From Nocardia sp. NBC_00565 (GTDB lineage Bacteria > Actinomycetota > Actinomycetes > Mycobacteriales > Mycobacteriaceae), in assembly GCF_036345915.1 (NCBI RefSeq), contig NZ_CP107785.1:8122001-8186000 (forward strand): a stretch of 64,000 nucleotides of DNA, read 5' to 3'. Of the stretch, positions 1 through 64,000 are shown piece by piece; the first letter of the stretch is position 1, and every line of letters starts with the position of its first letter. The notes beneath the pieces were generated by a model. That model did not search any database, was not told the DNA's origin, and saw nothing but the letters and a program-made list of their open reading frames with translations. The position numbers and the translations under genes were made by a program.

Positions 1-300
1 GACCGCGAACAACCGGATCATCTCGATGGCCATGCCCACCGTGCCCGCGAAACCCGCCGCAGAATAGGTATCGGTGATGAACACCTTCTCCATATCACGG
101 CTGGCCAGCAGGTTTCCCATGGTGCCGCGCCGATCACCGGCGAGCAGCACACCGCCACGGTAGGCGACGGCGACGATCGTGGTGCCGTGCGGCGCGATGT
201 CGCGCCCGCTGACCTCGACATTGCCGAAATGATTGCCCGGAAGGAGTTCCGGTGCGTATCGGCGCAGGTTCTCGGAGAAGGAAGATGTCGCGTACTCCAC
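1..300 (-). CDS. prcB: Proteasome subunit beta, N-terminal part (runs off window start)
   Basis: Catalytic beta subunit of the actinobacterial 20S proteasome, which degrades pupylated proteins in the cytoplasm. The 100 visible codons hold a propeptide of about 39 residues with the family motif RRYAPELLP, then [10 protein letters not shown], where the first Thr is the nucleophile exposed on self-cleavage. Counting from that Thr, Asp17 (in AGDRR) and Lys33 (in DMEKVFITD) are in the expected catalytic places. The start is uncertain: GTG at 300 gives a short propeptide, and another in-frame GTG lies at 351. A stop codon follows further upstream, so the 5' end is complete. Upstream on the same strand is gnd rather than pup or dop, which normally precede prcB. 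The rest of the gene, and any prcA, lies outside the window. Confidence 0.88.
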
Positions 301-472
301 CCACCCACCGTAACGATTCCCGCGTCGCGCGTCAGCGCACCGAACTCCCACGGGCGGCGGCCGAGTGCCGCAACAGTTGCACCTCCGCTATCCGAACCGC
401 TCGGCACGTGGACAGCGCCGTCCGCCCCATTCTGTCTGAGACGGCGTGTTTCGGGGTGGTCCCCGGCGGGTG

Positions 473-1504
473 CTACTTCGACGGCAGCTCGTTGTGGCCG
501 CCGAAGGCCTTGCGCATGGCCGAGAGCATCTTGTCCGCGTACAGCGCCTCACCGCGCGAGGAGAACCGTGCGAACAGCGCCGAGGACAGCACAGGCGCGG
601 GCACGCCGGTATCTATCGCGGCGTCCAGCGTCCAGCGACCCTCGCCGGAATCCGAAACCCGCCCGTCGAACGAATCCAAGTTCGGATCGGCGTAGAGCTC
701 GATCGCCGTCAGATCCAGCAACCATGAGGCGACCACGGAACCGCGCCGCCACACCTCGGTCACCTCGGGCACATCGATGTCGTACTGGTACCACTCCGGA
801 TGTTCGAGCGGGGTCTCCTCGGCGGAGGCCACGACATTGCGATTCGCGCCGATATTCGCCCTGTGCAGGATGTTCAGACCCTCGGCGTAGGCCGCCATCG
901 CGCCGTACTCGATGCCGTTGTGCACCATCTTCACGAAATGACCCGCACCGGCCGGGCCGCAGTGCAGATAGCCCTGTTCGGCAGGGGAGGGCTCGCCGGT
1001 GCGGCCCGGGGTTCGCTCGGCCGCCGCGACGCCGGGCGCGATGGACTTCAGCAGCGGATCCAGATGCGCCACCGGTTCGGCCTCGCCGCCGATCATCAGG
1101 CAGAAGCCACGTGCGAGGCCGTAAACACCTCCTGACGTGCCGATATCCACGTAGTGAATGCCCTTCGGCCGCAGCTCGGCGGCGCGGGCGATGTCATCGT
1201 GGTAGCGGCTGTTGCCGCCGTCGATGATGATGTCGCCGGGCTCGAGCAGCTCGGCCACCTGGTCGATCACCTGACCGGTCACCGCGGCCGGGATCATCAC
1301 CCAGACCACCCGCGGGGTCTCCAGCCGGGACACGAAGTCCCGGAGCTCGGTTGAGCCCTGGAAACTGTCGCTGCCCAGCTCCTCGGCGAGTACGTCGATG
1401 GTCTTGGGTCTGCGTTCGTAGCCGACGGCGGTGTGCCCGTCCTTGACGATGCGGCGCACGATATTGCCGCCCATGCGTCCCAGGCCGATCATTCCCAGCT
1501 GCAT
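473..1504 (-). CDS. gnd: 6-phosphogluconate dehydrogenase, decarboxylating (short GndA/YqeC type)
   Basis: Oxidises 6-phosphogluconate to ribulose 5-phosphate in the oxidative pentose phosphate pathway, a cytoplasmic reaction. The 343-residue protein opens with the Rossmann motif GLGRMGGNIVRRI, followed by IIDGGNSRYHDDI, the substrate-binding block DIGTSGGVYGLARGF and the catalytic Lys in HFVKMVHNGIEY. Its length matches the short bacterial form (about 300-340 residues) rather than the 470-residue E. coli enzyme. The ATG at 1504 is chosen because the Rossmann fold begins at once and a GAGGGAGA ribosome site lies just upstream; the frame stays open further upstream but is not family-like. It ends about 170 bases before the proteasome subunit on the same strand. 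Confidence 0.93.
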   Translation of the reverse strand: MQLGMIGLGRMGGNIVRRIVKDGHTAVGYERRPKTIDVLAEELGSDSFQGSTELRDFVSRLETPRVVWVMIPAAVTGQVIDQVAELLEPGDIIIDGGNSRYHDDIARAAELRPKGIHYVDIGTSGGVYGLARGFCLMIGGEAEPVAHLDPLLKSIAPGVAAAERTPGRTGEPSPAEQGYLHCGPAGAGHFVKMVHNGIEYGAMAAYAEGLNILHRANIGANRNVVASAEETPLEHPEWYQYDIDVPEVTEVWRRGSVVASWLLDLTAIELYADPNLDSFDGRVSDSGEGRWTLDAAIDTGVPAPVLSSALFARFSSRGEALYADKMLSAMRKAFGGHNELPSK

Positions 1505-1787
1505 TCCATCTCCCTCGTTGCGTGCGAAGCCCGGATGGCGAGAGTTCGGATCGATTGTCTCTCGCAGGTGTAACGCGCGATGCGCTGCACCGATAAACGG
1601 ATTGGCTCCGTGTAGTTGCCAGACCCCCGACCCGGCAACTGCGCGGGGCCCTTCCATGTGCGGCGCGTTCCGTTGCACGGGATTTGCTGTTGGATCGTGC
1701 TGTGCCGACGATGTCAGTAGGGAGCACTATCGTTGGCGGGGACTCGCACCGTGCGAGCCCTTTTCAATCGAGCGGGGAGGACGGTTC

Positions 1788-4760
1788 GTGACGAGCGAAT
1801 CGAGCACCGGGCGTCGCGGCCGACACGAGGATGGCGAGGTCGGATTACGACAGCTCCTCGACTCGGCTCGTTCATCGACCCCGCAGCAGCCCGCCCCACC
1901 CCGCCCGGTCCAGCGCCAGCCCCCACCCCCACGCACCGTCCCGCAGCCCCCGGCCCCATCCGAGTCGGCCACGCAGCACCCGGCTGGACAACAGCCGTCC
2001 GGCCCCGAGTCGTCCGCCGAACAGCAGTCCGCCGGCCAGCACTACTCGGCCCATCAACCCGCGCCGCACCAGCCGTCGAGACCGCAGGCGTCGCATCAAT
2101 CATCGGAGTGGGCCGGTGATCATGAGACGTCGAACCTGTATCAACCAGCGGCCCGGTATCAGGAGTCCGACCAGTATCAGAGGTCGGCCGCAGATGAGAC
2201 GTTCGACCCGAATCAGTCTGCGGTACAGCAACAGTCGGGCCAGCCTTACTCGGCCGATTATCAGTCTGCGTCGCCGCATCAACCGTCGAGACCGCAGACG
2301 CCACACCGATCCTCGGAGTGGTCCGGTGATCATGAGGCGTCGGACCTGTATCAGTCGGCGACCCGATATCAAGAGTCCGACGAGTATCGCGGGTCCGAGC
2401 ATGAGATGTCGGATCCGAATCAGTCGGCAGTGCAGCAACAGTCGGCGCAGTACCAGTCAGCGAGTCGGTACCAGGAGGCGACTGCGTATGAGGCGTTCGA
2501 CCTGAATCAGTCGGCGGCACAGCAACAGTCCGGCCAGCATCAGTCTGCGTCGCAGGGTCAGCAGTCGGCACAGCAGTCATCGGAGTGGGCCGGTGATCAT
2601 GAGACGTCGGATTCGTACCAGTCGGCGAGTCGGTATCAGGGGGCGACTGCGTATGAGGCGTTCGACCTGAATCAGTCGGCGGCACAGCAACAGTCCGGCC
2701 AGCATCAGTCTGCGTCGCAGGGTCAGCAGTCGGCACAGCAGTCATCGGAGTGGGCCGGTGATCATGAGACGTCGGATTCGTACCAGTCGGCGAGTCGGTA
2801 TCAGGAGGCGACTGCGTATGAGGCGTTCGATCTGAATCAGTCGGTGGCCCAGGAGCAGTCTGCTGGGCAGGAGCAGTCGGGCCAGTATGAGCCTTCGCGG
2901 TCGGGCCGATCGTCGGAACCGCAGGTGGCGGAAGAGTCTTCGGAGTGGGCCGGTGATTCCGCGCCGACCGAGCCGCTGCGGACGACTCGGCGGGCGAAAG
3001 CGGCCCGGCCCGAGGCGTCGTCGTCGGCCGGGAGCGAGCGTTGGCAGCGGCGTAGCTCGTCCGAGGAACCACTGCAGACGAGCGGGCTGAGGTCATCGAT
3101 CGTCAAGCGCATCGGGATCGGTGTCGGCGCGCTCATCGCGGTCCTCGGGCTGGCTTACGTTGCGGACCTTGTGCTTTCGTCGGGCCACGTGCCGCGCGGT
3201 GTCGTCGTCGCCGGCATCGAGATCGGTGGCAAGGACACCGACGCCGCGGACGCGCAACTGCGCACCGAACTCGGCCCACGCGCCGATCAGGAGCTGCCGT
3301 TGCAGATCGGCGATGTGCAGACCCGATTGACGCCCACCACCGCGGGCCTGGCGATGGATTGGGATCGCACCTGGGCTCGCATCGGTTCTCAGCCGCTCAA
3401 TCCGATCACCCGGCTGACCTCGCTGTTCACCACCCACACCGTGCCCGTCGCCAGCACTGTCGACGACAATGCGCTCGATACCCAGCTGACTGCGCTGCGC
3501 GTGCACGACCGCGCGACGGTCGAGGGCACCATCGCCTTCGACGGCGCTCGCGCGGTCGCCGTGCCGCCGGTGCCCGGCCGGGTCCTCGATGTCCCCGCCG
3601 CGCGCGCCGCGCTCATCGACAACTGGTACCTCGGCGCGCTGGTGGATCTCCCGGAGACCGCCGCGCCCATCGCCGTGCGCCCGGAGGCGGTCCAGCAGGC
3701 CTTGCACGATATCGCCGAACCGGCCGTGCGCGCGCCGATTGTCTTCGCGGGCAAGAACAATGCGACCGGCAAGCTGGAACCGGAGCAGATCGCATCCGTG
3801 CTGGCCTTCGCCCCCGATGGCCAGGGTGGTCTCGCCGCGACCTTCAAACAGGATGTGGTCCTCGGCGTGCTCGGCCCACAACTCGCACCCTCGGAAGTCG
3901 AGGCCAAGGATGCGACCTTCGCGCTGACCGGGGCGAAACCCACTGTGGTACCGGCCGTTATCGGCGACAAGATCAATTGGGCGAAGACATTGGAGCAGTT
4001 GTCCGCGCTGATCGTCGCGCCACAGGAGCGCACCGGGCAGGCGGTCTACGAGAAGGTGGATCCCAAGCTCACCACCGAGGCCGCGAACGCACTCGGTATC
4101 ACCGAGATGATGGGGCAATTCACCACCAGCGGTTTCAGCGGCCCGTCCGGCGTGAACATCCGAGTGGTCGCCCGCAAGGTGAACGGCGCCATCGTCAAAC
4201 CAGGAGAAACGTTCTCGCTCAATGACTTCACCGGCCCCCGCGGCACCGCCGAGGGCTACGTCGAATCCGGCATCATCGACCACGGTCGCCCGAGCACCGC
4301 GGTCGGCGGCGGCATCAGCCAATTCGCCACCACGCTCTACAACGCCGCCTATTTCGCGGGCATGGAGGACGCGGGCCACACCGAGCACAGCTACTACATC
4401 TCGCGCTACCCGGCGGCACGCGAGGCCACCGTCTTCGACGGCGTCATCGACCTCAAATTCCGCAACAACGGCCAAACCGGTGTCTACATCGAGACTTCGA
4501 CCACCGACTCCGAGGTGACCGTCCGCCTCTGGGGTACCAAGACCGTCAACGTCGAATCCATTACCGGCGAAAAGACCAAGCCCACCGAGCCCACCGAGAT
4601 CAAACTCCCCAAGGGCAAGGACTGCATCGCCACCGAAGGCGCCCCCGGCTTCACCATCTCCGACACCCGAGTCATCACCGACAGCAAAACCGGCCGCCAG
4701 ATCTCTCGCACCACCCGCACCGTCAAGTACGACCCCATCCCAGTCGTGAAGTGCGAGTAG
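1788..4760 (+). CDS. VanW-family membrane protein with repeat-rich disordered N-terminus
   Basis: Predicted envelope protein of 990 residues whose exact role is unknown. From the GTG start (strong GGGGAGGA site upstream) it has a Pro-rich stretch, then a long Gln/Ser/Tyr-rich low-complexity region to about residue 420 including near-perfect 55-residue repeats. One transmembrane helix follows at about 442-465 (IGIGVGALIAVLGLAYVADL). The outer part has tandem YoaR-type peptidoglycan-binding-like domains (about 470-770) and a VanW domain (about 783-905) with the motif VGGGISQFATTLYNAAY. Outside this group the name derives from vancomycin-resistance clusters, but nothing here indicates resistance. 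The disordered cytoplasmic tail is unusually long. It may act in cell-wall organisation (inference). Divergent from gnd with a 283-base gap. Confidence 0.85.
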   Translation: MTSESSTGRRGRHEDGEVGLRQLLDSARSSTPQQPAPPRPVQRQPPPPRTVPQPPAPSESATQHPAGQQPSGPESSAEQQSAGQHYSAHQPAPHQPSRPQASHQSSEWAGDHETSNLYQPAARYQESDQYQRSAADETFDPNQSAVQQQSGQPYSADYQSASPHQPSRPQTPHRSSEWSGDHEASDLYQSATRYQESDEYRGSEHEMSDPNQSAVQQQSAQYQSASRYQEATAYEAFDLNQSAAQQQSGQHQSASQGQQSAQQSSEWAGDHETSDSYQSASRYQGATAYEAFDLNQSAAQQQSGQHQSASQGQQSAQQSSEWAGDHETSDSYQSASRYQEATAYEAFDLNQSVAQEQSAGQEQSGQYEPSRSGRSSEPQVAEESSEWAGDSAPTEPLRTTRRAKAARPEASSSAGSERWQRRSSSEEPLQTSGLRSSIVKRIGIGVGALIAVLGLAYVADLVLSSGHVPRGVVVAGIEIGGKDTDAADAQLRTELGPRADQELPLQIGDVQTRLTPTTAGLAMDWDRTWARIGSQPLNPITRLTSLFTTHTVPVASTVDDNALDTQLTALRVHDRATVEGTIAFDGARAVAVPPVPGRVLDVPAARAALIDNWYLGALVDLPETAAPIAVRPEAVQQALHDIAEPAVRAPIVFAGKNNATGKLEPEQIASVLAFAPDGQGGLAATFKQDVVLGVLGPQLAPSEVEAKDATFALTGAKPTVVPAVIGDKINWAKTLEQLSALIVAPQERTGQAVYEKVDPKLTTEAANALGITEMMGQFTTSGFSGPSGVNIRVVARKVNGAIVKPGETFSLNDFTGPRGTAEGYVESGIIDHGRPSTAVGGGISQFATTLYNAAYFAGMEDAGHTEHSYYISRYPAAREATVFDGVIDLKFRNNGQTGVYIETSTTDSEVTVRLWGTKTVNVESITGEKTKPTEPTEIKLPKGKDCIATEGAPGFTISDTRVITDSKTGRQISRTTRTVKYDPIPVVKCE
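2481..2845 (+). repeat. 165-bp tandem repeat inside the VanW-family gene
   Basis: The marker actgcgtatgaggcgttcga recurs at 2481, 2646 and 2811, an exact 165-base (55-codon) period. The first two units are almost identical at the DNA level; the third decays after about 35 bases. Each unit encodes a block beginning TAYEAFDLNQS and containing SSEWAGDHETSDSYQSASRY. Older, diverged versions of the SSEWxGDHE block lie at about 2100 and 2310. Recent duplication is the simplest reading, so repeat number may vary between strains. Confidence 0.9.
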
Positions 4761-4817
4761 CCACCGGGCGGCCCGAGCCGGTCGTGGAAGCTTCGCATCA
4801 AGGCCACCACCTCCGCA

Positions 4818-5261
4818 TTACTTTTGGCTATCGACGGAACGGTTCTCCTGCCACCGCTGCACTGCCGTTTGCACGGCCTCTTCGTCTTCGACAGCATGGG
4901 CACCGGATGCGCCTGCGGCACCGAGGATCAACTCACCGTCGGTAACCAGAACACCGCCCGCCCACGGGACGAAGTCGCCGCCGTAGAGGTGCTGGATGCT
5001 GTCGACGATTCCCCCGGGGAGGTTGATCAGGCCGGAGGGCTGCAGTGCAAGCAGCGCAGTGCGCGCCTTGGCCACTGCAATTCGGCTGGTCATGGGCATA
5101 CCGCCATCGCTGCGCCGCAGGACGATCACCGCTCCGGCAACGTCGACAACGGCCACCGCCAGCGGAGGGAAACCTCGCTCCGCACCGACCGCCAACGCCG
5201 TTTGCACCAACCAATCCGCCTCGGCCAACTTCAACCCGGGAAGGCGTGGAGTACCAGACAT
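4818..5261 (-). CDS. GlcG/HbpS-family (DUF336) protein
   Basis: Small cytoplasmic or surface protein of the GlcG/HbpS fold (147 residues from the chosen ATG). Family features seen are the N-terminal helix with LAEADWLVQTAL, the strand motif LAVAVVDVAGAVIVLRRSDG, the helix block SRIAVAKARTAL and the C-terminal GAAGASGAHAVEDEEAVQTA. HbpS proteins bind haem and GlcG sits in glycolate operons, but neither function can be assigned here. No good ribosome site precedes ATG 5261 or the alternative GTG at 5309, so the start is uncertain. It converges with the VanW-family gene and stands alone. Confidence 0.8.
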   Translation of the reverse strand: MSGTPRLPGLKLAEADWLVQTALAVGAERGFPPLAVAVVDVAGAVIVLRRSDGGMPMTSRIAVAKARTALLALQPSGLINLPGGIVDSIQHLYGGDFVPWAGGVLVTDGELILGAAGASGAHAVEDEEAVQTAVQRWQENRSVDSQK

Positions 5262-5445
5262 GAACCCGAAATTAACGGCGACAGCCCCAGGAGTCAAAGC
5301 AGCCACCACTTTTCAAATGTCTCGCACAACTGATCGAGAGGCATATCGCGAACGCGAACTGACCATGTCCCGCGCTATGACATACCGCTTGGCCCAATCG
5401 GCAAGTGCACGTGGCTGTTACGTCGAAACATCGTATCGCCCAGTC

Positions 5446-6552
5446 CTACAGCGGCGTTTTCATCAGCAGCACGTTGTACTGGTTGTACACCGAAAGCAAG
5501 AAGTACAGATCACTGCCGGTTTGGTAGGGAAAGATCATCGGCGCGTAGGCACTCGGCAGTGTGGGCCCATCGACCAGCACCTGCGGCTCACTCCACGGCC
5601 CCTCCGGCTTCGGTGCGCTGCGCATGACCACCGAATTGTTCGCATCCGTGGTCAGCATCACGAACTTGCCGAGATGGTCGTTCCACATCACCGACAGCTC
5701 GGCGACGCCGTCGAGGATCGGGGCGGCGACTTTGGCGTCGGGCTTCCACTCCTTGCCGTCCCAGTACTCGTAGAGATCGATATTCGCGATATCGGATTCC
5801 TTTGCCCGCGAGACGAATCCGGGATGCTGCCGGCCGGCGGCCGTGCCGTAGCGGTAGACGTAACCGTCGTCCTTCAGGAAGGCGTTCTGTTGAAAGTTCT
5901 GATGCCCGTCCACATTCGCGCGTCGGGTGGTGGTCAACGGTGCCCAGCTGCGCCCACCGTCACCGGAGGCGGCGAGGGTGGAGAAGTTGGTATCCCACTT
6001 GCCGTGTTCACCCCAGTCGGCCACCGACATCAGGCTCATGTACTGCACGCCGCCGACCGAAATGCCCGCTGTCGGAATGAGACTGATCTCGATGCCGGGA
6101 ATCTTCGGACTGGGCAGCGGATTATTGCTCACGACGCCGTCGAACGAAATCCCGTGCGACGGATCCTTGGTGTTGCTCTGGAACAGCACCTGGCTGCTCC
6201 ATGCCCACACGCTGCCCACGAGCAGATTCCGGAAGCCCAGGCCCGCGCTGTCACCGAAGGCGGTGAGCATCCGGCCGCCGCCGTCGTCCCACATGATGCC
6301 GAGGTCGGTGCCGAGCACATTGACGTTCTGGGTGCGATTGGGGCTGTCCATGCCGGTCATCTGGAAGACCGCCTGGGTCACCCCCGGTAGCCGAGGCAGA
6401 CCTCGCGGCTGGCCATTGATGCCCGGAATGGGGTTGATGCCGGGAATGGGGATCACGATATTCGGATCGGCGACGGCCGGTCCGGCCAATGCCACGGCGA
6501 GAGCGGCGGTGAGAACACCGGCTCTGGTGAATGCGGACAGCGATCGGTTCAT
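5446..6552 (-). CDS. Secreted DUF4185-domain protein
   Basis: Exported protein of 368 residues. It has a clear signal peptide (Arg at residue 3, hydrophobic VLTAALAVALAGPAVA, cleavage near AVA-DP), then a short Pro/Gly/Ile-rich linker and a DUF4185 domain spanning most of the chain. DUF4185 has a beta-propeller, glycosidase-like look (repeated blocks such as LGTDLGIMWDDGGG, TAFGDSAG, YMSLMSV, YEYWDGKEW). The catalytic role is unproven. The ATG at 6552 follows an AAGGGA site; an upstream in-frame start lacks one. A paralogue lies at 12676-13785. Confidence 0.82.
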   Translation of the reverse strand: MNRSLSAFTRAGVLTAALAVALAGPAVADPNIVIPIPGINPIPGINGQPRGLPRLPGVTQAVFQMTGMDSPNRTQNVNVLGTDLGIMWDDGGGRMLTAFGDSAGLGFRNLLVGSVWAWSSQVLFQSNTKDPSHGISFDGVVSNNPLPSPKIPGIEISLIPTAGISVGGVQYMSLMSVADWGEHGKWDTNFSTLAASGDGGRSWAPLTTTRRANVDGHQNFQQNAFLKDDGYVYRYGTAAGRQHPGFVSRAKESDIANIDLYEYWDGKEWKPDAKVAAPILDGVAELSVMWNDHLGKFVMLTTDANNSVVMRSAPKPEGPWSEPQVLVDGPTLPSAYAPMIFPYQTGSDLYFLLSVYNQYNVLLMKTPL

Positions 6553-6660
6553 CCGGACGATCCCTTCTTCGGCGCGCGCGGTCTGCCCGGCCATTGTGCC
6601 CGGTTTCGATGCGGATGTGTGGATGCGTTCGATGTGGAACCGGACACCCGCCCCCGAAAT

Positions 6661-6703
6661 GACGACAGCGGCCCCGGAGAGAGCTCCGGGGCCGCTGTCG
6701 TCG
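6661..6703 (-). terminator. Rho-independent-type hairpin after the fadE5-type gene
   Basis: A perfect 19-base inverted repeat, GACGACAGCGGCCCCGGAG and its complement, separated by 4 bases. It begins 29 bases past the stop of the acyl-CoA dehydrogenase gene (minus strand). There is no T-tract, as is common in actinomycetes. Confidence 0.85.
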
Positions 6704-6731
6704 TATTCGCTTGTGTTCGAACCCTATCGGA

Positions 6732-8567
6732 TCAGAACGCCGCTTCGTCCAGCTCCATAATGTCGTTGTCCAGGTTCGACAGGATGGCGCGAGTCGAGGT
6801 CAGCTCGGGCAGCACGTTGCGGGCGAAGAACTGTGCGACGGCGACCTTGCCCTGGTAGAACGACTCGTCAGCACCGGTCGCGCCATTGTCGAGGGCCTTG
6901 GTCGCGACCTCGGCACCACGCAGCAGCTGCCAGCCGATCAGCAGGTCGCCGACCGCCATCAGGAAGCGCACCGAGCCGAGACCGACCTTGTACAGCTCCG
7001 ACGGGTTCTCCTGAGCGCCCATCAGGTGTCCGGTCAGGGTGGCGGCCATGGCCTGCACATCCTCGAGCGCGGTGGCCAGCAGCTTGCGCTCGGCCTTGAG
7101 GCGACCGTTGCCAGCCTCCGACTCGATGAACTTCTGCACCTGACCGGCCACGTGGGCCAGCGCGACGCCGCGGTCACGGGCGATCTTGCGGAAGAAGAAG
7201 TCCTGCGCCTGAATCGCGGTGGTGCCCTCGTAGAGCGAGTCGATCTTCGCGTCGCGGATGTACTGCTCGATCGGGTAGTCCTGCAGGAAGCCCGAGCCGC
7301 CGAAGGTCTGCAGCGATTCGGTCAGGTACTGGTAGGCCCGCTCGGAACCGACACCCTTGACGATCGGCAGCAGCAGATCGTTGACGCGGAAGGCCGTGTC
7401 CGCATCGGCGCCGGAAACCAGCTGCGCGATATCGGCATCCTGGTGCGCGGCGGTGTAGAGGTAGATGGCGCGCAGGCCCTCGGCGTAGGCCTTTTGCAGG
7501 GCCAGCGAGCGACGCACGTCCGGGTGGTGGGTGATGGTGACGCGCGGGGCGGCCTTGTCGGTCATCTGGGTCAGGTCCGCACCCTGGACGCGCTGCTTGG
7601 CGTAGTCCAGTGCGTTCAGGTAACCGGTCGACAGGGTGGCGATGGCCTTGGTGCCCACCATCATGCGCGCGTTCTCGATCACGTCGAACATCTGCGCGAT
7701 GCCGTTGTGCACCTCGCCGACCAGCCAGCCCTTGGCGGGCACGCCGTGGCCGCCGAAGGTGACCTCACAGGTGGCCGAGACCTTGATGCCCATCTTGTGC
7801 TCGACATTGGTGACGAAGGCACCGTTGCGGTCGCCCAGGGTCTGGGTATCGAAGTCGAAGTGCCACTTCGGCACGTAGAACAGCGACAGGCCCTTGGTAC
7901 CCGGTCCCGCGCCCTCGGGGCGGGCCAGCACCAGATGCATGATGTTCTCGAACAGGTCGTCGGAATCACCCGAGGTGATGAAGCGCTTGACGCCCTCGAT
8001 GTGCCAGGAACCGTCCTCCTGCTGGACCGCCTTGGTGCGGCCGGCGCCGACGTCGGAACCGGCGTCCGGCTCGGTCAGCACCATGGTGGCGCCCCAGTTG
8101 CGATCGGCGATGATCTGAGCCCACTTCTTCTGCTCATCGGTGCCGTTGTTGTAGAAGACCTGCGCGAAGCCCGCACCCGCGGCGTACATCTGGGCCGGGG
8201 GGTTGGCGCCGAGGACCATCTCGCTAAGCGCCCACGTGACCGCGCTCGGCGCGGCGAGGCCGCCCAGCTCCTCGCGGACGCCGACCTTGGCCCAGCCGGC
8301 GTCTTCGAGCGCGCGGTAGGACTTCTTGAACGACTCGGGGAGGGTGACCGTGTGGGTCGCGGGATCGAAGGTCGGCGGGTTGCGGTCACCGTCGACGAAC
8401 GAATCGGCCAGTGGACCCTCGGCCAGGCGACGCACTTCGTTGAGCATCTCCTTGACGGTCTCGGTGTCGAGATCGCCGTATGCGTCGCCGTCGAGGAGCG
8501 AGCCGAGGCCGAGCACCTCGAAGAGGTTGAACTCCAGGTCGCGGACGTTGCTCTTGTAGTGGCCCAT
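6732..8567 (-). CDS. fadE5: Acyl-CoA dehydrogenase, FadE5 type
   Basis: Flavin-dependent enzyme of beta-oxidation that introduces the alpha,beta double bond in acyl-CoA. The 611-residue length equals M. tuberculosis FadE5, and many blocks are close to that protein as I recall it: [13 protein letters not shown] start, [30 protein letters not shown] FAD motif (here [15 protein letters not shown]), [58 protein letters not shown], and the C-terminal [12 protein letters not shown]. It has the extra C-terminal helical domain of the long ACAD subgroup. A GGAGAG site precedes the ATG. It is monocistronic, with a strong hairpin behind and a palindromic operator candidate 143-175 bases upstream. Confidence 0.93.
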
Positions 8568-8658
8568 GTCTGTTACTCACTCTCCGTTGAGTTGGTGCGG
8601 TCGGTTGGTTGCCGTTCCCGCCCGTTGTCGTCCACCGGGTAAGCCATGCCGGACTTCG

Positions 8659-8686
8659 GTAGCGACTGCTTGCAGGTCGCTCGAAA
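8659..8686 (-). repeat. 28-bp dispersed intergenic repeat, copy A
   Basis: The 28 bases here are the exact reverse complement of 14815-14842 (unit beginning TTTCGAGCGACCTGCAAGCA). The copy sits between the fadE5-type gene start and its operator. Function is unknown; see the copies at 14756-14842. Confidence 0.85.
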
Positions 8687-8709
8687 CGATCAGCCGCATG
8701 CTACTCGCG

Positions 8710-8742
8710 GGTAACTTACTCGCCATATTACCGGCCGGTAAT
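8710..8742. promoter_or_regulatory. Palindromic operator candidate upstream of fadE5
   Basis: Contains GGTAACTTACT (8710-8720) followed by the perfect 16-base palindrome ATTACCGGCCGGTAAT (8727-8742). The half-site GGTAACTTAC recurs exactly in the inverted repeat before the iron-sulfur reductase gene at 51244-51269. The form is typical of TetR-family operators; the regulator is not identified. Confidence 0.65.
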
Positions 8743-8994
8743 GGGGTCGCAAAGGCTCGAGCGGGCAAATGTGACGCGAAAAACACCCGACGGCATTGCC
8801 GTACGACTACGGCTCGCGTAGTAGACGATCCGCTCGGGGTTGCCGGTGAGTTCTGAGTGGCTGGTGTGCTCTGAGTGGTTCCGAGTGGCTGGTGTGCGTT
8901 CGGCGTGGCCTGTGGTTCGGCTTGCCGGTGGGTTTCGGCAGACGCACCCCAGGTGGCTGGGGGTTTCGAGGTAGCCGGGGGCTACCGTGGAATT

Positions 8995-9591
8995 GTGCGA
9001 ATCGAGACGAGCGCCGGGCCCGCCGAGATCGAGCTCGACAAGCCGCGCAAGGCGGCGTTCCTGCTGCTGCTCACGCACGGATCCGGCGGCGGTGTAGACG
9101 CGAAAGATCTGCTCGCGGTGCGGGACTGTGCCTATGAACTGGGTGGCGCGGTGGCGCGGGTGGTGCAGCCGTATCGGGTCGCCGGTCGGCGGGCGCCCGG
9201 CTCGGCGATCAAGCAGGACGAGGCGTGGTTGGAGATCGTCGCCGACCTGCGTCGTCGCGTGCGGAAGGTTCCGCTGATCCAAGGCGGACGCAGCAACGGT
9301 GCCCGAGTCGCCTGCCGCACCGCCATCGCCGCCGACGCCCGCGGAGTACTCGCGCTGTCGTTTCCACTGCATCCGCCGGGTAAGCCGGAGAAGACGAGGC
9401 GCGAGGAACTGCTCGCGACGGGCGATATCGAGGTCGTTGTGATCAACGGCGCGAACGACCCATTCGGCATCCCCGACCCCGCCGACGCCGCCGAGGTGCG
9501 GATTATCCCAGGTCAGCCGCACTCCTTCCGATCCGGATTCGACGTCATCGCGGAGACGGCCAAGCCTTGGTTGGAGCGCTGGAGCTCATAA
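8995..9591 (+). CDS. Alpha/beta hydrolase-family protein (KANL3/Tex30-like)
   Basis: Predicted small hydrolase of 198 residues with unknown substrate. The pattern is that of the short alpha/beta family with the oxyanion-side motif LLTHGSGGGVDA near the start, the nucleophile elbow GGRSNGARVA, a strand reading VLALSFPLHPPGKPEKTR, the acid region INGANDPFG and the catalytic His in PGQPHSF. GTG 8995 is chosen because the first beta strand (VRIETSAGPAEIEL) begins there; the frame is open upstream but has repetitive, non-protein-like sequence with two GAGTGGCTGGTGTGC repeats. Confidence 0.78.
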   Translation: MRIETSAGPAEIELDKPRKAAFLLLLTHGSGGGVDAKDLLAVRDCAYELGGAVARVVQPYRVAGRRAPGSAIKQDEAWLEIVADLRRRVRKVPLIQGGRSNGARVACRTAIAADARGVLALSFPLHPPGKPEKTRREELLATGDIEVVVINGANDPFGIPDPADAAEVRIIPGQPHSFRSGFDVIAETAKPWLERWSS

Positions 9592-9692
9592 CCATCAGTT
9601 CTGGCTCCCAGCAGAATCATCTGTTGGACTTCTGGTCGTCGTGCGGCAACGCTGAAAGGCGTTGAATCCCCACGCGATATCGGGAGCACCTC

Positions 9693-10358
9693 TTGGCGAC
9701 CTACGTTCTCATTCCCGGCATGTGCCATGGCGGATGGACCTTCGAGCCGATCACCGAACAACTCCGACGCCGCGGCCATCGGGTGTACCCGATGACGCTG
9801 ACCGGACTCGCCGAGCGCAGCCACCTGCTGAACGCGACGGTTAACCTCGAAACGCATATCCAGGATGTGGTGAACCTGCTGGTTGCCGAGGATATCGAGG
9901 ATGCGGTGCTGGTCGGTCACAGTTACGGCGCAATGGTGATCACCGCGGCCGCGGATCGGCTGCCCGAGCGGGTGGACTCGCTGGTCTATCTGGATGCCAT
10001 GGTGCCGCGGGACGGCGATTCCTGCTGGAGTCTCGTCACCGATCAGGAACGACAGTGGTACCTGGATGTGGCGGAAACGGGCTATGTGGTGCGGCCATTG
10101 CCTTTCTTCGACACGCGAGCCACGGGTCATCCGCTCGCGTCGGTGCTACAAGCGGTTCGCCTGACCGGCGACCTCGGCCGGTTCCGGCGCCGGGACTACG
10201 TGTACGCGACGGGGTGGGATGGCGAGTCGCCCTTCACGACCTTCTACCAGCGGTTCCAGGCCGACCCGCAGTGGCATGCGCATGCGCTGGACAGCAAACA
10301 CAACCTGATGCGGGACGCGCCCGAGAAACTGCTGGCGATCCTGCTCGAGGACCGGTGA
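9693..10358 (+). CDS. Alpha/beta hydrolase (methylesterase-like)
   Basis: Cytoplasmic alpha/beta hydrolase of 221 residues resembling the plant methyl-esterase/HNL-like branch. It has the oxyanion motif VLIPGMCHGGW, the nucleophile elbow VGHSYGAMV (Ser about 80), a YLDAMVP strand, and the terminal catalytic His in LDSKHNLM. The TTG start at 9693 has a GGGAG site 9 bases upstream; no ATG fits. The substrate is unknown. About 100 bases separate it from the previous hydrolase gene on the same strand, so the two may be co-transcribed. Confidence 0.8.
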   Translation: MATYVLIPGMCHGGWTFEPITEQLRRRGHRVYPMTLTGLAERSHLLNATVNLETHIQDVVNLLVAEDIEDAVLVGHSYGAMVITAAADRLPERVDSLVYLDAMVPRDGDSCWSLVTDQERQWYLDVAETGYVVRPLPFFDTRATGHPLASVLQAVRLTGDLGRFRRRDYVYATGWDGESPFTTFYQRFQADPQWHAHALDSKHNLMRDAPEKLLAILLEDR

Positions 10359-10517
10359 ATCCAGCGCAAGCGGCTTGCCCTCGGCAACGCACCCGGCACC
10401 GGGGTCGCGTTCCGGTCGGGCATGGTTCTGACCGTGTTGGCGCTGGTCGCTAGTGCCCAGTTAGCCATCAGCGGCAGGGCGACTCGGCAGCGGGGGCGGG
10501 GATATGGACGCTCGCGG

Positions 10518-11222
10518 TTAGGCGGTTGAGGATTCGGGCTCGATAGCTACCGGGGCAGGTGCTGGTTTGGTGGCTATGACCAGGGCGTCGATGGCGTCAC
10601 GCTCCTCGGTGGGGCGGAAGATGCGGTCGGCGATACGGACCCGGATGCGGTCGGCGTCGGGGCCGAGGTCGGCGATGATGTCGTCGGGGGTGAACAGGAC
10701 CGATGGGTCCTGCGGGCCGCCGTAGCCGTCGGTGAGGTTGGTGCTGTCGTGGCCGAGGATCAGCAGGGTGCCGCCGGGGGCGAGCAGATCGGCGAGGCGG
10801 CGGACCAGCGGGCGGCGTTGTTCGGCGCGCAGCTGCAGGAAGACCATCAGCACGAGTTCGTACGGTCCGGTGATGCCCGCCGAATCCAGATCGGTGACGT
10901 CGGCACACTGCCAGCTGATGCGACTACGAACCGACCGGGAGAGCCGAGTGGCGATGGTCCGCCCCTTGTCGATCCCCACCTGTGAGTAATCAACGGCGTG
11001 CACCTGCCAGCCGTGGGTGGCCAGCCATAAGGCATTGCGCCCTTCGCCGCTGGCGAGGTCGAGGGCACGCGGCAGACCGGGCGAATCGCCATCCGGGGTG
11101 TTCGGCACCACCGGAGCGACCCGCTCCAGCCCGTATACATGCTCCACAACGGTGCTGTTCGGCGGTGCGCCCCAAACCAATTCACTCTGCGCATACCGCG
11201 TATCCCAATCGGTCGCGTCCAT
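10518..11222 (-). CDS. Class I SAM-dependent methyltransferase (TehB/thiopurine-like)
   Basis: A 234-residue Rossmann-type methyltransferase. The opening DATDWDTRYAQSELVWGAPPNS is the common entry of the TehB/thiopurine methyltransferase-like group. Motif I is ALDLASGEGRNALWLA, motif II lies at VHAVDYSQVGIDKG, and YELVLMVFLQL and LAPGGTLLILGHD follow. The substrate is unknown. The ATG at 11222 is set by where the domain begins; the frame continues open upstream as antisense of the next gene. Confidence 0.86.
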   Translation of the reverse strand: MDATDWDTRYAQSELVWGAPPNSTVVEHVYGLERVAPVVPNTPDGDSPGLPRALDLASGEGRNALWLATHGWQVHAVDYSQVGIDKGRTIATRLSRSVRSRISWQCADVTDLDSAGITGPYELVLMVFLQLRAEQRRPLVRRLADLLAPGGTLLILGHDSTNLTDGYGGPQDPSVLFTPDDIIADLGPDADRIRVRIADRIFRPTEERDAIDALVIATKPAPAPVAIEPESSTA

Positions 11223-11293
11223 ACCCGCGAGTCTATTGCGCCCACCTGCCCGCCTACCCGGCGACCAGCGGTGTGTTCGGCAGCTGCCGGGCG

Positions 11294-12541
11294 TTAGGTG
11301 GCCGCTTGGGGCAACCATTGCACGGGCGAGGTCTCGCGGATGTGGACGAGCACGTCGAACGCGTGTATGAGGGATCGCACGGCGGTGTTCGCGGTGGCGT
11401 CCTTGGCGGGGTCGTAGATGCCGCTGATTGTGCGGAGCTTCGCGGGGCCGTGTAACCACTGGCTGACCGATTCTGTTGCGGGGCTGTGCAAGTCCACGTA
11501 GAAGGCGGGTAGATCCACGGTGCCGAGCGTGGCGTCGACCAAGTCCGGCCGGGGCGGCGGGGCCACCGCCATACCGAGGTCGCCGTGGTGGAAGCCGATG
11601 GCCACGGACGCATACCGCGCGCCGAAGTGCGCACGCAAGTAACTGCCCGTGCCGCGGAACTCGGAGGTCTGCGCCGGGCCGTCGCCGAGCGCGATGGCGG
11701 CGGTGTGGGCGATGCCGTCCCAATATGCGATCTTCGCGCCCGTGTCGCGGTGCCATTCGATGACCCGGTCCGCCGCGGGGCGTTCGTCGCGCGCGAAACC
11801 GCCCTGTCCGGCGACGCTCTTCTCGTGGAACTCGACGATGAGTCGCAGATGTGTCAGTGCGTTCTCGAATTCCGTTGTCGCAGGGAGTGTTTTGAAGAGT
11901 GCGAGCGCGTCGCGGGCGTTCTCGGCGAAGGGGCGGCCGGGGTGAATTCCCTGGTGGCGCTGGACATGTTCGTCCACCTGGTGTGCGGTGCGGATCGGGG
12001 TGAGGTGGGCTTCGATGGCGGCCGAGCGATCCGGCGCGTGCCTGCGCAGGTAATCCAGGACCACGTCGTAGTCCGACGGTTCCGCACGCGGCGGTTCGAC
12101 GCCGAAGATCCGAACCGGATCATCTGGGTGCGATTCGTTGTACGCGCGGATCCACCGCAGCGCCGCCGCCATCTCGGCGGTCCGCGTCGGCCGCCAGGCA
12201 CCCGCGAGCACCGATTCGGGATCACCCGTGCCGGTGCGCACAAAAGCATCGAGCCGCTCGCCGGAACGCGCACTGTCCTGCACCGCGAGCGCCCGATATC
12301 CGTATCCCTCGACCAGCACACGGAACACTCGCTCGCGCACCCCGAAGGTTTGCCGCGAGAACCGGGTCGACTCACCCAACCCGACCACCGTCGCGGACCC
12401 GAGCCGCTCGGTCAGCGCCGCAAGATCCGACCCACTGCTGTTCGCATAGGTATCGGCTATCGGCCGCCCGTGAGCGAGCAGCCATTCGTGCAACCCCGTA
12501 GTGGCGATGAGTGAATCACTCGATGTGGCGCTGGCGTCCAT
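11294..12541 (-). CDS. Erythromycin esterase-family protein lacking the motif histidine
   Basis: A 415-residue protein of the erythromycin-esterase fold. Family blocks include VVGLGESTRFSRQTFGVRERVFRVLVEGYGYRALAVQ, a 100-residue helical middle, and FHHGDLG near the C-terminus. In true Ere enzymes the first block reads G-E-x-x-H with the His acting in catalysis; here the position is Arg (GESTR). The usual Asn-His pair of the later block is also altered (YWDGIAHTA). It may have a different activity or none. ATG 12541 has a GGGAGAG site 5 bases upstream. It lies upstream of the methyltransferase gene on the same strand. Confidence 0.8.
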   Translation of the reverse strand: MDASATSSDSLIATTGLHEWLLAHGRPIADTYANSSGSDLAALTERLGSATVVGLGESTRFSRQTFGVRERVFRVLVEGYGYRALAVQDSARSGERLDAFVRTGTGDPESVLAGAWRPTRTAEMAAALRWIRAYNESHPDDPVRIFGVEPPRAEPSDYDVVLDYLRRHAPDRSAAIEAHLTPIRTAHQVDEHVQRHQGIHPGRPFAENARDALALFKTLPATTEFENALTHLRLIVEFHEKSVAGQGGFARDERPAADRVIEWHRDTGAKIAYWDGIAHTAAIALGDGPAQTSEFRGTGSYLRAHFGARYASVAIGFHHGDLGMAVAPPPRPDLVDATLGTVDLPAFYVDLHSPATESVSQWLHGPAKLRTISGIYDPAKDATANTAVRSLIHAFDVLVHIRETSPVQWLPQAAT

Positions 12542-12675
12542 GGTCTCTCCCGAAGCTCGATGATCCAACGCGACCCAGCTTCTTACCTGAAGTGGCGTTG
12601 AGGTCAAGTCGAGCCGACAAGATCAATGGCACCTTTCGCGGCCGATGCCGCGGCCAGGTGCCGTTGATCTCGGAC

Positions 12676-13785
12676 CTAAAGCGTCGTACGCATCAGCACC
12701 ACGTTGTATTGGGTGTGGACCGTGGTGACGAAGTAGAGATCGCGCCCGGTTTGATACGGGAAGATCGACGGCGCGTACGCGGCGGGCAGCTCGCGGGTAT
12801 CGATCAGCACCTCGGGCGCGCTCCACGGCCCCTCGGGCGATGCGGCCCGACGCATGACCACCGAATTGAACGGATCGGTGGTGAGCGAGATGAACTGTCC
12901 GAGGTACTCGTTGTACATCACCGATATCTCGCCGACGCCGCCCATGATCGGCGCCGCGGCGTTGACATCGCCCCTCCTGCTCCAGTGCTCGCCGTCCCAG
13001 TACTCGTATTCGCCCAGATTCGCGATATCGCCCTCGCGTACCCGCGCGACGTACGCCGCCTTGTTGCGCCCGGATGGGGTGCCGTACTCGTAGACGAACC
13101 CGCCGTTCTTGAGGAATGCGTTCATCTGGAAGTTGGCGTTCCCGCCGTCGTTCGGGCGGCGGGTGGCGGGCAGTTCGCCCCAGGTCTCCCCGTTATCGCC
13201 GGAGGCGGCGAGCCCGGAGAAGTTGGTGGTCCACTGCCCGACATCGTCCCAGCTCTGCACCGACATCAGGCTCATGTACTGGACGCCGCCGGCCGAGATG
13301 CCCGCGGTCGGGATGCGGCTGATCTCCACGAACGGGATCTTCGGGCTGGGGATCAGGTCACGCGCCTGGCCGACGATATCGCGCACGACGCTGTCGAAGA
13401 AGATGCCGGTGGACGGATCGTGGGTGTGGCTGCGCACCAGAATATTGCTGCGCCACGCCCAGAAACTGCCCGCGAGCAGGTTCGGGAGGCCCAGGCCTGC
13501 GGTATCGCCGAACGCGGTGAGCATCTCGCCGTTCCCGTTGTCCCACATGATGCCGAGATCGGTGCCGAGCACGTTGTAGCTCTGGGTGTTGTTCGGGCTG
13601 GCCATGCCGGTCACCTGGAACACGGCCCTGGTCCGCCCGGCGAGATTGGGGAGACCGCTGGTGCCGTTGAGTACCGGAATCGGATTGATCGCGTTTGGGT
13701 TTGCCTCGGCGGGGGTAGTCGCTACCAGGATCAAGGCCGAGGCTCCGGCCACTGCCGATAGCAAGGCAGATGCGGTCTTGTTCAA
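12676..13785 (-). CDS. Secreted DUF4185-domain protein, second copy
   Basis: Paralogue of 5446-6552 (369 residues) with the same order: signal peptide (AVAGASALILVATTPAEA), short NPNAINPIPVLNG linker, DUF4185 domain with VLGTDLGIMWDNGNGEM, TAFGDTAGLG, GGVQYMSLMSVQ, YEYWDGEHW and the terminal YNVVLMRTTL. TTG 13785 is the start; a GGAGGG site lies 9-13 bases upstream and no ATG is available. Both copies have sequence-similar ends and stand alone, suggesting an older duplication. The function is unproven, perhaps binding or cutting an envelope glycan (inference). Confidence 0.82.
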   Translation of the reverse strand: MNKTASALLSAVAGASALILVATTPAEANPNAINPIPVLNGTSGLPNLAGRTRAVFQVTGMASPNNTQSYNVLGTDLGIMWDNGNGEMLTAFGDTAGLGLPNLLAGSFWAWRSNILVRSHTHDPSTGIFFDSVVRDIVGQARDLIPSPKIPFVEISRIPTAGISAGGVQYMSLMSVQSWDDVGQWTTNFSGLAASGDNGETWGELPATRRPNDGGNANFQMNAFLKNGGFVYEYGTPSGRNKAAYVARVREGDIANLGEYEYWDGEHWSRRGDVNAAAPIMGGVGEISVMYNEYLGQFISLTTDPFNSVVMRRAASPEGPWSAPEVLIDTRELPAAYAPSIFPYQTGRDLYFVTTVHTQYNVVLMRTTL

Positions 13786-13968
13786 AGTCTCTTAGCCCTC
13801 CATTTTCTGGCCGAAACGGCACGATACGGATTCCCTCACCGTGTATGTCGTGCCACATTTCGGCTGGCTGGCAAATCGTTCAAGATGCTAACAGTGAATC
13901 CGGTGAAATTGGTGGCTTGCGTAACTCGTCTCGAAAGTTGTAGGCACTTCGCGACCTTAGGTAGCCGA

Positions 13969-14718
13969 TCAATTGCTGCGAGAGGTCGCCATTCGTAGAA
14001 TCAATGGCAGCTGGGTCGCCCGCTCGATAGCGAAGGTGCGTCGGGCCGAGGCGTGCCAGGAGCGATCGAAGAGTCGTTTGGCCCCGGCGACCGCATGCGG
14101 GGAGCGGGTCGCGATGCGATCGGCGAGCTTTTCCGCCGCCGCGACCGGGTCCGCGGTCACCTCGGTGACCAGTCCGATCCGCTCGGCATAGGCGGCGTCC
14201 ACCGTGTCGGCGGTCATGGTCAGCAGCAGTGCCTTGTCGACGCCGATCAGGCGGGACAGCGTTGCCGCGCCGGTCATATCCGGGACCAGGCCGTGCTTGG
14301 CCTCCATTACCGAGAACTGCGCGTCCGGAGTCGCGAAGCGGATATCGGCGGCCAGCGCGATCTGCAGGCCGCCGCCGTAGCAGCGTCCGTGCACCGCCGC
14401 GATCACCGGCACCGAAAGCCGACGCCAAGCCCAGCACGCTTCCTGAAATGTGTTGGTGCCGCGCCAGGGCAGCGGGATGAAATTGCGCACGATAGCGAGC
14501 GGATCGCTGGTCGCCTTGGCGACGTCGAGTCCACTGCTGAAACTCGGGCCGTTGCCGGACAGGATGACCGCGCGGACATCCTTGCGATCGGCGATGGTGT
14601 GCGCGGTCGTGATCAGGTCGCGGAGCATGTCGAGGGTGAGGCCGTTGTGCTTTTCCGGCCGGTCGAGCGTGACGTAGGCGCGGTCGCCGTCGAACCGCAG
14701 CGCGATGTTAGAGCCCAT
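13969..14718 (-). CDS. Enoyl-CoA hydratase/isomerase (crotonase) family protein
   Basis: A 249-residue crotonase that probably acts on an acyl-CoA in beta-oxidation. The oxyanion-hole segments are visible as LSGNGPSFSSGLD and HGRCYGGGLQIALAADIRFA, and a catalytic-type Glu lies in FSVMEAKHGLVPDMTG. The second catalytic Glu position is not clear, so hydratase and isomerase cannot be told apart. It starts at 14718, back-to-back with the thiolase operon across 213 bases, so a shared control region is likely. Confidence 0.85.
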   Translation of the reverse strand: MGSNIALRFDGDRAYVTLDRPEKHNGLTLDMLRDLITTAHTIADRKDVRAVILSGNGPSFSSGLDVAKATSDPLAIVRNFIPLPWRGTNTFQEACWAWRRLSVPVIAAVHGRCYGGGLQIALAADIRFATPDAQFSVMEAKHGLVPDMTGAATLSRLIGVDKALLLTMTADTVDAAYAERIGLVTEVTADPVAAAEKLADRIATRSPHAVAGAKRLFDRSWHASARRTFAIERATQLPLILRMATSRSN

Positions 14719-14755
14719 TCCTGGATCTTACCCGCGAGTCAGTTCGCGCTGCTCC

Positions 14756-14842
14756 TTTTGAGCGACCCGCAAGCTCATCCTTTCGAGCGACTTGCAAGCA
14801 GTAGCTACTGACCCTTTCGAGCGACCTGCAAGCAGTCGCTAC
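14756..14842 (+). repeat. 28-bp dispersed repeat, tandem copies B, C and a partial
   Basis: Two close copies at 14781-14808 and 14815-14842 (34-base period; unit TTTCGAGCGACCTGCAAGCA followed by GTCGCTAC) and a degenerate partial copy at 14756-14780. An exact inverted copy is at 8659-8686. They sit between the crotonase and thiolase starts, upstream of the putative operator. Confidence 0.85.
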
Positions 14843-14887
14843 GGCCGCCATTGCCCGTCCGGATCCGTTCTGTTCTAATCGAACGCA

Positions 14888-14913
14888 AGTTACCGTCAAT
14901 GCTGACTGTAACT
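14888..14913. promoter_or_regulatory. Inverted-repeat operator candidate before the thiolase operon
   Basis: AGTTAC and GTAACT face each other with 14 bases between, and the inside also has partial symmetry (GTCA..TGAC). It ends 18 bases before the thiolase ATG. It is a plausible site for the TetR regulator encoded at the end of the operon; this link is inferred. Confidence 0.45.
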
Positions 14914-14931
14914 GGATCGAGCGGAGGAACA

Positions 14932-16464
14932 ATGCTGCCACCCGGATTGGACCCCCGGACGCCGGTGCTGGTCGGCGTCGGACAGGTCGTGCACCGGAAC
15001 GGCGAGCCCGGACTACCCGGACCTGTCGAACTTGCCGCGGAATCTCTGCGCCGCGCGGGCGCTGATAGCGGCACCGGCGATCGGCTGCTGCGATCGGCCG
15101 ATCTGATCGCCGCCGCGGCCCCGGTGAGCAGGCCGTATGCGGATCTAGGCGCGTTGGTCGGCGCGGAGTTGGGTGCCGCGCCCAAGCGCACGCTGCAATC
15201 CGCCCGGTTCGGCGGTGACGCACCGCAGCGGCTGGTCAATACCGTCGCGCAGGCGATTGCCGACGGGCAGTGCGAGGTCGCACTGATCACCGGGGCCGAA
15301 TCCGTGGCGTCCTGGAATGCGGCCACGCGCACCGGCACTGCTCTCGATTGGCCCGAACAGTCCGAGCAGGTGCGGCCGACCGAGATCATCGGCACCGAAC
15401 GCGGACCCAATACCGATATGGAGTCCGCGGCGGGGCTGTGGGGGCCGATCTACTTCTATTCGCTGATGGAGACCGCGCTGCGCGGACGAGTCGGGCTGAC
15501 TGCGGCCGCGCATCGAGAGCGGATCGGCGGGCTGTGGTCGCGGCTCTCGGCGGTGGCCGCTCGCAATCCGTACGCGTGGCAGCCGACCGAGCAGTCGATC
15601 GACGACGTGACGACGCCGAGGCGCGCCAACCGGCTGGTATCGACGCCGTATCCGAAGCTGCTGGTCGCGAACCTTTCGGTGGATCAGGGCGCGGGGCTCA
15701 TCCTGTGCAGTGCGGCGGCGGCCGATGCGGCGGGCGTACCAAGGGACCGCTGGGTGTTCCCGCACGGCGGTGCCACCGCGACCGACGAGTGGTTCGTCTC
15801 CGAACGTGCCGATATGTCCACCTCACCCGCCATCGCCGCGGCCGGGCGGGCGGCACTGTCCGGCGCGGGCATCGGCATCGACGATGTCGCGCATATCGAT
15901 CTGTACTCCTGCTTCCCGGTCGCGGTACAGGTCGCGGCCGAGGCGCTCGGTCTGTCGATCGACGATCCGGCGCGGCCGCTGTCGGTCACCGGCGGACTGA
16001 CCTTCGCGGGCGGGCCCGGCAACAACTACACGACGCACGCCATCGCGACGCTGGTCGGTCGGTTGCGTGCGGACCCATCGGCCTACGGCCTGGCGACCGC
16101 GCTCGGCTGGTACATCACCAAGCACGGTGTCGGCGTCTACTCGGCGCGCCCGCCCGCTCGACTGTTCCGTGCCGTCGAAGCGGAAGTGCCGGTGGCACGG
16201 CGCGATACGGCGCCCGGCTATACCGGCCCCGCCACCGTCGAGGCCTATACCGTGCCCCATCGCAAGGGCCCCGCACCCGAACACGCCGACGAACCCGAGG
16301 CCGTGGTGATCAGTGCGCTGACTCCGACGGGTGCCCGCATACTGATCCGGGCGTCCGATGCCGAGACCATCGCGGCGTTCACCGATGGCGACCCGATCGG
16401 TGTCCCCGCCGATATCACCGCCGCCGACAAGCTCACCTTGCTGACCGAGAGGACCGTCCAATGA
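14932..16464 (+). CDS. Acetyl-CoA acetyltransferase / SCP-x-type thiolase-like protein
   Basis: A 510-residue thiolase-superfamily protein with a C-terminal OB-like extension, as in the mycobacterial group around Rv1867. Blocks seen are TPVLVGVGQVV, LITGAESVASWNAA, PYPKLLVANLSVDQGAG, HIDLYSCFPVAVQVAAEALG and GGLTFAGGPGNNYTTHAIATLV. The C-terminal 100 residues (from about TAPGYTGPATVEAYTV) form the extra domain. Such proteins cleave or handle 3-ketoacyl-CoA, but the substrate is not known. An ideal GGAGGA site lies 5 bases before ATG 14932. The stop overlaps the ATG of the next gene by four bases, so translation is probably coupled. Confidence 0.86.
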   Translation: MLPPGLDPRTPVLVGVGQVVHRNGEPGLPGPVELAAESLRRAGADSGTGDRLLRSADLIAAAAPVSRPYADLGALVGAELGAAPKRTLQSARFGGDAPQRLVNTVAQAIADGQCEVALITGAESVASWNAATRTGTALDWPEQSEQVRPTEIIGTERGPNTDMESAAGLWGPIYFYSLMETALRGRVGLTAAAHRERIGGLWSRLSAVAARNPYAWQPTEQSIDDVTTPRRANRLVSTPYPKLLVANLSVDQGAGLILCSAAAADAAGVPRDRWVFPHGGATATDEWFVSERADMSTSPAIAAAGRAALSGAGIGIDDVAHIDLYSCFPVAVQVAAEALGLSIDDPARPLSVTGGLTFAGGPGNNYTTHAIATLVGRLRADPSAYGLATALGWYITKHGVGVYSARPPARLFRAVEAEVPVARRDTAPGYTGPATVEAYTVPHRKGPAPEHADEPEAVVISALTPTGARILIRASDAETIAAFTDGDPIGVPADITAADKLTLLTERTVQ

Positions 16465-17270
16465 GTACAGCAGCGCAAGGCGATTCCACGAGTGGCCGGG
16501 TGGGTGGGCCGGAGCTGGTGCTGATCGAAAAGCGCGAGGCGATCACCGTGCTGACCGTCAATCGCCCGGAAGCCCGCAATGCCATCAACCTGGCCACCGC
16601 GCAGGCCATCGAGGCCGCGGTCGACGAGTTCGAGGCCGATGCTGCCGCGCGCGTGCTCGTACTCACCGGTGCGGGCGGAACCTTCAGTGCGGGAATGGAT
16701 CTCGTTGCCGCTTCCAAGGGGGAGATGCCGATAACCGCCACCCGCGGTCCGCTCGGTATCGCGGCGAAACCACCTGCCAAGCCGATGATTTCGGCGGTCG
16801 AGGGCTTCGCACTGGCCGGTGGTTTCGAGCTCGCGCTCTCCGGCGACCTGATCGTCGCCGCGAGCAACGCCCAGTTCGGCATTCCGGAGGTGAAGCGCGG
16901 TCTGGTCGCCGCGGGCGGCGGTGTGCTGCGGCTGACCCAGCGACTGCCACGCCCCATCGCCGCGGAGCTGGCGCTCACCGGTGGGCGCATCGACGCCGAA
17001 CGGCTCTACCAACTCGGCCTCGTCAATCGGATCACCGAACCGGGTGGGGCGCTGGCGGGTGCGTTGGCGCTGGCCGCCGAAATCGTCGCGGCCGCACCAC
17101 TTTCGGTAGCGGCGAGTAAACGGATCATCGACGAGTCACCGGACTGGTCCGTCGCGGAGGGTTTCGCCAAGCAGGGCGAAATCGCCTTGCCCGCATTGTT
17201 CTCCAAGGATGCCGCCGAGGGTGCGCTGGCCTTCGCGCAGAAGCGCGAGCCGCAGTGGCAGGGACGCTGA
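16461..17270 (+). CDS. Crotonase-family enoyl-CoA hydratase
   Basis: A 269-residue crotonase encoded second in the operon. It has the two oxyanion-hole segments GAGGTFSAGMDL and EGFALAGGFELALSGDLIVA, and PEVKRGLVAAGGGVLRL with the catalytic-type Glu. The length is usual for the family plus a short Ser/Gly-rich N-terminal tail. It likely hydrates an enoyl-CoA and works with the upstream thiolase and downstream regulator in one degradation pathway. Its ATG overlaps the thiolase stop (ATGA). Confidence 0.87.
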   Translation: MSTAAQGDSTSGRVGGPELVLIEKREAITVLTVNRPEARNAINLATAQAIEAAVDEFEADAAARVLVLTGAGGTFSAGMDLVAASKGEMPITATRGPLGIAAKPPAKPMISAVEGFALAGGFELALSGDLIVAASNAQFGIPEVKRGLVAAGGGVLRLTQRLPRPIAAELALTGGRIDAERLYQLGLVNRITEPGGALAGALALAAEIVAAAPLSVAASKRIIDESPDWSVAEGFAKQGEIALPALFSKDAAEGALAFAQKREPQWQGR

Positions 17271-17301
17271 CCAATTGAATGCAGCGTCCCAGCGCGACTC
17301 G

Positions 17302-17976
17302 ATGCGGGGTGGTGGGCCCGAACGCATCCGGGAGACGCAGGCGCAGCGCCGCTTGCGCATGCGCAAGCGGCTGCTGGACGCGGCGGTGGAGAGTCTGGTC
17401 GAGGTCGGCTATGCGGGCACCACCACGCTCGAAGTGCAGAAGCGGGCCGGGGTGCCGCGCGGCACGCTGCAGCACTACTTTCCGACCAAGGCGGAACTGC
17501 TCGCCGGTGCCGTCGAGCATCTCGCCGAACGCCGATTCGCTCAACTGACCAGGGAATTCGAGGCGATTGCGGCCGACGCGGACCGCCTCGAAACGGCCGT
17601 CGACCTGACCGTGCGCATGTTCACCGGGCCGACATTCTGGGCGGCGCTGGAGATGTGGGTCGGCGCGCGCACCGATCCCGAACTGCTCGCCGCGTTCCTG
17701 CCGCTGGAACATCGACTGTTCGACCTGATGCACAACAGCATTCGCGACATCTTCCGTCAGGAATTCCCAGCTGACCCGCGCGTGCCGACCATCACCGAAT
17801 TCACCATCGAGATCATGACCGGCCTCGCCCTGCGCGTCCTGCTCACCGGTGACCTCGACCGCAACCGAATCCTGCAGCACCGCTGGCGAAATGCGGTGCG
17901 AATCCTGCTGGGGAAGTCGGATCCGAAGACACTGACCGATCCGCCGCCGTCCGGTACCGGCCCGAGACCACGCTGA
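17302..17976 (+). CDS. TetR-family transcriptional regulator
   Basis: A 224-residue TetR repressor. The N-terminal DNA-binding domain shows RKRLLDAAVESLVEVGYAGTTTLEVQKRAGVPRGTLQHYFPTK with the typical helix-turn-helix. The ligand domain is unassigned. The ATG at 17302 is chosen; a TTG at 17275, five bases after the crotonase stop, is also possible. Its place at the end of the thiolase-crotonase operon suggests it controls the operon in response to an acyl-CoA (inference). Confidence 0.87.
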   Translation: MRGGGPERIRETQAQRRLRMRKRLLDAAVESLVEVGYAGTTTLEVQKRAGVPRGTLQHYFPTKAELLAGAVEHLAERRFAQLTREFEAIAADADRLETAVDLTVRMFTGPTFWAALEMWVGARTDPELLAAFLPLEHRLFDLMHNSIRDIFRQEFPADPRVPTITEFTIEIMTGLALRVLLTGDLDRNRILQHRWRNAVRILLGKSDPKTLTDPPPSGTGPRPR

Positions 17977-18074
17977 TCGCCTCGCGCCGGCCGGAGCTGC
18001 CTCGGCGGTCCCATCTGTGTTCGAGTCGCGTCGACTTGGGGTAGACGCGCCGAATGAGCGTGGCCGACAGGCGC

Positions 18075-18863
18075 TTACGCGCGCGGGCTGATCGTGTCGA
18101 GCAGGACCTTCGCGCACCCGGCCGGATCGTCGTAGAACGGGGTATGCCCACTGCCGTGCAGTGTGACGTGGCGGACGTTCGGGAGGACGGTGCGGGCGCG
18201 GGTGCTCTGGGTCGCGTAGGTCAGCAGAATGTCGCGGTTGCCCCAGGCGACGGTGACGGGAATATCTGTCAGAGCGCCGATTTCGGGCAACTTCACATCG
18301 GTGAAGGAGGCGAGGGCGGGTTCGAAGCCGGGGGCGTCGGCCGCGCCGATCGCGGTGTCGACGGCCACCTGCGTGTCGAGCGCCCACGGCTTGCCGAAGA
18401 TCAGGGTCAAGAATGCGGTGCGGCCCGCGGCGGTGCCGAGGACCGAGGGCAGCGCCCGGCGCAGCGCACGCGCGAGCTGGCGGGACTTGCCGAGTGACTG
18501 CTGGCACCACACGCGACCCGGGGTGTCCCAGAATCCGATCGGGGAGTACGCCGTGACCGAACGGGCCAGGCCACGCGCGCCGAGGTTCAGCGCGATGAGC
18601 CCGCCCATCGAATTGCCCGCCAGATGCGGACGCTCGATGCCCTGTTCGGTGAGGAAGTCGGCGAGCGCCTCGGTGAGGGTGTCGACGGTGGTGTGCGCGA
18701 TCGGCTCGGAACCGCCGAATCCGGGTAGATCGACGGCGATGACGTCGAAGGATTCGGCGAGGGTGTCGATGATCGGCGTCCACACCTGCCAGCGGCTGCC
18801 GACACCGTGCACCAGAACAAGCGGTTCTCCTGCGCCGACCCGGTGATGGTTCAACGTCGTCAT
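18075..18863 (-). CDS. Alpha/beta hydrolase
   Basis: A 262-residue alpha/beta hydrolase of the MhpC-like type. Seen: LVLVHGVGSRWQVWTPII (oxyanion), VIAVDLPGFGGSEP, nucleophile elbow LAGNSMGGLIALN (Ser about 92), the acid-bearing strand VTVAWGNRDILL and the catalytic His in LHGSGHTPFYDDP. The elbow has Asn before Ser as in many of this group. The substrate is unknown. ATG 18863 begins a few residues before the fold. It is divergent from the toxin-antitoxin pair. Confidence 0.85.
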   Translation of the reverse strand: MTTLNHHRVGAGEPLVLVHGVGSRWQVWTPIIDTLAESFDVIAVDLPGFGGSEPIAHTTVDTLTEALADFLTEQGIERPHLAGNSMGGLIALNLGARGLARSVTAYSPIGFWDTPGRVWCQQSLGKSRQLARALRRALPSVLGTAAGRTAFLTLIFGKPWALDTQVAVDTAIGAADAPGFEPALASFTDVKLPEIGALTDIPVTVAWGNRDILLTYATQSTRARTVLPNVRHVTLHGSGHTPFYDDPAGCAKVLLDTISPRA

Positions 18864-18968
18864 ATCTGTGACCGTAACAGCGGTCACCAGTCGTCGGCCG
18901 AGATTTCCGGCCACGATCGGCCCGGATTTCCGCTGGCAGTCGGCCGAAATGTCGGTACGATAAATGGT

Positions 18969-19193
18969 ATGGCAACACGTAAGGTCACCCTGTCGCTGGA
19001 CGAGGCGTCCTGGGCCTTCGCCGAACAGGCGGCGGCTCGCGCGGGGATGTCACCCTCGGCGTGGATATCGAAGGCAGCGCGTCGCGAAGCCGTGCGAACC
19101 GGCGTCGGTCCGGTGCCGGATGTGACGGCCCTGGCTGCGGCGGACGATGCGGAGCTGGCCGCCGCCGAGGAGGCGATGCGTGCGCAGGGGTGA
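18969..19193 (+). CDS. Antitoxin of a MazEF-like pair
   Basis: A 74-residue protein starting MATRKVTLSLDEASWAFAEQAAARAGMSPSAWI... (only the first part is quoted in order: MATRKVTLSLDEASWAF). The short beta strand followed by two helices is the ribbon-helix-helix layout of antitoxins, and the acidic Ala-rich tail would wrap the toxin. It overlaps the downstream toxin gene by 14 bases. Such pairs usually repress their own promoter; a TACGAT-like -10 lies just before the start. Confidence 0.8.
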   Translation: MATRKVTLSLDEASWAFAEQAAARAGMSPSAWISKAARREAVRTGVGPVPDVTALAAADDAELAAAEEAMRAQG

Positions 19194-19476
19194 ACTGTGG
19201 ATCTATCACCCACACGGTTCGCCGCGGCGCCGTACCGTCGTGCTCATCAGCAGTGATGGCATCAATGAATCCCCGAGGCCGTGGCTGATCGCCGCCGAGG
19301 TCGTCGAGGAGGATCCGCAGGACATCCTGGCCGTACCCGTCGAGCGGCACGGTTGGGTGCACGCCGGAAATATCGGTCGCATCTATCGCGGCTGGTTGGC
19401 CGAGCACATCGATGAGATGGAATCCGATGCGCTGGACCGGCTCGATACCGCGTTGCGCGCGGCCATGGATCTCTGA
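19180..19476 (+). CDS. Toxin of the MazF/PemK type
   Basis: A 98-residue protein with the PemK/MazF opening RRGELWIYHPHGSPRRRTVVLISSDGIN (first block RRGELWIYHPHGSPRR), a middle strand DILAVPVERHGWVHAGNIGRI and a C-terminal helix of the kind MESDALDRLDTAL. MazF toxins cut RNA. The GTG start at 19180 lies inside the antitoxin gene, and its ribosome site GAGGAGG is within antitoxin codons, so the two are translationally coupled. This is sequence-divergent, so activity is not certain. Confidence 0.75.
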   Translation: MRRGELWIYHPHGSPRRRTVVLISSDGINESPRPWLIAAEVVEEDPQDILAVPVERHGWVHAGNIGRIYRGWLAEHIDEMESDALDRLDTALRAAMDL

Positions 19477-19577
19477 CGCACCGGATCTGGGAAGCGCCAA
19501 CCGCCGTACGGCATTATCGTTGCGGCGGCACCAGCGGTGGCCGTTGGATGCCAAGACTTATGGAGAAGAGGAGTCAG

Positions 19578-19907
19578 GTGCGGATCTTCCTGATCGCCGC
19601 GGCACTTGTCGCGCTGCCGGTACTGGCGGCGTGCGGTAACGACAAGGCCGCGGAACCCACGGTCACCCAGGCGGATATCTCGAAGTCGCTGCAGGACAAG
19701 GGGCTCAAGGACAAGAGCCTCGCCGACTGCGCCGCGAAGGTCTATGTGGACCAGGGCATTTCGCAGGAGGGCCTGCGCAAGATGATCGGCGACGAATACG
19801 ACGCCAAGGCCGCGGATCCGAATAACTTCGGGATGAGCAGCGATGACGCGGACAAGGCTCGTGAGGCCAACACCAAGATCTTCACGGAGTGCCGCATGCA
19901 GAAGTGA
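19578..19907 (+). CDS. Small putative lipoprotein
   Basis: A 109-residue exported lipoprotein. The GTG start (AAGAGGAG site 4-5 bases upstream) begins VRIFLIAAALVALPVLAAC, a signal peptide ending in the lipobox LAAC; the Cys would be lipidated. The mature part is charged, Asp/Lys-rich and helical, with two further Cys (LADCAAKVYVD and FTECRMQK) that could form a disulfide. The family is not recognised beyond a general actinobacterial lipoprotein. Confidence 0.78.
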   Translation: MRIFLIAAALVALPVLAACGNDKAAEPTVTQADISKSLQDKGLKDKSLADCAAKVYVDQGISQEGLRKMIGDEYDAKAADPNNFGMSSDDADKAREANTKIFTECRMQK

Positions 19908-19988
19908 GGCGTGGTGCGCCCATTCCGGTGGAAATTCAGCGGGGATCCCGCTGATTCGGTGCCGGAATGGGGCGCTGAGGACATCTGC

Positions 19989-21428
19989 TCAGGCAGCGGG
20001 GCAGTGCGTCGATGGAGCAGGGACGGTTCGCTCGATGAGATAGCTGTCGACGGCGGTCTCGGTGCACTGTGTGTCGTAGACGCCATGTCCCCAGCCGTCG
20101 TAGGTGAGCAGGGTGGCATTGCTGGTTCGAGCGGCCACCTGCGTTGCCCACTCATGCGGGGTGGCGGGGTCGTGCAGACCGTTGGCGATCAGGATCGGTG
20201 CTGCGCCGTCGACCCGTGGCCGGTGCGGCGGGTTCTGCGGCGCGGTCGGCCAGCCGGAGCAGAAAGTTCCTGCGGCCCAGGCGAAATGGGCGCGCAGCGT
20301 GGGCGCTTGCGCGTTCTGCTCGTGCCACTGCCCGATCCAGTCGCCCTGGTCTTCGATATCGAATTTCCAGTCGGCACAAAGGATTACCTCCGGCATCGCG
20401 GTGGGTTCCCCCGATTTCCGGCTTTCGATGGGCGGCATCGGGGCGGCCACTGGCTGGACGGTCAGTGCTTGTAGATCACCGGTTAGTCCGGCCCAATCAG
20501 GGCGGTAAAGTCGTTGCGTCACTTCGGCACTCAGATCCATCGGTCCCAGCACCCGGTCCGGTTCAGCGAGGTCGCGCAGCTCCCCGCGGGCGGCCCTGGC
20601 GTAGAGATATCCGTAGACCCGGTGCACGTCGGTGTCGTGCAGCGCGCACGTTTGATCGCGTTCGCACCAAGCCGCGAATTCATTGAACGTGTCCTGTCCC
20701 GCACGGGCTTCGGTCGCGAAGAAGTCTCGGCCGTCGAGGCTGTGATCGTCCACGCTGTCCAGCACCAACGCACGCAGCCGCTGCGGGAACAGCTCCGCAT
20801 ACGCCTGCGCCGGCATGGTGCCGTACGACCGGCTGTACACGCTGAGCTGATCCACGCCTAGCGCACTACGCAGCGCCTCGACATCGCGGGCGACGCTGAC
20901 GGCATCGAGATGATCGACGAGCGGCCCGGTGTGCTCGCGGCAACTGGCCGCGAGATCCCTTGCGTAGGACTGTACTTCGTCGATTCGACCACCGAGGTCC
21001 GGCACCATATTCGGCCGGTGCGCGGCCAGCCCGGCATCGCAGCGAACCGGATGACTGCGCCGCACCCCACGCGGATCGAGACTGATGATGTCGAATCGCG
21101 CCCGCAGCTGCGGCGAGAACTTCCCACCCCGCAAGATCTCGTCCACACCGGATGTCCCGGGCCCGCCAGGGAGCGAGACCAGCGTGCCCACCTTCCGCGC
21201 CGCGTCATCGGCCCGATCCCGAATCACGGCGATATCGACCGTCGCCCCCGTGCGGTCCGCCCAATCGATCGGCACCCGCACTGTCGCACAGTCGTATTCG
21301 GCGTTCTCGGTGCACGGCTGCCAGCTCAGCGCGGGTGTCGGACTCGCCGCGGAACTACACGCGACCAACGCACCGGGAACCAACGCGGTCGCCAGCGCGA
21401 CACAGAACATGTTGCGACGAAAGAACAT
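19989..21428 (-). CDS. Exported alpha/beta hydrolase, tripeptidyl-aminopeptidase type
   Basis: A 479-residue secreted lipoprotein-like hydrolase. The signal peptide ends with VPGALVACSS, a lipobox. The hydrolase has the proline-peptidase-like oxyanion motif LPGGPGTSG, nucleophile region VYSRSYGTMPAQAYAELFP, the acid in GLHDPATPHEWA and the His in GWGHGVYDT; the TAP-like C-terminal domain closes the protein. The nucleophile elbow reads S-R-S-Y-G where the family usually has G-x-S-Y-G. The start may be at 21455 instead. The substrate is probably a short peptide. Confidence 0.85.
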   Translation of the reverse strand: MFFRRNMFCVALATALVPGALVACSSAASPTPALSWQPCTENAEYDCATVRVPIDWADRTGATVDIAVIRDRADDAARKVGTLVSLPGGPGTSGVDEILRGGKFSPQLRARFDIISLDPRGVRRSHPVRCDAGLAAHRPNMVPDLGGRIDEVQSYARDLAASCREHTGPLVDHLDAVSVARDVEALRSALGVDQLSVYSRSYGTMPAQAYAELFPQRLRALVLDSVDDHSLDGRDFFATEARAGQDTFNEFAAWCERDQTCALHDTDVHRVYGYLYARAARGELRDLAEPDRVLGPMDLSAEVTQRLYRPDWAGLTGDLQALTVQPVAAPMPPIESRKSGEPTAMPEVILCADWKFDIEDQGDWIGQWHEQNAQAPTLRAHFAWAAGTFCSGWPTAPQNPPHRPRVDGAAPILIANGLHDPATPHEWATQVAARTSNATLLTYDGWGHGVYDTQCTETAVDSYLIERTVPAPSTHCPAA

Positions 21429-21512
21429 AGGCGCAATCCTCAGCACCCCACCCACTCACCCACATCACCCGGACGAGCCACCGCATCTCACACCCCGGTA
21501 CTACATGGGCAA

Positions 21513-21548
21513 CAAAAGGCCCCGACCTGTGAGTTACTGGTCGGGGCC
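21513..21548 (-). terminator. Terminator, probably the original one of tRNA-Gly
   Basis: Stem GGCCCCGACC / GGTCGGGGCC followed on the minus strand by TTTTGTT. It lies directly beyond the displaced tRNA 3' copy at 21555, where the tRNA transcript would have ended before the elements inserted. Confidence 0.85.
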
Positions 21549-21554
21549 ACTTTT

Positions 21555-21596
21555 GAGCCGATGACGGGAATCGAACCCGCGCTGTCTGCTTGGGAA
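21555..21596 (-). other. Attachment-site copy: displaced tRNA-Gly 3' half (distal)
   Basis: 42 bases identical to the 3' part of the tRNA-Gly gene at 34043-34084. The match ends in the anticodon arm and no 5' half follows, so it is not a tRNA gene. Beside it lies the likely original terminator. It marks the outer end of the integrated region. Confidence 0.88.
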
Positions 21597-21858
21597 ACTT
21601 GACTTCCTATACTAGAAGCAATGTATTTGGCGGAATCCCAGCAGTTGGACCATTCGAGATCGTCCGCGCCAGCGCCGCGCGCTGACCCGCTCCGAAACCT
21701 CGCCGGAGCTATCCCAAACGAACGACCAACCGCCGCGACCAGAGGAACAGTGGATCGAACTACGACCGTGAGCTGCACGGTGCCCAGTCCCGCTGCGGCG
21801 CGCTCGTTACCTCACTCACGCCGACGATATCTCGAGCCGGACTCTCGTCTAGCCCAAC

Positions 21859-22518
21859 CTAACCGATGGTGAGCCCCGTCTTATACCAGTCAATACCAGT
21901 CCGACTGTCGATTCCAACTGAGACTGGATCGGCCGCCTTTTCTGCAATAAGGCGGTCGACATATTCCGGAAGGTACCAATAATATGTCGCTGCTCTTCCC
22001 ACCTCCACCACGAAGGGAAATCTGTAGCATTTTATGTCTTTATCGGTATCGGGAGATTCTGTGCAGTACGGCGGTGTTGTATACGGTTGCGAAGTAATCC
22101 ACCAGCCGAATCCATTTTCAATGTTCGTAAGTAGTCCTATGTCCATTACTGTAACCGGTCGATTCCCGATGTTCGTGACGGTAATTGATAGCCACGTACC
22201 CTTTATTTTCGCGGTATCGGTAGATATTTTCTTTGGCTCACTATCCGGGTCGCTAACTCTATTTAGGTAGCTGCCGTCATCTCGGTCCTGCTTCAGGGTG
22301 AAGGTTACGCTGTACCAGAGTCCGGTATCTATTTTGTTGATCTGCGCAGCTTCCCCTGCAATCCGATTGGCTTCCAGGCTATTTGAACACGCTCTTGTAG
22401 CGGTGAGGAAGGATCCGATGGTGCCGATCAGTGCAATAAATGCAATTGCTATTGTAAAGCGGTCTTTCACTTCCAGGCTCGCCATTATACTGCTGACTCG
22501 TGAGGTAAGCCTACCCAC
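21859..22518 (-). CDS. Membrane-anchored protein of unknown function
   Basis: A 219-residue protein with one transmembrane helix at about residues 21-40 (FTIAIAFIALIGTIGSFLTA) and an outer or cytoplasmic domain with no family I recognise. The chain is Tyr/Thr/Asp-rich with three Cys. The codons are AT-rich compared with neighbouring core genes, which fits recent arrival. The GTG start has an AAGGGGGG site. It is the only convincing gene between the two outer attachment copies. Confidence 0.7.
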   Translation of the reverse strand: MGRLTSRVSSIMASLEVKDRFTIAIAFIALIGTIGSFLTATRACSNSLEANRIAGEAAQINKIDTGLWYSVTFTLKQDRDDGSYLNRVSDPDSEPKKISTDTAKIKGTWLSITVTNIGNRPVTVMDIGLLTNIENGFGWWITSQPYTTPPYCTESPDTDKDIKCYRFPFVVEVGRAATYYWYLPEYVDRLIAEKAADPVSVGIDSRTGIDWYKTGLTIG

Positions 22519-23095
22519 CGTGCCCCCCTTGAATGAAAATCAAAGCTCAGATGCAATTACACCGCCGGAGGAAGGCCTCTGGCAACTGCTCCGCGCATTA
22601 ATGGAAAACTTCCGGAAGTAAAACCGGTGGGTCGGTCTTCGGAAGTCGGATCTGTGGGCGCATCGCACCGGCATTCGATTGCCAAGGTTGCGATCGACGC
22701 TGTGTTGCCAGATCAGTGAGGTTTGCCCTCTGGCCTCGGAAAACGGTGCACACTTGCGAGTTCGCGACACATCCGACGTGCGGCACCATTGCGCAGTGGA
22801 CGAGGATCGGGCCGTGACCAGGACAGGGAAACACAGGCACCATGCAGACTTGACGCTCGTTTCATCCAGTCCGGCACCGCCCCTCGATGGCACCTGAGGT
22901 GCAGATTTCGGCCGTGACCTGCGCTTTACGCCTCGCGCGAGGTGGGGTCGATCGCGAAGGATGAAGAGTCCGTGCGCGCGAAATGGCGTGGCGGACCGTG
23001 GAATCGAACGAAAGGCTATACCTTGGACTACACCCGAAACCGCAGTCCCTAGGGGAAACAGACGAAAGGCCCTGGTTAGAGGGCCATTTCGTGTC
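22519..23095. other. 577-base stretch without a convincing gene
   Basis: Upstream of the membrane-protein gene. Open frames here are short, have no ribosome sites and look like no family. A small hairpin terminator closes it at 23064-23089. Base composition is mixed, AT-richer near 22519-22620. Confidence 0.5.
23064..23089 (-). terminator. Hairpin beside the middle attachment copy
   Basis: GGCCCT/AGGGCC stem with a 6-base loop and ATTT/AAA flanks, just past the middle tRNA-derived copy. All three copies have a hairpin in this position, as expected if each element brought a terminator to finish the tRNA transcript. Confidence 0.65.
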
Positions 23096-23140
23096 GAGCC
23101 GATGACGGGAATCGAACCCGCGCTGTCTGCTTGGGAAGCA
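23096..23140 (-). other. Attachment-site copy: displaced tRNA-Gly 3' half (middle)
   Basis: 45 bases identical to 34043-34087. The homology stops in the anticodon stem. It divides the integrated DNA into an inner element of about 10.9 kb (23141-34042) and an outer one of about 1.5 kb (21597-23095). Confidence 0.88.
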
Positions 23141-23326
23141 AAGTGTCGGGTCATTTCACCTGTGGTTTTCCCGCAAAACCCCAGGTCAAGGCCATCCGCG
23201 ATGGCCCTGTTCGGTCCCCGTTTGTGTGGCTTGACTACACCAACGGGCACACCAAACAGAATGCGCGAAAACGTTGGCCGCACAGTGTCAAACACTACGC
23301 AAGCACTTCGCATTCACCTCGTAAAT

Positions 23327-23347
23327 GCGCAGGTCTGGAGCCTGCGC
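23327..23347 (-). terminator. Hairpin after the XRE regulator operon
   Basis: GCGCAGG / CCTGCGC with a 7-base loop, about 55 bases beyond the stop of the minus-strand regulator gene. Confidence 0.6.
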
Positions 23348-23402
23348 TACTCAGGCCGGCGGCCCTACCCCAGAGGACACACCAACACGACGCGGGCAGC
23401 TC

Positions 23403-24230
23403 TCACACGCCGATCCCCGCAATCAGATCCACAGCCCCCGCACCGTGGCGGGCCAGGCCATGCATGATCGCGAAGGCATCCGTGTAGATCGCGATTTCCG
23501 ACGGGCGAGTGATAGTCAGCTCCGCTGAAATGGTCTCGACCATCACGCGCTCAGCGTCGAAGATCGCGAACCCGTGCGAGCCGACCGACGCATCAACAGT
23601 CGCCGGAACGATCCCCAAGTCGACCCGCGGATTCGCTGCGTGCTCGATCAGGGCGCGGCGCTGCTCGGCCATGATCTCCGACGATCCAACCGTCTGATGC
23701 AAGGCAGCCTCGCCGATGACGAAGGAGAACCGGCGTCGCCCCGTGCGCAGCACACGCTGTCGGGACATCCGCACGGCGACCGCTTCAGCGATGTCGTCGC
23801 GGCCACCAGGGACGAGCGCACGGCAGGTCGTGAGCATCGCTGCCGCATACTCCGATGTCTGGAGCAGACCGGGCACCACCCACGATTCAAACCACCTGAC
23901 GTATTGGGCGCGGCCCTCGATCTCAAGGGATTGCCGCTGTCGGTGGGCGCGGCCGGACGCCACGACGCGCCGCCACTCGAGGTACATGGATTGCAGGTTG
24001 CGGAGAGTGGCGACCAGGTCGTCATAGACGAGAGGCGAATTGGTGGCGCGGCACCAGGCGAGTAGGTCGTCTTCGCTGGGTTGCTGCTTGCCCAGTTCGA
24101 TGCGGGACACCTTCGCGGGATGCCACCCGCACGCTTCGGCGAGTTGCTTGCCGGACAGGCGGGCGTCCCTGCGAAGCTCGCGCAAGCGAGCCCCCAGAGC
24201 CGCCCTTGCCTGCCCGACGCTGCTGCTCAC
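23403..24230 (-). CDS. XRE-family regulator with DUF5753 (WhiJ-like)
   Basis: A 275-residue regulator. The N-terminal helix-turn-helix is LRELRRDARLSGKQLAEACGWHPAKVSRIELGKQQPSEDDL, and the remainder is a DUF5753-type domain (WFESWVVPGLLQTSEYA, then IGEAALH and VDASVGSHGFAIFDAERVMVET). This is the Streptomyces WhiJ-type architecture, usually coded beside small partner genes and often found on mobile DNA. GTG 24230 overlaps the stop of the upstream gene by four bases (GTGA), supporting this start over longer ones. Confidence 0.86.
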   Translation of the reverse strand: MSSSVGQARAALGARLRELRRDARLSGKQLAEACGWHPAKVSRIELGKQQPSEDDLLAWCRATNSPLVYDDLVATLRNLQSMYLEWRRVVASGRAHRQRQSLEIEGRAQYVRWFESWVVPGLLQTSEYAAAMLTTCRALVPGGRDDIAEAVAVRMSRQRVLRTGRRRFSFVIGEAALHQTVGSSEIMAEQRRALIEHAANPRVDLGIVPATVDASVGSHGFAIFDAERVMVETISAELTITRPSEIAIYTDAFAIMHGLARHGAGAVDLIAGIGV

Positions 24231-24772
24231 TGTGCCGCGTATTCCAATCGGTAGTCGGCGCGGTTGATGCCCTGCTCCCACAGCCGACGCCACCCGGCAC
24301 CGGCTACCGCGACGATGTCCGGATCCGTGGTGACGGCGAGGCCGACCGCGTCGCCTGTCTCGTCGACGGTGTTGAACGCGACTCGTTCGTCATCGAACAG
24401 CCAGTAGTCGTCCTGCGGGATGTGGCCGGTTGCGAGATGCCGGGGGAGATACCGGATCTGTTCGCCCGCTGCGGCATTCGGCGCGCACGCATCGAGCAGC
24501 CACGCGGTGTACTCGGTGTGCGGCACCGACACCACTCGCACCCGCGCCACGGTCACGCCGCGCGCCGCTGTTTCGGCGACTAGGGCGCACCACTGGCGAC
24601 CGCCGTCGGTCTCGACGATGTCGCGGGATTCGCGCCACCGCACCAGCGGTTCGTACTCGTCCGGCACCTGGTAGGAATCCTGCACTTCGACATGCACGGC
24701 AGACACCTTCGCTGCCCGGAAGTACTCGGCGTAGATGCCTTCGCCAGCGAGTTCGCCGCTCACTGCGCGCAT
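24227..24772 (-). CDS. DUF6879-type protein
   Basis: A 181-residue cytoplasmic protein of the group often encoded beside WhiJ-like regulators. Visible blocks are FRAAKVSAVHVEVQDSYQV, WRESRDIVE and LPRHLATGHIPQDDYWLFDDERVAF. The role is unknown. A GGAGG site lies 7 bases before the ATG. It overlaps both the preceding gene (13 bases) and the following one (4 bases), so the three form an operon. Confidence 0.75.
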   Translation of the reverse strand: MRAVSGELAGEGIYAEYFRAAKVSAVHVEVQDSYQVPDEYEPLVRWRESRDIVETDGGRQWCALVAETAARGVTVARVRVVSVPHTEYTAWLLDACAPNAAAGEQIRYLPRHLATGHIPQDDYWLFDDERVAFNTVDETGDAVGLAVTTDPDIVAVAGAGWRRLWEQGINRADYRLEYAAQ

Positions 24773-25059
24773 CGTGGAACCTCCACAGCGGTCTCGTCGG
24801 GATCCAGGGTGAGTTTCGCCCGAATACTGTCGGGCACAGGGGTTCCGGCGACGAGTAGCAGGCCGGGGGTCTCGGTGGTTTCGACACGCAATGCGGCTCC
24901 GGGCTCAGCCCAGTCGAGCAAGGCATGGGGTACGAGGACGGCGTGACCGTCGCGGGTGTGAAGCCCTTGGACGATCAAGGCGTCCGGGCCGAGCGCATAC
25001 AACGCCGGGCAACCTCCATCTTTCGATCCTGACCCGAGCAATCGCAGTTCGTTGGTCAT
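24760..25059 (-). CDS. Hypothetical protein, first gene of the WhiJ-like operon
   Basis: A 99-residue protein with no family I recognise. It contains several short beta-type stretches (ALIVQGLHTRDGHAVLVPHALLDW) and ends with two acidic/charged segments, resembling the small partner proteins of WhiJ-like regulators in size and place. An AAGGAG site precedes the ATG. It heads the operon 24230-25059 and is divergent from the plus-strand operon at 25329. Confidence 0.68.
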   Translation of the reverse strand: MTNELRLLGSGSKDGGCPALYALGPDALIVQGLHTRDGHAVLVPHALLDWAEPGAALRVETTETPGLLLVAGTPVPDSIRAKLTLDPDETAVEVPRCAQ

Positions 25060-25328
25060 CGCCTACTCCTTGTTCGCGCAACTCTACGTGTGTGACTCTG
25101 CAATTCTCCCTGCTCAGACCAACGATTGCAGAGGATTGCCGCGCAATCTGCCGCAATTCTGTATCGCCGCTGTTTGCCTGCGCCATAGCGTCTTTCGTGG
25201 CCCCGCCGTCGGGTCGACGCCACACCGCCCCCTCATCCGGTGAACCACTCGCCCGCATGGGATGGCCCGAGTGGGCGGCAGTCCTCGGCGGCGGGTGCTC
25301 ACCAACCGGACGACCGAAGGGGCGGGAG

Positions 25329-25628
25329 ATGAACCTTCCCGTACGACGTGACGACGAAGACGCTCGGAAACTGGCGCTTGCCCCGGAGGGCGGCCCGCGC
25401 TACCTCCAGCATGACGACGGATCATGGGACCTAGTCGGCGAAGACGGGTGGCTGATTGATCCTGAAGAACTCCGCGACCTCCACGCCGACGCCACGGCCG
25501 TGAATGCCGCTGCGACGTTCGCACCGATCGACGTAGACCTTCTGACCGAAGTCCGTCAGGGCCTCCTGTCCATGCCTTCAGTGATCGACGTAGAGCCGAT
25601 CTCCGTGCGGGACAACGAGGTTCGATGA
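25329..25628 (+). CDS. Hypothetical protein
   Basis: A 99-residue acidic protein (RRDDEDARKLALAPEGGP, later ELRDLHADATAVNAAATF) with no recognised family. Its ATG follows an AAGGGGCGGGAG stretch. It overlaps the next small gene by four bases (ATGA), so the two are probably co-translated. It looks like accessory-region cargo. Confidence 0.65.
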   Translation: MNLPVRRDDEDARKLALAPEGGPRYLQHDDGSWDLVGEDGWLIDPEELRDLHADATAVNAAATFAPIDVDLLTEVRQGLLSMPSVIDVEPISVRDNEVR

Positions 25629-25798
25629 TCGGCGACGGGTGGATCATGCTCGGTTTGATGCTGGCGTCCGGCTTGCCGCTGGGGGTCGTGGTTGCGGTGA
25701 TCGTGTGGCCCGAGCGCATCCCGAAAGACCGGACTGTGGAGGCCATCCGGGAGCGGGTCGAAGCGGAGGAATCCAACCGCGCGACAGGCGATTTCTGA
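25625..25798 (+). CDS. 57-residue single-pass membrane peptide
   Basis: Reads MIGDGWIMLGLMLASGLPLG then VVVAVIVWPERIPKD, so one transmembrane helix over about residues 5-28 and a charged C-terminal tail. The ATG overlaps the preceding stop. The role is unknown. Confidence 0.6.
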   Translation: MIGDGWIMLGLMLASGLPLGVVVAVIVWPERIPKDRTVEAIRERVEAEESNRATGDF

Positions 25799-25835
25799 CC
25801 CGCAGACAGCGGTAAGTAGATAGATAGGGGAAGTG

Positions 25836-26264
25836 ATGAGGAACCTGATCAGGGTGGCGTTGCTCACCGGATTCGGCATCGGCTCGACGCTCGTCGGCGG
25901 CGCTACCGGTACCGCGTCGGCCGACAACATCGTGTGTTTCATCCACGCGATCGAGCCATGGAAAACCGACCATAACTCGATAGCGCCGATCAACTTCGGG
26001 TTCAAGGTGCACTGCACCGGAAAGCCCGCGTTGCGCAACGTGACTACGAAGCTGTGGCGCTACGACCCGACGGACGGCAAGCACTATGTTCACTCCGAAC
26101 GCAACGACAACACCACCGATCCCGATGTCGAAACGCTGTACTCGGCGTCGTGCTCGTCGGCCGGGATCCTCTACCAGTTCCACACCGAGGCGATCGTGAA
26201 CGCGTTTAATGGCAACTGGGACCGCGAACCCGACAACAGCAGCACCATCGCGGCGATCTGCTGA
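25836..26264 (+). CDS. Secreted protein of unknown function
   Basis: A 142-residue exported protein with a signal peptide (MRNLIRVALLTGFGIGSTLV..., cleavage near ASA-DN). The mature part has four Cys (VCFIH, VHCTGK, SASCSS, AAIC), likely two disulfides, and several aromatic residues. The family is not recognised; proteins of this look are common in Nocardia mobile regions. The AGGGGA site precedes ATG 25836; a GTG three bases earlier is less likely. Confidence 0.72.
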   Translation: MRNLIRVALLTGFGIGSTLVGGATGTASADNIVCFIHAIEPWKTDHNSIAPINFGFKVHCTGKPALRNVTTKLWRYDPTDGKHYVHSERNDNTTDPDVETLYSASCSSAGILYQFHTEAIVNAFNGNWDREPDNSSTIAAIC

Positions 26265-26287
26265 CAACAACGGAAGGGCGTAGCCGA

Positions 26288-26785
26288 ATGACGACTCTCG
26301 AGCAGCATCCAGCGGTCGCAGTGGCAACCCGCGCCCTCGTGGGCAGTGACCGGGATCTGAGCCCGGTCGCTGCCGTCATCCGCGACGATGTCGCCGCTGT
26401 CCTCATCGACGGCGCAGAGGGCCGATGGATCGTGTTCGCCGATCCGCGTGGCGGCGAATGGTTCGTGGAGGGCACCACGTTCGGTGCGACGCGACCGGCC
26501 GGGCCGCGTAGCGTCCGCTCGCCGGATCACATGCCGCTCCAACGTTTGCGAATCAGGTTCCACGGTGACGGCGAGGGCGGCGAAGGGTGGTTAGCCGTAA
26601 CCGGTCTCGCCGCCTATGACGCGGTGTCGGTGTCGGTGGCCTCCGGACTCGACGAAGCCGTCGCATCCGTCACCGATGACGGTCTCGTTTTCGCCGTCAT
26701 TCGAGCGCGCGCCGATGATGATCCGAGCGTCTACGTGAACACCCGCGACGGACGGCGCATATCGGCCGTAGCGCGCGAAAGCTGA
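26288..26785 (+). CDS. Hypothetical protein
   Basis: A 165-residue soluble protein with alternating beta-like strands (VAAVLIDGAEGRWIVFADP, EWFVEGTTFG, DAVSVSVASGLDEAV). No family is recognised. A GGAAGGG site lies 9 bases upstream of the ATG. It follows the secreted-protein gene by 23 bases on the same strand, so it may share that transcript. Confidence 0.68.
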   Translation: MTTLEQHPAVAVATRALVGSDRDLSPVAAVIRDDVAAVLIDGAEGRWIVFADPRGGEWFVEGTTFGATRPAGPRSVRSPDHMPLQRLRIRFHGDGEGGEGWLAVTGLAAYDAVSVSVASGLDEAVASVTDDGLVFAVIRARADDDPSVYVNTRDGRRISAVARES

Positions 26786-26792
26786 GAGGACC

Positions 26793-27038
26793 CTACTTCG
26801 TCGTCCGCGTGGGCTGGTGACCGTAGTCGGGACGGAGGGTCACGAGGTACTCCCCGAGGGTGTTGCAACAGGCGACGCTGTAGGCCACGATTCGGCTGGG
26901 GTCGCTCGGGCTCCGGTGCACCTGGGCGATGATTCCGGTGCGGCGCACCGCCGCTGGATCCGCGGGTTCGACACCGCGCCCATGCGTGTCCGACCACCAG
27001 GTGACCGGGTCGCCCACCGCGAGAGATGTATCGAACAT
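26793..27038 (-). CDS. Hypothetical small protein
   Basis: An 81-residue protein (MFDTSLAVGDPVTWWSDTHG...). The opening strand with VGDPVTWW and the pattern of short beta segments resemble a small SH3-like barrel, but no family is recognised. GGGAG lies 10 bases upstream of the ATG. Two tandem TATCTGTCA motifs lie 65-95 bases upstream. It converges with the plus-strand gene at 26288. Confidence 0.62.
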   Translation of the reverse strand: MFDTSLAVGDPVTWWSDTHGRGVEPADPAAVRRTGIIAQVHRSPSDPSRIVAYSVACCNTLGEYLVTLRPDYGHQPTRTTK

Positions 27039-27103
27039 ACTTTCGAGTCTCCCACATATCTCAGCTTCGTGTCGTGCCGCGCGAAAGCTGTGGCTGACCA
27101 CCA

Positions 27104-27132
27104 TATCTGTCAGGTGATCACGATATCTGTCA
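27104..27132. promoter_or_regulatory. Tandem TATCTGTCA motifs
   Basis: TATCTGTCA occurs at 27104-27112 and 27124-27132, an exact 20-base spacing (two helical turns), upstream of the gene at 27038. The reverse complement recurs at 27954-27962 and 28009-28017 around the start of the next minus-strand operon. It may be a binding site of an element-encoded regulator; this is an inference. Confidence 0.4.
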
Positions 27133-27222
27133 CCGAACGCGGTGGATGGCCTTGCGGTGGCTGTCGGGCGCGCAAACCGGAAATCCGACACTCAGGCCTG
27201 CCCCACTTCGGTGAAGCCGGAG

Positions 27223-27352
27223 CCAGTCTTGTTCGCTGGAGCTGATGGCCGAATCCCGACACGGCACGCCCGACAACCTACGCCGCTACCTCAAACCCTC
27301 ACCGGCCTCGCGCGCCATCACTAGCCTGCTCGGCCCCGTCAGTCGCCGATGA
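27223..27352 (+). pseudogene. Possible C-terminal remnant of a tyrosine recombinase
   Basis: The frame ending at TGA 27350-27352 reads LELMAESRHGTPDNLRRYLK, then PSPASRAITSLLGPVSRR. The SRH...LRRYLKPS pattern looks like the C-terminal end of actinobacterial integrases, where the Tyr is the nucleophile. It has no start and a stop just upstream, so only about 40 codons remain. Its end overlaps the minus-strand gene at 27299. Confidence 0.4.
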
Positions 27353-27718
27353 GCTAATTCCAAACAAGCGGCTGACGTTGTTCGTACCGGCCGCCAGACG
27401 CGCCGAGCGCTGGGTGTAGAACGTCCAGTCGCGTCCGCCGGACCTGAACTCCATCAAGTACTTGAATCCGGTGTTGGTCACTATGAACAGTTCGTCGTCG
27501 CTCCAGAACTCATCGCTGGTGGTGGAACCGGGACCCAAAGTAAGCATGTGACGATACGAGCCGCCGGATTTCCGGATGAACGTGATGGCGAGTGGGTAAT
27601 CGTTGTAGATCCTGGCTCGCGACCCACTAGCGCCCGGTAGATCGGGCTCGTTCCCGCCCATCTCCGATAACGGTATGACCAGTTCCTCGACTTCGCCTTC
27701 CAGTTCGAACTCAGTCAC
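27299..27718 (-). CDS. Hypothetical protein
   Basis: A 139-residue protein with an acidic start (ELEGEVEELVIPLSEMG) and beta-rich body (ITFIRKSGGSYRHMLTLGPG, DELFIVTNTGFKYLMEFRSG). No family is recognised; the strand-rich pattern could be a lipocalin- or jelly-roll-type domain. GTG 27718 has an excellent GGGAGG site and overlaps the upstream stop by four bases. Coded in a short operon with 27715-27999. Confidence 0.66.
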   Translation of the reverse strand: MTEFELEGEVEELVIPLSEMGGNEPDLPGASGSRARIYNDYPLAITFIRKSGGSYRHMLTLGPGSTTSDEFWSDDELFIVTNTGFKYLMEFRSGGRDWTFYTQRSARLAAGTNNVSRLFGISSSATDGAEQASDGARGR

Positions 27719-27999
27719 TTGCGCCTCCCACGGTTGAGTGCTCTCGAACAAGGAATCAGCAGCGCGAACGCTGGCTGGATAACGTTGAGCCGCGCCAGCT
27801 TGGTTGTGAAGACCCAGCCGAACAAGTATGAGCCCGGTTCACAACCGCAGCGGCCGTTTCGGTCCCTGCGCCGTTTCCTCGGCCCAGGCCACTGGCGTGC
27901 GGCCTCTCGACTGGAAAGCCAGCAGATTGGTGACAACAACCATGAAGAATCGGTGACAGATACCGTGGTCAGAACAGCGACAACCGCCAGCTCGGACAC
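27715..27999 (-). CDS. Small possible membrane protein
   Basis: A 94-residue frame with a hydrophobic start (ELAVVAVLTTVSVTDSSWLL) and another hydrophobic segment (GWVFTTKLARLNVIQPAFALLI). It has no convincing ribosome site at its GTG and no recognised family. Its stop overlaps the next gene's GTG (GTGA), which is the main reason to call it. It may be spurious. Confidence 0.4.
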   Translation of the reverse strand: MSELAVVAVLTTVSVTDSSWLLSPICWLSSREAARQWPGPRKRRRDRNGRCGCEPGSYLFGWVFTTKLARLNVIQPAFALLIPCSRALNRGRRK

Positions 28000-28099
28000 T
28001 TCAGCCAGTGACAGATAAGTTAGTCAGCCACAAAAGCCGAGAGGATCGACCGGTCTCGACGGCACTGGAAATTCAGCGGATCCCGATTCTGACCACCGA

Positions 28100-28897
28100 T
28101 TACGCTTGCCCCCTGCTCCGAATGGCCCGTCCGGCGGCTCTGTGCACCCAGAGCGCGGCTTGCTGCAGGGCTTCGTCGGTGAACGTACCGGCAGGCGGCC
28201 AAACGACTTCCTTTACGGCTGGCCACACACATACCGTTTCCGACGAGTACGGAAACAAGGGGGAAAGGAGGCCCGGCGGATCCCAGAGCACCAGCACGAC
28301 CAAGCGGTCGGCCACGAAGGTTGTCGTGCCCCACTTGTCGATAATCTGCCGCCTTGTCGCGTCGGAGATATCCGCGTTCGCGTGGTAGTGCCGACGATCC
28401 CATCGCGTGCCTTCGTGCCTACCGAGCCATACCCGGTTCATGCTCAATGCTTTACGGGCGTGGTAGAAGGCTATGTCGTCATCAGGGTGGGACGTTTTGG
28501 TGCTTTCATCGGTGAACTGCATCATGATTGAGGTCTTCACCGCCCAACGTGCGACCGTCTCTTGGTCGGCAACCGACAGCACACAGTTTGGCGTGTCTTT
28601 AATCATCGGCAAGAGCAGCGGCATCGCTGCCGTCTCGAGCCTCGACATCCAGCCGCCGTTGCAGTGGTTTCGACAGACTTTCCGCACCTTCCGCGAGGTA
28701 GTCGGACCTTGCCGCTGGCGATGCTCCGGGACCAAAACCGCAGCGGCATCAGTGATGAACGCGTGGGTGATCAGCTGAGACGAGCTATCGCCTCCCGGAT
28801 GGGAGGTGGCGCGGCGAATCCATCGAGGCCAGATGTCCTCCTTCGAAAGACCCGTCGAGCCGCAAAAGATACACCGCCCTGCCTGCCCGTTTCTCAT
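28100..28897 (-). CDS. HNH-like zinc-finger protein, putative nuclease
   Basis: A 265-residue protein starting with GRCIFCGSTGLSKEDIWPRWI, a zinc-binding CxxC followed by the Glu-Asp-Ile-Trp-Pro block seen in a widespread phage/genomic-island family, and a second cluster VCRNHCNGGWMSRLE. The layout recalls HNH-type folds, with the finger at the N-terminus and a helical C-terminal body. Nuclease activity is not proven, and the canonical HNH triad is not obvious. ATG 28897 is chosen for the GGGAGGA site; an in-frame ATG lies 18 bases upstream. Confidence 0.72.
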   Translation of the reverse strand: MRNGQAGRCIFCGSTGLSKEDIWPRWIRRATSHPGGDSSSQLITHAFITDAAAVLVPEHRQRQGPTTSRKVRKVCRNHCNGGWMSRLETAAMPLLLPMIKDTPNCVLSVADQETVARWAVKTSIMMQFTDESTKTSHPDDDIAFYHARKALSMNRVWLGRHEGTRWDRRHYHANADISDATRRQIIDKWGTTTFVADRLVVLVLWDPPGLLSPLFPYSSETVCVWPAVKEVVWPPAGTFTDEALQQAALWVHRAAGRAIRSRGQA

Positions 28898-29103
28898 GTG
28901 TAGATCCTCCCGCATCCACTGGGGTCCTGACCAACTTGTTTGCGCTGCGCCCGTTCACGTGTGTGACCGCCGATAAACCGGGCCTATCACCGAGTTTGGA
29001 ACCTACTCGGCAGGCGCTGTGTCCTGTTCGGAGCTGGCCTCCGTACCCCAGTACGGAGCGCATTCCCTGGATAGGGCCGTCGGCGACAGCTACTCTCCCG
29101 GGT

Positions 29104-29613
29104 ATGAGTCTGGCCCAGTGGTTGATGCTCGCCGTTGCAGTGATCGCTGCCGCCATCGCGTCGATCAGTGCGGCTATTGCCGTCGGCCAAGCGAAATCGG
29201 CGAAAAGGTCAGCAGACGCAGCACATCGGATGGCCGACATCGACGCCCGGCGCCGACACGAGGAACTCGCACCGCTGTGGAAAAAGCCGCGCTTGGTTGC
29301 CGCAACAGGTGCATCATCATTCCGACTGAAGCTCCAGTTGGAACGAGGCGAACTGGACCATCTCGTCATCGAAATCTATGACAGCCCCGGCATCACGTTC
29401 GACGTAAGTCGTCAGGCTGATGTGGTTGCCGAGCGCGCCGAGCGAAACGAAGCGATGGAGGCTGGTAGTTCCGTGGCCTTCTGGGTGAAGATCCGCCCCG
29501 GGCATGAGCGCAGGCTGTGTCTGCGTGTGAGGGCAGGCCTCAAAGGCGCGCAGTGGAAACCTGCTTTGCTTCCCGAGATCGAGGTGGTCGTCGACGGGAG
29601 CGACGACGCCTGA
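29104..29613 (+). CDS. Single-pass membrane protein of unknown function
   Basis: A 169-residue protein with an N-terminal transmembrane helix (SLAQWLMLAVAVIAAAIASI), a short coiled-coil-like helix (KSAKRSADAAHRMADIDARRR) and a soluble beta-rich domain (ELDHLVIEIYDSPGITFDV). This layout is common in actinobacterial accessory genes. No family is recognised. It converges with the pentapeptide-repeat gene, with a bidirectional hairpin between them. Confidence 0.68.
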   Translation: MSLAQWLMLAVAVIAAAIASISAAIAVGQAKSAKRSADAAHRMADIDARRRHEELAPLWKKPRLVAATGASSFRLKLQLERGELDHLVIEIYDSPGITFDVSRQADVVAERAERNEAMEAGSSVAFWVKIRPGHERRLCLRVRAGLKGAQWKPALLPEIEVVVDGSDDA

Positions 29614-29661
29614 TAGTAGATTTCGGATCTCCAGCAACCTCACTGAATCGGCCGTTTCTGG

Positions 29662-29688
29662 CCGCCGATAAGCGGGCGTTATCGGCGG
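29662..29688. terminator. Bidirectional hairpin
   Basis: CCGCCGATAA and its perfect complement with a 7-base loop, directly before the stop of the pentapeptide-repeat gene and between two convergent genes. Confidence 0.75.
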
Positions 29689-30873
29689 TCAGGCATCGGG
29701 TTGTGGTGGAGTAAACCCCTCCGGCCACTGCGTGAACTCGTTGTAGGTGACTCTGGACAAGCGAGCATCGACCAGCTTCGCATTGGTCAGGTTCGCGGCG
29801 GTCAGGTTTGCGCTGGTCAGGTCTGCGCTGGTCAGGTTTGCGCCGACCAGCTTCGCACCGGTCAGGTTTGCGCCGACCAGGTTTGCGCCGACCAGCTTCG
29901 CACTGGTCAGGTCTGCCTCGATCAGGTCCGCTTTAAGCAGGCGGGCATCGGCCAGGTTCGCGCCGGACAAGTCTGCGCCATTCAGGAACACCCCATACAT
30001 TTCTGCTGTGGTCAGGTTTGCGCGTGCCAACATCGCGTCCGTCATCTTTGTAATGACGAGCATTGCGCCGGTGAGGTTCGCCCCGGTGAGCTTCGCGTCG
30101 GCGAGGTTCGCGGCCGACAAATCCGCGCGGGAAAGGTTCGCGCGGTACAGGTGAATACCGGTGAGATTGAACTGAACGAGGTGGCAATTGGGCAGAGACA
30201 CCTGATGCAGGCTGATATCGGTGTATTTCCAGGATTTCGGGTCGTCGGCCGATCGACTTCGACGTTGGGCAAGAATGCTGACGATGGTCTGTCGAATTTC
30301 ACGTTCGGACAGATCCGGTTTCTCAGGGTCGTTGCCTTCGGGAAACGGAACACGTAGATACCACTGGAGCAGGTTGATGCAGACTTGTCGTTCGTCGTCC
30401 TCGCCGAAGGCATGCCAGTCGTCGGCGAGCGCGGTCAGCGCGTACACACCCGCTTGCCGGATGGCGGCAGAGTCGTCGGCGATCTGGGCGGTAATGGCGG
30501 TGTAGCGGTCACGCAGGGCCGACTCTTTCGTGTGACGAGAGTCTTCCTGGTGGCGCTCGCGCTCGCGTTCCATATCAGCCTTGTGATGAGCTTCGGTTTG
30601 TGCGCGACTGTGTTGACCGTTGAGATAGGCCAGGAGGCCAGCGGAAACCGCGCCAGCACCGGCAAGGAACGTCGCGAGCGGCTGCGAAAACCCCGCCTGC
30701 ACTCCGAACAACAGGGCTGCACTGAACCCCGCCACTCCACCACCGACCGTCGTGGCGACGAGGCCGAACAAAAGCGATCGGCTTCGCCTCAAGACCAGCC
30801 CACGGTCAGGACTTCCACCCGCGGCCGTCTCGGCCGTCACTTTCTCCACGTCGGACACAGCAAGACGGTACAT
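29689..30873 (-). CDS. Membrane-anchored pentapeptide-repeat protein
   Basis: A 394-residue protein. The N-terminus has two hydrophobic segments (LLFGLVATTVGGGVAGFSAALLFG and LATFLAGAGAVSAGLLAYL), then a charged helix (about 95-120). From about residue 225 to 380 it has pentapeptide repeats of the A(D/N)LxxA type (ANLSRADLSAANLADAKLTG, ...), expected to form a right-handed quadrilateral beta helix. The middle domain (about 125-215) is shared with other actinobacterial pentapeptide proteins. Function is unknown: some relatives protect gyrase, but this one is membrane-tethered, so a scaffold or sensor role is more plausible. Confidence 0.82.
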   Translation of the reverse strand: MYRLAVSDVEKVTAETAAGGSPDRGLVLRRSRSLLFGLVATTVGGGVAGFSAALLFGVQAGFSQPLATFLAGAGAVSAGLLAYLNGQHSRAQTEAHHKADMERERERHQEDSRHTKESALRDRYTAITAQIADDSAAIRQAGVYALTALADDWHAFGEDDERQVCINLLQWYLRVPFPEGNDPEKPDLSEREIRQTIVSILAQRRSRSADDPKSWKYTDISLHQVSLPNCHLVQFNLTGIHLYRANLSRADLSAANLADAKLTGANLTGAMLVITKMTDAMLARANLTTAEMYGVFLNGADLSGANLADARLLKADLIEADLTSAKLVGANLVGANLTGAKLVGANLTSADLTSANLTAANLTNAKLVDARLSRVTYNEFTQWPEGFTPPQPDA

Positions 30874-30940
30874 AGACCGCCCGCTGTCGGTAGCTTTACA
30901 GCGAACCGAACCTGTCGGTCTACGCCGCTAACCTGCCCCC

Positions 30941-31141
30941 GTGGCGATCGGAGTAGCCCCCCACGTCCGCTTAGGCGAAGGCGGCGTCAGCGTGATCGAA
31001 GTCGGTGTCGATGGCGACCCGAACCGCGCGCTCGTCGAATCCGTCGACGAGCCGAAGCCCGGTGTCTATCAGTGGCCGACCGATATCAGGCGGCTCGTGC
31101 CCGCCGACGGCGAGCCGGGCCAGACTTCCGAGTCCGCCTAG
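30941..31141 (+). CDS. Short hypothetical protein (uncertain)
   Basis: A 66-residue frame from a GTG start (VAIGVAPHVRLGEGGVSVIE...) with no good ribosome site. The composition looks protein-like but it overlaps the end of the minus-strand gene at 31086 by 56 bases. It may not be expressed. Confidence 0.35.
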   Translation: MAIGVAPHVRLGEGGVSVIEVGVDGDPNRALVESVDEPKPGVYQWPTDIRRLVPADGEPGQTSESA

Positions 31142-31757
31142 TAGTCGCACCACTGCTCCGGGATGTCATCGTCAGGCGGACCGGTACGCGCCTCGACCTT
31201 TCGGCGTTATCCCTCTTCAACCATCGCACGGCCTCCACTACTTTCGCGGCGCTAACGATCGGCAGCAAGCCAGCGGCCCCGACGGCGATGTAGTTGAGAA
31301 CCCCGGCAACTGGATCATCCGCAAACTGATCCAGTCCCTCCCACCACGCGATGACGACGACGACAAACAAGGGAGCAACGGCCAGAAAAAGCGAACCAAG
31401 GATCACCACGTCAAACCTTGTGCGGGTTCGAAGCTCGTCAGCCACGCGCTCGTCAGCCTCTCGCGCCTCGGCCGTCGGCGCAGGGTGAGCAGTGCTCCCC
31501 TCATTCACCCGGATCTGCGCGAGTGCGTGACCGATCGACCTGTCCACGGAGTCGCGGCCGTCGAGCCCATCGGGCCATCCGGAGCGCGCCTTAATCAGGA
31601 CGTCGAGGTGTTCGTACGGCGTCTTTTTGGAATTGCGCGTTAGATACCTACCCGCGATGAGCGCTGCGCTCACGGTCGCCAACGGCACACCGACAGGCAG
31701 GAAGTCTTTCCATGTGGTTGCCGTTGACACGGGATCTGCTGCAAGCCAGTCGATCAC
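31086..31757 (-). CDS. Membrane protein of unknown function
   Basis: A 223-residue protein with an N-terminal hydrophobic helix (FLPVGVPLATVSAALIAGRYL), a charged soluble loop of about 90 residues and two further helices (VVILGSLFLAVAPLFVVVVIA; VLNYIAVGAAGLLPIVSA). The C-terminus is Arg-rich. It is the last gene of a four-gene operon in which each gene overlaps the next by 4 bases. No family is recognised. Confidence 0.7.
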   Translation of the reverse strand: MIDWLAADPVSTATTWKDFLPVGVPLATVSAALIAGRYLTRNSKKTPYEHLDVLIKARSGWPDGLDGRDSVDRSIGHALAQIRVNEGSTAHPAPTAEAREADERVADELRTRTRFDVVILGSLFLAVAPLFVVVVIAWWEGLDQFADDPVAGVLNYIAVGAAGLLPIVSAAKVVEAVRWLKRDNAERSRRVPVRLTMTSRSSGATTRRTRKSGPARRRRARAA

Positions 31758-32251
31758 GCCGTCATCCTGGCAGCCTCACCGCCTACTCGCCGCGGTTCGC
31801 CCGCAACCTGCCGAGGACACGCCCAAGATCGCCCGTGAACGCCCTCTGTAGGTCCGGACCAACCTCGCCCCCATACCGGCATAGGTTCCGTCCGTCTGTG
31901 TCGACGCAGGGGCCTATTCCGTGGTTCCTGCGTTCGGGCCTTGGAGGCGAACAAAGCTCTCGCGGCCGAACGGGCTTCCTCCGATGCTGGCGGCGCAACT
32001 GTCAAGGCGGGCTGGAACTTTGGCGCGAATGGCACTGGCCTTGCCGCACGAATCAGCGCGGTCACATGCGCGGGCATGATCCGCTCCGTCGAGACGGCGT
32101 AGTGCTCGCGGATCGCTTGCAGCGCATCGTCTCGCTTCCAGCCGATCCGCGTCGCGGCGTTGAGCCGCGCGGATTGCATCAGCCGGTCGATGTTTCGGCT
32201 GTCGTACGACTGCGCGACCTGAAGCAGGATCAACACTTCGTCGGGAGTCAC
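31754..32251 (-). CDS. Phage-like hypothetical protein
   Basis: A 165-residue protein whose first half is a helical domain (TPDEVLILLQVAQSYDSRNIDRLM, WKRDDALQAIREHYAVSTERIMPAHV), the style of small replication-associated genes in actinobacterial prophages; the C-terminal half is Pro/Arg-rich. The GTG start overlaps the stop of the preceding gene. Exact role is unknown. Confidence 0.66.
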   Translation of the reverse strand: MTPDEVLILLQVAQSYDSRNIDRLMQSARLNAATRIGWKRDDALQAIREHYAVSTERIMPAHVTALIRAARPVPFAPKFQPALTVAPPASEEARSAARALFASKARTQEPRNRPLRRHRRTEPMPVWGRGWSGPTEGVHGRSWACPRQVAGEPRRVGGEAARMTA

Positions 32252-32493
32252 TTCAGGCTTCTTTTCCTCGGAAACCAGGCGTCGGGGTGGACTGGATCGC
32301 CGACCGGTGTCTCACCGGACCACTGCTCGTGCAGCTCGCCGTCGTCGCCCTCATCGGTCCAGGACGTACCGCAGTCGGAGCACACGAACGAGTCGCCGTC
32401 GTGCTCGATAGTGCCGATACCGCACGACATTCCGCCGCAGTCGTAGCTGATGCTCATCGACGGCGGTCGGCTGTAGCGGACCGTGTAGCTCAT
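32248..32493 (-). CDS. Small zinc-ribbon-like protein
   Basis: An 81-residue protein (MSYTVRYSRPPSMSISYDCG...) with a Cys-Gly pair at SYDCGGMSCG and CSDCGTSW, a likely zinc ribbon of the CxxC type. The C-terminus is acidic. ATG 32493 overlaps the preceding stop (ATGA). It probably accompanies the replication-type gene upstream. Confidence 0.65.
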   Translation of the reverse strand: MSYTVRYSRPPSMSISYDCGGMSCGIGTIEHDGDSFVCSDCGTSWTDEGDDGELHEQWSGETPVGDPVHPDAWFPRKRSLK

Positions 32494-33017
32494 GACGCGG
32501 ACTCGATTGCGACGGTGGCCCATTCGTCTAGTTCACGAATTGTGTTGTGCGGCATGGGTATTCCGGCAGCTGCGAGGATGCGTGGGTCAGGGTTGTCCTT
32601 GAGCGCTTCGGCTTGCGCGAACTTCATTTCTGCTGGCGTGAGCCCGTTCGGGCGCTGAGGACTGGGCGCGGACGAGGGCCGGAATCGCGGGGGAAGTGGC
32701 TCGTCGGTCCAGCGTTCGCCGTTGAGCCATGTTGCCGGGTGCGGGATGAACTGCGGTTCGGGGAGGTTCGGATCTGCCGCGAATCGGCGGGCACCGTCAA
32801 GGATCGCTGAGGAGTCGGTGCGGGTGATGGCTTTCGCGTAGGCCTTGCGTGCTCCGCCCTTGTCGGTGCGGCGCGGGTAGGCGGCCCAGAACTCGACGAA
32901 GCCAGGCGGGTTGATTGTCGCCGTCGGCTGCGGAGCGGTCGATGAAGTCTTTTCAGTACCTACGTAAGTAGGTACTTCTTTTTCTACTTCTTTTTCTGGT
33001 ACAGATTTGCCACCCAT
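32490..33017 (-). CDS. Phage-type replication protein, C-terminal part
   Basis: A 175-residue product whose middle holds GFVEFWAAYPRRTDKGGARKAY and FIPHPATWLNGERW, the signature of the C-terminal region of phage and mobile-element replication initiation or helicase-loader proteins. These normally have an N-terminal winged-helix part. Here the region just upstream, in another frame, reads FLGYLDHQSKRTGVEAMRKS, which is the expected preceding segment, so the gene is probably frameshifted at about 33010-33060. It may still be translated from ATG 33017 as a shortened protein. Confidence 0.65.
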   Translation of the reverse strand: MGGKSVPEKEVEKEVPTYVGTEKTSSTAPQPTATINPPGFVEFWAAYPRRTDKGGARKAYAKAITRTDSSAILDGARRFAADPNLPEPQFIPHPATWLNGERWTDEPLPPRFRPSSAPSPQRPNGLTPAEMKFAQAEALKDNPDPRILAAAGIPMPHNTIRELDEWATVAIESAS

Positions 33018-33200
33018 TTGGTTGCCGTTTGCTGTAGCACTTGCTACCCCCTGCTACCTGCTCTGTCGGCGTTGCGAGCCTTCGCCTATCCACCCTTCTG
33101 GCCTGCCGAACTGCGCTTTTCCGCATCGCTTCAACGCCGGTGCGCTTCGATTGGTGGTCGAGGTACCCCAAAAACAGCACGCAACTCGTCGGCAAGGTTC
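33018..33200 (-). pseudogene. Frameshifted N-terminal segment of the replication protein
   Basis: The minus-strand frame over this stretch contains FLGYLDHQSKRTGVEAMRKS and continues to VDRRRLATPTEQVAGGSK, the usual hinge before the C-terminal motif, but in a different frame from 32490-33017. The N-terminal helix-turn-helix portion is not visible. Confidence 0.55.
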
Positions 33201-33249
33201 TACCTGCGTTCGACTCGAACTCCGTCCGAATCCGGTTGGAATCCGGACG

Positions 33250-33638
33250 GAATTTGGACGATTTCGCCCTTCGGAACTCGCGACCGTCACCCGCGAAATT
33301 CTGGAAGCGGCCACAGCGGCGGTCGCCGAGTTTGGCACGGTCACATTTGATTTCGGTTATCGGCTGCACGGTGTGAATCGCAGATATTTCGGGAAGCCAT
33401 CGAGGACATCTACGGGTACGACACTCTCGACGGCGAGTTTGTCGCGTTCGGACTTGAGGTGCGCCGCGTCCAGACCCTCCGCAGGTTCAGGGATCTACTC
33501 GACGATCGTCTGAACGGCAGCCGTGGCGAGCTGGCCGCCGATCTGCGGGCAGCGGGCCGCGTCGACGTCCGTGACCATTCGACGGTGATCTATTGGCCGG
33601 GACTGCGATTCGCCGAGTCGGCCGATATCGAGGAGTAG
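33250..33638 (+). pseudogene. Frameshifted hypothetical gene
   Basis: Two plus-strand frames read like one protein. The first gives TREILEAATAAVAEFGTVTF then DFGYRLHGVN; the second, entered near 33385, gives IFREAIEDIYGYDTLDGEFV and continues through RRFRDLLDDRLNG to the stop at 33636-33638. Neither has a usable start. A one-base change near 33380 would join them. A hairpin follows at 33661. No family is recognised. Confidence 0.5.
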
Positions 33639-33660
33639 CGAGAGTCCGCGTCGGAGCCCG

Positions 33661-33690
33661 CCGCCCCGTCCTTGTCCAAGGGTGGGGCGG
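33661..33690 (+). terminator. Hairpin after the frameshifted gene
   Basis: CCGCCCC and GGGGCGG arms (with CC/GG inside) around an 8-base loop, 22 bases past the broken gene's stop. Confidence 0.5.
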
Positions 33691-34013
33691 TCTGCGTTCT
33701 GCGGTCGATACAACACGTGCGGTCGACGCTCTCGGCGCGGCCGACGGAGTCGGGCGACCAGGGGAAATGGAAAGTATCAGGGAGGTGCATCACACCAAAA
33801 CTTCTGTATTTCGGGCTTGCGTGGTAGTGCGAAAACACTATGTGGCCTGTAGGTTTGGGGTACTTCCAAGTGTGCCGAGCGTGCTCCGTGGGTCCGGCCG
33901 ATCGGCCGACGGAGGCGTGAACGGGGATCGAGATGGCCCTCGTCGACAGCATCGCGCGACGTCGCGGCGCTGCTGGCTACACCAACGAGAAATCCGGAGA
34001 TGCAGTGGTAGAA
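33691..34013. other. Element end without a convincing gene
   Basis: About 320 bases between the broken gene and the tRNA-proximal hairpin. Open frames lack ribosome sites and family features. An ACACCAACG stretch here (33980) also occurs near the opposite end (23239), too short to interpret. Confidence 0.4.
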
Positions 34014-34038
34014 GGAAACCCCCTGAACGGGGGTTTCC
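34014..34038 (-). terminator. Terminator of tRNA-Gly
   Basis: Perfect 10-base stem GGAAACCCCC / GGGGGTTTCC with a 5-base loop, starting 3 bases past the tRNA 3' end. Confidence 0.85.
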
Positions 34039-34040
34039 TG

Positions 34041-34114
34041 TGGAGCCGATGACGGGAATCGAACCCGCGCTGTCTGCTTGGGAAGCAGAAGTTCTACCAT
34101 TGAACTACATCGGC
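34041..34114 (-). tRNA. glyU: tRNA-Gly (anticodon CCC)
   Basis: A complete 74-base tRNA on the minus strand. The acceptor pair is GCCGATG/CATCGGC with discriminator T and an encoded CCA. The anticodon stem TCTGC/GCAGA holds the loop TTCCCAA, so the anticodon is CCC. The T arm reads GCGGGTTCGATTCCCGT. Its 3' half is repeated at 23096 and 21555, showing it is an integration site. In mycobacteria tRNA-Gly also sits next to dcd, which supports this as the ancestral location. Confidence 0.96.
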
Positions 34115-34256
34115 GAACCGCACCGAGTGCGCTCGCGACTCTATCAGACCAGGCACTACGTCGGTCAACTCACTCCCCGGCCGAGCCGGGCGGCCCAGGT
34201 CCGGATTACTCCGGATTTTCGGCTGAGCGTTCGGCGGCCTTCTTGATGCCGCTGAT

Positions 34257-34496
34257 GTGCGTCGGCCAGGATATGTTCGATTCCGAGGCTCAGATCACTG
34301 GGCCGACTGGCTGGGCAGCGACTGTCCGGCTCTGCTCGTCACCGGCAACCGACAGCCATGCCCCGCCCTCGCCGACGGGATAATCGCCCGGCGGCCGAAT
34401 TCCGCGCTGATCACCCTTGATGCCGATCACTTCGTGCACAAGGGCGATCCGACCGGATTCGCCAAGGCCGTCCGAGAGTTCCTGCGGCAGTGCTGA
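34257..34496 (+). pseudogene. C-terminal remnant of an alpha/beta hydrolase
   Basis: About 65 codons read DHWADWLGSDCPALLVTGNR then DADHFVHKGDPTGFAKAVRE, the last strand, catalytic His and final helix of an alpha/beta hydrolase. The N-terminal two thirds with the nucleophile are missing, so it is a truncated relic next to the tRNA. Confidence 0.62.
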
Positions 34497-34577
34497 ACAG
34501 TTGAGAGGGTGTCGCTCTCGGGTTGTCATCGAGCGGCGGCTGAGGAGCGTCATCCAGCAGGCGCTACGCTCGTCGGC

Positions 34578-35150
34578 GTGCTGCTTTCCGATCGTGACAT
34601 CCGTGCGGAGATCGCCGCTGGGCGTCTCGGCGTCGAGCCGCTCCAGGAAAATCTGATCCAGCCGTCGAGTATCGATGTGCGCCTGGATGGACTGTTCCGG
34701 GTCTTCGACAACTCCCGCTACACCCACATCGATCCCGCGCAACGCCAGGACGAGCTGACCAGCCTGGTCGAACCCGCCGACGGTGAGCCCTTCGTGCTGC
34801 ATCCCGGCGAATTCGTGCTCGGCTCCACGCTGGAGGTCTGCACGCTGCCGAACGATCTGGCCGGTCGGTTGGAGGGCAAGTCGAGTCTGGGGCGGCTCGG
34901 CCTGCTGACGCATTCGACGGCGGGCTTCATCGATCCGGGCTTCAGCGGCCACATCACGCTGGAGTTGTCGAATGTGGCGAACCTGCCGATCACCCTCTGG
35001 CCAGGTATGAAGATCGGCCAGCTCTGCCTGCTCCGGCTGACCAGCCCCGCCGAGAACCCGTACGGCAGCACGACCGCGGGTTCGAAGTACCAGGGCCAGC
35101 GCGGCCCGACGCCCTCGAAGTCCTACCTGAACTTCCCGCTGCCCACCTAG
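34578..35150 (+). CDS. dcd: dCTP deaminase (dUMP-forming type)
   Basis: Converts dCTP to dUTP/dUMP in thymidylate supply. The 190-residue length equals the mycobacterial bifunctional enzyme, and blocks are near-identical to it as I recall: [97 protein letters not shown]. The catalytic Glu lies in [11 protein letters not shown] 34578 matches the family start; the frame is open upstream. It stands beside tRNA-Gly as in mycobacteria. A strong hairpin follows at 35320. Confidence 0.95.
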
Positions 35151-35319
35151 CCGCATCAGCGACCCATAGGTCATCGGCGACAACCCGACCTGCTCGGTGC
35201 ACCGCCGGCGGAAATGCCATCGACGCCAACCACATTCGCCCTCCGCAACTCCGCCGCCTTTTCACTGCCCATTCGTCCACGCCAGATCGCGTGATTGCGC
35301 CGGTCTCGACCCGAAAACA

Positions 35320-35370
35320 CCTACCGAGCCCGCCCCTGTCGACTGCCAGTAAAGGGGCGGGCTCGGTAGG
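35320..35370. terminator. Bidirectional terminator after dcd
   Basis: An 18-base perfect stem beginning CCTACCGAGCCCGCCCCT with a 15-base loop, between the convergent dcd and the minus-strand gene at 35407. Confidence 0.85.
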
Positions 35371-35406
35371 TTCGGTGCCGGACGACAGCGGGGACCGACG
35401 ACGCAT

Positions 35407-35856
35407 TCAGTCCCCGCCGCCCGCACCCACTGCCAATGCCGTCGTGATGATGACGGACAACGGTGGGAGCGTGTCGCCGTGACTCGGTGGGTTGACCCAG
35501 AAGCACCCTTCCCGGGTCCACCGCCCGAGCCCGGTCGGCAACATCACGGCACTGCCGATGGCGGGTATGCCGATATCGAGACGGTTCAGCACCTCCAATA
35601 CCTGCGCACCCGGCCGGCTGTCCGGCTCGGCAAGGAAGCTCCAGCGGATCTGCCTGGCCAGCATGGGGCCCCTCGTCCCCTGCTGTTCCAATGCGGCCCT
35701 GACCTTTTCGGCCCGGGCGGTCGGTAGGTGGACGACACAGACCCGGCCGTTGATGGGCAGCATGACGAACCCGCCGCGTTCGGTAACCGGTAACCCGAAC
35801 TCGTGTCGGTAGAAGGCCACCCAATCGTCGACTGTTCTGAGTTTTTCCACATTCAC
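35407..35856 (-). CDS. Hypothetical protein divergent from the XRE regulator
   Basis: A 149-residue protein (NVEKLRTVDDWVAFYRHEFG...). It contains a strand-rich part with GRVCVVHLPTARAEKVRAAL and FWVNPPSHGDTLPPLSVIIT; the look recalls small proteins that pair with XRE regulators in Nocardia, but I do not recognise the family. GTG 35856 has an AGGAG site 7 bases upstream. It starts 178 bases from the divergent regulator gene. Confidence 0.7.
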   Translation of the reverse strand: MNVEKLRTVDDWVAFYRHEFGLPVTERGGFVMLPINGRVCVVHLPTARAEKVRAALEQQGTRGPMLARQIRWSFLAEPDSRPGAQVLEVLNRLDIGIPAIGSAVMLPTGLGRWTREGCFWVNPPSHGDTLPPLSVIITTALAVGAGGGD

Positions 35857-36033
35857 GGCCGCTCCTTGCCTTCCTCCGCTCAAGGGTCCTGCGGGAGGCC
35901 GTGATTCGGCTATGCCAACCTGCTCGCCTTCCACTGCCATTCCGCTGCCTCTGATAGCGGATCGCTTTATTTGTGGCCGCACTCACTAAGCGCTCGTACC
36001 CTGGGAAGGAGTTCGATCGGAAGGGATGGCATC

Positions 36034-37428
36034 GTGGTCCGGCACTGGTCAGGTAGAGAAGCCCGGGCTCTGCGCGATGCCAGGCGGATGAGTATTCGTG
36101 AGTTCGCGGCACATCTGGGAGTGCACGAGCGCCTCGTATCGAAGTGGGAGGCCGGCGGCGCGCGGGTCCATCCACGTCCGATCAATCAAGCCGCTCTCGA
36201 TACATCTCTGGCCAGGTCCGATGATGTTGTGCGGGCACGGTTCGCGGCCATGATCGATCAGCCTGTGCTCGATCGACCAGCCGCGCCCGGATTCGACACG
36301 CGGGCCGATGCCTCGGCCCGCGTCAATTATTCGAGTGACGCGGACCTTTTGGCTCTCATAGACGCCGGTGCGATGAGAGGTGATGCGTTAGCAGCGATTT
36401 CGGAGAGGGATCTGATCATGGCGGCTGCCCACGAGGCGAGCGAGCACGCCGGCCAGGCCGAGAGCACGAATGTGGGTGCTACCACCTTGGAACAGCTCGA
36501 CGCCGATGTCACGCGCATCGCGAACGATTATGTGCACATCCCGCCGGTACCGATGATGGTGGAGATGCTGCGGGTGCGACGCCGGGTCTACCGACTGCTG
36601 GAGGGACATCAGCGTCCCGCCGACACCAGTCATCTATACCTATTGGCGGGCACACTGTCGGGTTTGCTCGCCAACGCGAGCACCGACCTGGGGTATCTGG
36701 ATGCCGCAGGCGAGCAGATCAGGGCGGCCTGGGCGTATTCGGAGCTGTGCGGGCACAACGGATTGCGCGCTTGGACCCGCGGCATGCACGCGCTCATCGA
36801 ATACTGGTCCGACCGCCCGCGCCGCGGCGTCCTGCTGGCGCAGAGCGGACAGGAGTTCGCCGAATCGGCCACGGCCAAGGTACGACTATTGAATATCGAG
36901 GCGAGGATCTGGTCCCAGCTGGGCAGTGCCGCCGATGCCGATCGCTGCATTCGCGCCGCCGATGCTGCCCGCGAGGCGCCGGATGCCGACACCCTGCACG
37001 ACGAGGTCGGCGGTGTCTTCGGCTTCAACGAGGCGAAGGCCCACTACTACGCGGGTGCGACCTATATCCATCTCGGTCAGGCCCAACCCGCATTATCCGC
37101 GACCCAGCGGGCCATCGAGTTGTACGCGAGCGGTCCGTCCGAGCAGCGCTCCTATGGGGCCGAGGCAATGGCTCGGGTCGACAGCGCCGCGGCGCACCTG
37201 ATCAATGGCAGCCTGGACGGCGCGGCCGCCGCCCTGCTTCCGGTGCTCGGGCTCGCCGAGGACAAGCGCATCGCCCAACTGGAGGAACGGCTCCTCGGCG
37301 TGCGGCACCGAATCGCGGGTCCAGCGTTCCACGATGCCGTGGAAGCGCGCCTCCTGGATGAGCGGATCGAGGAATTCTGCGGATCCACGGCGGCCAAAGG
37401 CATCCCGCCGGGCACTTCGTCGGCCTGA
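36034..37428 (+). CDS. XRE-family regulator with TPR-like domain
   Basis: A 464-residue regulator. The N-terminal helix-turn-helix is ALRDARRMSIREFAAHLGVHERLVSKWEAG (about residues 11-40), followed by a linker and a long helical region to the end. Repeated units such as LYLLAGTLSGLLANASTDLG, NIEARIWSQLGSAADADR and AGATYIHLGQAQPALSATQR resemble TPR repeats. Proteins of this type are frequent in Nocardia and Streptomyces and probably bind a signal peptide or small ligand, but no target is known. GTG 36034 is set by the AAGGGA site and domain start. Confidence 0.83.
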   Translation: MVRHWSGREARALRDARRMSIREFAAHLGVHERLVSKWEAGGARVHPRPINQAALDTSLARSDDVVRARFAAMIDQPVLDRPAAPGFDTRADASARVNYSSDADLLALIDAGAMRGDALAAISERDLIMAAAHEASEHAGQAESTNVGATTLEQLDADVTRIANDYVHIPPVPMMVEMLRVRRRVYRLLEGHQRPADTSHLYLLAGTLSGLLANASTDLGYLDAAGEQIRAAWAYSELCGHNGLRAWTRGMHALIEYWSDRPRRGVLLAQSGQEFAESATAKVRLLNIEARIWSQLGSAADADRCIRAADAAREAPDADTLHDEVGGVFGFNEAKAHYYAGATYIHLGQAQPALSATQRAIELYASGPSEQRSYGAEAMARVDSAAAHLINGSLDGAAAALLPVLGLAEDKRIAQLEERLLGVRHRIAGPAFHDAVEARLLDERIEEFCGSTAAKGIPPGTSSA

Positions 37429-37525
37429 GTCCAATCATTGATGCCGACCGCACGCGGGTGAAACCACCTGCTGAACGTGCCTATCAGCACTAGCAACCAC
37501 CACGGAGCGAGTCTTACGAGCGACC

Positions 37526-37620
37526 GTTCGCGGCCCGTCTCGCGTCCGAGTCGTCGAAGCGCATGCGCCGTAGGCGCGAGTCTCGACGGCTCGGACGCGA
37601 GACACACGGGGGCCGCGAAC
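37526..37620. other. Long imperfect inverted repeat
   Basis: A 95-base imperfect palindrome. Outer arms GTTCGCGGCC / GGCCGCGAAC, then GTCTCGCGTCCGAG / CTCGGACGCGAGAC and CGTCGA / TCGACG, with a GCGCATGCGCC/GGCGC top. A strong RNA stem-loop is expected. It lies 56 bases before the AspC-type aminotransferase start and 98 bases after the XRE stop, so it could be a terminator of the XRE gene or a leader structure. Confidence 0.8.
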
Positions 37621-37675
37621 ACGCCGCGCCCGCGCGGCAAAAAACACGGTTGCCAGGGATGGCACCATAGGACGG

Positions 37676-38923
37676 GTGAGTCCAAGCCACCTACCGCATC
37701 ACCCGCCACGCGCGCTGGAGCAGTCCACGAAGCTGCAGAACGTCCTCTACGAAATTCGTGGACCGGTACACGCGCATGCGGCACGGTTGGAGGCGGAGGG
37801 GCATCGCATCCTCAAGCTCAACATCGGCAATCCGGCCCCCTTCGGATTCGAGGCGCCCGATGTGATCATGCGTGACATCATCGCCGCACTGCCCTATGCC
37901 CAGGGCTACTCCGAATCCAAGGGCATCCTCTCGGCCCGGCGCGCCATCGTCACCCGCTACGAGCTGGTCCCTGGCTTTCCCGAACTCGACGTCGACGATG
38001 TCTACCTGGGCAACGGCGTCTCCGAGCTGATCACCATCACCATGCAGGCGCTGCTGGACAACGGTGACGAGGTGCTGATCCCGGCGCCCGACTATCCGCT
38101 GTGGACCGCGATGACGAGCCTGGCCGGTGGCACGCCGGTGCACTACCTATGCGACGAGTCCAACGGCTGGCAGCCCGATATCGCCGATATCGAATCGAAG
38201 ATCACCGCCAAGACCAAGGCGCTGCTGGTCATCAATCCGAACAATCCGACCGGCGCGGTGTACTCCGCCGAGGTGCTGCAGCAGTTGGTCGACCTCGCGC
38301 GCAAGCATCAGCTGCTGCTGCTCGCCGACGAGATCTACGACAAGATCCTCTACGACGACGCCAAACACATCTCGCTGGCCTCGCTTGCGCCCGATCTGCT
38401 GTGCCTGACGTTCAACGGTCTGTCCAAGGCCTACCGGGTCGCGGGTTACCGCTCCGGCTGGCTCGCGATCACCGGCCCCAAAGAGCATGCGGCCGGCTTC
38501 CTCGAGGGTATCGACCTGCTCGCCTCGACCAGGCTTTGCCCGAATGTGCCCGCGCAGCACGCGATTCAGGTGGCGCTCGGCGGACATCAGAGCATCGAGG
38601 ATCTGATCCTGCCCGGCGGGCGGCTGCTCGAGCAGCGCGATGTCGCGTGGGAGCGGCTGAACATGATCCCGGGCGTGTCCTGTGTGAAGCCGAAGGGCGC
38701 GCTCTATGCGTTCCCGAAGCTGGATCCAAACGTCTATGAGATCCGCGATGATTCGAAACTGATCCTGGACCTGCTGCTCCAGGAGAAAATTCTGATGGTG
38801 CAGGGGACCGGCTTCAATTGGCCGCATCATGATCACCTGCGGATCGTGACGCTGCCGTGGGCGCGTGACCTCGCGGTCGCGATCGAGCGTTTCGGGAACT
38901 TCCTGTCGGGTTACCGGCAGTAG
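37676..38923 (+). CDS. aspC: Pyridoxal-phosphate aminotransferase (AspC/AlaA type)
   Basis: Class I/II aminotransferase that transfers amino groups between an amino acid (alanine or aspartate) and 2-oxoglutarate. The 415-residue protein shows SEGYSESKG-like substrate region (AQGYSESKGILSARRA), VINPNNPTGAVYSAEVL, LLLADEIYDKILYDD and the PLP lysine in TFNGLSKAYRVAGYRSGW (Lys about 253). It corresponds to M. tuberculosis Rv0337c, the gene next to Rv0338c. The GTG at 37676 is the family-like start, without a clear ribosome site. Confidence 0.9.
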   Translation: MSPSHLPHHPPRALEQSTKLQNVLYEIRGPVHAHAARLEAEGHRILKLNIGNPAPFGFEAPDVIMRDIIAALPYAQGYSESKGILSARRAIVTRYELVPGFPELDVDDVYLGNGVSELITITMQALLDNGDEVLIPAPDYPLWTAMTSLAGGTPVHYLCDESNGWQPDIADIESKITAKTKALLVINPNNPTGAVYSAEVLQQLVDLARKHQLLLLADEIYDKILYDDAKHISLASLAPDLLCLTFNGLSKAYRVAGYRSGWLAITGPKEHAAGFLEGIDLLASTRLCPNVPAQHAIQVALGGHQSIEDLILPGGRLLEQRDVAWERLNMIPGVSCVKPKGALYAFPKLDPNVYEIRDDSKLILDLLLQEKILMVQGTGFNWPHHDHLRIVTLPWARDLAVAIERFGNFLSGYRQ

Positions 38924-39315
38924 GGGGACTGTTCGGTCGTTCTGCTACTGGCGCGTTCTGGGCAACCGGATCGCCCCGCTTCGGGGACTGAAACATACTT
39001 CGCGTACGGATATCTGCGAGTTTTAGTTATCCGCTAGCGCTAAACGAGACTTTTTGTGTACAGTCTCTCTTGGCACTTCGAGTGCCCGGTCAAGTTGTCT
39101 ACCCCCCCTGGACAACCTGACCTCGGGTTAGGCTGCCTACCCCCCTGGGCGCCAACCTGCGGGCGGCGGAGACATCCCCCTGCTCTCCGCCGCCCCCTCC
39201 CGACTTCCACTTCGGAACGTTCCCCGACGCCGCGGTTGCTCGCCGTCGGAGCCGATCTTGAAAATGAAATCCTTTAAGCTCGCACCGGGACGACAGACGA
39301 CAAGGTAGGAGTCCG
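38924..39315. promoter_or_regulatory. 392-base intergenic region with structured leader
   Basis: Between aspC and the YibE/F gene. AT-rich near 39000-39060 with a TTTTTGTGTACAGTCTC stretch that could hold a promoter, then two copies of CTACCCCCCTGG-like sequence (about 39097 and 39136). A perfect 12-base hairpin (GGGCGGCGGAGA) lies at 39161-39195. No small gene seen. Confidence 0.5.
39161..39195. other. 12-base perfect hairpin upstream of the YibE/F gene
   Basis: GGGCGGCGGAGA (39161-39172) pairs with TCTCCGCCGCCC (39184-39195), loop 11 bases. It is 121 bases before the GTG; it may be a leader structure or the end of the aspC transcript. Confidence 0.65.
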
Positions 39316-40914
39316 GTGAGCGAGCATCATCACCATCACCACGACCATTCGGGGCCCATCGCTATCGGTGCCACCGCGGCTCGTGTTGTCGTCGGGCTGC
39401 TCGCCGCTATCGGCGTCATCGTCGTCATCGCCACGATCGTGCTGTGGCCGAGTAGCCAGCACATCGATATTCCATTGCCGATGCAGAACGCGGGCGGCGG
39501 CGCGGTGCAGACCGAGGCCGGGACCGTGGTGCTGCAGGACATCGGTAATTGCGGCAGCAGTTCGACCGGCAAGGTGTTCATCGACCAACCCGAACAGCCG
39601 CGCGCCGGCGGCTATACCTGCCAGCGCAGTCTCATCAGCATCGACTCGGGACCGCACAAGGGCAATCGCACCCTGTTCGAAATCCCGCCCGGCCCGGGGC
39701 AGCCCGATCTGCACGCCGGTGACCACATCAGGATCGTCCGGCAGACCGACCCCAGCGGGATGCCGATGTACTCGTTCGAGGACTACTCCCGCGGGCTGCC
39801 GCTGACGCTGATCGTGCTGCTCTTCGTCGTCGTGATCATCGTGGTGGCGCGCTGGCGTGGGCTGCGCGCATTGCTCGGGCTGGTCTTCGCGTTCGCGGTG
39901 CTTGTGCTGTTCATGTTGCCCGCGCTGTTGGACGGCAAGCCCGCGATTCCGGTCGCGCTGGTCGCGGGTGCGCTGATCCTGTACGCCGTGCTGTATCTCG
40001 CGCACGGGGTGAATCTGCGGACCAGTTCAGCGCTGCTTGGCACGCTGACCTCGATGATCGTGGCGGCGGTGCTGTCCTGGGTCGCCATCGAGATGACGCA
40101 TCTGACCGGGCTCTCCGAAGAGCAGAACACCAACGTCGCCACCTATATCGAGCACGTCAGCATCACCGGCCTGCTGTTGGCCGGCTTCATCATCGGCTCG
40201 CTCGGTGTGCTCAACGACGTCACCATCACCCAGGCATCGGCCGCCTTCGAACTCGCCGCCATCGACGAATCCGCATCGCGCCGCGAGGTTTTCACCGCCG
40301 CCATGCGAGTCGGGCGCGACCACATCGCGAGCACCGTCTACACCCTGGTCCTGGCCTACGCGGGCGGCGCGCTGCCACTGCTGCTGCTGTTCAGCGTCGC
40401 GGGCCGCTCCATCCGCGACGTCTTGACCGGCGACGCGGTCGCCATCGAAATCGCCCGCTCGTCCGTCGGTGGCATCGCCCTTGCCCTCTCGGTCCCGCTG
40501 ACCACCGCGATCGCGGTCATGCTCGCCCGCCCCTTCGGCCACAAACCCGAACCCGCCACTGCTGCCCGCCACTCCCGGCACGCGAAGTCCGAAGCGACCG
40601 GCTCGACCCGCCGCGGCCCATCCCGTTCGGCCGCCACCCCATCGAGCGCCGGTGTCGCCAACCCATCGAGCACGGGTGTGGCCACCGACCCGAGAGACAC
40701 CGGCCGCCAACGGTTCTCGGACCGAGACTGGGACGACGACCCGGACCCGGGCCAGGTCCCCAACTCCCGCGCCTACGACCGCAATCGGGGCTACCGCAGC
40801 GCCGACCCGCAAGGGTACGAAAGCGACTACGAGAACACCGACCCCCGCGGCTACCGCCGCCCAGAGCCTCGGGGCTATAAAAGCTGGAACGACGAGGACC
40901 CGCACAGGCACTAA
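39316..40914 (+). CDS. YibE/F-family multi-pass membrane protein
   Basis: A 532-residue membrane protein of the YibE/F family. The N-terminus has a natural His-rich run (EHHHHHHDHSG) then a first transmembrane helix. An outer loop of about 110 residues with Cys pairs (IGNCGSSSTG, YTCQRS) follows, then about seven more helices (for example LTLIVLLFVVVIIVVARW, LVFAFAVLVLFMLPALL). The typical VLNDVTITQASAAFELA block is present. The C-terminal 120 residues are disordered, with RGYRRPEPRGYKSW-like repeats. The transport or signalling role is unknown. The His run could bind metal (inference). Confidence 0.85.
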   Translation: MSEHHHHHHDHSGPIAIGATAARVVVGLLAAIGVIVVIATIVLWPSSQHIDIPLPMQNAGGGAVQTEAGTVVLQDIGNCGSSSTGKVFIDQPEQPRAGGYTCQRSLISIDSGPHKGNRTLFEIPPGPGQPDLHAGDHIRIVRQTDPSGMPMYSFEDYSRGLPLTLIVLLFVVVIIVVARWRGLRALLGLVFAFAVLVLFMLPALLDGKPAIPVALVAGALILYAVLYLAHGVNLRTSSALLGTLTSMIVAAVLSWVAIEMTHLTGLSEEQNTNVATYIEHVSITGLLLAGFIIGSLGVLNDVTITQASAAFELAAIDESASRREVFTAAMRVGRDHIASTVYTLVLAYAGGALPLLLLFSVAGRSIRDVLTGDAVAIEIARSSVGGIALALSVPLTTAIAVMLARPFGHKPEPATAARHSRHAKSEATGSTRRGPSRSAATPSSAGVANPSSTGVATDPRDTGRQRFSDRDWDDDPDPGQVPNSRAYDRNRGYRSADPQGYESDYENTDPRGYRRPEPRGYKSWNDEDPHRH

Positions 40915-41042
40915 CGCTCACCAGCGACTGCGAATTCGCCGAAGTCGGTGACGCCGGGATCTCTGTCCAATGCACTGGAGGTACGCGCGAAAGCACTGCG
41001 AGGTATCGCGCAACCGCTCCTACCTCCGGGAGCCGGCCCAGC

Positions 41043-42374
41043 TCAGCGCGGCGCGGGCGGCGGGAAGGGGAAGATCTCCGGCGGGATGGTCGGCAGCACG
41101 ATCGTCGGAAGGCCGGGCACCACAATGGTATTCGGCCCCGGATGCGTCGGTGCCGGTTCCGAAGTCGTCGCGCGACGCGGGGGCGGTGCGGCGACCGACT
41201 CGCTGCCATCGGTGGTGGTTGCGGGTGCGACGGCGATCTGGGGATCGAGGGTGGTGGTGCGCGGCGGGCTGGTCGGGGAGATCGAGGTGGCGCGGTCGCC
41301 GCTCTGCGAATCGCGTTCCAGGACTTGCGGACCGTAGCCGAGGCCGAGTCCGATCGCGGCGACCACGGCCAGTGCGCTGACGGTCAGCACCGCGCCGTTG
41401 ATCTCGCGCTTGCGGCGGCGCTTGGGTGGCGCGGATAGCCAAGCGGGCGAGAGTTCGTCGTCATCGAGCAGCGAATCCGCGGCGGGTGCGTGGTGCTGCG
41501 AGTTGGTGCCCACGGGTCGAACCGGACGCGCCAGCAGGGCCGCGCCGCGGGTCACCACCGTCTCCGGATTGTCGGGCACGATGACCGGCACACCCATCCA
41601 GCGTTCGAGCACCTTGGCGATCAACGGAATTCGGGCGCAGCCGCCGATCACGAGCACACCGTGCACCGGTCGATCGGCGCGCACGATCACATCGCGCGCC
41701 ATCCGGGCCGATGATTCGATCGCCAGCATGATGAGGGATTCGAAGTTCTCCTGCGCGAGCAGAACCAGGCCCTGTTCGCTCGGCAGGGCCACGGCGGTGT
41801 TTGTGGACAGCTGTTCCTTCGCCTCGCGGCACAGCGCGTCCAGGGCGGCCAGCCCCGCCGAATCGGGCGGATGCGCGATCCGGCCCGAGGCGATCTGCTG
41901 TTCGCGAATCAGCGAATCGAGGTAGTCACCGCTGATATCGCTGGTGCGTTCGCTGTGGCGGATCTCACGGGTCTCGGTGTCGACGACGCTGACGGTCAAT
42001 CCGGAGCTGCCGAGGTCGTAGACCACGAGTGCGGAGATACCGCGAATATCCCCGGTGGACTGCGCGAATTCGAGCGCCGCGATGATTTCGGGCACGAGTT
42101 CGTAATTGGTGAGCTGCTGGCGCGCCATGGCCGCCCGCAGCGCTTTGGCGTGCTGCTCACTGCGGTAGGCGATCGCGGTGGCGGCGATGCCGGGCATGGA
42201 AACGAGCGTCACGCCGATCGCCTCGGCGGCCAGCTCCTCCACCTGATGTTCGACGACGGGAATGGTCTGCAGATCGAACGAATGCGGCGCGACCCGGCCG
42301 TGAGGGTTCGCGGCGTGTGGCCGCGCCATACGGACGGCGCCGGCCCCCACCGAAACTCCCAGAACCGAACTCAT
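41043..42374 (-). CDS. Hsp70-like ATPase domain with TM and Pro/Thr-rich tail (copy 1)
   Basis: A 443-residue actin-fold protein. The nucleotide-binding part starts LGVSVGAGAVRMA and includes VVYDLGSSGLTVSVVDTETR (phosphate-2), GDYLDSLIREQQIA, AKEQLSTNTAVALP, and GVLVIGGCARIPLIAKVLER (adenosine loop). There is no substrate-binding domain; instead a basic segment (PPKRRRKRE), one helix (AVLTVSALAVVAAIGLGLGYG), then a Thr/Pro-rich outer tail. The same layout occurs at 60453-62267 and 56453-57574. It could sense envelope state and signal inward. ATG 42374 or GTG 42395 may be the start. Confidence 0.85.
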   Translation of the reverse strand: MSSVLGVSVGAGAVRMARPHAANPHGRVAPHSFDLQTIPVVEHQVEELAAEAIGVTLVSMPGIAATAIAYRSEQHAKALRAAMARQQLTNYELVPEIIAALEFAQSTGDIRGISALVVYDLGSSGLTVSVVDTETREIRHSERTSDISGDYLDSLIREQQIASGRIAHPPDSAGLAALDALCREAKEQLSTNTAVALPSEQGLVLLAQENFESLIMLAIESSARMARDVIVRADRPVHGVLVIGGCARIPLIAKVLERWMGVPVIVPDNPETVVTRGAALLARPVRPVGTNSQHHAPAADSLLDDDELSPAWLSAPPKRRRKREINGAVLTVSALAVVAAIGLGLGYGPQVLERDSQSGDRATSISPTSPPRTTTLDPQIAVAPATTTDGSESVAAPPPRRATTSEPAPTHPGPNTIVVPGLPTIVLPTIPPEIFPFPPPAPR

Positions 42375-42526
42375 CAGCTGCCCATCCCGTTTCACACATC
42401 ACGACATGCGAGCCTGCGCCGCCCGCCGGTGGAATGGCCCGCCTTCGCGACCATACCGCCGACGTCCGACAGTGCCGAAGGCTGGACCTGATCGATCCGG
42501 CGTTGCCCCCGCCTCGCCAGGCAACT

Positions 42527-43849
42527 CTACGGTGTGCCGAGTCCGGCGTACACCCATCCCGCGGCTCTCCAGGTGGCACGATTGAGACAGTTCCGGCCGT
42601 CGATGATGGACCGCTTGCGGACCACCGGATCGAGGTCTTGCGGATGCAATGCGACGAACTCGTCCCACTCGGTCAGCACCAGCACCACATCGGCGCGATC
42701 GCAGGCCTCGGCCACCGATGTCGCGTAGTTCAGCGTGGGGAATACGCGCCGCGAATTCTCCGCCGCCTTCGGGTCGTACACCGTCACCACCGCGCCGTGC
42801 AGCTGGATCATCCCGGCCACATTCAGCGCGGGTGAGTCGCGCACATCATCGGATTCGGGTTTGAACGCCGCACCGAGCACCGCGACATTCGCGCCGAGCA
42901 GCGATCCGCCGCAGGCCCGGGTGGCCATATCGACCATCTTGGTGCGGCGGCGCATGTTGATGTTGTCGACCTCGCGCAGGAACGCCACCGCGTGATCGGC
43001 GCCGAGTTCACCGGAGCGCGCCATGAACGCGCGGATGTCCTTGGGTAGACAGCCGCCGCCGAAACCCAGTCCGGCATTGAGGAATCGGCGGCCGATGCGC
43101 GCGTCGTAGCCCAGCGCGTCGGCCAGCATCGTCACGTCCGCGCCGGTCGCCTCACAGACCTCCGATACCGCGTTGATAAAGGAAATCTTGGTCGCGAGAA
43201 AGGCATTCGCGGAGACCTTCACCAATTCGGCGGTGGCGAGATCGGTCAGCAGGAACGGCACCTCGGCCGCGATCAGGTCCGCGTAGATCTCGCGCACCAG
43301 GTCCTCGACCCAGGCGGCCGCGTCGCGTGCGTGATCCACCCCGAGCACCAGTCGATCCGGACGAAGCGTGTCCTTCACCGCGAACCCCTCACGCAGGAAC
43401 TCCGGATTCCACGCGACCTCCACCGGGGTATCGGTGAGCGCGCGAGCGCGCGTCCCCAATGCCGCCGCGGTGCCGACCGGAACCGTCGACTTCCCGACGA
43501 TCACCGACGGCCGCTCCAGCAGCGGCGCGAGCGTATCCACCACGGCGTGTACATACTTCAGGTCCGCGGCGTACTCGCCCTTCTTCTGTGGCGTCCCGAC
43601 CCCGAGGAAATGCACCTGCGCATGGGCCGCCGCCTCCGCATATGAGGTGGTGAACCGCAGCCGGCCCGCATCCAGATTGCGCCGCAGCACCTCCTCCAGC
43701 CCGGGTTCATAGAACGGCACCACGCCATCGGACAGCTTCGCGACCTTGCCCGGATCGATATCCACGCCGACCACGTCGTGCCCGAGCTCGGCCATGCACG
43801 CAGCGTGCGTGGCCCCGAGGTACCCGGTTCCGAAGACTGTGCATCGCAT
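42527..43849 (-). CDS. udgA: UDP-glucose 6-dehydrogenase
   Basis: Oxidises UDP-glucose to UDP-glucuronate for cell-surface polysaccharides. The 440-residue protein begins with the NAD motif CTVFGTGYLGATHAACMAEL, has GVGTPQKKGEYAADLKYV, the NAD/substrate hinge ATAELVKVSANAFLATKISF, and the catalytic Cys in LGFGGGCLPKDIRAF. The C-terminal UDP-binding domain includes VAVLGAAFKPESDDVRDSPA. Length and blocks match the family. In M. tuberculosis the corresponding gene is Rv0322, next to dcd. Confidence 0.93.
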   Translation of the reverse strand: MRCTVFGTGYLGATHAACMAELGHDVVGVDIDPGKVAKLSDGVVPFYEPGLEEVLRRNLDAGRLRFTTSYAEAAAHAQVHFLGVGTPQKKGEYAADLKYVHAVVDTLAPLLERPSVIVGKSTVPVGTAAALGTRARALTDTPVEVAWNPEFLREGFAVKDTLRPDRLVLGVDHARDAAAWVEDLVREIYADLIAAEVPFLLTDLATAELVKVSANAFLATKISFINAVSEVCEATGADVTMLADALGYDARIGRRFLNAGLGFGGGCLPKDIRAFMARSGELGADHAVAFLREVDNINMRRRTKMVDMATRACGGSLLGANVAVLGAAFKPESDDVRDSPALNVAGMIQLHGAVVTVYDPKAAENSRRVFPTLNYATSVAEACDRADVVLVLTEWDEFVALHPQDLDPVVRKRSIIDGRNCLNRATWRAAGWVYAGLGTP

Positions 43850-43999
43850 GATCGATTGATAGATCCCGCCGATGGCCGACGCAGGTCAGCGAGGCAAGTG
43901 TCTCGGCAACAGCAGATGTACATGTGGCGACATGAATCCGGAACAGCCCTGTTGACCTGCGCAGACTTCCTCGATGACGGTCCAGTTACGATCGATCTT

Positions 44000-44545
44000 G
44001 TGCGACGCCACCGCGGAATCCGGGCACGTAGCGCCTGGGTGGTACTGGGCGTCGCGGTGGTGGTTCTCGTCGCGGGTTTGTGGCCGGTCTATGTCCGGCC
44101 TCGGGTCGACGCGCCCGCGCGGGCCGATGCGATCCTGGTGCTCGGCGGTGCGCACGATGGGCGCGAAAAGCTGGGGCTGCGGCTGGCCGGCGCGGGCTAC
44201 GCGCCTCAGGTGCTGTTCTCCGACCCGTATGAGAACAGTGCGCTGATGAATCGAATTTGCCACAGCCGCTATAGCTTCCAGGTCACCTGCCTCGATCCGT
44301 CGCCGCGCACCACGCGCGGCGAGGGGCGCGAACTGGCCGAGCGCGCCGCGGCCGAAGGCTGGCGTCGAGTCATCGTCATCACCTTCACCCCGCATATCTC
44401 GCGGGCCCGCTACATCCTCGGGAAGTGCTGGGACGGTGAGATTCTCATGGTGGATCCGCGGCCGCGGCTGTCCGTCGGCCGGTGGGCGTACGACTACTTC
44501 TATCAGTCCGCCGGCTTCGTCAAGGCGTTGTTCGAGGACTGCTAG
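44000..44545 (+). CDS. YdcF-like (DUF218) membrane protein
   Basis: A 181-residue protein with one transmembrane helix near the start (AWVVLGVAVVVLVAGLWPVYV) and an outer DUF218 domain with DAILVLGGAHDGREKLGLRL, PRTTRGEGRELAERAAAEGW and RVIVITFTPHISRARYIL. YdcF/SanA/ElyC-type proteins influence envelope polysaccharide or peptidoglycan. The start is uncertain: GTG 44000 leaves an 11-residue N-tail before the helix; in-frame ATGs lie at 43916 and 43922. None has a clear ribosome site. It is divergent from udgA. Confidence 0.8.
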   Translation: MRRHRGIRARSAWVVLGVAVVVLVAGLWPVYVRPRVDAPARADAILVLGGAHDGREKLGLRLAGAGYAPQVLFSDPYENSALMNRICHSRYSFQVTCLDPSPRTTRGEGRELAERAAAEGWRRVIVITFTPHISRARYILGKCWDGEILMVDPRPRLSVGRWAYDYFYQSAGFVKALFEDC

Positions 44546-44629
44546 GGCCGGGCCGCCGCGTTCAGCGCGGATTGCTCGAGAATCGATCACGGTCAAGTGC
44601 AGGCGGGTGGCCTCAGTTTGATTCCGGGG

Positions 44630-44654
44630 TGAGACAGACGTACATTGTGTCTCG
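44630..44654. promoter_or_regulatory. Inverted-repeat operator candidate before the ACAD operon
   Basis: TGAGACA (44630-44636) and TGTCTCG (44648-44654) form a hyphenated repeat (GAGACA / TGTCTC) with 11 bases between. It lies 54 bases before the ACAD start and is a plausible site for the TetR regulator encoded at the end of this operon. Confidence 0.45.
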
Positions 44655-44707
44655 TGGAGCCGCAGTGCGACACGGATGCGATGACGCACATCCCGCCGGG
44701 AGGGCAG

Positions 44708-45937
44708 ATGGATTACAACTGGTCAGCGGCCGATCTGGCCTTCCGCGACGAGGTTCGCGCATTTCTCGACGAGCAGCTGACGCCGGAATTGCGCCGGGCC
44801 GGACATCTGGCGACGAGCGTGTATCCGGACCATGCGGCGAGCATGCGATGGCAGCACATCCTGCACGAGCGCGGATGGGCCGCGCCCGCCTGGCCGGTGC
44901 AGCACGGTGGATGCGAGTGGAGCCTCACTCAGCACTACATCTTCAATCGCGAATCGATGTTGGCCGGTGCGCCGACACTGTCGCCGATGGGGATCCGAAT
45001 GGTCGCGCCCGCGATCATCGCGTTCGGGACGCCGGAACAAAAGGCGTTCTATCTGCCGCGGATCCTGACCGGGGAAATCTTCTTCTGCCAAGGGTATTCG
45101 GAGCCGGAGGCCGGTTCGGACCTGGCCGCGCTGACGATGGCCGCCGTCGATGACGGCGCGGATTTCCGCTGCACCGGCAGCAAGATCTGGACGACCCACG
45201 CGACGGAAGCGAATTGGATCTTCTGTCTGGTCCGGACCTCGCGCGCGGGAAAGAAGCAGCAGGGCATCACATTCCTGCTGATCGATATGACGACGCCGGG
45301 TATCGAGATTCGCCCGCTGGTGATGACCTCCGGCGAACAGGTGCAGAACCAAGTCTTCTTCGATAACGTCCGGGTGCCCAAGAGCAATGTGCTCGGCCGG
45401 ATCGATGACGGCTGGACGGTCGCGAAATATCTGCTTGTCCACGAGCGCGGCGGTGCGGCCTCGCCGATGCTGCAGGTCATGGCCCAGGAGGTGGCCGCCG
45501 CGGCGGGCGGGCAGACCGGACCGGACGGCAACGCGCTGATCGACGACGCCGCGTTCGCGGCGAAACTGGCCGAGGCCCGCATTCGGACCGAGGTGCTCGA
45601 AATCCTGGAGTACCGCACGCTTTCGGAAATGGCACAGGGCAAGAATCCGGGCCCGGCGTCCTCGATGCTCAAGATCCTGGCTACCGAATTGAGTCAGCGA
45701 CTCACCGAATTGGCGCTCGAGGCGGCCGGTCCACGCGGCCGGGTCTACCAGCCGCACGCCACCGAACCCGGCGGGCCGATCGCCGAATTCACCCCGCCCG
45801 CGGATGGATATCGCAGTGGCGAGGATTGGCAGGCCGTCGCGCCACTGCGCTATTTCAACGACCGGGCGGGCTCGATCTACGCGGGCAGCAACGAAATTCA
45901 GCGAAACATCCTCGCCAAGGCAGCATTGGGGCTCTGA
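44708..45937 (+). CDS. Acyl-CoA dehydrogenase (first of a pair)
   Basis: A 409-residue flavoprotein of the ACAD family. Seen: DYNWSAADLAFRDEVRAFLDEQ, WPVQHGGCEWSLTQHYIFNRE, the FAD/substrate region FFCQGYSEPEAGSDLA, TGSKIWTTHA, KIWTTHATEANWIFCLV, and the terminal IYAGSNEIQRNILAKAALGL. The C-terminal GSNEIQRN block contains the Glu region of catalytic ACADs. A GGAGGG site precedes ATG 44708. It overlaps the next ACAD gene by one base, suggesting the two make a heteromer, as for the mycobacterial steroid-type FadE pairs (inference). Confidence 0.88.
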   Translation: MDYNWSAADLAFRDEVRAFLDEQLTPELRRAGHLATSVYPDHAASMRWQHILHERGWAAPAWPVQHGGCEWSLTQHYIFNRESMLAGAPTLSPMGIRMVAPAIIAFGTPEQKAFYLPRILTGEIFFCQGYSEPEAGSDLAALTMAAVDDGADFRCTGSKIWTTHATEANWIFCLVRTSRAGKKQQGITFLLIDMTTPGIEIRPLVMTSGEQVQNQVFFDNVRVPKSNVLGRIDDGWTVAKYLLVHERGGAASPMLQVMAQEVAAAAGGQTGPDGNALIDDAAFAAKLAEARIRTEVLEILEYRTLSEMAQGKNPGPASSMLKILATELSQRLTELALEAAGPRGRVYQPHATEPGGPIAEFTPPADGYRSGEDWQAVAPLRYFNDRAGSIYAGSNEIQRNILAKAALGL

Positions 45938-47085
45938 TGGACTTCACCTTCACCGACGAGCAGGAACTCCTCCGCGATACGGTGGCCGGATTCCTCGGCG
46001 CCCGTTACGAATTGGAGAAGAGTCGTGGCGCGGCGAAATCCGAGGCCGGGTGGCAGCCGGGCGTATGGCATGGATTCGCCGAGGAGCTGGGCATTCTCGG
46101 CGCGACATTGCCGGAGCGCGTCGATGGCATGGGCGGCGGTCCGGTCGAGTTGATGATCATCACCGAGGAACTGGGCCGCGCGCTCGTCGTCGAACCGTAC
46201 GTCGACACGGTGGTCATCGGCGCGGGTCTGCTGAACCGCAGCGGTGGCGATCGGGCCGATTCCGTACTGCGGCAGATCGTTTCCGGTGCCGCGCGGACCG
46301 CCTTCGCGTCGTTGGAGCCGACCTCGGGTCAGACGTTGCACGACGTATCGACCACCGCGCGCCGCGACGGTGATTCGTGGGTGCTCGACGGCGTCAAGAC
46401 CGTGGTGACCAGTGCGCCGCTGGCCACCCATCTCCTCATTACCGCGCGGACCTCCGGTAATCGGCGGGACAAGGACGGAATCTCGTTATTCCTCACCGAA
46501 TTCGACGCGGCCGATCCGCCCGCGGGTATGGAAGTGCATTCCTACCGGACGATCGATGACAGGCTCGGGTCCGACATCACATTCAGCGGATTCCGGCTGC
46601 CCGCCGATGCGCTCTTGGGCATCGAGGGGGCGGCATGGGACGCAATCGATGTGACAGTGGACGAGGCGATCGCGGCAATCGCTTCCGAGGCCGTCGGCTG
46701 TATGCGGAAAGTCCTGGGGGACACCGTCGAATACGCCAAACAGCGGCAGCAGTTCGGTCAGCCGATCGGCAGTTTCCAAGTGTTGCAGCATCGTATGGTC
46801 GATATGTTCATCGAGCTCGAGCAGGCCATCGCCGCGGTGTACCTGGCTGTTTATGCACTGGGTGCGGCCGCCGCGGACCGGGCGCGAGCGGTCTCGGCCG
46901 CGAAGGTGACCATCAGCCGTGCCGCGCGGTTCATCGGCCAGAACGCCGTGCAGTTGCACGGCGCGATGGGGATGACCGAAGAACTCGCGATCGGTCACTA
47001 CTTCAAACGCCTGACCGTGATCGAGCACGAATTCGGTTCCAGTGACCAGCATCTCACGCGTTACGCGGCACTGACGAGGCCGTAG
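45937..47085 (+). CDS. Acyl-CoA dehydrogenase (second of a pair)
   Basis: A 382-residue ACAD. Blocks: FTFTDEQELLRDTVAGFL, LGILGATLPERVDGMGG, VLDGVKTVVTSAPLATHLLI, YAKQRQQFGQPIGSFQVLQHR and AVQLHGAMGMTEELAIGHYF. It lacks the GSNEIQRN-type C-terminus of its partner and has the AVQLHGAMGMTEE block in its place. Its ATG shares the final base of the upstream stop (TGATG), a sign of translational coupling. Together with the first ACAD it may form an alpha2-beta2 enzyme on a bulky acyl-CoA. Confidence 0.87.
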   Translation: MDFTFTDEQELLRDTVAGFLGARYELEKSRGAAKSEAGWQPGVWHGFAEELGILGATLPERVDGMGGGPVELMIITEELGRALVVEPYVDTVVIGAGLLNRSGGDRADSVLRQIVSGAARTAFASLEPTSGQTLHDVSTTARRDGDSWVLDGVKTVVTSAPLATHLLITARTSGNRRDKDGISLFLTEFDAADPPAGMEVHSYRTIDDRLGSDITFSGFRLPADALLGIEGAAWDAIDVTVDEAIAAIASEAVGCMRKVLGDTVEYAKQRQQFGQPIGSFQVLQHRMVDMFIELEQAIAAVYLAVYALGAAAADRARAVSAAKVTISRAARFIGQNAVQLHGAMGMTEELAIGHYFKRLTVIEHEFGSSDQHLTRYAALTRP

Positions 47086-47086
47086 C

Positions 47087-47680
47087 GTGTCGGACGGCTC
47101 GCCGCGATCCGATGTGGACCTCGCGCCGAAGCCGGTGCGCGAGGATGTGATCGACCTCGCGCACCGCTGGTTCCTCGATGGCCGCCGCGTCGATATGCAG
47201 CAGCTCGCCCGCGAGCTGGGCATCGGCCGGGCCACGCTCTATCGCTGGTGGGGCAGTCGGGAAGTGGTGATCGGCGAGGTGGTGTGGCGCGTCATCGCGG
47301 AGGCGATCACCCGGGTCGAGGCGCGCGGATCCGGTGCGCCCGCCGAACGTTTCGTCCGCAATTTCGGCAAGCTCGCCGATACCGTGCGCACCTTCGAGCC
47401 GCTATCCCGGTTCGTCGCCGACGATCCCGAATACGGCCTGCGCGTACTGACCTCCGGTTACAGCGTCGTGCAGGGCCGCATGATCGATTGGGCCGCTTCG
47501 CGATTGGCCGGACTGCCGGATCTCGACGCACGCATCGAAATCCGCGATCTCGCCTACGCGATCGTGCGCATCGGCGAAGCCTTCGTATGGAGCGACATCA
47601 TCACCGGCGACCCACCGCGATCGGAAAAGGCCACCGCCATGGTCGAACTGCTCGTTTCCGCCGCATCCGGCAAACGCTGA
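47087..47680 (+). CDS. TetR-family regulator (QsdR-like)
   Basis: A 197-residue TetR regulator coded one base after the ACAD stop. The helix-turn-helix is MQQLARELGIGRATLYRWWGSRE, and the C-terminal part (FVADDPEYGLRVLTSGYSVVQG, IVRIGEAFVWSDIITGDPP) is of the QsdR type. By position it probably represses the acyl-CoA dehydrogenase operon and responds to its substrate CoA ester (inference). GTG 47087 follows the stop of the ACAD gene. Confidence 0.86.
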   Translation: MSDGSPRSDVDLAPKPVREDVIDLAHRWFLDGRRVDMQQLARELGIGRATLYRWWGSREVVIGEVVWRVIAEAITRVEARGSGAPAERFVRNFGKLADTVRTFEPLSRFVADDPEYGLRVLTSGYSVVQGRMIDWAASRLAGLPDLDARIEIRDLAYAIVRIGEAFVWSDIITGDPPRSEKATAMVELLVSAASGKR

Positions 47681-47749
47681 CTCTCGCGACTGGTCGGCTC
47701 GTCTTCAAGCGGTGATGTGGCGGACCGTGTCCTCAGCGCCAGGCTCCCT

Positions 47750-47923
47750 TCATCGCCTCGGGCGTAGGTCGGTCTCGCTATCGCGAAGCTGCTGAATCAT
47801 CTTCGAAACCGCTCGCCGGTTGGCTACCTCCCGCAGTGCGGCGTTGACGGTGGCGACCTTGGTTTTGGTACCCAGTTCCTCTGCGGCGAGGGTGAGAGCG
47901 TCATCGTCGATGTCGATTAGCGT
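47750..47923 (-). pseudogene. Decayed VapB-type antitoxin gene
   Basis: The frame reads LIDIDDDALTLAAEELGTKT, then KVATVNAALREVANRRAVSK, a typical VapB antitoxin with ribbon-helix-helix start. A perfect AGGAGG site is followed seven bases later by ACG where ATG is expected. Near the end the frame stops as LRPRR, while the +1 frame gives EAMKGAWR and a stop, the usual VapB tail, so a one-base loss is likely. No VapC toxin follows. Upstream are two TGATATCA palindromes (47936-47943 and 47959-47966), a possible relic operator. Confidence 0.6.
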
Positions 47924-47935
47924 CCGGGAACCTCC

Positions 47936-47966
47936 TGATATCAGATTTCTAGAAACAGTGATATCA
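47936..47966. promoter_or_regulatory. Paired TGATATCA palindromes upstream of the vapB relic
   Basis: Two perfect 8-base palindromes 23 bases apart centre to centre, just upstream of the AGGAGG site, the arrangement expected of a self-regulating VapBC promoter. Confidence 0.5.
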
Positions 47967-48060
47967 GCATCCTGGGTTGGTGTTCGAGTTGCGCGGGCTG
48001 TGGATAGAACTCGACCCGGGTCCGAATGGGCCCGGGTCGAGTGTTGTTCAGTTGTGGCCG

Positions 48061-51000
48061 TCAGCTTTTGCGGCCCGGGGCCTTTGCGCCGGACTTGAAG
48101 CCGAGGCCGCCCGGCTTGGCGGCCGGAGGTGCTACCTCGGGGGTGCCGTTGCCATTGGTGGGCTGGTCTGGTTCCGGAGCTGATTCGGCTGGTGCCGCAG
48201 GAGCTTCTGCGGTCGAGGCCGTACCAGCGGGCGCAGCCGGGGTCGAGGTTGCTGAGCCGGGGGCCTTGGGGCCGGGGCGTTTGAAGCCGGACTTCATGGC
48301 CAAGCCCTTGGCGGCGACCGTTGGTTTGACCTCGGTGGGGGTCGAAACCGGTTCGGTGGCGGGGGTTTCCGTAGCCGGTGCGGCTTCGGGGGCCGCTGTC
48401 GCCGCAGGGGCGGCCGGGGCCTTTGCTCCAGGTGCCTTGGCCGCGCCCTTCATGGCGAGGCCCTTGCCGCCCGGTGCTTTCGCGGGCCCCTTCATGGCGA
48501 GGCCCTTGACCGGAGGTGCCGGGGTGGCCGCTGCCTCGGCGGCCGGTGCGGGCTCGGTGGGTGCCGAAGCTCCGGGTGCCTTGGCGGCCCCCTTCATCGC
48601 GAGTCCCTTGCCGCCCGGTGCCTTCGCCGGACCCTTCATGGCCAGGCCCTTGGCGGGCGCGGCCGGAGCCGATTCCGCTGCGGGTGCGGTGTCTTCGGGT
48701 GCCTTGGCGCCGGGTGCTTTTGCTGCCCCCTTCATGCCGAGGCCAGCACCGGGTGCCTTGGCCGCGCCCTTCATGCCCAGACCACCGGGTGCCTTGCCGC
48801 CGCCCTTCATCGCCAAGCCGCCGCCGGCGGGCGCGGTCTTGGGCTCGGCGGGAGTCTCGGCGACCGGTTCGGGTTCCGCGACAACCGGTTCCGGCTCCGG
48901 GGCCGTCTTCGGTTCCTGCACCACGGTCAGGTTTTCGGTGAGCTTCGACGGGTCGACCCGGTCGATGGCGTCCAGCATCAACTGGGCGACGTCGACGACC
49001 TCGACACCCTGGGCGACCTCGCCGCCATCCTTGCGGGCGGTGACGCCATCGGTGAGCATGACGCGGCAGAACGGGCAGCCGGTCGCGATCTTGGAGGGCT
49101 CGTTGCCGCCATTGAGAGTGGCCAGGGCCTCGTCGACGCGGTCGATATTGATGCGCTTGCCGAGCTGCTCTTCCATCCACATGCGCGCGCCACCGGCGCC
49201 ACAGCACATGGACCGTTCGCCGTGGCGGGGCATTTCCACCAGGGTCGACCCCGAGGCTTCCATCAACTCCCGGGGTGCGTTGTAGACCTTGTTGTGCCGG
49301 CCCAGGTAGCAGGGGTCGTGGTAGGTGACGTTCTGCGATACCGACGCGACCGGGATCAGCTGCTTCTGCCGCACCAGGCGATTCAGCAGCTGGGTGTGGT
49401 GCACCACCTCATAGCTGCCACCCACCTGCGGGTACTCGTTGTTCAAGGCGTTGAAGCAGTGCGCGCAGGTGACCACGATCTTCTTGCGCGACTGCTCGAC
49501 ACCCTCGAACACCGAGTTCAGCAGTTCGATGTTCTGGGCGGCCAACTGCTGGAACAGGAACTCGTTACCCGCACGGCGGGCCGAGTCACCGGTGCAGGTT
49601 TCGTCCGCGCCGAGCACCATGAACTTCACTCCGGCGGTGGCCAGGAGTTCGGCGACGGCTTTGGTGGTGCGCTTGGCGCGATCCTCGTACGCGCCGGCAC
49701 AGCCGACCCAGAACAGGTACTCATAGCCGTCGAAGGAGTCGGCGTCCTGGCCGAAGACGGGGATCTGGAAGTCGAGTTCGTTGATCCAGTTCAGCCGGTC
49801 CTTGGCGTTCTGGCCCCACGGGTTGCCCTTGTTCTCCAGGTTCTTGAACAATCCGGCCAGCTCGGAGGGGAACTCCGATTCGATGAGCACCTGGTAGCGG
49901 CGCATATCGATGATGTGATCGACGTGCTCGATATCGACCGGGCACTGCTCGACGCAGGCGCCGCAGGTCGTGCACGACCACAACACTTCCGGGTCGATAA
50001 TGCCGGAAATATCCTCGCCGCCGACCAGTGGACGTTCGGCCTCGGCCTTGGCCGCATCCGAAATCTTCGCCAGCGCGGCCTCGTTCGGCTTGCCCTCGGC
50101 ATCGACCAGGCCGATCTCGTCGCCGCCCATATCCTTACGTCCACCCGCCAGCAGGTACGGCGCTTTCGCATACCCGTGGTCCCGCAGCGACATGATCAAC
50201 AGCTTCGGCGACAACGGCTTACCGGTATTCCACGCCGGGCACTGGGACTGGCAACGACCACACTCGGTGCAGGTGGTGAAGTCCAGCCAACCCTTCCACG
50301 AGAAGTCTTCGATCCGCCCGGCCCCGAAGGTGTCGGTATCGGGATCGGCGGATTCCATATCCACCGGCGCGCCCTTGGACATCATCGGCTTGGCCGCACC
50401 CAGCGCGACCGTCCCATCGTCCTCGCGCTTGAAATAGATATTCGGGAACGCCGAGAAACGATGCCACGCGACACCCCACGTGACGTTTCGTCCGACGAGG
50501 TACAGGAAGGCCATACCGGACATCAGCTTCACGAACGCGAACAGCGCGACCATGGTGGTGCTCGCCGGCAGGATCTTCGCGACCTGCATGGTGAAGAAGT
50601 CGGTGGCCGGATCGGAGTGGCCGTAGGCGGCGATCTTGCCGGCCTTGACGAAGACCATGCCGAGCCCCTCGATGAGCACGATGGACTCGATCACGTAGGC
50701 GGGGGCGAACTTCGAGCCGCTGAAGCGGGCCAGGCGCGCGGGGATCCGCGGGTGGTTCAACTGACGGATGATGATCAACGCCAGGATGCCGACCACGGTG
50801 CCGATGCCGAGGATCTCGTCCCACAGGTGGTAGATCGGCCAGGCGCCGACGATGGGCCAGTGGAACTCCGGATCGAAGGTCTGGCCGTAGGCCTCGAACC
50901 ACAGCATGAAGCCGCCGAGGAAGCCGATCATCACCAGCCAGTGCGCCCAGCCGACGGTGCGGAACTTGTTCATGCGGGTATGCGCGATGAACTCCACCAG

Positions 51001-51162
51001 CATCTGCTTGATGCGCGGGAAGAACGGTCGCCAACGGTCCGGCGCGGGCTGGCCGATCATGATGGCGCGGACGATATTCCGCACGCCGCCGATGAACGAC
51101 GCCCAACACAGGAGGCTGAGCGTCGCCCCAATCGTGCCCAGCGTCACTGTCAGGGCATTCAT
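48061..51162 (-). CDS. Membrane iron-sulfur reductase, HdrD/GlpC-like (Rv0338c type)
   Basis: A 1033-residue membrane-bound electron-transfer protein. N-terminal helices (for example VTLGTIGATLSLLCWASF, WLVMIGFLGGFMLWF) form a NarI-like part; then two 4Fe-4S clusters CTECGRCQSQCP (about 296) and CTTCGACVEQCP (about 395), and two CCG domains ending near GERSMCCGAGG (about 650). The C-terminal 290 residues have nine GL(A/G)MKGxxKAPG-type repeats separated by Pro/Ala linkers. M. tuberculosis Rv0338c is about 880 residues, so the tail here is longer. An AAAGG site precedes ATG 51162. A palindromic operator candidate lies 82-107 bases upstream. Confidence 0.88.
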   Translation of the reverse strand: MNALTVTLGTIGATLSLLCWASFIGGVRNIVRAIMIGQPAPDRWRPFFPRIKQMLVEFIAHTRMNKFRTVGWAHWLVMIGFLGGFMLWFEAYGQTFDPEFHWPIVGAWPIYHLWDEILGIGTVVGILALIIIRQLNHPRIPARLARFSGSKFAPAYVIESIVLIEGLGMVFVKAGKIAAYGHSDPATDFFTMQVAKILPASTTMVALFAFVKLMSGMAFLYLVGRNVTWGVAWHRFSAFPNIYFKREDDGTVALGAAKPMMSKGAPVDMESADPDTDTFGAGRIEDFSWKGWLDFTTCTECGRCQSQCPAWNTGKPLSPKLLIMSLRDHGYAKAPYLLAGGRKDMGGDEIGLVDAEGKPNEAALAKISDAAKAEAERPLVGGEDISGIIDPEVLWSCTTCGACVEQCPVDIEHVDHIIDMRRYQVLIESEFPSELAGLFKNLENKGNPWGQNAKDRLNWINELDFQIPVFGQDADSFDGYEYLFWVGCAGAYEDRAKRTTKAVAELLATAGVKFMVLGADETCTGDSARRAGNEFLFQQLAAQNIELLNSVFEGVEQSRKKIVVTCAHCFNALNNEYPQVGGSYEVVHHTQLLNRLVRQKQLIPVASVSQNVTYHDPCYLGRHNKVYNAPRELMEASGSTLVEMPRHGERSMCCGAGGARMWMEEQLGKRINIDRVDEALATLNGGNEPSKIATGCPFCRVMLTDGVTARKDGGEVAQGVEVVDVAQLMLDAIDRVDPSKLTENLTVVQEPKTAPEPEPVVAEPEPVAETPAEPKTAPAGGGLAMKGGGKAPGGLGMKGAAKAPGAGLGMKGAAKAPGAKAPEDTAPAAESAPAAPAKGLAMKGPAKAPGGKGLAMKGAAKAPGASAPTEPAPAAEAAATPAPPVKGLAMKGPAKAPGGKGLAMKGAAKAPGAKAPAAPAATAAPEAAPATETPATEPVSTPTEVKPTVAAKGLAMKSGFKRPGPKAPGSATSTPAAPAGTASTAEAPAAPAESAPEPDQPTNGNGTPEVAPPAAKPGGLGFKSGAKAPGRKS

Positions 51163-51243
51163 GTCGCGACCTTTCTTTAGAGGCAACACGAGCTTGCATG
51201 GGTGGCGATCGCGCCACCCGGGTTGGCTCGTATACTAACTGCC

Positions 51244-51269
51244 GGTAAGTTACCCACCGGTAACTTACC
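51244..51269. promoter_or_regulatory. Inverted-repeat operator shared with fadE5
   Basis: GGTAAGTTACC (51244-51254) and GGTAACTTACC (51259-51269) form a perfect 11-base inverted repeat with a 4-base spacer. The second arm is also present as GGTAACTTACT at 8710-8720. A preceding GCCGGTAAG resembles the CCGGTAAT of the fadE5 site. Confidence 0.65.
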
Positions 51270-51629
51270 TGTCTATCGTACGATCGGCAGTTATGCATTG
51301 CCCCCTCTTCCTGGGGCTTGACCCACAATCTGCCTGTGAGGGATCTCACGAAGATCGTGCGATCCGTGTGTGAGTTCGGGCGACAACCACCGTAAACAGT
51401 GCGCGGTGCCGTCTCGGCGATAAGGACAGGCTTAGTCACGCTGGGATCACAGAATGAGTAGCGGATCTCGCATCTTCATGTCGGTTGGATTACGCTCACG
51501 ACGTTCCGTTTGCTGTGCTTGTCTTCACACTGCTCGGGGAGAATCCGGGGACCGACCACCTCGGGTTGATGAGCGCTCTCGCGTGGCGGAGGCGGCTCGC
51601 GGACACCCATGAGATGGATTGGAAACTGA
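51270..51629. other. Intergenic region before the secreted protein gene
   Basis: About 360 bases with no convincing gene. It should hold the promoters for the divergent reductase and secreted-protein genes. I see no clear sigma-70 box. Confidence 0.45.
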
Positions 51630-52394
51630 ATGAATCTCCGCAGCTCCACCGCGGCTGCCGCCATGGCCATCGGTGCGATGACCATCGGTCTCGGAACCGC
51701 GCATGCCGAGCCGGTCGCACCGGCTGATCCCGGCATCACCTACTCCGTCAAGTTGGTGGACAAGACCGTTGTGGCGGCGCTCAAGGGGGGGACCTTCTCG
51801 CTGACAGAGGAACCCGGCGCCACCGCCGACGATCCGAAGACCACGGTCGCCAACGTTCGCGACAGCAAGGGCGCCACGCTCGTCTCCTTCCCGCTCAACG
51901 TGGACGTCGACGGCAAGCTCGTGCCGGTCAAGGCGGATATGAAGAACGACGACACCGTGCTCGAGGTGACCCCGGAGAAGCCGGCGAATCTCGCGGTGTC
52001 CGATAAGCCGGTCGTCGCGAAGCCGGTCCTCGCCAAGGACATCGCATCGCCGGTCGAGAACCAGCGCGCGCAGAACGAATTCGCCAGCAACTTCGGCATC
52101 GCGACCGCGGTCGGTGGTTTCATCGGCACCGCGATCGGTGCGGTCGTCGGCTGCATCTTCGGTCTCCCGCTGTTCGGTGTCGGCTGCATCGCCGGTCTGC
52201 CGATCGGTGCGGGTATCGGCGGCATCCTGGGCACCATGGTCGTCGGTGGTCCGACGCTGGTCGCCGCTGGCATGGAGCTGCTCAACACCCTGCAGGCGCC
52301 GGATGGCACCACGAAGTGGGCCGAGACGCCGGTGGCGGCTGCCTCGAAGCCTACTGCCGCGGCACAGCCCGCGCCGGTTCAGCAGCCGAACTGA
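51630..52394 (+). CDS. Secreted glycine-zipper protein of unknown function
   Basis: A 254-residue exported protein with a signal peptide (STAAAAMAIGAMTIGLGTAHA-EP). A beta-rich middle (DKTVVAALKGGTFSLTEEPG, LVSFPLNVDVDGKLVPV) is followed by a hydrophobic glycine-zipper block with two Cys (GAVVGCIFGLPLFGVGCIAG, IGAGIGGILGTMVVGGPT), which could insert in the membrane. The tail is Ala/Pro-rich. The type is common in Nocardia, but no role is known. ATG 51630 has TTGGAAACTGA upstream, a moderate site. Confidence 0.75.
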   Translation: MNLRSSTAAAAMAIGAMTIGLGTAHAEPVAPADPGITYSVKLVDKTVVAALKGGTFSLTEEPGATADDPKTTVANVRDSKGATLVSFPLNVDVDGKLVPVKADMKNDDTVLEVTPEKPANLAVSDKPVVAKPVLAKDIASPVENQRAQNEFASNFGIATAVGGFIGTAIGAVVGCIFGLPLFGVGCIAGLPIGAGIGGILGTMVVGGPTLVAAGMELLNTLQAPDGTTKWAETPVAAASKPTAAAQPAPVQQPN

Positions 52395-52406
52395 TTCGAC
52401 GAACTC

Positions 52407-52440
52407 AACCGGCCTGTTCTCTATTGAGACCGGGCCGGTT
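52407..52440. terminator. Bidirectional terminator
   Basis: AACCGGCC / GGCCGGTT with TTTTG following on the plus strand, between the convergent secreted-protein and NRDE genes. Confidence 0.8.
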
Positions 52441-52448
52441 TTGTGTTT

Positions 52449-53324
52449 TCAGGACTGTCGTTCGCGCAGTTCCAAACTGCCGTTGAAGGTTTCCGCGCCC
52501 TTGCGCCGGCCGAACCGGCCGAAGGAGCGTTCGGCCATCTCGAACGAACCGTCCTCGCGTACCAGCAATACCGTGCTCGCCCTGGTCCCGTGTATCGCAT
52601 TCGCGATGAACCTGGCCGAGAGCGCGCGTTCGCGCTTGCGCGGAACTCCGGTGTGTGGCAACAGATCGTCGGGCGCCTCGGTGCGATCGGCCAGCACCTC
52701 GAAGTAGCGCCCCACCGCGCCGGGATCCGATTCGACCACGCCGCGCAGTTCGGTGAGACCGCTGCGCACCTTGGGCCAAATAGGTTGCGGCGCTTCCAGT
52801 TCTGCCGCGGGGCCGGGCGCCGCCGAGGTGACGAAGGTGCCGTTGGATATGCCGTGGAAGCCCGGTGCGAGCTCCTGCGGTGCCAGGGCGCTGCGGTTGG
52901 AATGCCACCACAGCGATTCGAGGTCGGAGACCAGTACGTTGTATCCGTTGTAGTCATCCGGTGCGGCCGCGACGTCGAGGACGTACTTTTCCGGGCCCGG
53001 AGATTCGCCGCTGCCGCGCAGGAAGTCCATCAGTAGCGCGCCACGCGAACGTGCGCCCGCGCGTTCGGCTTTCGGATTGCGCACATTGGTCACCGTCGCG
53101 AAACGGTTGCGTCCGTGTGCTTCTCGGGTCAGCCCGAGCCAGGTGCCCGGCGGATCGCCCACGGCCTTGCCGACCGCCCCGAGATCGCGCCCGGCCAGCA
53201 GTCCCGGTACCTCGGGCCACCACCGCATCGACTCGGTCGGGCGGGCATAGACCTCATCCCGGTTGGCCGCCAGTATCAGCCGATACTCCGGATGCGCCCG
53301 CCAACCGATCAACACCAAACACAT
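52449..53324 (-). CDS. NRDE/TANGO2-family protein
   Basis: A 291-residue protein of the NRDE (TANGO2) family. It begins with Met-Cys (CLVLIGWRAHPEYRLILAANRDE) where the family name motif NRDE sits and the second-residue Cys resembles an N-terminal nucleophile. Further blocks: LAGRDLGAVGKA, WLGLTREAHGRNRFATVTNVR, GYNVLVSDLESLWWHSNR, HGISNGT. The function is debated (a haem or lipid link in eukaryotes). The ATG is set by the Met-Cys start, with GGAGTGC upstream. Confidence 0.86.
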   Translation of the reverse strand: MCLVLIGWRAHPEYRLILAANRDEVYARPTESMRWWPEVPGLLAGRDLGAVGKAVGDPPGTWLGLTREAHGRNRFATVTNVRNPKAERAGARSRGALLMDFLRGSGESPGPEKYVLDVAAAPDDYNGYNVLVSDLESLWWHSNRSALAPQELAPGFHGISNGTFVTSAAPGPAAELEAPQPIWPKVRSGLTELRGVVESDPGAVGRYFEVLADRTEAPDDLLPHTGVPRKRERALSARFIANAIHGTRASTVLLVREDGSFEMAERSFGRFGRRKGAETFNGSLELRERQS

Positions 53325-53416
53325 GCACTCCAGAATGCCGGAACATGCCGCGGGCCCACATAGCATTTCCGTCCGTTCGGGCGTGCAAGGTCAGTGAATC
53401 GCCCGCAATGACAGCA

Positions 53417-53450
53417 AAAAGGCCGACAGCGTCGCCGCTGTCGGCCTTTT
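53417..53450 (-). terminator. Terminator after the first secreted serine protease gene
   Basis: AAAAGGCCGACAGCG / CGCTGTCGGCCTTTT with a 4-base loop, 46 bases past the stop of the protease gene. Confidence 0.88.
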
Positions 53451-53495
53451 CGAGCCGTCGGCTGGAAACTTTACCCACCCAACGGTTTGTTGTAG

Positions 53496-54809
53496 CTAGT
53501 TGTTGACCTTCAGGCCCGGATTGTCCGAAAGGACCACGCTGACCGGCTGCGCGAACAGCTGGGGCGCGTCGCCGGTGAGTGCGCCGATCAGATTCGGGAT
53601 CTCGCAGATCGGGAAGTCGGCCACCGACGACGCGCTGGAGATGCCGAGAGCCATCCGGCCGGAGACGATCGCGCCGCCGCTGTCACCCGGCAGGGCGCAG
53701 ATGTTGGCGGAGAAGGCCTGGGTCAGCTCCCGATCGCCGACCTGCACGGTCTGGTCGATGGCGTTGACGATGCCGCAGCTGAAGCCGGTGCGCGCACCGG
53801 ACTTGCAGACCGGAGCACCGACCACCGGCACCGCGACGCCCTCGATCGCGACGGGCTGACCGGGCTGGCGCACGAGGTTGTTCGTGAAGCGGTCCCTGGC
53901 CTGATCGTTGATCCGGATGATCGAGTAGTCCTGCGCGCCGAGCACCGACTTCTGGAAGGTGCCGAGCTGCGCGCCGGGGCGATCGCCGGCCAATTCGAAG
54001 ACGCCGGACGCGTTCGCACTGCCCGCTGACGGGATGTCGGGATTGCAGTGGCCCGCGGTGATATTCACGACGTTGCCCGCGCGGTCGGTGCCGTTGAAGC
54101 CCAACGAGCAGCGCAGCGACATCCGCCCGGCGACCGAGGCGAAAGCGTCGCCACCGGCCAGCGGGCCGGTCTGCATCGCGCTGGCGACCGGAGTGGCCTG
54201 CAGCTGCTCACCGGCGATCGGCGGCGCCATCACGATGACCCGCGACGGATCGATGAAGTTCGGCATCGGCAGACCCGCCTGCTCGACGCGCACCGCGATG
54301 CTGTTGTTGACGGGGTCGACCACGACACCGCGCACCAGTGCGGAGACCGCCTCGGGCTGACCCTCCAGCCAGCGTTCGAACGCGCTCTTCTCACCACGCA
54401 GCGCCGCCTCGCTCTTGGCGACATTGCGGACCTCGAACCCGGCCGAGGTGGCGGCACCGCGGGCCTCGTCGGCGCCGGGGCCCTGCGCGACCGCCACCAC
54501 CGCCCTGCCGCCGTCATCGAGCCAGGAACCGGCGAAGGCCTGCGGGAACTGGCGCTGCGCCGTGGTGGCGAAGGCGGCGACCTGCTGCGCCAGATCGGCG
54601 CGGCGCAGGTACTCGTCGGGGGAGATCTTCAGATCGCGCGCGACCGCGGCGATCAGGTCCGCGGGCAGGCCGGGCTGGTCCGGTTGTGCGTTCACTACTG
54701 CCGCCGTCGGCCCGAACAGCAGAATCGCCGCCGAGGCGGCGATTACTGTTTTTCGGACCCGGGTCTGTCGCGCAGCTGATCGGAACTGACCTATACGTGG
54801 CAGGAGCAT
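53496..54809 (-). CDS. Secreted S1-family serine protease with alpha-lytic prodomain (first)
   Basis: Secreted trypsin-like (S1E) protease of 437 residues. The signal peptide (TVIAASAAILLFGPTAAVVNA) is followed by an alpha-lytic-type prodomain (about 40-200: RDLKISPDEYLRRADLAQQ, FAGSWLDDGG). The mature domain carries catalytic His in ITAGHC, Asp in QDYSIIRI and Ser in LPGDSGGAIV, and has paired Cys. The start may be 54815 or 54809; the latter has an AAGG site. A paralogue lies 112 bases upstream. It likely matures by self-cleavage and degrades external protein. Confidence 0.9.
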   Translation of the reverse strand: MLLPRIGQFRSAARQTRVRKTVIAASAAILLFGPTAAVVNAQPDQPGLPADLIAAVARDLKISPDEYLRRADLAQQVAAFATTAQRQFPQAFAGSWLDDGGRAVVAVAQGPGADEARGAATSAGFEVRNVAKSEAALRGEKSAFERWLEGQPEAVSALVRGVVVDPVNNSIAVRVEQAGLPMPNFIDPSRVIVMAPPIAGEQLQATPVASAMQTGPLAGGDAFASVAGRMSLRCSLGFNGTDRAGNVVNITAGHCNPDIPSAGSANASGVFELAGDRPGAQLGTFQKSVLGAQDYSIIRINDQARDRFTNNLVRQPGQPVAIEGVAVPVVGAPVCKSGARTGFSCGIVNAIDQTVQVGDRELTQAFSANICALPGDSGGAIVSGRMALGISSASSVADFPICEIPNLIGALTGDAPQLFAQPVSVVLSDNPGLKVNN

Positions 54810-54920
54810 GCCCATACCTTAAGGTGTCCGGCCGGTTATGCCTACTTATGTCGAGGTGTTGTTCAGCCCACTGCGAAACCGAAGGGCGAGAAGTCGGAAA
54901 TACGGTGTCCGACAGCCCTC

Positions 54921-56285
54921 TCACCCGGCGTTCGGCCGGGTCCGCACCTCGATGCCGTTGCCGACGCCGCCGCCCGAGGAGGCATCGATATCGGCCAGGA
55001 TCGACCGGATCGGAATGCCGAGCGTGGCGGTGCCGCCGTACTGCGCCAGCGCCATATTGGCCTCGTTGCAGTCCGGTGCGTCGGCCGCGTTGGAACCGCT
55101 GGTGATACCGAGGGCGAGGGTGCCCGTGACGATCGCGCCGCCACTGTCGCCGCCGAGGGTGCAGGCCGAGCTGGCGAAGCCGCGCACGGTCTTGCTCACG
55201 CCCTCGGAGGTGAACAGCTGGGTCTCGACCCGATCCGCCACCACGAAACCACAGGTGAAGGTGGAGGACTGGCCCGATTTGCAGACCGGAGCGCCGGTGA
55301 CCGGTTCGGCGGTACCGGTGACGGTCAGCGTGGTCCCGTTGGCACCGCGCACCGACGGCTGGTCCATGCCGGCGTGCACCGAACGCTCGTTGAGCTTGAT
55401 GACGGAGTAGTCGAGCGCGGTCGCGCCGCCGAGCCGGGCGTGCACGAAGTTGCCCAGCTCGATGCTGTTCGGAATGTCCTTGATGTTGGGCAGGTAGACG
55501 GCGGCCTGCTGATTGTCCTTCTCGAGGTTCGGATCGCAGTGGCCTGCGCTGATGTTCAGCGCGTTGCCCGCGGCGTCCACACTGTTGAAGCCGAACGAGC
55601 AGACATCGACGCCACGCAGCGAGGTGTCCTTCAGCGAGGTCGGCGCGGTGATGTAGGTGTCGCCGCCCATCGGACGACGCTCGACCGGGCCGCCGCTGTT
55701 GGGCGAGAGGATGACCTTGACGTTGGCGATCAGGGTCGGCAGGTTCAGCGCGTGGCCGACCGGGGTGTTGGCGACGGTCAGCACCAGTTGGCTGTTGAGG
55801 AAGTCGACGGCGACGGAGTTGATCGCCTGGGCGATCCCGTTCGGCAGCGTGTTGATCCACTGATTCAGCTGCATCAGTGAGTTCTCCAGGCTGTTCGCCG
55901 AAATCGGGGACAGCTTGGTCTGGTATCCATCGGCCGCGGCGATCTTGGCGGCATCGGCCGAGGTGACCGCGACGACCGGCTTGCCGTCGGTGCCGAGCCA
56001 AGCGCCCGCGTAGGTATCGGGACGCTCATTGCGGAAGTCGCGCGCATAGTCGCTGAGCTGCTGGGCCTCGGCCGAACGCGCCAGGTACTCCGCGGGCGTC
56101 ATCTTCAGATCCCGTGAAATGGCCTGCACCAGTTCGGGCGGCAGATCCTCGGCGCCCAGCTGGGCGGGCACGGTCGGCGCGGCTGAAGCGGAGCCGGTGA
56201 CGAGTAAGGGTGCCATAAAGACGGTCGCGGCCAATCCGATCGAGGCTGCCTTGACCGCGGCGCTACGCGCCACCAACTTGCGCAT
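54921..56285 (-). CDS. Secreted S1-family serine protease with alpha-lytic prodomain (second)
   Basis: Paralogue of the downstream gene (454 residues). Signal peptide SIGLAATVFMAPLLVTGSASA; prodomain with RDLKMTPAEYLARSAEAQQ and YAGAWLGTDGKPVVAV; catalytic His in ISAGHC, Asp in LDYSVIKL and Ser in LGGDSGGAIV. The two have similar order and likely arose by tandem duplication; they are diverged enough to have different specificity. An AAGGGA site precedes the ATG. Confidence 0.9.
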   Translation of the reverse strand: MRKLVARSAAVKAASIGLAATVFMAPLLVTGSASAAPTVPAQLGAEDLPPELVQAISRDLKMTPAEYLARSAEAQQLSDYARDFRNERPDTYAGAWLGTDGKPVVAVTSADAAKIAAADGYQTKLSPISANSLENSLMQLNQWINTLPNGIAQAINSVAVDFLNSQLVLTVANTPVGHALNLPTLIANVKVILSPNSGGPVERRPMGGDTYITAPTSLKDTSLRGVDVCSFGFNSVDAAGNALNISAGHCDPNLEKDNQQAAVYLPNIKDIPNSIELGNFVHARLGGATALDYSVIKLNERSVHAGMDQPSVRGANGTTLTVTGTAEPVTGAPVCKSGQSSTFTCGFVVADRVETQLFTSEGVSKTVRGFASSACTLGGDSGGAIVTGTLALGITSGSNAADAPDCNEANMALAQYGGTATLGIPIRSILADIDASSGGGVGNGIEVRTRPNAG

Positions 56286-56452
56286 GAAGTCCCTTCGTCG
56301 GCACGAGTGTGCCAGCTACGTCCGTGGGCCATGGCCTGAATCCGTTGGCGCACAGTCTTCGTCCAGCAACAGACCAGTTTGTCGGCAATTTTTCCGGCAA
56401 CACCGGTCAGCGGATCACTTTAGGGCACAAACCCGGCTGGGTGTCTACCGAA

Positions 56453-57574
56453 TCAGCCAGGAGGTGGGAACTGGAACGTGTACGGCTGCTGCCACGGCTG
56501 TTGTGTCCAGCCGGGGACGGTCCACATGGGTATTCCGGGGCGGGTCGTGGTGGTTCGGCTCGGGCGGGTCGTGGTCGGCGGTGTCGTGGTGGTCGATTCC
56601 GTGGTCGGCGGTGTGGTGGTCGGCGGCGCCTCGGTGGTCGTCTCCGGTTCGCTACTGGTGATGACGATGGGCGGTTCGGTCGTCGTGCTCGACTCGGTCG
56701 GGAGATCGACCGGCGGCTGCGGCGGGGTCGGGCTCACCGACACCTGGTCGGACTTGGCATCGCGCACCGGCGGCACCGCGGTCGCGCCGGTGTCACGGAA
56801 CAGCACGGCCACCCCGAATCCGCCGAGCACCAATCCGATGACGACGGCGACCCCGATCAGCAGCGGGGTGGTGCGACCTGGCTTGGCCGGGGCCGCGGGC
56901 GGCTTGGGTTCGGCCACCTCGACAGCGGTCGCCGCGATGAGCGGAGCGGCGACCGGAAGCGCCGCCGAGTAGGCCTGCGGCTGGACATCGGGCGCGGGTA
57001 CCGCCGGAATGATGTCGGTGACCACGGTCGAGTTCTCGGCATCGGTCGGATCCGGCGGCGTCGCACCGGCGGGGGTCGCCAGCACGGCGGCCAGCGCCGC
57101 CCGGGCGGCGTCGTAGGCGTAGGACAGCTCCGGTGCGACGGCGTCGCTGCCGGGCAGATCGCCCTCACTGACCAGCAGTACCGAACGTAGGCCCAGGTAG
57201 TCGAGGGCGTCACGCAATGAGAGCACGTACTCCGACGGCCACCCGGCCGGATAGGCCGCGTAGAACTCGGCGGCGCCGTTCAGATGTTCGGCGGTCAGAT
57301 TGATCAGGCAGAACAGTGCCGTCGCGACCAGGTCCTCGGCTCGATAGGCCTCGCCGTCGTCGACGGTGAGGCCGGCCGGATCGCCGACCGCGGCGGCGAA
57401 ACCGGTGATCGAATGCGTGTGACCGGCCGGTGCCGGACCGCCGAGCACGGTGTCGCCATCGTCGGACATGTGCAGGATCGACTCGCGAACTATGAACTGC
57501 GGTTCGCCGCTGTCGGTCACGATGGCCGCTGTGCAGTTGTCCTCGGCGATGCGCAGGCCCACCCCAGTGGCCAT
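56453..57574 (-). CDS. Truncated Hsp70-like domain with TM and Thr/Pro-rich tail (copy 2)
   Basis: A 373-residue protein. The N-terminal part (TGVGLRIAEDNCTAAIV, ALFCLINLTAEHLNGAAEFY, AYPAGWPSEYVLSLRDALDY) matches only the first subdomain of an Hsp70-type actin fold; the phosphate-2 and adenosine motifs are missing. A transmembrane helix (LLIGVAVVIGLVLGGFGVAVL) and a tail rich in Thr, Pro and Ser follow. It probably cannot bind ATP alone and may partner with the larger Hsp70-like protein at 60453. It lies 44 bases downstream of the regulator gene on the same strand. Confidence 0.8.
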   Translation of the reverse strand: MATGVGLRIAEDNCTAAIVTDSGEPQFIVRESILHMSDDGDTVLGGPAPAGHTHSITGFAAAVGDPAGLTVDDGEAYRAEDLVATALFCLINLTAEHLNGAAEFYAAYPAGWPSEYVLSLRDALDYLGLRSVLLVSEGDLPGSDAVAPELSYAYDAARAALAAVLATPAGATPPDPTDAENSTVVTDIIPAVPAPDVQPQAYSAALPVAAPLIAATAVEVAEPKPPAAPAKPGRTTPLLIGVAVVIGLVLGGFGVAVLFRDTGATAVPPVRDAKSDQVSVSPTPPQPPVDLPTESSTTTEPPIVITSSEPETTTEAPPTTTPPTTESTTTTPPTTTRPSRTTTTRPGIPMWTVPGWTQQPWQQPYTFQFPPPG

Positions 57575-57618
57575 CCTCAAATACCTCGCTTCGGCGTCAC
57601 GGATCGGCCCGCACCTTT

Positions 57619-60456
57619 TCACACCAGCAGCGAGCCGTGTCCCATGGCGCGGAGCATCGACAATAACTCCGAACGCGAACGGGCACCGATCCGGCGTCGG
57701 ATACGGGCGACATGATGCTCCACCGTTTTGGCGGAAATATACAGGCGAGCGCCGATCTCCCGATAGGTCAGACCGAGCAGGACGAGTTCGGCGACTTCGC
57801 GCTCACGTTCGCTGAGGATGGCCGCGTCCGCCACCGGCTCGGGTGCGGATTTCGGCCCGTCGCCAGCGGACTCGGCGGGTGCGGGCTGGCGGGCCGCGGG
57901 CTCCTGCGGCCGGGCGTCCGCGCGGACGATTCTGGCCAGTTTGAGCAGTGCGGTCGCGGTCGCGGAATCGGCGGCCGCGAGTGCGGCCTCACTGGCGAGC
58001 CGGGCGGCATCCCAGGTCAGACCGATTTCGCTGAGTCCGGCGACGGCCGCCTGCACCGGTGCCGCGGCGACCTGCCCGCGCAGCACGAGCACCCAGGTGC
58101 GGCCCGCGTCGGCGAGGATCGCGGCATGCCGGTCGCCCGCTTCGGCCGCGGCCTTCAGCAGCCGGGCATGCGGCAACAGCTCCGCCGGACTTTCGTGCGC
58201 GATCGCGGCCTGCACGCCGTACCAGTGGAACGCATTGGCCCAGGCGGGCGGCTGGTCCAGCCGTCGGAGCAGAGCCAGGGAGGCATCGACCAGCGGGGCG
58301 ATCCGGCGCTCATCGCGCAGCCGGATGCCGGCGAGCCACAGCTCGCCGATCGGCAGCAGGGTGAGCAGGTCGGCGTCCACATCATCGAAGAACGGATACG
58401 CGGCCTGCCAGGCGCGGGTCAGCGCGGCGTGATCGCCGCCGCGGCGGGCCAGCCCGACCGCGACCCCGTGCGCGAGCAGGCGGTCGCGGATATCGAGCGA
58501 CTCCGGTTGCAGCGCGGCGACGGTGGCCGCGGCGGCCTGTTCGTCACCGCCGAGCATCGCGGCCCATGCGGCGAGCACCTGTAATTGGTGGCAGCGCAGG
58601 CCGCTGGTGGTGGCCCGGCGCAACGCCTCACCGGCCCGGCGCGGTTCACCGGTGCTCAGGCACAGCAGGGTCGCGATGGAGGCGGCGGTGCACGGCAGGA
58701 ACCGATCGGTGCCCGCATCGGCCTGCGCGGCCTGGATGAGCGCGGATACCGCTGCGGCGGTGCCGGTTTCGTGTTCGACGATGGTGCGGGCGAGCGCGGT
58801 GGCGATCAAGCGGGCGTGTGCGTTGGCCTCCGTCGGCGGCCACTGCGTCGATGATTCCGACATCGCGGCGGCGGCGCCGACATCACCCGCGAGGTACAGC
58901 ACGGTCGCGCCGACCGCCCAATCCGCACCGACCCGATGCGCGCCGAGCCAGGAGTACAGCTGGGCGGCGCGGCCGACCAGGCCGCGCCGGGTCAGCACCG
59001 CCGCGCAGATGCGCACGGCCGCGGCGAGTTCGGCGCCGGTGACACCGGGGCGGGCCAGCACCGGTTCGGCCAGGCGGATGGCGGTATCGCCGTCGCCGGT
59101 GCACGCGGCCGCCTCCGCCCAGCGCAGCGCGATGAGGTCGGGATCGGCGCCGGTGGCCGCCGCGGCGGCGTAGTAGCGGACGGCCTCGCGGCCCGCCTTT
59201 TCGGCTGCGGCGCACAGGAATTCGGCAAGTCGCTGATCGCGGACACCGGACTCGGCGAGCAGCAGCGCGGTGTGATCGCGCAGCAGGCCGGCGTCCAGTC
59301 GCGCATTGAGCAGTCGACGCTGGACCGCGACGAAACGACGGTCGCCGAGCAGGGTGCGCAGCGGTCCGACGGCCGGTTCGAGCAGCAGATCGGCATCGGT
59401 GACCAGGGCGCTGGCCCTGGCTCGATCGATAAGGACCTGGGCCGCAGCGGATTCCACGCCGAGGACCTCGGTGAGTTCGCTGGAATCCAGTCCGGTGCCG
59501 GTCGTGGCGACCACCAGGGTCTCCAGCAGGTCCGGCTCGAGGTTGTCCAAAAGGGCACGGGCCCACGCGGTCACGGAATCGTCGACGGCATGGATACCGG
59601 CGTCGAGCCGGGCCGAGCAGGCGGCGGTCAATGCGGCGACCACACCGCCGCGGCTGCCCGCGGTCTGCCGGTGGATGTGCTGGGCGACCGGGCGCGGTAC
59701 CGCCATGCCGAGTTCGCGGGCGAATGGCGCGATATCGGAGACGCCGAGGGCGCGCAGGTCGACCACGCGGCCGCGGCGGGCGACGGTATCGGCGAGTGTG
59801 CGCAGGCGTGCGTCGTGCGGGCGCGGCTGGGTCGCGACGATGACCGTGCAGCGGCCGGATTCGATGGTCGCGCAGAGGGATTCGAGATCGGATTCGCTCA
59901 GGGTGTGGGCGTTGTCGATGATCAGGGCCGGGCGGGGATCGGTGCGCGGGTGTGCGTCATCGGGGGAGTTGGGTGTCGGACGGTAGCCCGGGTGCGACCC
60001 ATTGTCGGGGCGAGAGCCTGTCTTGTACCCATTATCGCTCGCGCGGGTTCTGCCGTAGGCGGGCGGTTTGTCGTTGACGTGTGGCACATCGACAGCGCCG
60101 GGTGCGTGGCCGGGTCGGGTTTCGTGGCTGCGGTGTGTTCCGTCGGTGTTGTGTGCTCCGATGCCGCGGTCCGTTGTGGCGGTGCGGTGTGGGCCAGCCG
60201 TGCTGCCGCCCAGTGTCGCGTGTGCCCCGTCGGATGAATCAACCTGTGCCGCAGAACGTTCGGGCATTGCCGGGTCGTCTCGGAAGGGGACACCATGGGC
60301 GCGTAGGCGGGCGCGGATCACCGAGAGGAGGGTGGATTTGCCCGAGCCGGAGCGGCCGCGGATGAGATAGACGATCGGTTGGTGATCGGCGGAGTCCAAC
60401 TCACGGAAGATCTCTCGTGCGTCGGGCAGCGTCTCGAAGGCGATATCACTCATCAT
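57619..60456 (-). CDS. iniR: LuxR-family regulator with P-loop ATPase domain (IniR/Rv0339c type)
   Basis: A 945-residue regulator. The N-terminal ATPase has Walker A GRSGSGKST (34-42) and Walker B ALIIDNAH (177-184); between them is an insertion of about 115 residues rich in His, Asp, Gly and Thr. A long helical repeat region follows (about 380-850), and the C-terminal LuxR helix-turn-helix reads LSEREREVAELVLLGLTYRE and IGARLYISAKTVEHHVARI. Rv0339c, next to Rv0338c and iniB in M. tuberculosis, controls iniBAC; the same setting here supports the name. Its start overlaps the stop of the Hsp70-like gene upstream by four bases. Confidence 0.85.
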   Translation of the reverse strand: MMSDIAFETLPDAREIFRELDSADHQPIVYLIRGRSGSGKSTLLSVIRARLRAHGVPFRDDPAMPERSAAQVDSSDGAHATLGGSTAGPHRTATTDRGIGAHNTDGTHRSHETRPGHAPGAVDVPHVNDKPPAYGRTRASDNGYKTGSRPDNGSHPGYRPTPNSPDDAHPRTDPRPALIIDNAHTLSESDLESLCATIESGRCTVIVATQPRPHDARLRTLADTVARRGRVVDLRALGVSDIAPFARELGMAVPRPVAQHIHRQTAGSRGGVVAALTAACSARLDAGIHAVDDSVTAWARALLDNLEPDLLETLVVATTGTGLDSSELTEVLGVESAAAQVLIDRARASALVTDADLLLEPAVGPLRTLLGDRRFVAVQRRLLNARLDAGLLRDHTALLLAESGVRDQRLAEFLCAAAEKAGREAVRYYAAAAATGADPDLIALRWAEAAACTGDGDTAIRLAEPVLARPGVTGAELAAAVRICAAVLTRRGLVGRAAQLYSWLGAHRVGADWAVGATVLYLAGDVGAAAAMSESSTQWPPTEANAHARLIATALARTIVEHETGTAAAVSALIQAAQADAGTDRFLPCTAASIATLLCLSTGEPRRAGEALRRATTSGLRCHQLQVLAAWAAMLGGDEQAAAATVAALQPESLDIRDRLLAHGVAVGLARRGGDHAALTRAWQAAYPFFDDVDADLLTLLPIGELWLAGIRLRDERRIAPLVDASLALLRRLDQPPAWANAFHWYGVQAAIAHESPAELLPHARLLKAAAEAGDRHAAILADAGRTWVLVLRGQVAAAPVQAAVAGLSEIGLTWDAARLASEAALAAADSATATALLKLARIVRADARPQEPAARQPAPAESAGDGPKSAPEPVADAAILSEREREVAELVLLGLTYREIGARLYISAKTVEHHVARIRRRIGARSRSELLSMLRAMGHGSLLV

Positions 60457-62267
60457 CTGCCTCCGGGGATCTTGGGCAGGACGGATACGACGCCGCCGAC
60501 GGTGTCTTCTACCGCGTTGCCGAGGGTGTCCACGCCCGGAAGAGATGGCGCGGTCGGAACTTGCGGCTGCGTCGTGGGCTGTGGCTGTGGCGTGGGGGTG
60601 TCCGCGGACGGCTGCTGGGCAGGCGTCGGTTGGCTCTGCGTCGGTTGGCTCTGGGTGGGTTGGCCGTTGGCAGGCTGGCCGGCGGCGGTCTGTCCTGGTG
60701 TGGGCTGGCTGTTCACCACGGCGACGGTGGTCGCGGCGGGGGAACCCGGCTGTCCCGCACCGGATTTCGGTTGACTCGGGCTGCCGACGGGCGAATCCAT
60801 CGCGGCCGAGGTCACGGGGCCCGAGGGATTGCCGTCGGTGGTCGCGGCGACGGCCGAGGCGCCCGGTGCGGTCGTTTGATCGGTGCCGGCCGGTTGGTTC
60901 GTGGTCGACTGCGCGCCGGTGCCGAGCGCGACCGTGCCGGTAGCGAGCACGCCGAGCACCAGCGCCGCGCCCGCGACGATGGCGGCGCGCTGGCGGCCGG
61001 TGAGTTTGCGGCGGGACCGGCCGCTCGTACTCGGCAAGGTCGGGTTGTGCACAACGGTGTCGCGCCCGCCGTTCGTCATCGGGCTGCCGGTCGGGCGGGC
61101 GACCCGCTCGGCGCCCCGCGGCACAGTGGGCAGTTCCTCGGTCTTCGCGATGCCCGCCGCGATGGCCGCCACCGGGGTGCGATCCACGGTGGCCGCCAGC
61201 AGATCCGCGGCCAGTGCCGCGGCGCCGAGCGCGCTGGTCAGCTGCGGTTCGGGGGCCGCGACCACGGGCAGTCCGAATTCGGTGGAGATCAACTCGGCCA
61301 CCAGCGGGATCGCGCCGCCGCCACCGGCGAGCAACACCCGGCCGATATCGCCGATATCGAGTCCGGCGCGGTGTACCGCGTCGCGGATCAGCTCGATCGA
61401 GGTCAGCAATGGCCCGCGCAGCAGATCCTCGAGTTCGCCGCGCACCAGTCGGATGTTTTCGGCGTGGTGATCGGCCGGGTTCAAACGGACCGGGACGACG
61501 GTCGCGGTATTTGTGGAAAGCTCTTCTTTCGCATATCGGCAGCGTTCACGCAATGCCGACAATTCCCGTTCGATCACCGGATCGAACGGATCGAATTCAT
61601 TTCCCCGCATGGCGTTAGCCAGGACATAGCGCATGGTCAGCAGATCGAATTCCGCGCCGGCGACATCGGTAGAACGCAGTGGTGCGCCGAGTACGGCCGC
61701 CTGGTCACCGGTGCGCACCACCGAGACGGTCAGGCCGGATGCGCCGAGGTCGTAGACCACCACCGCGCCGTCGCCGAGCGGGCCGTGTGCGGTCTCGAGC
61801 CATCGCATCGTCGCGGTCGGCTCCGGGACAAGCGTCACCTCACGCAGGCGAGCTCGATCCAGTGCGGCCCGCTGGACGTCGACGGTGTGCCGCGACCACC
61901 ATGCCGGATGGCAGGCGACCGTGGCTCGCGCCGCACCGGGGCCGATCTCGTCGATCAGGCAGGTGACGGCCGTGGCCACGAGATCCGCTGCGGAGTGGGC
62001 GGTTCCGTCTTCGGCGAGGATATCGACCGGATCGCCGACCCGCGCCAGAAAGCCCTCGAGTACGACGTCGCTGGAGTGCCGGCCGGTGCGGCGGGCGCTG
62101 CTGCCGAATGTGGGCGCCGCGTCCGCCGCGAAGCGCAGCACGCTCGGATGGGTGATGACAGTGCCACCGGAGTGGCCGCTGTCGTAATCGCTGCCGTCCC
62201 CCGGGGTCGCCACGGCGACCGAATTCGACGCTCCGACAGTTATGCCGAGCGCCACACGCTCTGTCAT
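60453..62267 (-). CDS. Hsp70-like ATPase with TM and Pro/Gln-rich tail (copy 3)
   Basis: A 604-residue actin-fold protein. The nucleotide-binding domain has LGITVGASNSVAVATPG, a connect region, VVVYDLGASGLTVSVVRTGD (phosphate-2), YAKEELSTNTATVVPV and RVLLAGGGGAIPLVAELIS (adenosine loop). After about residue 395 a basic stretch (GRSRRKLTGRQRAA) precedes one helix (AIVAGAALVLGVLATGTVAL) and a tail of repeated QPTQSQPTQSQPTPAQ units. No substrate-binding domain is present. It is the first gene of the cluster, divergent from iniB, and overlaps the regulator start (ATGA), so they are translated together. Confidence 0.85.
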   Translation of the reverse strand: MTERVALGITVGASNSVAVATPGDGSDYDSGHSGGTVITHPSVLRFAADAAPTFGSSARRTGRHSSDVVLEGFLARVGDPVDILAEDGTAHSAADLVATAVTCLIDEIGPGAARATVACHPAWWSRHTVDVQRAALDRARLREVTLVPEPTATMRWLETAHGPLGDGAVVVYDLGASGLTVSVVRTGDQAAVLGAPLRSTDVAGAEFDLLTMRYVLANAMRGNEFDPFDPVIERELSALRERCRYAKEELSTNTATVVPVRLNPADHHAENIRLVRGELEDLLRGPLLTSIELIRDAVHRAGLDIGDIGRVLLAGGGGAIPLVAELISTEFGLPVVAAPEPQLTSALGAAALAADLLAATVDRTPVAAIAAGIAKTEELPTVPRGAERVARPTGSPMTNGGRDTVVHNPTLPSTSGRSRRKLTGRQRAAIVAGAALVLGVLATGTVALGTGAQSTTNQPAGTDQTTAPGASAVAATTDGNPSGPVTSAAMDSPVGSPSQPKSGAGQPGSPAATTVAVVNSQPTPGQTAAGQPANGQPTQSQPTQSQPTPAQQPSADTPTPQPQPTTQPQVPTAPSLPGVDTLGNAVEDTVGGVVSVLPKIPGGR

Positions 62268-62556
62268 TCGAGAACCCCGTTCGAAAACTGTGTGGTCCGG
62301 TAGTCGCTGTTGTCTGGTCGAGAAGGCGGAGTAGACCTGCCAGCCGCAACACTTCTGTCGGTTGCTGGGCGTCCGCCGTTACCGAGTCGGGGAAGGTGCG
62401 GGGAAATTCCCCTAATGGTTCGCGTACCCCTAACCGAGTCGTGCGGTGCGCAGTAGGGGCGCGCCCCGTTTCGAAGTAACGCCGGACGTACCTAGCGTGA
62501 AATGCATTCCAACGACTGCGGACCGCACGGGTCCGCTCATCCAGGAGATGATTTCG
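62268..62556. promoter_or_regulatory. Divergent control region between the Hsp70-like operon and iniB
   Basis: About 290 bases. It contains the near-palindrome GGGGAAATTCCCC (62400-62412), and the block TACCGAGTCG at 62379 resembled by TAACCGAGTCG further on (about 62430). An iniR-type regulator would be expected to act here; the motifs are candidates only. Confidence 0.5.
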
Positions 62557-64000
62557 ATGACACCCAACGCGATTCTGGAGTTCATCCTCAACCTGCTCCG
62601 TGACCCTGAGGCCGCGGTGGGTTACTGCGCGAACCCCGGACAGGCGCTGGCAGCTGCCGGTTTGCCCGCGGTCACGCCCGAGGACATCGCCGCCGTCGCC
62701 CCCATGGTCGCCGAATCGGCCCTGATCGCGGGCGGTTCGCAGCTGTCGGCGATCGTGGCGGCCGGTGGCGCCGCCGACGCGGGTGCCGCGGCCGCCGCGA
62801 GCGCCAATACCGCCGCCGCGGTCGGCGTCGGCGCGGCGGCCGATGCCGGGGTGAACCTCGGCACCGATATCAACCTCGGCGCCGACCTCGGCCTCGATAT
62901 CGGCACCGGTCTCGATCTGGCCACCGGCCTCAACGGTGCGATCGGTGCGGGCCTGCAGGCGGGCGCCGACCTCGGTGCGGGAGTGGCGACCGGCCTCGGC
63001 GGCATCGTCAACGCGGGCGCGGGCCTGACCGCCGGACTCGGCGCCGCCGTCGATGCCGGTGTACAAGCCGTCACCGGCCTGACCGCGGGCCTCGGCGCTG
63101 CCCTCGGTGGGTCGGCGCAGGCCGGAGCCGACCTCGGCGCCGGTCTGAGCACGGGCCTGCAAGGCGCGGTGGATGCCGGAACGCAGCTCGTCACCGGCCT
63201 GGGCGCGGCAGTCGGCACCGGGCTGGACGCCGCTATCGGCGGGGGGTTGAACGGCACTATCGGTACGGGTGCACAAGCGATTTCAGGTTTGGAGACGAGC
63301 CTCGGGGGTGCCCTCGATGCGGGTGGACAGGTCGGAGCCGACCTCGGCGCCGGCCTGAACGGCGTCATCGGCGCGGGTACTGACCTGGGCGCGAGCCTGT
63401 CCACCGGCCTCAGCGGAGTCGCCGATGCCGGAGCACAAGCGGCGGCCGGGATCGGCGGTGCGGTGAATGCGGGCGGACAGGTGGGCGCCGGGCTGGGAGC
63501 CGGACTCGGCGGCACGGTGGGTGCCGGGACGCAAGCGATCTCGGGCCTGGAGACAGGGTTGTCCAGCGGACTCGGTGGTGTTGTCGATGCCGGTGCCGAT
63601 CTCGGCGGTGGCCTGTCGACCGGCCTGAATGGTGCCGTCGATGCCGGTGCGCAGGTCGGCTCCGGCCTCGGCGGCGATATCGACGCGGGTGGCGGTCTCT
63701 CGACCGGCCTGAATGGTGCGGTCGATGCCGGTGCGCAGGTTGGTTCGGGCCTCGAGGCAGGCCTCGGTGGTGCAATCGACACCGGTCTCTCGACCGCAAT
63801 CGGTACCACGGCCGACCTGAACACGGAGTTGTCCACAGGTTTGGCGGGTGCGGTGAATGCCGGAACCGAGGCGGGTGCGGATCTGTCCACAGGTGTCGGC
63901 GGCACGATCGGCGGCGGCGCACAGACCGGTGCCGATCTCGGTGCGGGCCTGACGACCGGTCTCGGCGGTGCTGTTGATGCCGGTGCGCAAGCTGCCGGTG
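62557..64000 (+). CDS. iniB: IniB-like protein, N-terminal part (runs off window end)
   Basis: At least 481 residues. The N-terminal IniB domain reads NAILEFILNLLRDPEAAVGY, then NPGQALAAAGLPAVTPEDIA. From about residue 80 it becomes a long Gly/Ala-rich low-complexity region of units such as GLNGAVDAGAQVGSGL with a Leu-Gly rhythm; one 84-base (28-codon) direct repeat begins at 63616 and 63700. IniB is the cell-wall-stress protein of the iniBAC operon in mycobacteria. An AGGAG site lies 9 bases before ATG 62557; an in-frame ATG at 62548 is too close to it. The frame remains open to the edge. Confidence 0.88.
   Translation, partial: MTPNAILEFILNLLRDPEAAVGYCANPGQALAAAGLPAVTPEDIAAVAPMVAESALIAGGSQLSAIVAAGGAADAGAAAAASANTAAAVGVGAAADAGVNLGTDINLGADLGLDIGTGLDLATGLNGAIGAGLQAGADLGAGVATGLGGIVNAGAGLTAGLGAAVDAGVQAVTGLTAGLGAALGGSAQAGADLGAGLSTGLQGAVDAGTQLVTGLGAAVGTGLDAAIGGGLNGTIGTGAQAISGLETSLGGALDAGGQVGADLGAGLNGVIGAGTDLGASLSTGLSGVADAGAQAAAGIGGAVNAGGQVGAGLGAGLGGTVGAGTQAISGLETGLSSGLGGVVDAGADLGGGLSTGLNGAVDAGAQVGSGLGGDIDAGGGLSTGLNGAVDAGAQVGSGLEAGLGGAIDTGLSTAIGTTADLNTELSTGLAGAVNAGTEAGADLSTGVGGTIGGGAQTGADLGAGLTTGLGGAVDAGAQAAG

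Follow-up and report, generated by a model that had tools for sequence, protein, structure and literature searches.

A predicted membrane-bound Hsp70-like protein encoded with the IniR-type regulator in Nocardia and across Mycobacteriales

The window, a stretch of 64,000 nucleotides from Nocardia sp. NBC_00565 (contig NZ_CP107785.1, positions 8,122,001 to 8,186,000), carries an operon-like run of three minus-strand genes, hspL-iniR-hspS, divergent from a complete iniBAC (Table 1). A preliminary description made from the letters alone had recognized an IniB-like gene divergent from a regulator that is flanked by two Hsp70-like genes. The IniB-like gene is borne out by a match to the IniB N-terminal domain above its cut-off; the gene is truncated by the window edge and ends at L013:4708. 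Because the two genes that come next, beyond the window, encode dynamin-family GTPases (Dynamin_N, 57.7 and 43.9 bits), we regard iniBAC as complete. The flanking pair stands as regards the three minus-strand genes and a hydrophobic stretch followed by a Pro/Thr-rich tail in each partner, but the second partner, HspS, retains only one lobe of the domain. The four-base overlap between hspL and iniR is likewise as first described, with ATGA at the hspL stop.

Table 1. Features of the ini locus and of a related gene elsewhere in the window
Feature	Position	Strand	Remarks
hspL paralogue, diverged	41043-42395	-	450 aa; HSP70 39.8 bits; a long branch that groups with the hspL family
hspS	56453..57574	-	373 aa; keeps just lobe I of a DnaK-type domain; a helix and a Pro/Thr-rich tail come next
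Predicted transmembrane helix of HspS	56801..56857	-	Kyte-Doolittle 2.63
iniR-type gene	57619..60456	-	945-aa P-loop/LuxR regulator; NF038181 505 bits (cut-off 750)
hspL	60453..62267	-	604-aa Hsp70-like protein; Pfam HSP70 73.9 bits
Predicted transmembrane helix of HspL	60924..60980	-	residues 430-448; Kyte-Doolittle 2.26
Candidate IniR box	62408..62433	-	TTAGGGG direct repeat, 18-base spacing
CCCCGTT	62464..62470	+	between box and iniB; conserved in 18/18 Nocardia intergenic regions
iniB, 5' part	62557..64000	+	NF038175 (IniB N-terminal domain) 66.3 bits, cut-off 40
iniA	L013:4746-6560		outside the window, downstream of iniB; Dynamin_N over cut-off 27
iniC	L013:6584-8164		outside the window, after iniA; Dynamin_N over cut-off 27

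The regulator was rightly called IniR-type, though its score with the NCBIfam IniR model remains under the equivalog cut-off. It has a P-loop NTPase start, a long middle region and a LuxR-type DNA-binding end, and iniB adjoins it. GerE is matched over cut-off (52.5 bits), AAA-type Pfam models match below cut-off only, and a Walker A motif is present in the alignment. A hydropathy scan of the protein found no strongly hydrophobic helix.

The HSP70 match of HspL lies far over the Pfam cut-off and extends no further than position 377 of the 599 in the profile, in keeping with a DnaK-type nucleotide-binding domain over about residues 1-360. The AlphaFold2 model (pLDDT 83.7) has this fold, as judged by Foldseek against DnaK (PDB identifier 4ani; E 5e-24) and by a TM-score of 0.83 to 4rtf (by target length). 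Downstream of the match there is a linker, a helix and a low-complexity tail in place of a substrate-binding domain. At the positions of the Hsp70 catalytic residues K70, T199 and phosphate-1 Asp, HspL of the window has L, G and T. The lysine equivalent to K70 is present in one of 92 aligned relatives and the T199 equivalent in 3 of the 52 upstream rows of the window's family; the phosphate-1 Asp is kept in 2/52 of these rows versus 16/18 rows of other families. The Hsp70-like proteins had been taken for chaperone-type ATPases, a view that, in a working sense, the missing substrate-binding domain, the near-universal loss of the lysine and the half domain of HspS contradict. If HspL were a true chaperone for the folding of IniR or of envelope proteins, this would account for the strong HSP70 match and for DnaK as the nearest fold, but these same losses, together with that of the T199 equivalent, make it most improbable.

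The conserved start of HspS is the ATG at 57574, whose Met is invariant in 26/26 aligned rows, rather than the GTG at 57622 that would give 389 aa. A four-base overlap of hspS with iniR was therefore discarded, since conservation begins only 48 bases after that GTG; from the ATG the two genes do not overlap. A Pfam search with the 389-aa gene, up to E = 1, gave no match. The confidently folded part comprises about 167 residues (AlphaFold2 residues 1-167 mostly above 90 pLDDT), with DnaK as the closest solved fold (Foldseek E 2.6e-6), and in eight rows HspS relatives match only the initial third of the HspL profile before skipping to its helix region. Thus, HspS keeps lobe I alone and is no complete Hsp70-like ATPase.

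Both Hsp70-like proteins had been credited with a membrane helix. One strong hydrophobic stretch per window protein supports this, as far as plain hydropathy, which underlies all our helix scans, can tell, but the feature is not universal: scanned from residue 330 on, 8 of 18 HspL relatives outside the window's family have a strong helix, and the HspL of L157 is probably a ninth. In the window HspL, a net charge of +6 in the 25 residues before the helix and -1 after it favours an N-inside topology; such a charge pattern is seen in only 42 of 56 HspL. The helix is followed by a C-terminal tail of 156 residues rich in Pro, Thr and Gln, and the make-up of this tail varies from genus to genus. As 9 or 10 of the 18 HspL outside the family have no strong helix, wall sensing through the tail was probably not the original role of the protein, and we rejected it as such. 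Homology between the Gly-rich tail of Rhodococcus HspL and the IniB repeats was also rejected, local scores against the IniB of the same locus being no better than those of shuffled tails (z -1.5 to 2.1 at 13 chosen loci).

The preliminary description would have been undermined by a gene order unique to this strain; instead, the order recurs across a bacterial order, and HspL cannot be viewed as a novelty of Nocardia. Among 81 loci (the window and the best 80 of 452 confirmed matches, in which near relatives are over-represented), iniR is immediately preceded by hspL in 49 of the 60 that could be judged, window included; these 60 contain the near copies L087, L090 and L091. The other 21 comprise 14 whose iniR sits at a contig edge with no hspL in view, and seven with hspL, namely L083, where hspL is cut, and six in which hspL is paired with an IniR devoid of its N-terminal domain and which thus add to the 49. 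In 55 of 56 cases, iniR has an in-frame start codon no more than 30 bases away from the stop of hspL. Outside the window's family, hspL immediately precedes iniR in 18 of 20 regions, drawn from 19 of 25 IniR-bearing genomes. Two Nocardia loci (L075 and L084) have iniR without hspL, and they are also devoid of the dynamin genes and the boxes. IniR itself is patchy, with a match in 36 of 150 genomes of the order; one of the two other genomes of the genus Nocardia among these 150 gave no IniR match at E 1e-20. At nine Rhodococcus-type loci, IniR has no NTPase domain (six) or no Walker A motif (three) while hspL still adjoins it; therefore, the switch may lie elsewhere than in IniR.

It could be argued that HspL belongs to a sprawling actinobacterial Hsp70-like family whose members stay near iniR through shared ancestry and little shuffling, with no functional tie. 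Indeed, there are several family members per genome in unrelated contexts, and one persists at a locus with neither iniR nor iniBAC. The third gene of the same layout that had been reported at 41043 is a diverged paralogue: its HSP70 match confirms the kinship, but it lies 14 kb beyond hspS, is not part of the operon and adjoins a UDP-glucose dehydrogenase gene. In four genomes without an IniR match (G043, G102, G109, G189), an hspL-type gene stands beside a ferredoxin-type gene. Mere ancestry is nevertheless an improbable explanation given the order-wide recurrence of the pairing and, in Mycobacterium, the movement of hspL within the locus rather than its loss. Moreover, Mycobacterium hspL copies of at least 460 bits, a cut chosen after the list of matches (down to about 367 bits) had been seen, occur in 35 of 50 genomes with IniR versus 1 of 19 without.

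Of these 50 IniR-bearing Mycobacterium genomes, 10 could not be judged and all the remaining 40 carry hspL at the ini locus, 33 of them before iniR and seven beyond iniC. In a quick tree with SH-aLRT support only, computed without hspS-type rows and most other Hsp70-like frames of the window's own genome, the beyond-iniC copies of six Mycobacterium loci form a clade (SH-aLRT 100) that is sister to 13 upstream copies (98). Seven Mycobacterium loci have hspL right after iniC on the same strand (L113, L117, L123, L125, L126, L128 and L130), and in L112 it lies between iniC and iniA. In the group around M. szulgai and M. gastri, the partner has left the iniR side. The tuberculosis bacterium presumably has no hspL at its ini locus, and yet its IniR works. 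We can only guess that these two circumstances caused the link to be overlooked.

Such positions raise the possibility that HspL acts as an effector in the IniB/IniA/IniC dynamin machine, for which it would be a membrane-anchored scaffold or a nucleotide-dependent clamp, and that iniR is its neighbour through joint regulation only. This is the main rival, since a second locus in the window's own genome (L178) has hspL between two dynamin genes (51.7 and 46.7 bits) and no iniR; the seven genomes with hspL beyond iniC point the same way. Yet the commonest and most widespread arrangement places hspL with iniR, stop and start nearly touching, and not with the dynamins, and it holds even for HspL without a strong helix. 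We consider the effector role a credible possibility, albeit one that we would not bet on.

The region between iniB and hspL holds a candidate site for the regulator. TTAGGGG is found there in 45 of 50 loci, as against a mean of 1.6 and a maximum of 6 in 200 shuffles, among the window and the best 80 of 452 loci; the 50 are drawn from 53 intergenic regions, leaving out L105 (iniB start misread), L090 and L091. The five loci without it are L079, L082, L094, L097 and L100, four of which have the variant ATAGGGGA. In other families a box occurs in 17 of 20 regions, a supporting observation only, as looser variants were counted and no shuffle control was applied. The perfect double site occurs once in the 9.7 Mb genome. 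A wide IniR regulon acting through the box was rejected: two further genome sites were found, with two mismatches each, versus 10 for the reversed control. As a guess, CCCCGTT may be a -35 promoter element.

Judged from the sequence, the best-supported reading is that a membrane-tethered protein encoded with the regulator would be its sensor link. We tentatively propose, as a suggestion with somewhat less than even prospects, that HspL, a predicted membrane protein, binds IniR at the inner membrane face and frees or activates it upon wall damage. The predicted helix would span the membrane, leaving the domain on the inner side and the tail on the outer side; wall damage or periplasmic trehalose may be reported by the tail or by a protein touched by it. 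HspL would keep IniR on a leash governed by nucleotide state, in the way that the maltose transporter restrains MalT in E. coli. HspS, with lobe I only, could accompany HspL without hydrolysing nucleotide, either competing with the contact between HspL and IniR or stabilizing it. The TTAGGGG repeat being the predicted IniR site, IniR would drive both iniBAC and its own operon. Several observations count against the leash: the dynamin-hspL-dynamin locus without iniR, the eight Mycobacterium loci whose same-strand hspL copy is within iniBAC or directly behind it (which fit an effector), the four genomes with hspL and no IniR, the patchiness of IniR, the HspL of other families that have no strong helix, the variable tails, the incomplete charge pattern and a working IniR in M. 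tuberculosis, presumably with no hspL at the ini locus. A broader view, which we find rather doubtful, is that of a signalling Hsp70 across Mycobacteriales, a chaperone-dead domain that acts as a receptor holding and releasing IniR. In Nocardia, Rhodococcus and Mycobacterium it would be pinned to the membrane and its tail would extend into the wall, and in some Rhodococcus the ATP switch of IniR would have been handed over to it.

Induction of iniBAC is a standard read-out for cell-wall drugs in mycobacteria. How outside damage reaches a cytosolic IniR becomes a testable question with a conserved partner gene encoded with the regulator and, if the proposal is true, an Hsp70 fold used for signalling and not for folding widens the known uses of this fold. 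In the accessible portion of Boot et al. 2017 (PMC5760070), trehalose still induces iniBAC when the only known importer of this sugar has been lost, and the sensing system is assigned to the periplasm by the authors. Such a system needs a link of this kind, because sensing is periplasmic while the IniR of the window has no strongly hydrophobic helix; as the membrane-side partner of IniR, HspL would close the gap that separates a trehalose signal in the periplasm from a regulator in the cytosol. The step from wall damage to the regulator, which that portion of the IniR paper leaves open (PMC5760070), would likely be carried by HspL. No described link had been known to the preliminary description; this holds in that the same portion proposes no role for the dnaK-like gene of M. 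smegmatis, but the gene is mentioned there, in one sentence (PMC5760070).

The system of Mycobacterium, as far as the available text describes it (PMC5760070), shares with ours the regulator type and the iniB-iniA-iniC block. On the far side of iniR, the window and the Mycobacterium loci alike have an FeS-oxidoreductase gene. The published model consists of IniR and trehalose (PMC5760070, in the part available), whereas here hspL is the usual partner of the regulator and is only exceptionally missing from the iniR side. In Mycobacterium there is often a small iniB-like gene in between. With DnaK and HscA, HspL shares the fold of the nucleotide-binding domain, but it has no substrate-binding domain, has lost the catalytic lysine and has a hydrophobic helix and a tail in their place. 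In E. coli, MalK is the subunit that holds MalT. The suggested parallel is that a membrane-side machine holds a large NTPase/LuxR-type activator until a signal releases it, as outlined for MalT and the maltose transporter in the accessible text (PMC5760070). MalK, however, is the ABC ATPase of a transporter, whereas HspL combines an Hsp70 fold with altered residues at the catalytic sites; the Nocardia system would thus work alike without being a member of the MalT system.

In the window (C1:8122001-8186000), the 9.7-Mb, single-contig genome carries hspL, encoding an Hsp70-like protein with a DnaK-type nucleotide-binding domain, directly upstream of the gene for the P-loop/LuxR-type regulator IniR, and a shorter Hsp70-like gene, hspS, downstream of it. 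In agreement with the preliminary description, the hspL stop and the iniR start share ATGA, a four-base overlap, and the three genes run divergently from iniB; outside the window, iniB is followed by two dynamin-family GTPases, with dnaK about 7 kb further along. Since the HspS protein is conserved only from its ATG, 44 bases separate iniR and hspS; a GTG start overlapping iniR, to which the open frame reaches, was rejected on the same ground.

Features of the iniB-hspL-iniR-hspS region (window coordinates)
Feature	Position	Strand	Remark
iniB	start 62557	plus	runs past window end
CCCCGTT	62464-62470		conserved in 18/18 Nocardia iniB-hspL regions
hspL	62267-60453	minus	
iniR-type gene	60456-57619	minus	
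hspS	57574-56453	minus	ATG at 57574 invariant in 26/26 aligned rows
serine-protease-like gene	54921-56285	minus	product: weak match only
serine-protease-like gene	53496-54815	minus	product: Pfam trypsin 21.2 bits, cut-off 20.6

Of 150 genomes sampled from the order, 36 have IniR-type genes. Scanning with an alignment of IniR provided 80 named loci, the best 80 of 452 matches, among which Nocardia are the closest named relatives of the window locus; in a quick tree, its HspL groups beside that of N. anaemiae (L052). With the window added, 60 of the 81 loci could be judged, and hspL lies directly upstream of iniR on the same strand in 49 of them. In 55 of 56 loci of this set, no more than 30 bases lie between the hspL stop and an in-frame iniR start codon, and nine of the 56 have a four-base overlap. 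The remaining 11 judgeable loci are those of N. albiluteola (L075) and N. wallacei (L084), which retain hspS and at which a dynamin gene was looked for and not found, and nine from Mycobacterium. In other families hspL adjoins iniR, with iniB, iniA and iniC beside, in 18 of 20 regions (19 genomes), the exceptions being L159 and L164, the latter a second iniR copy; in L163 the neighbourhood is present in another orientation. The conservation check proposed earlier thus favours the pair, and the gene order is not peculiar to this strain, as it recurs in Nocardia, Mycobacterium and other families. One compared record, titled Kitasatospora arboriphila (L091; NZ_JNYV01000013.1), has an ini locus nearly like that of Williamsia (L087, L090) and is likely mislabelled or contaminated.

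HspL matches Pfam HSP70 with 73.9 bits, up to position 377 of the 599-position profile, and its domain has a confident AF2 model with DnaK as the closest solved fold. The protein continues with a linker, a single strongly hydrophobic stretch and a tail of 156 residues. By plain hydropathy, the stretch is present in all 56 upstream HspL relatives (best 80 of 452 loci plus window), counting L079, where its position is doubtful; their tails span 84-243 residues, and 42 of the 56 carry more positive charge before the stretch than after it. Some relatives without a strong membrane helix (L145-L147, L152-L155, L162) share at the C terminus a motif resembling RPPVxITPLxxP, which may be a docking peptide. 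A Pfam search with HspS gave no match, and in its AF2 model about 167 residues are confidently folded, with DnaK the nearest solved fold in a structure search. In eight rows of HspS relatives (Rhodococcus, Antrihabitans) the HspL profile is matched over about positions 6-201 and next from 319 or beyond; this jump and the strand/helix order of the model point to lobe I of a DnaK-type domain as the folded part of HspS. The description of both proteins as Hsp70-like with a predicted helix and a tail stands, with the correction that HspS keeps lobe I only. hspS follows iniR in 29/29 Nocardia loci with sequence there (best 80 of 452 plus window), including two with a second iniR-like frame in between. 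Such a frame, shorter than iniR and directly after it, is seen in L069, L071 and L193 (N. cyriacigeorgica and a like genome).

The catalytic sites other than K70 were located in the HspL alignment by DnaK residue numbers. The phosphate-1 Asp is kept in 2/52 upstream rows of the window's family versus 16/18 rows of other families, and the phosphate-2 Asp in 52/52 versus 3/18, the alignment at these sites being less sure for the 18 rows. Of the 52 upstream rows, 51 retain the adenosine-site glycines and the other has a gap there. In DnaK, K70 stabilises the transition state and makes contact with the gamma-phosphate (PMC8215388); its equivalent is lysine in one of 92 aligned HspL relatives. It can fairly be inferred from these residues that HspL would bind nucleotide without ordinary turnover.

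Between iniB and hspL, TTAGGGG occurs in 45 of 50 loci (mean 1.6, maximum 6 in 200 rounds of dinucleotide shuffles). Matches to TTAGGGGA with at most one mismatch number 96 on the hspL-sense strand versus 19 on the other, and TTAGGGGA-type matches pair at 18 bases (22 pairs) or 15 bases (12 pairs). All nine Mycobacterium loci without upstream hspL have two box pairs, one adjoining iniR and the other about 0.8 kb further towards iniB; in L075 and L084 box pairs were looked for and none found. A perfect double TTAGGGG site occurs once in the window's genome, consistent with a dedicated regulator of the kind reported in M. tuberculosis, where IniR binds immediately upstream of iniBAC (Boot et al. 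2017, PMC5760070). The repeat would be the site that IniR binds; TTAGGGG was not found among the matches listed from open-licence literature on the iniB/iniA promoter.

No strongly hydrophobic helix was found in the window IniR. Rhodococcus-type IniR lacks the N-terminal NTPase domain in six loci (L096, L097, L099, L100, L110, L115) and in three others (L098, L108, L122) its Walker A motif is broken, with hspL still adjacent in all nine; these losses suggest a possible switch outside the NTPase domain. In the window IniR, a long stretch of low complexity (residues ~60-172) separates Walker A from Walker B; their spacing of 135 residues is the longest among loci measured.

In the genus of G052, taken as Mycobacterium, IniR is present in 50 of 69 genomes (E 1e-60). 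hspL is directly upstream in 33 of these and beyond iniC in seven, four of them placed from coordinates alone; ten could not be judged because of a contig end or iniR in pieces. In six loci where hspL is convergent with iniC, it is sister to the upstream copies in a quick tree, and hspL has thus apparently changed its place at the locus instead of vanishing. A strict tie to IniR is disfavoured, since IniR-less G189 retains hspL of the upstream kind, with iniBAC and boxes absent, and G043, G102 and G109 have other hspL-type genes at the old ini locus. Copies of hspL scoring at least 460 bits, a threshold set once the list was known, are present in 35/50 Mycobacterium genomes with IniR versus 1/19 without.

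In M. marinum, trehalose induces iniBAC even without the known importer, and Boot et al. place the sensing system in the periplasm (PMC5760070, in the part available). For a connection between this periplasmic sensing step and IniR, HspL is the obvious candidate. Nearly as good is the explanation that HspL is part of the dynamin machine: a second locus of the same genome (G000:C1:3225281-3230207, equal to L178:3282-8208) comprises an IniA-like dynamin, an hspL-like gene and a convergent IniC-like dynamin with no iniR, and hspL lies inside or right after iniBAC in eight Mycobacterium loci (best 80 of 452).

The preliminary description knew of no such link in iniBAC, which is nearly so: among the matches listed from open-licence literature on iniBAC/IniR and Hsp70, the only mention is one sentence in the available part of Boot et al. 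(PMC5760070), which does not prove that nothing more has been published. "Hsp70-like" was not found among the matches listed on transmembrane Hsp70-like proteins of Nocardia/Rhodococcus, and IniB/IniR homologue phrases gave no match in open-licence papers. The available parts of the HpoR paper (PMC13413693) and the IniA structure paper (PMC6715688) lack the terms Hsp70 and DnaK, and Hsp70, chaperone and IniR, respectively. HspL could be both the link to IniR and a part of the dynamin machine, provided that a component of the machine also retains the regulator, as in the maltose system.
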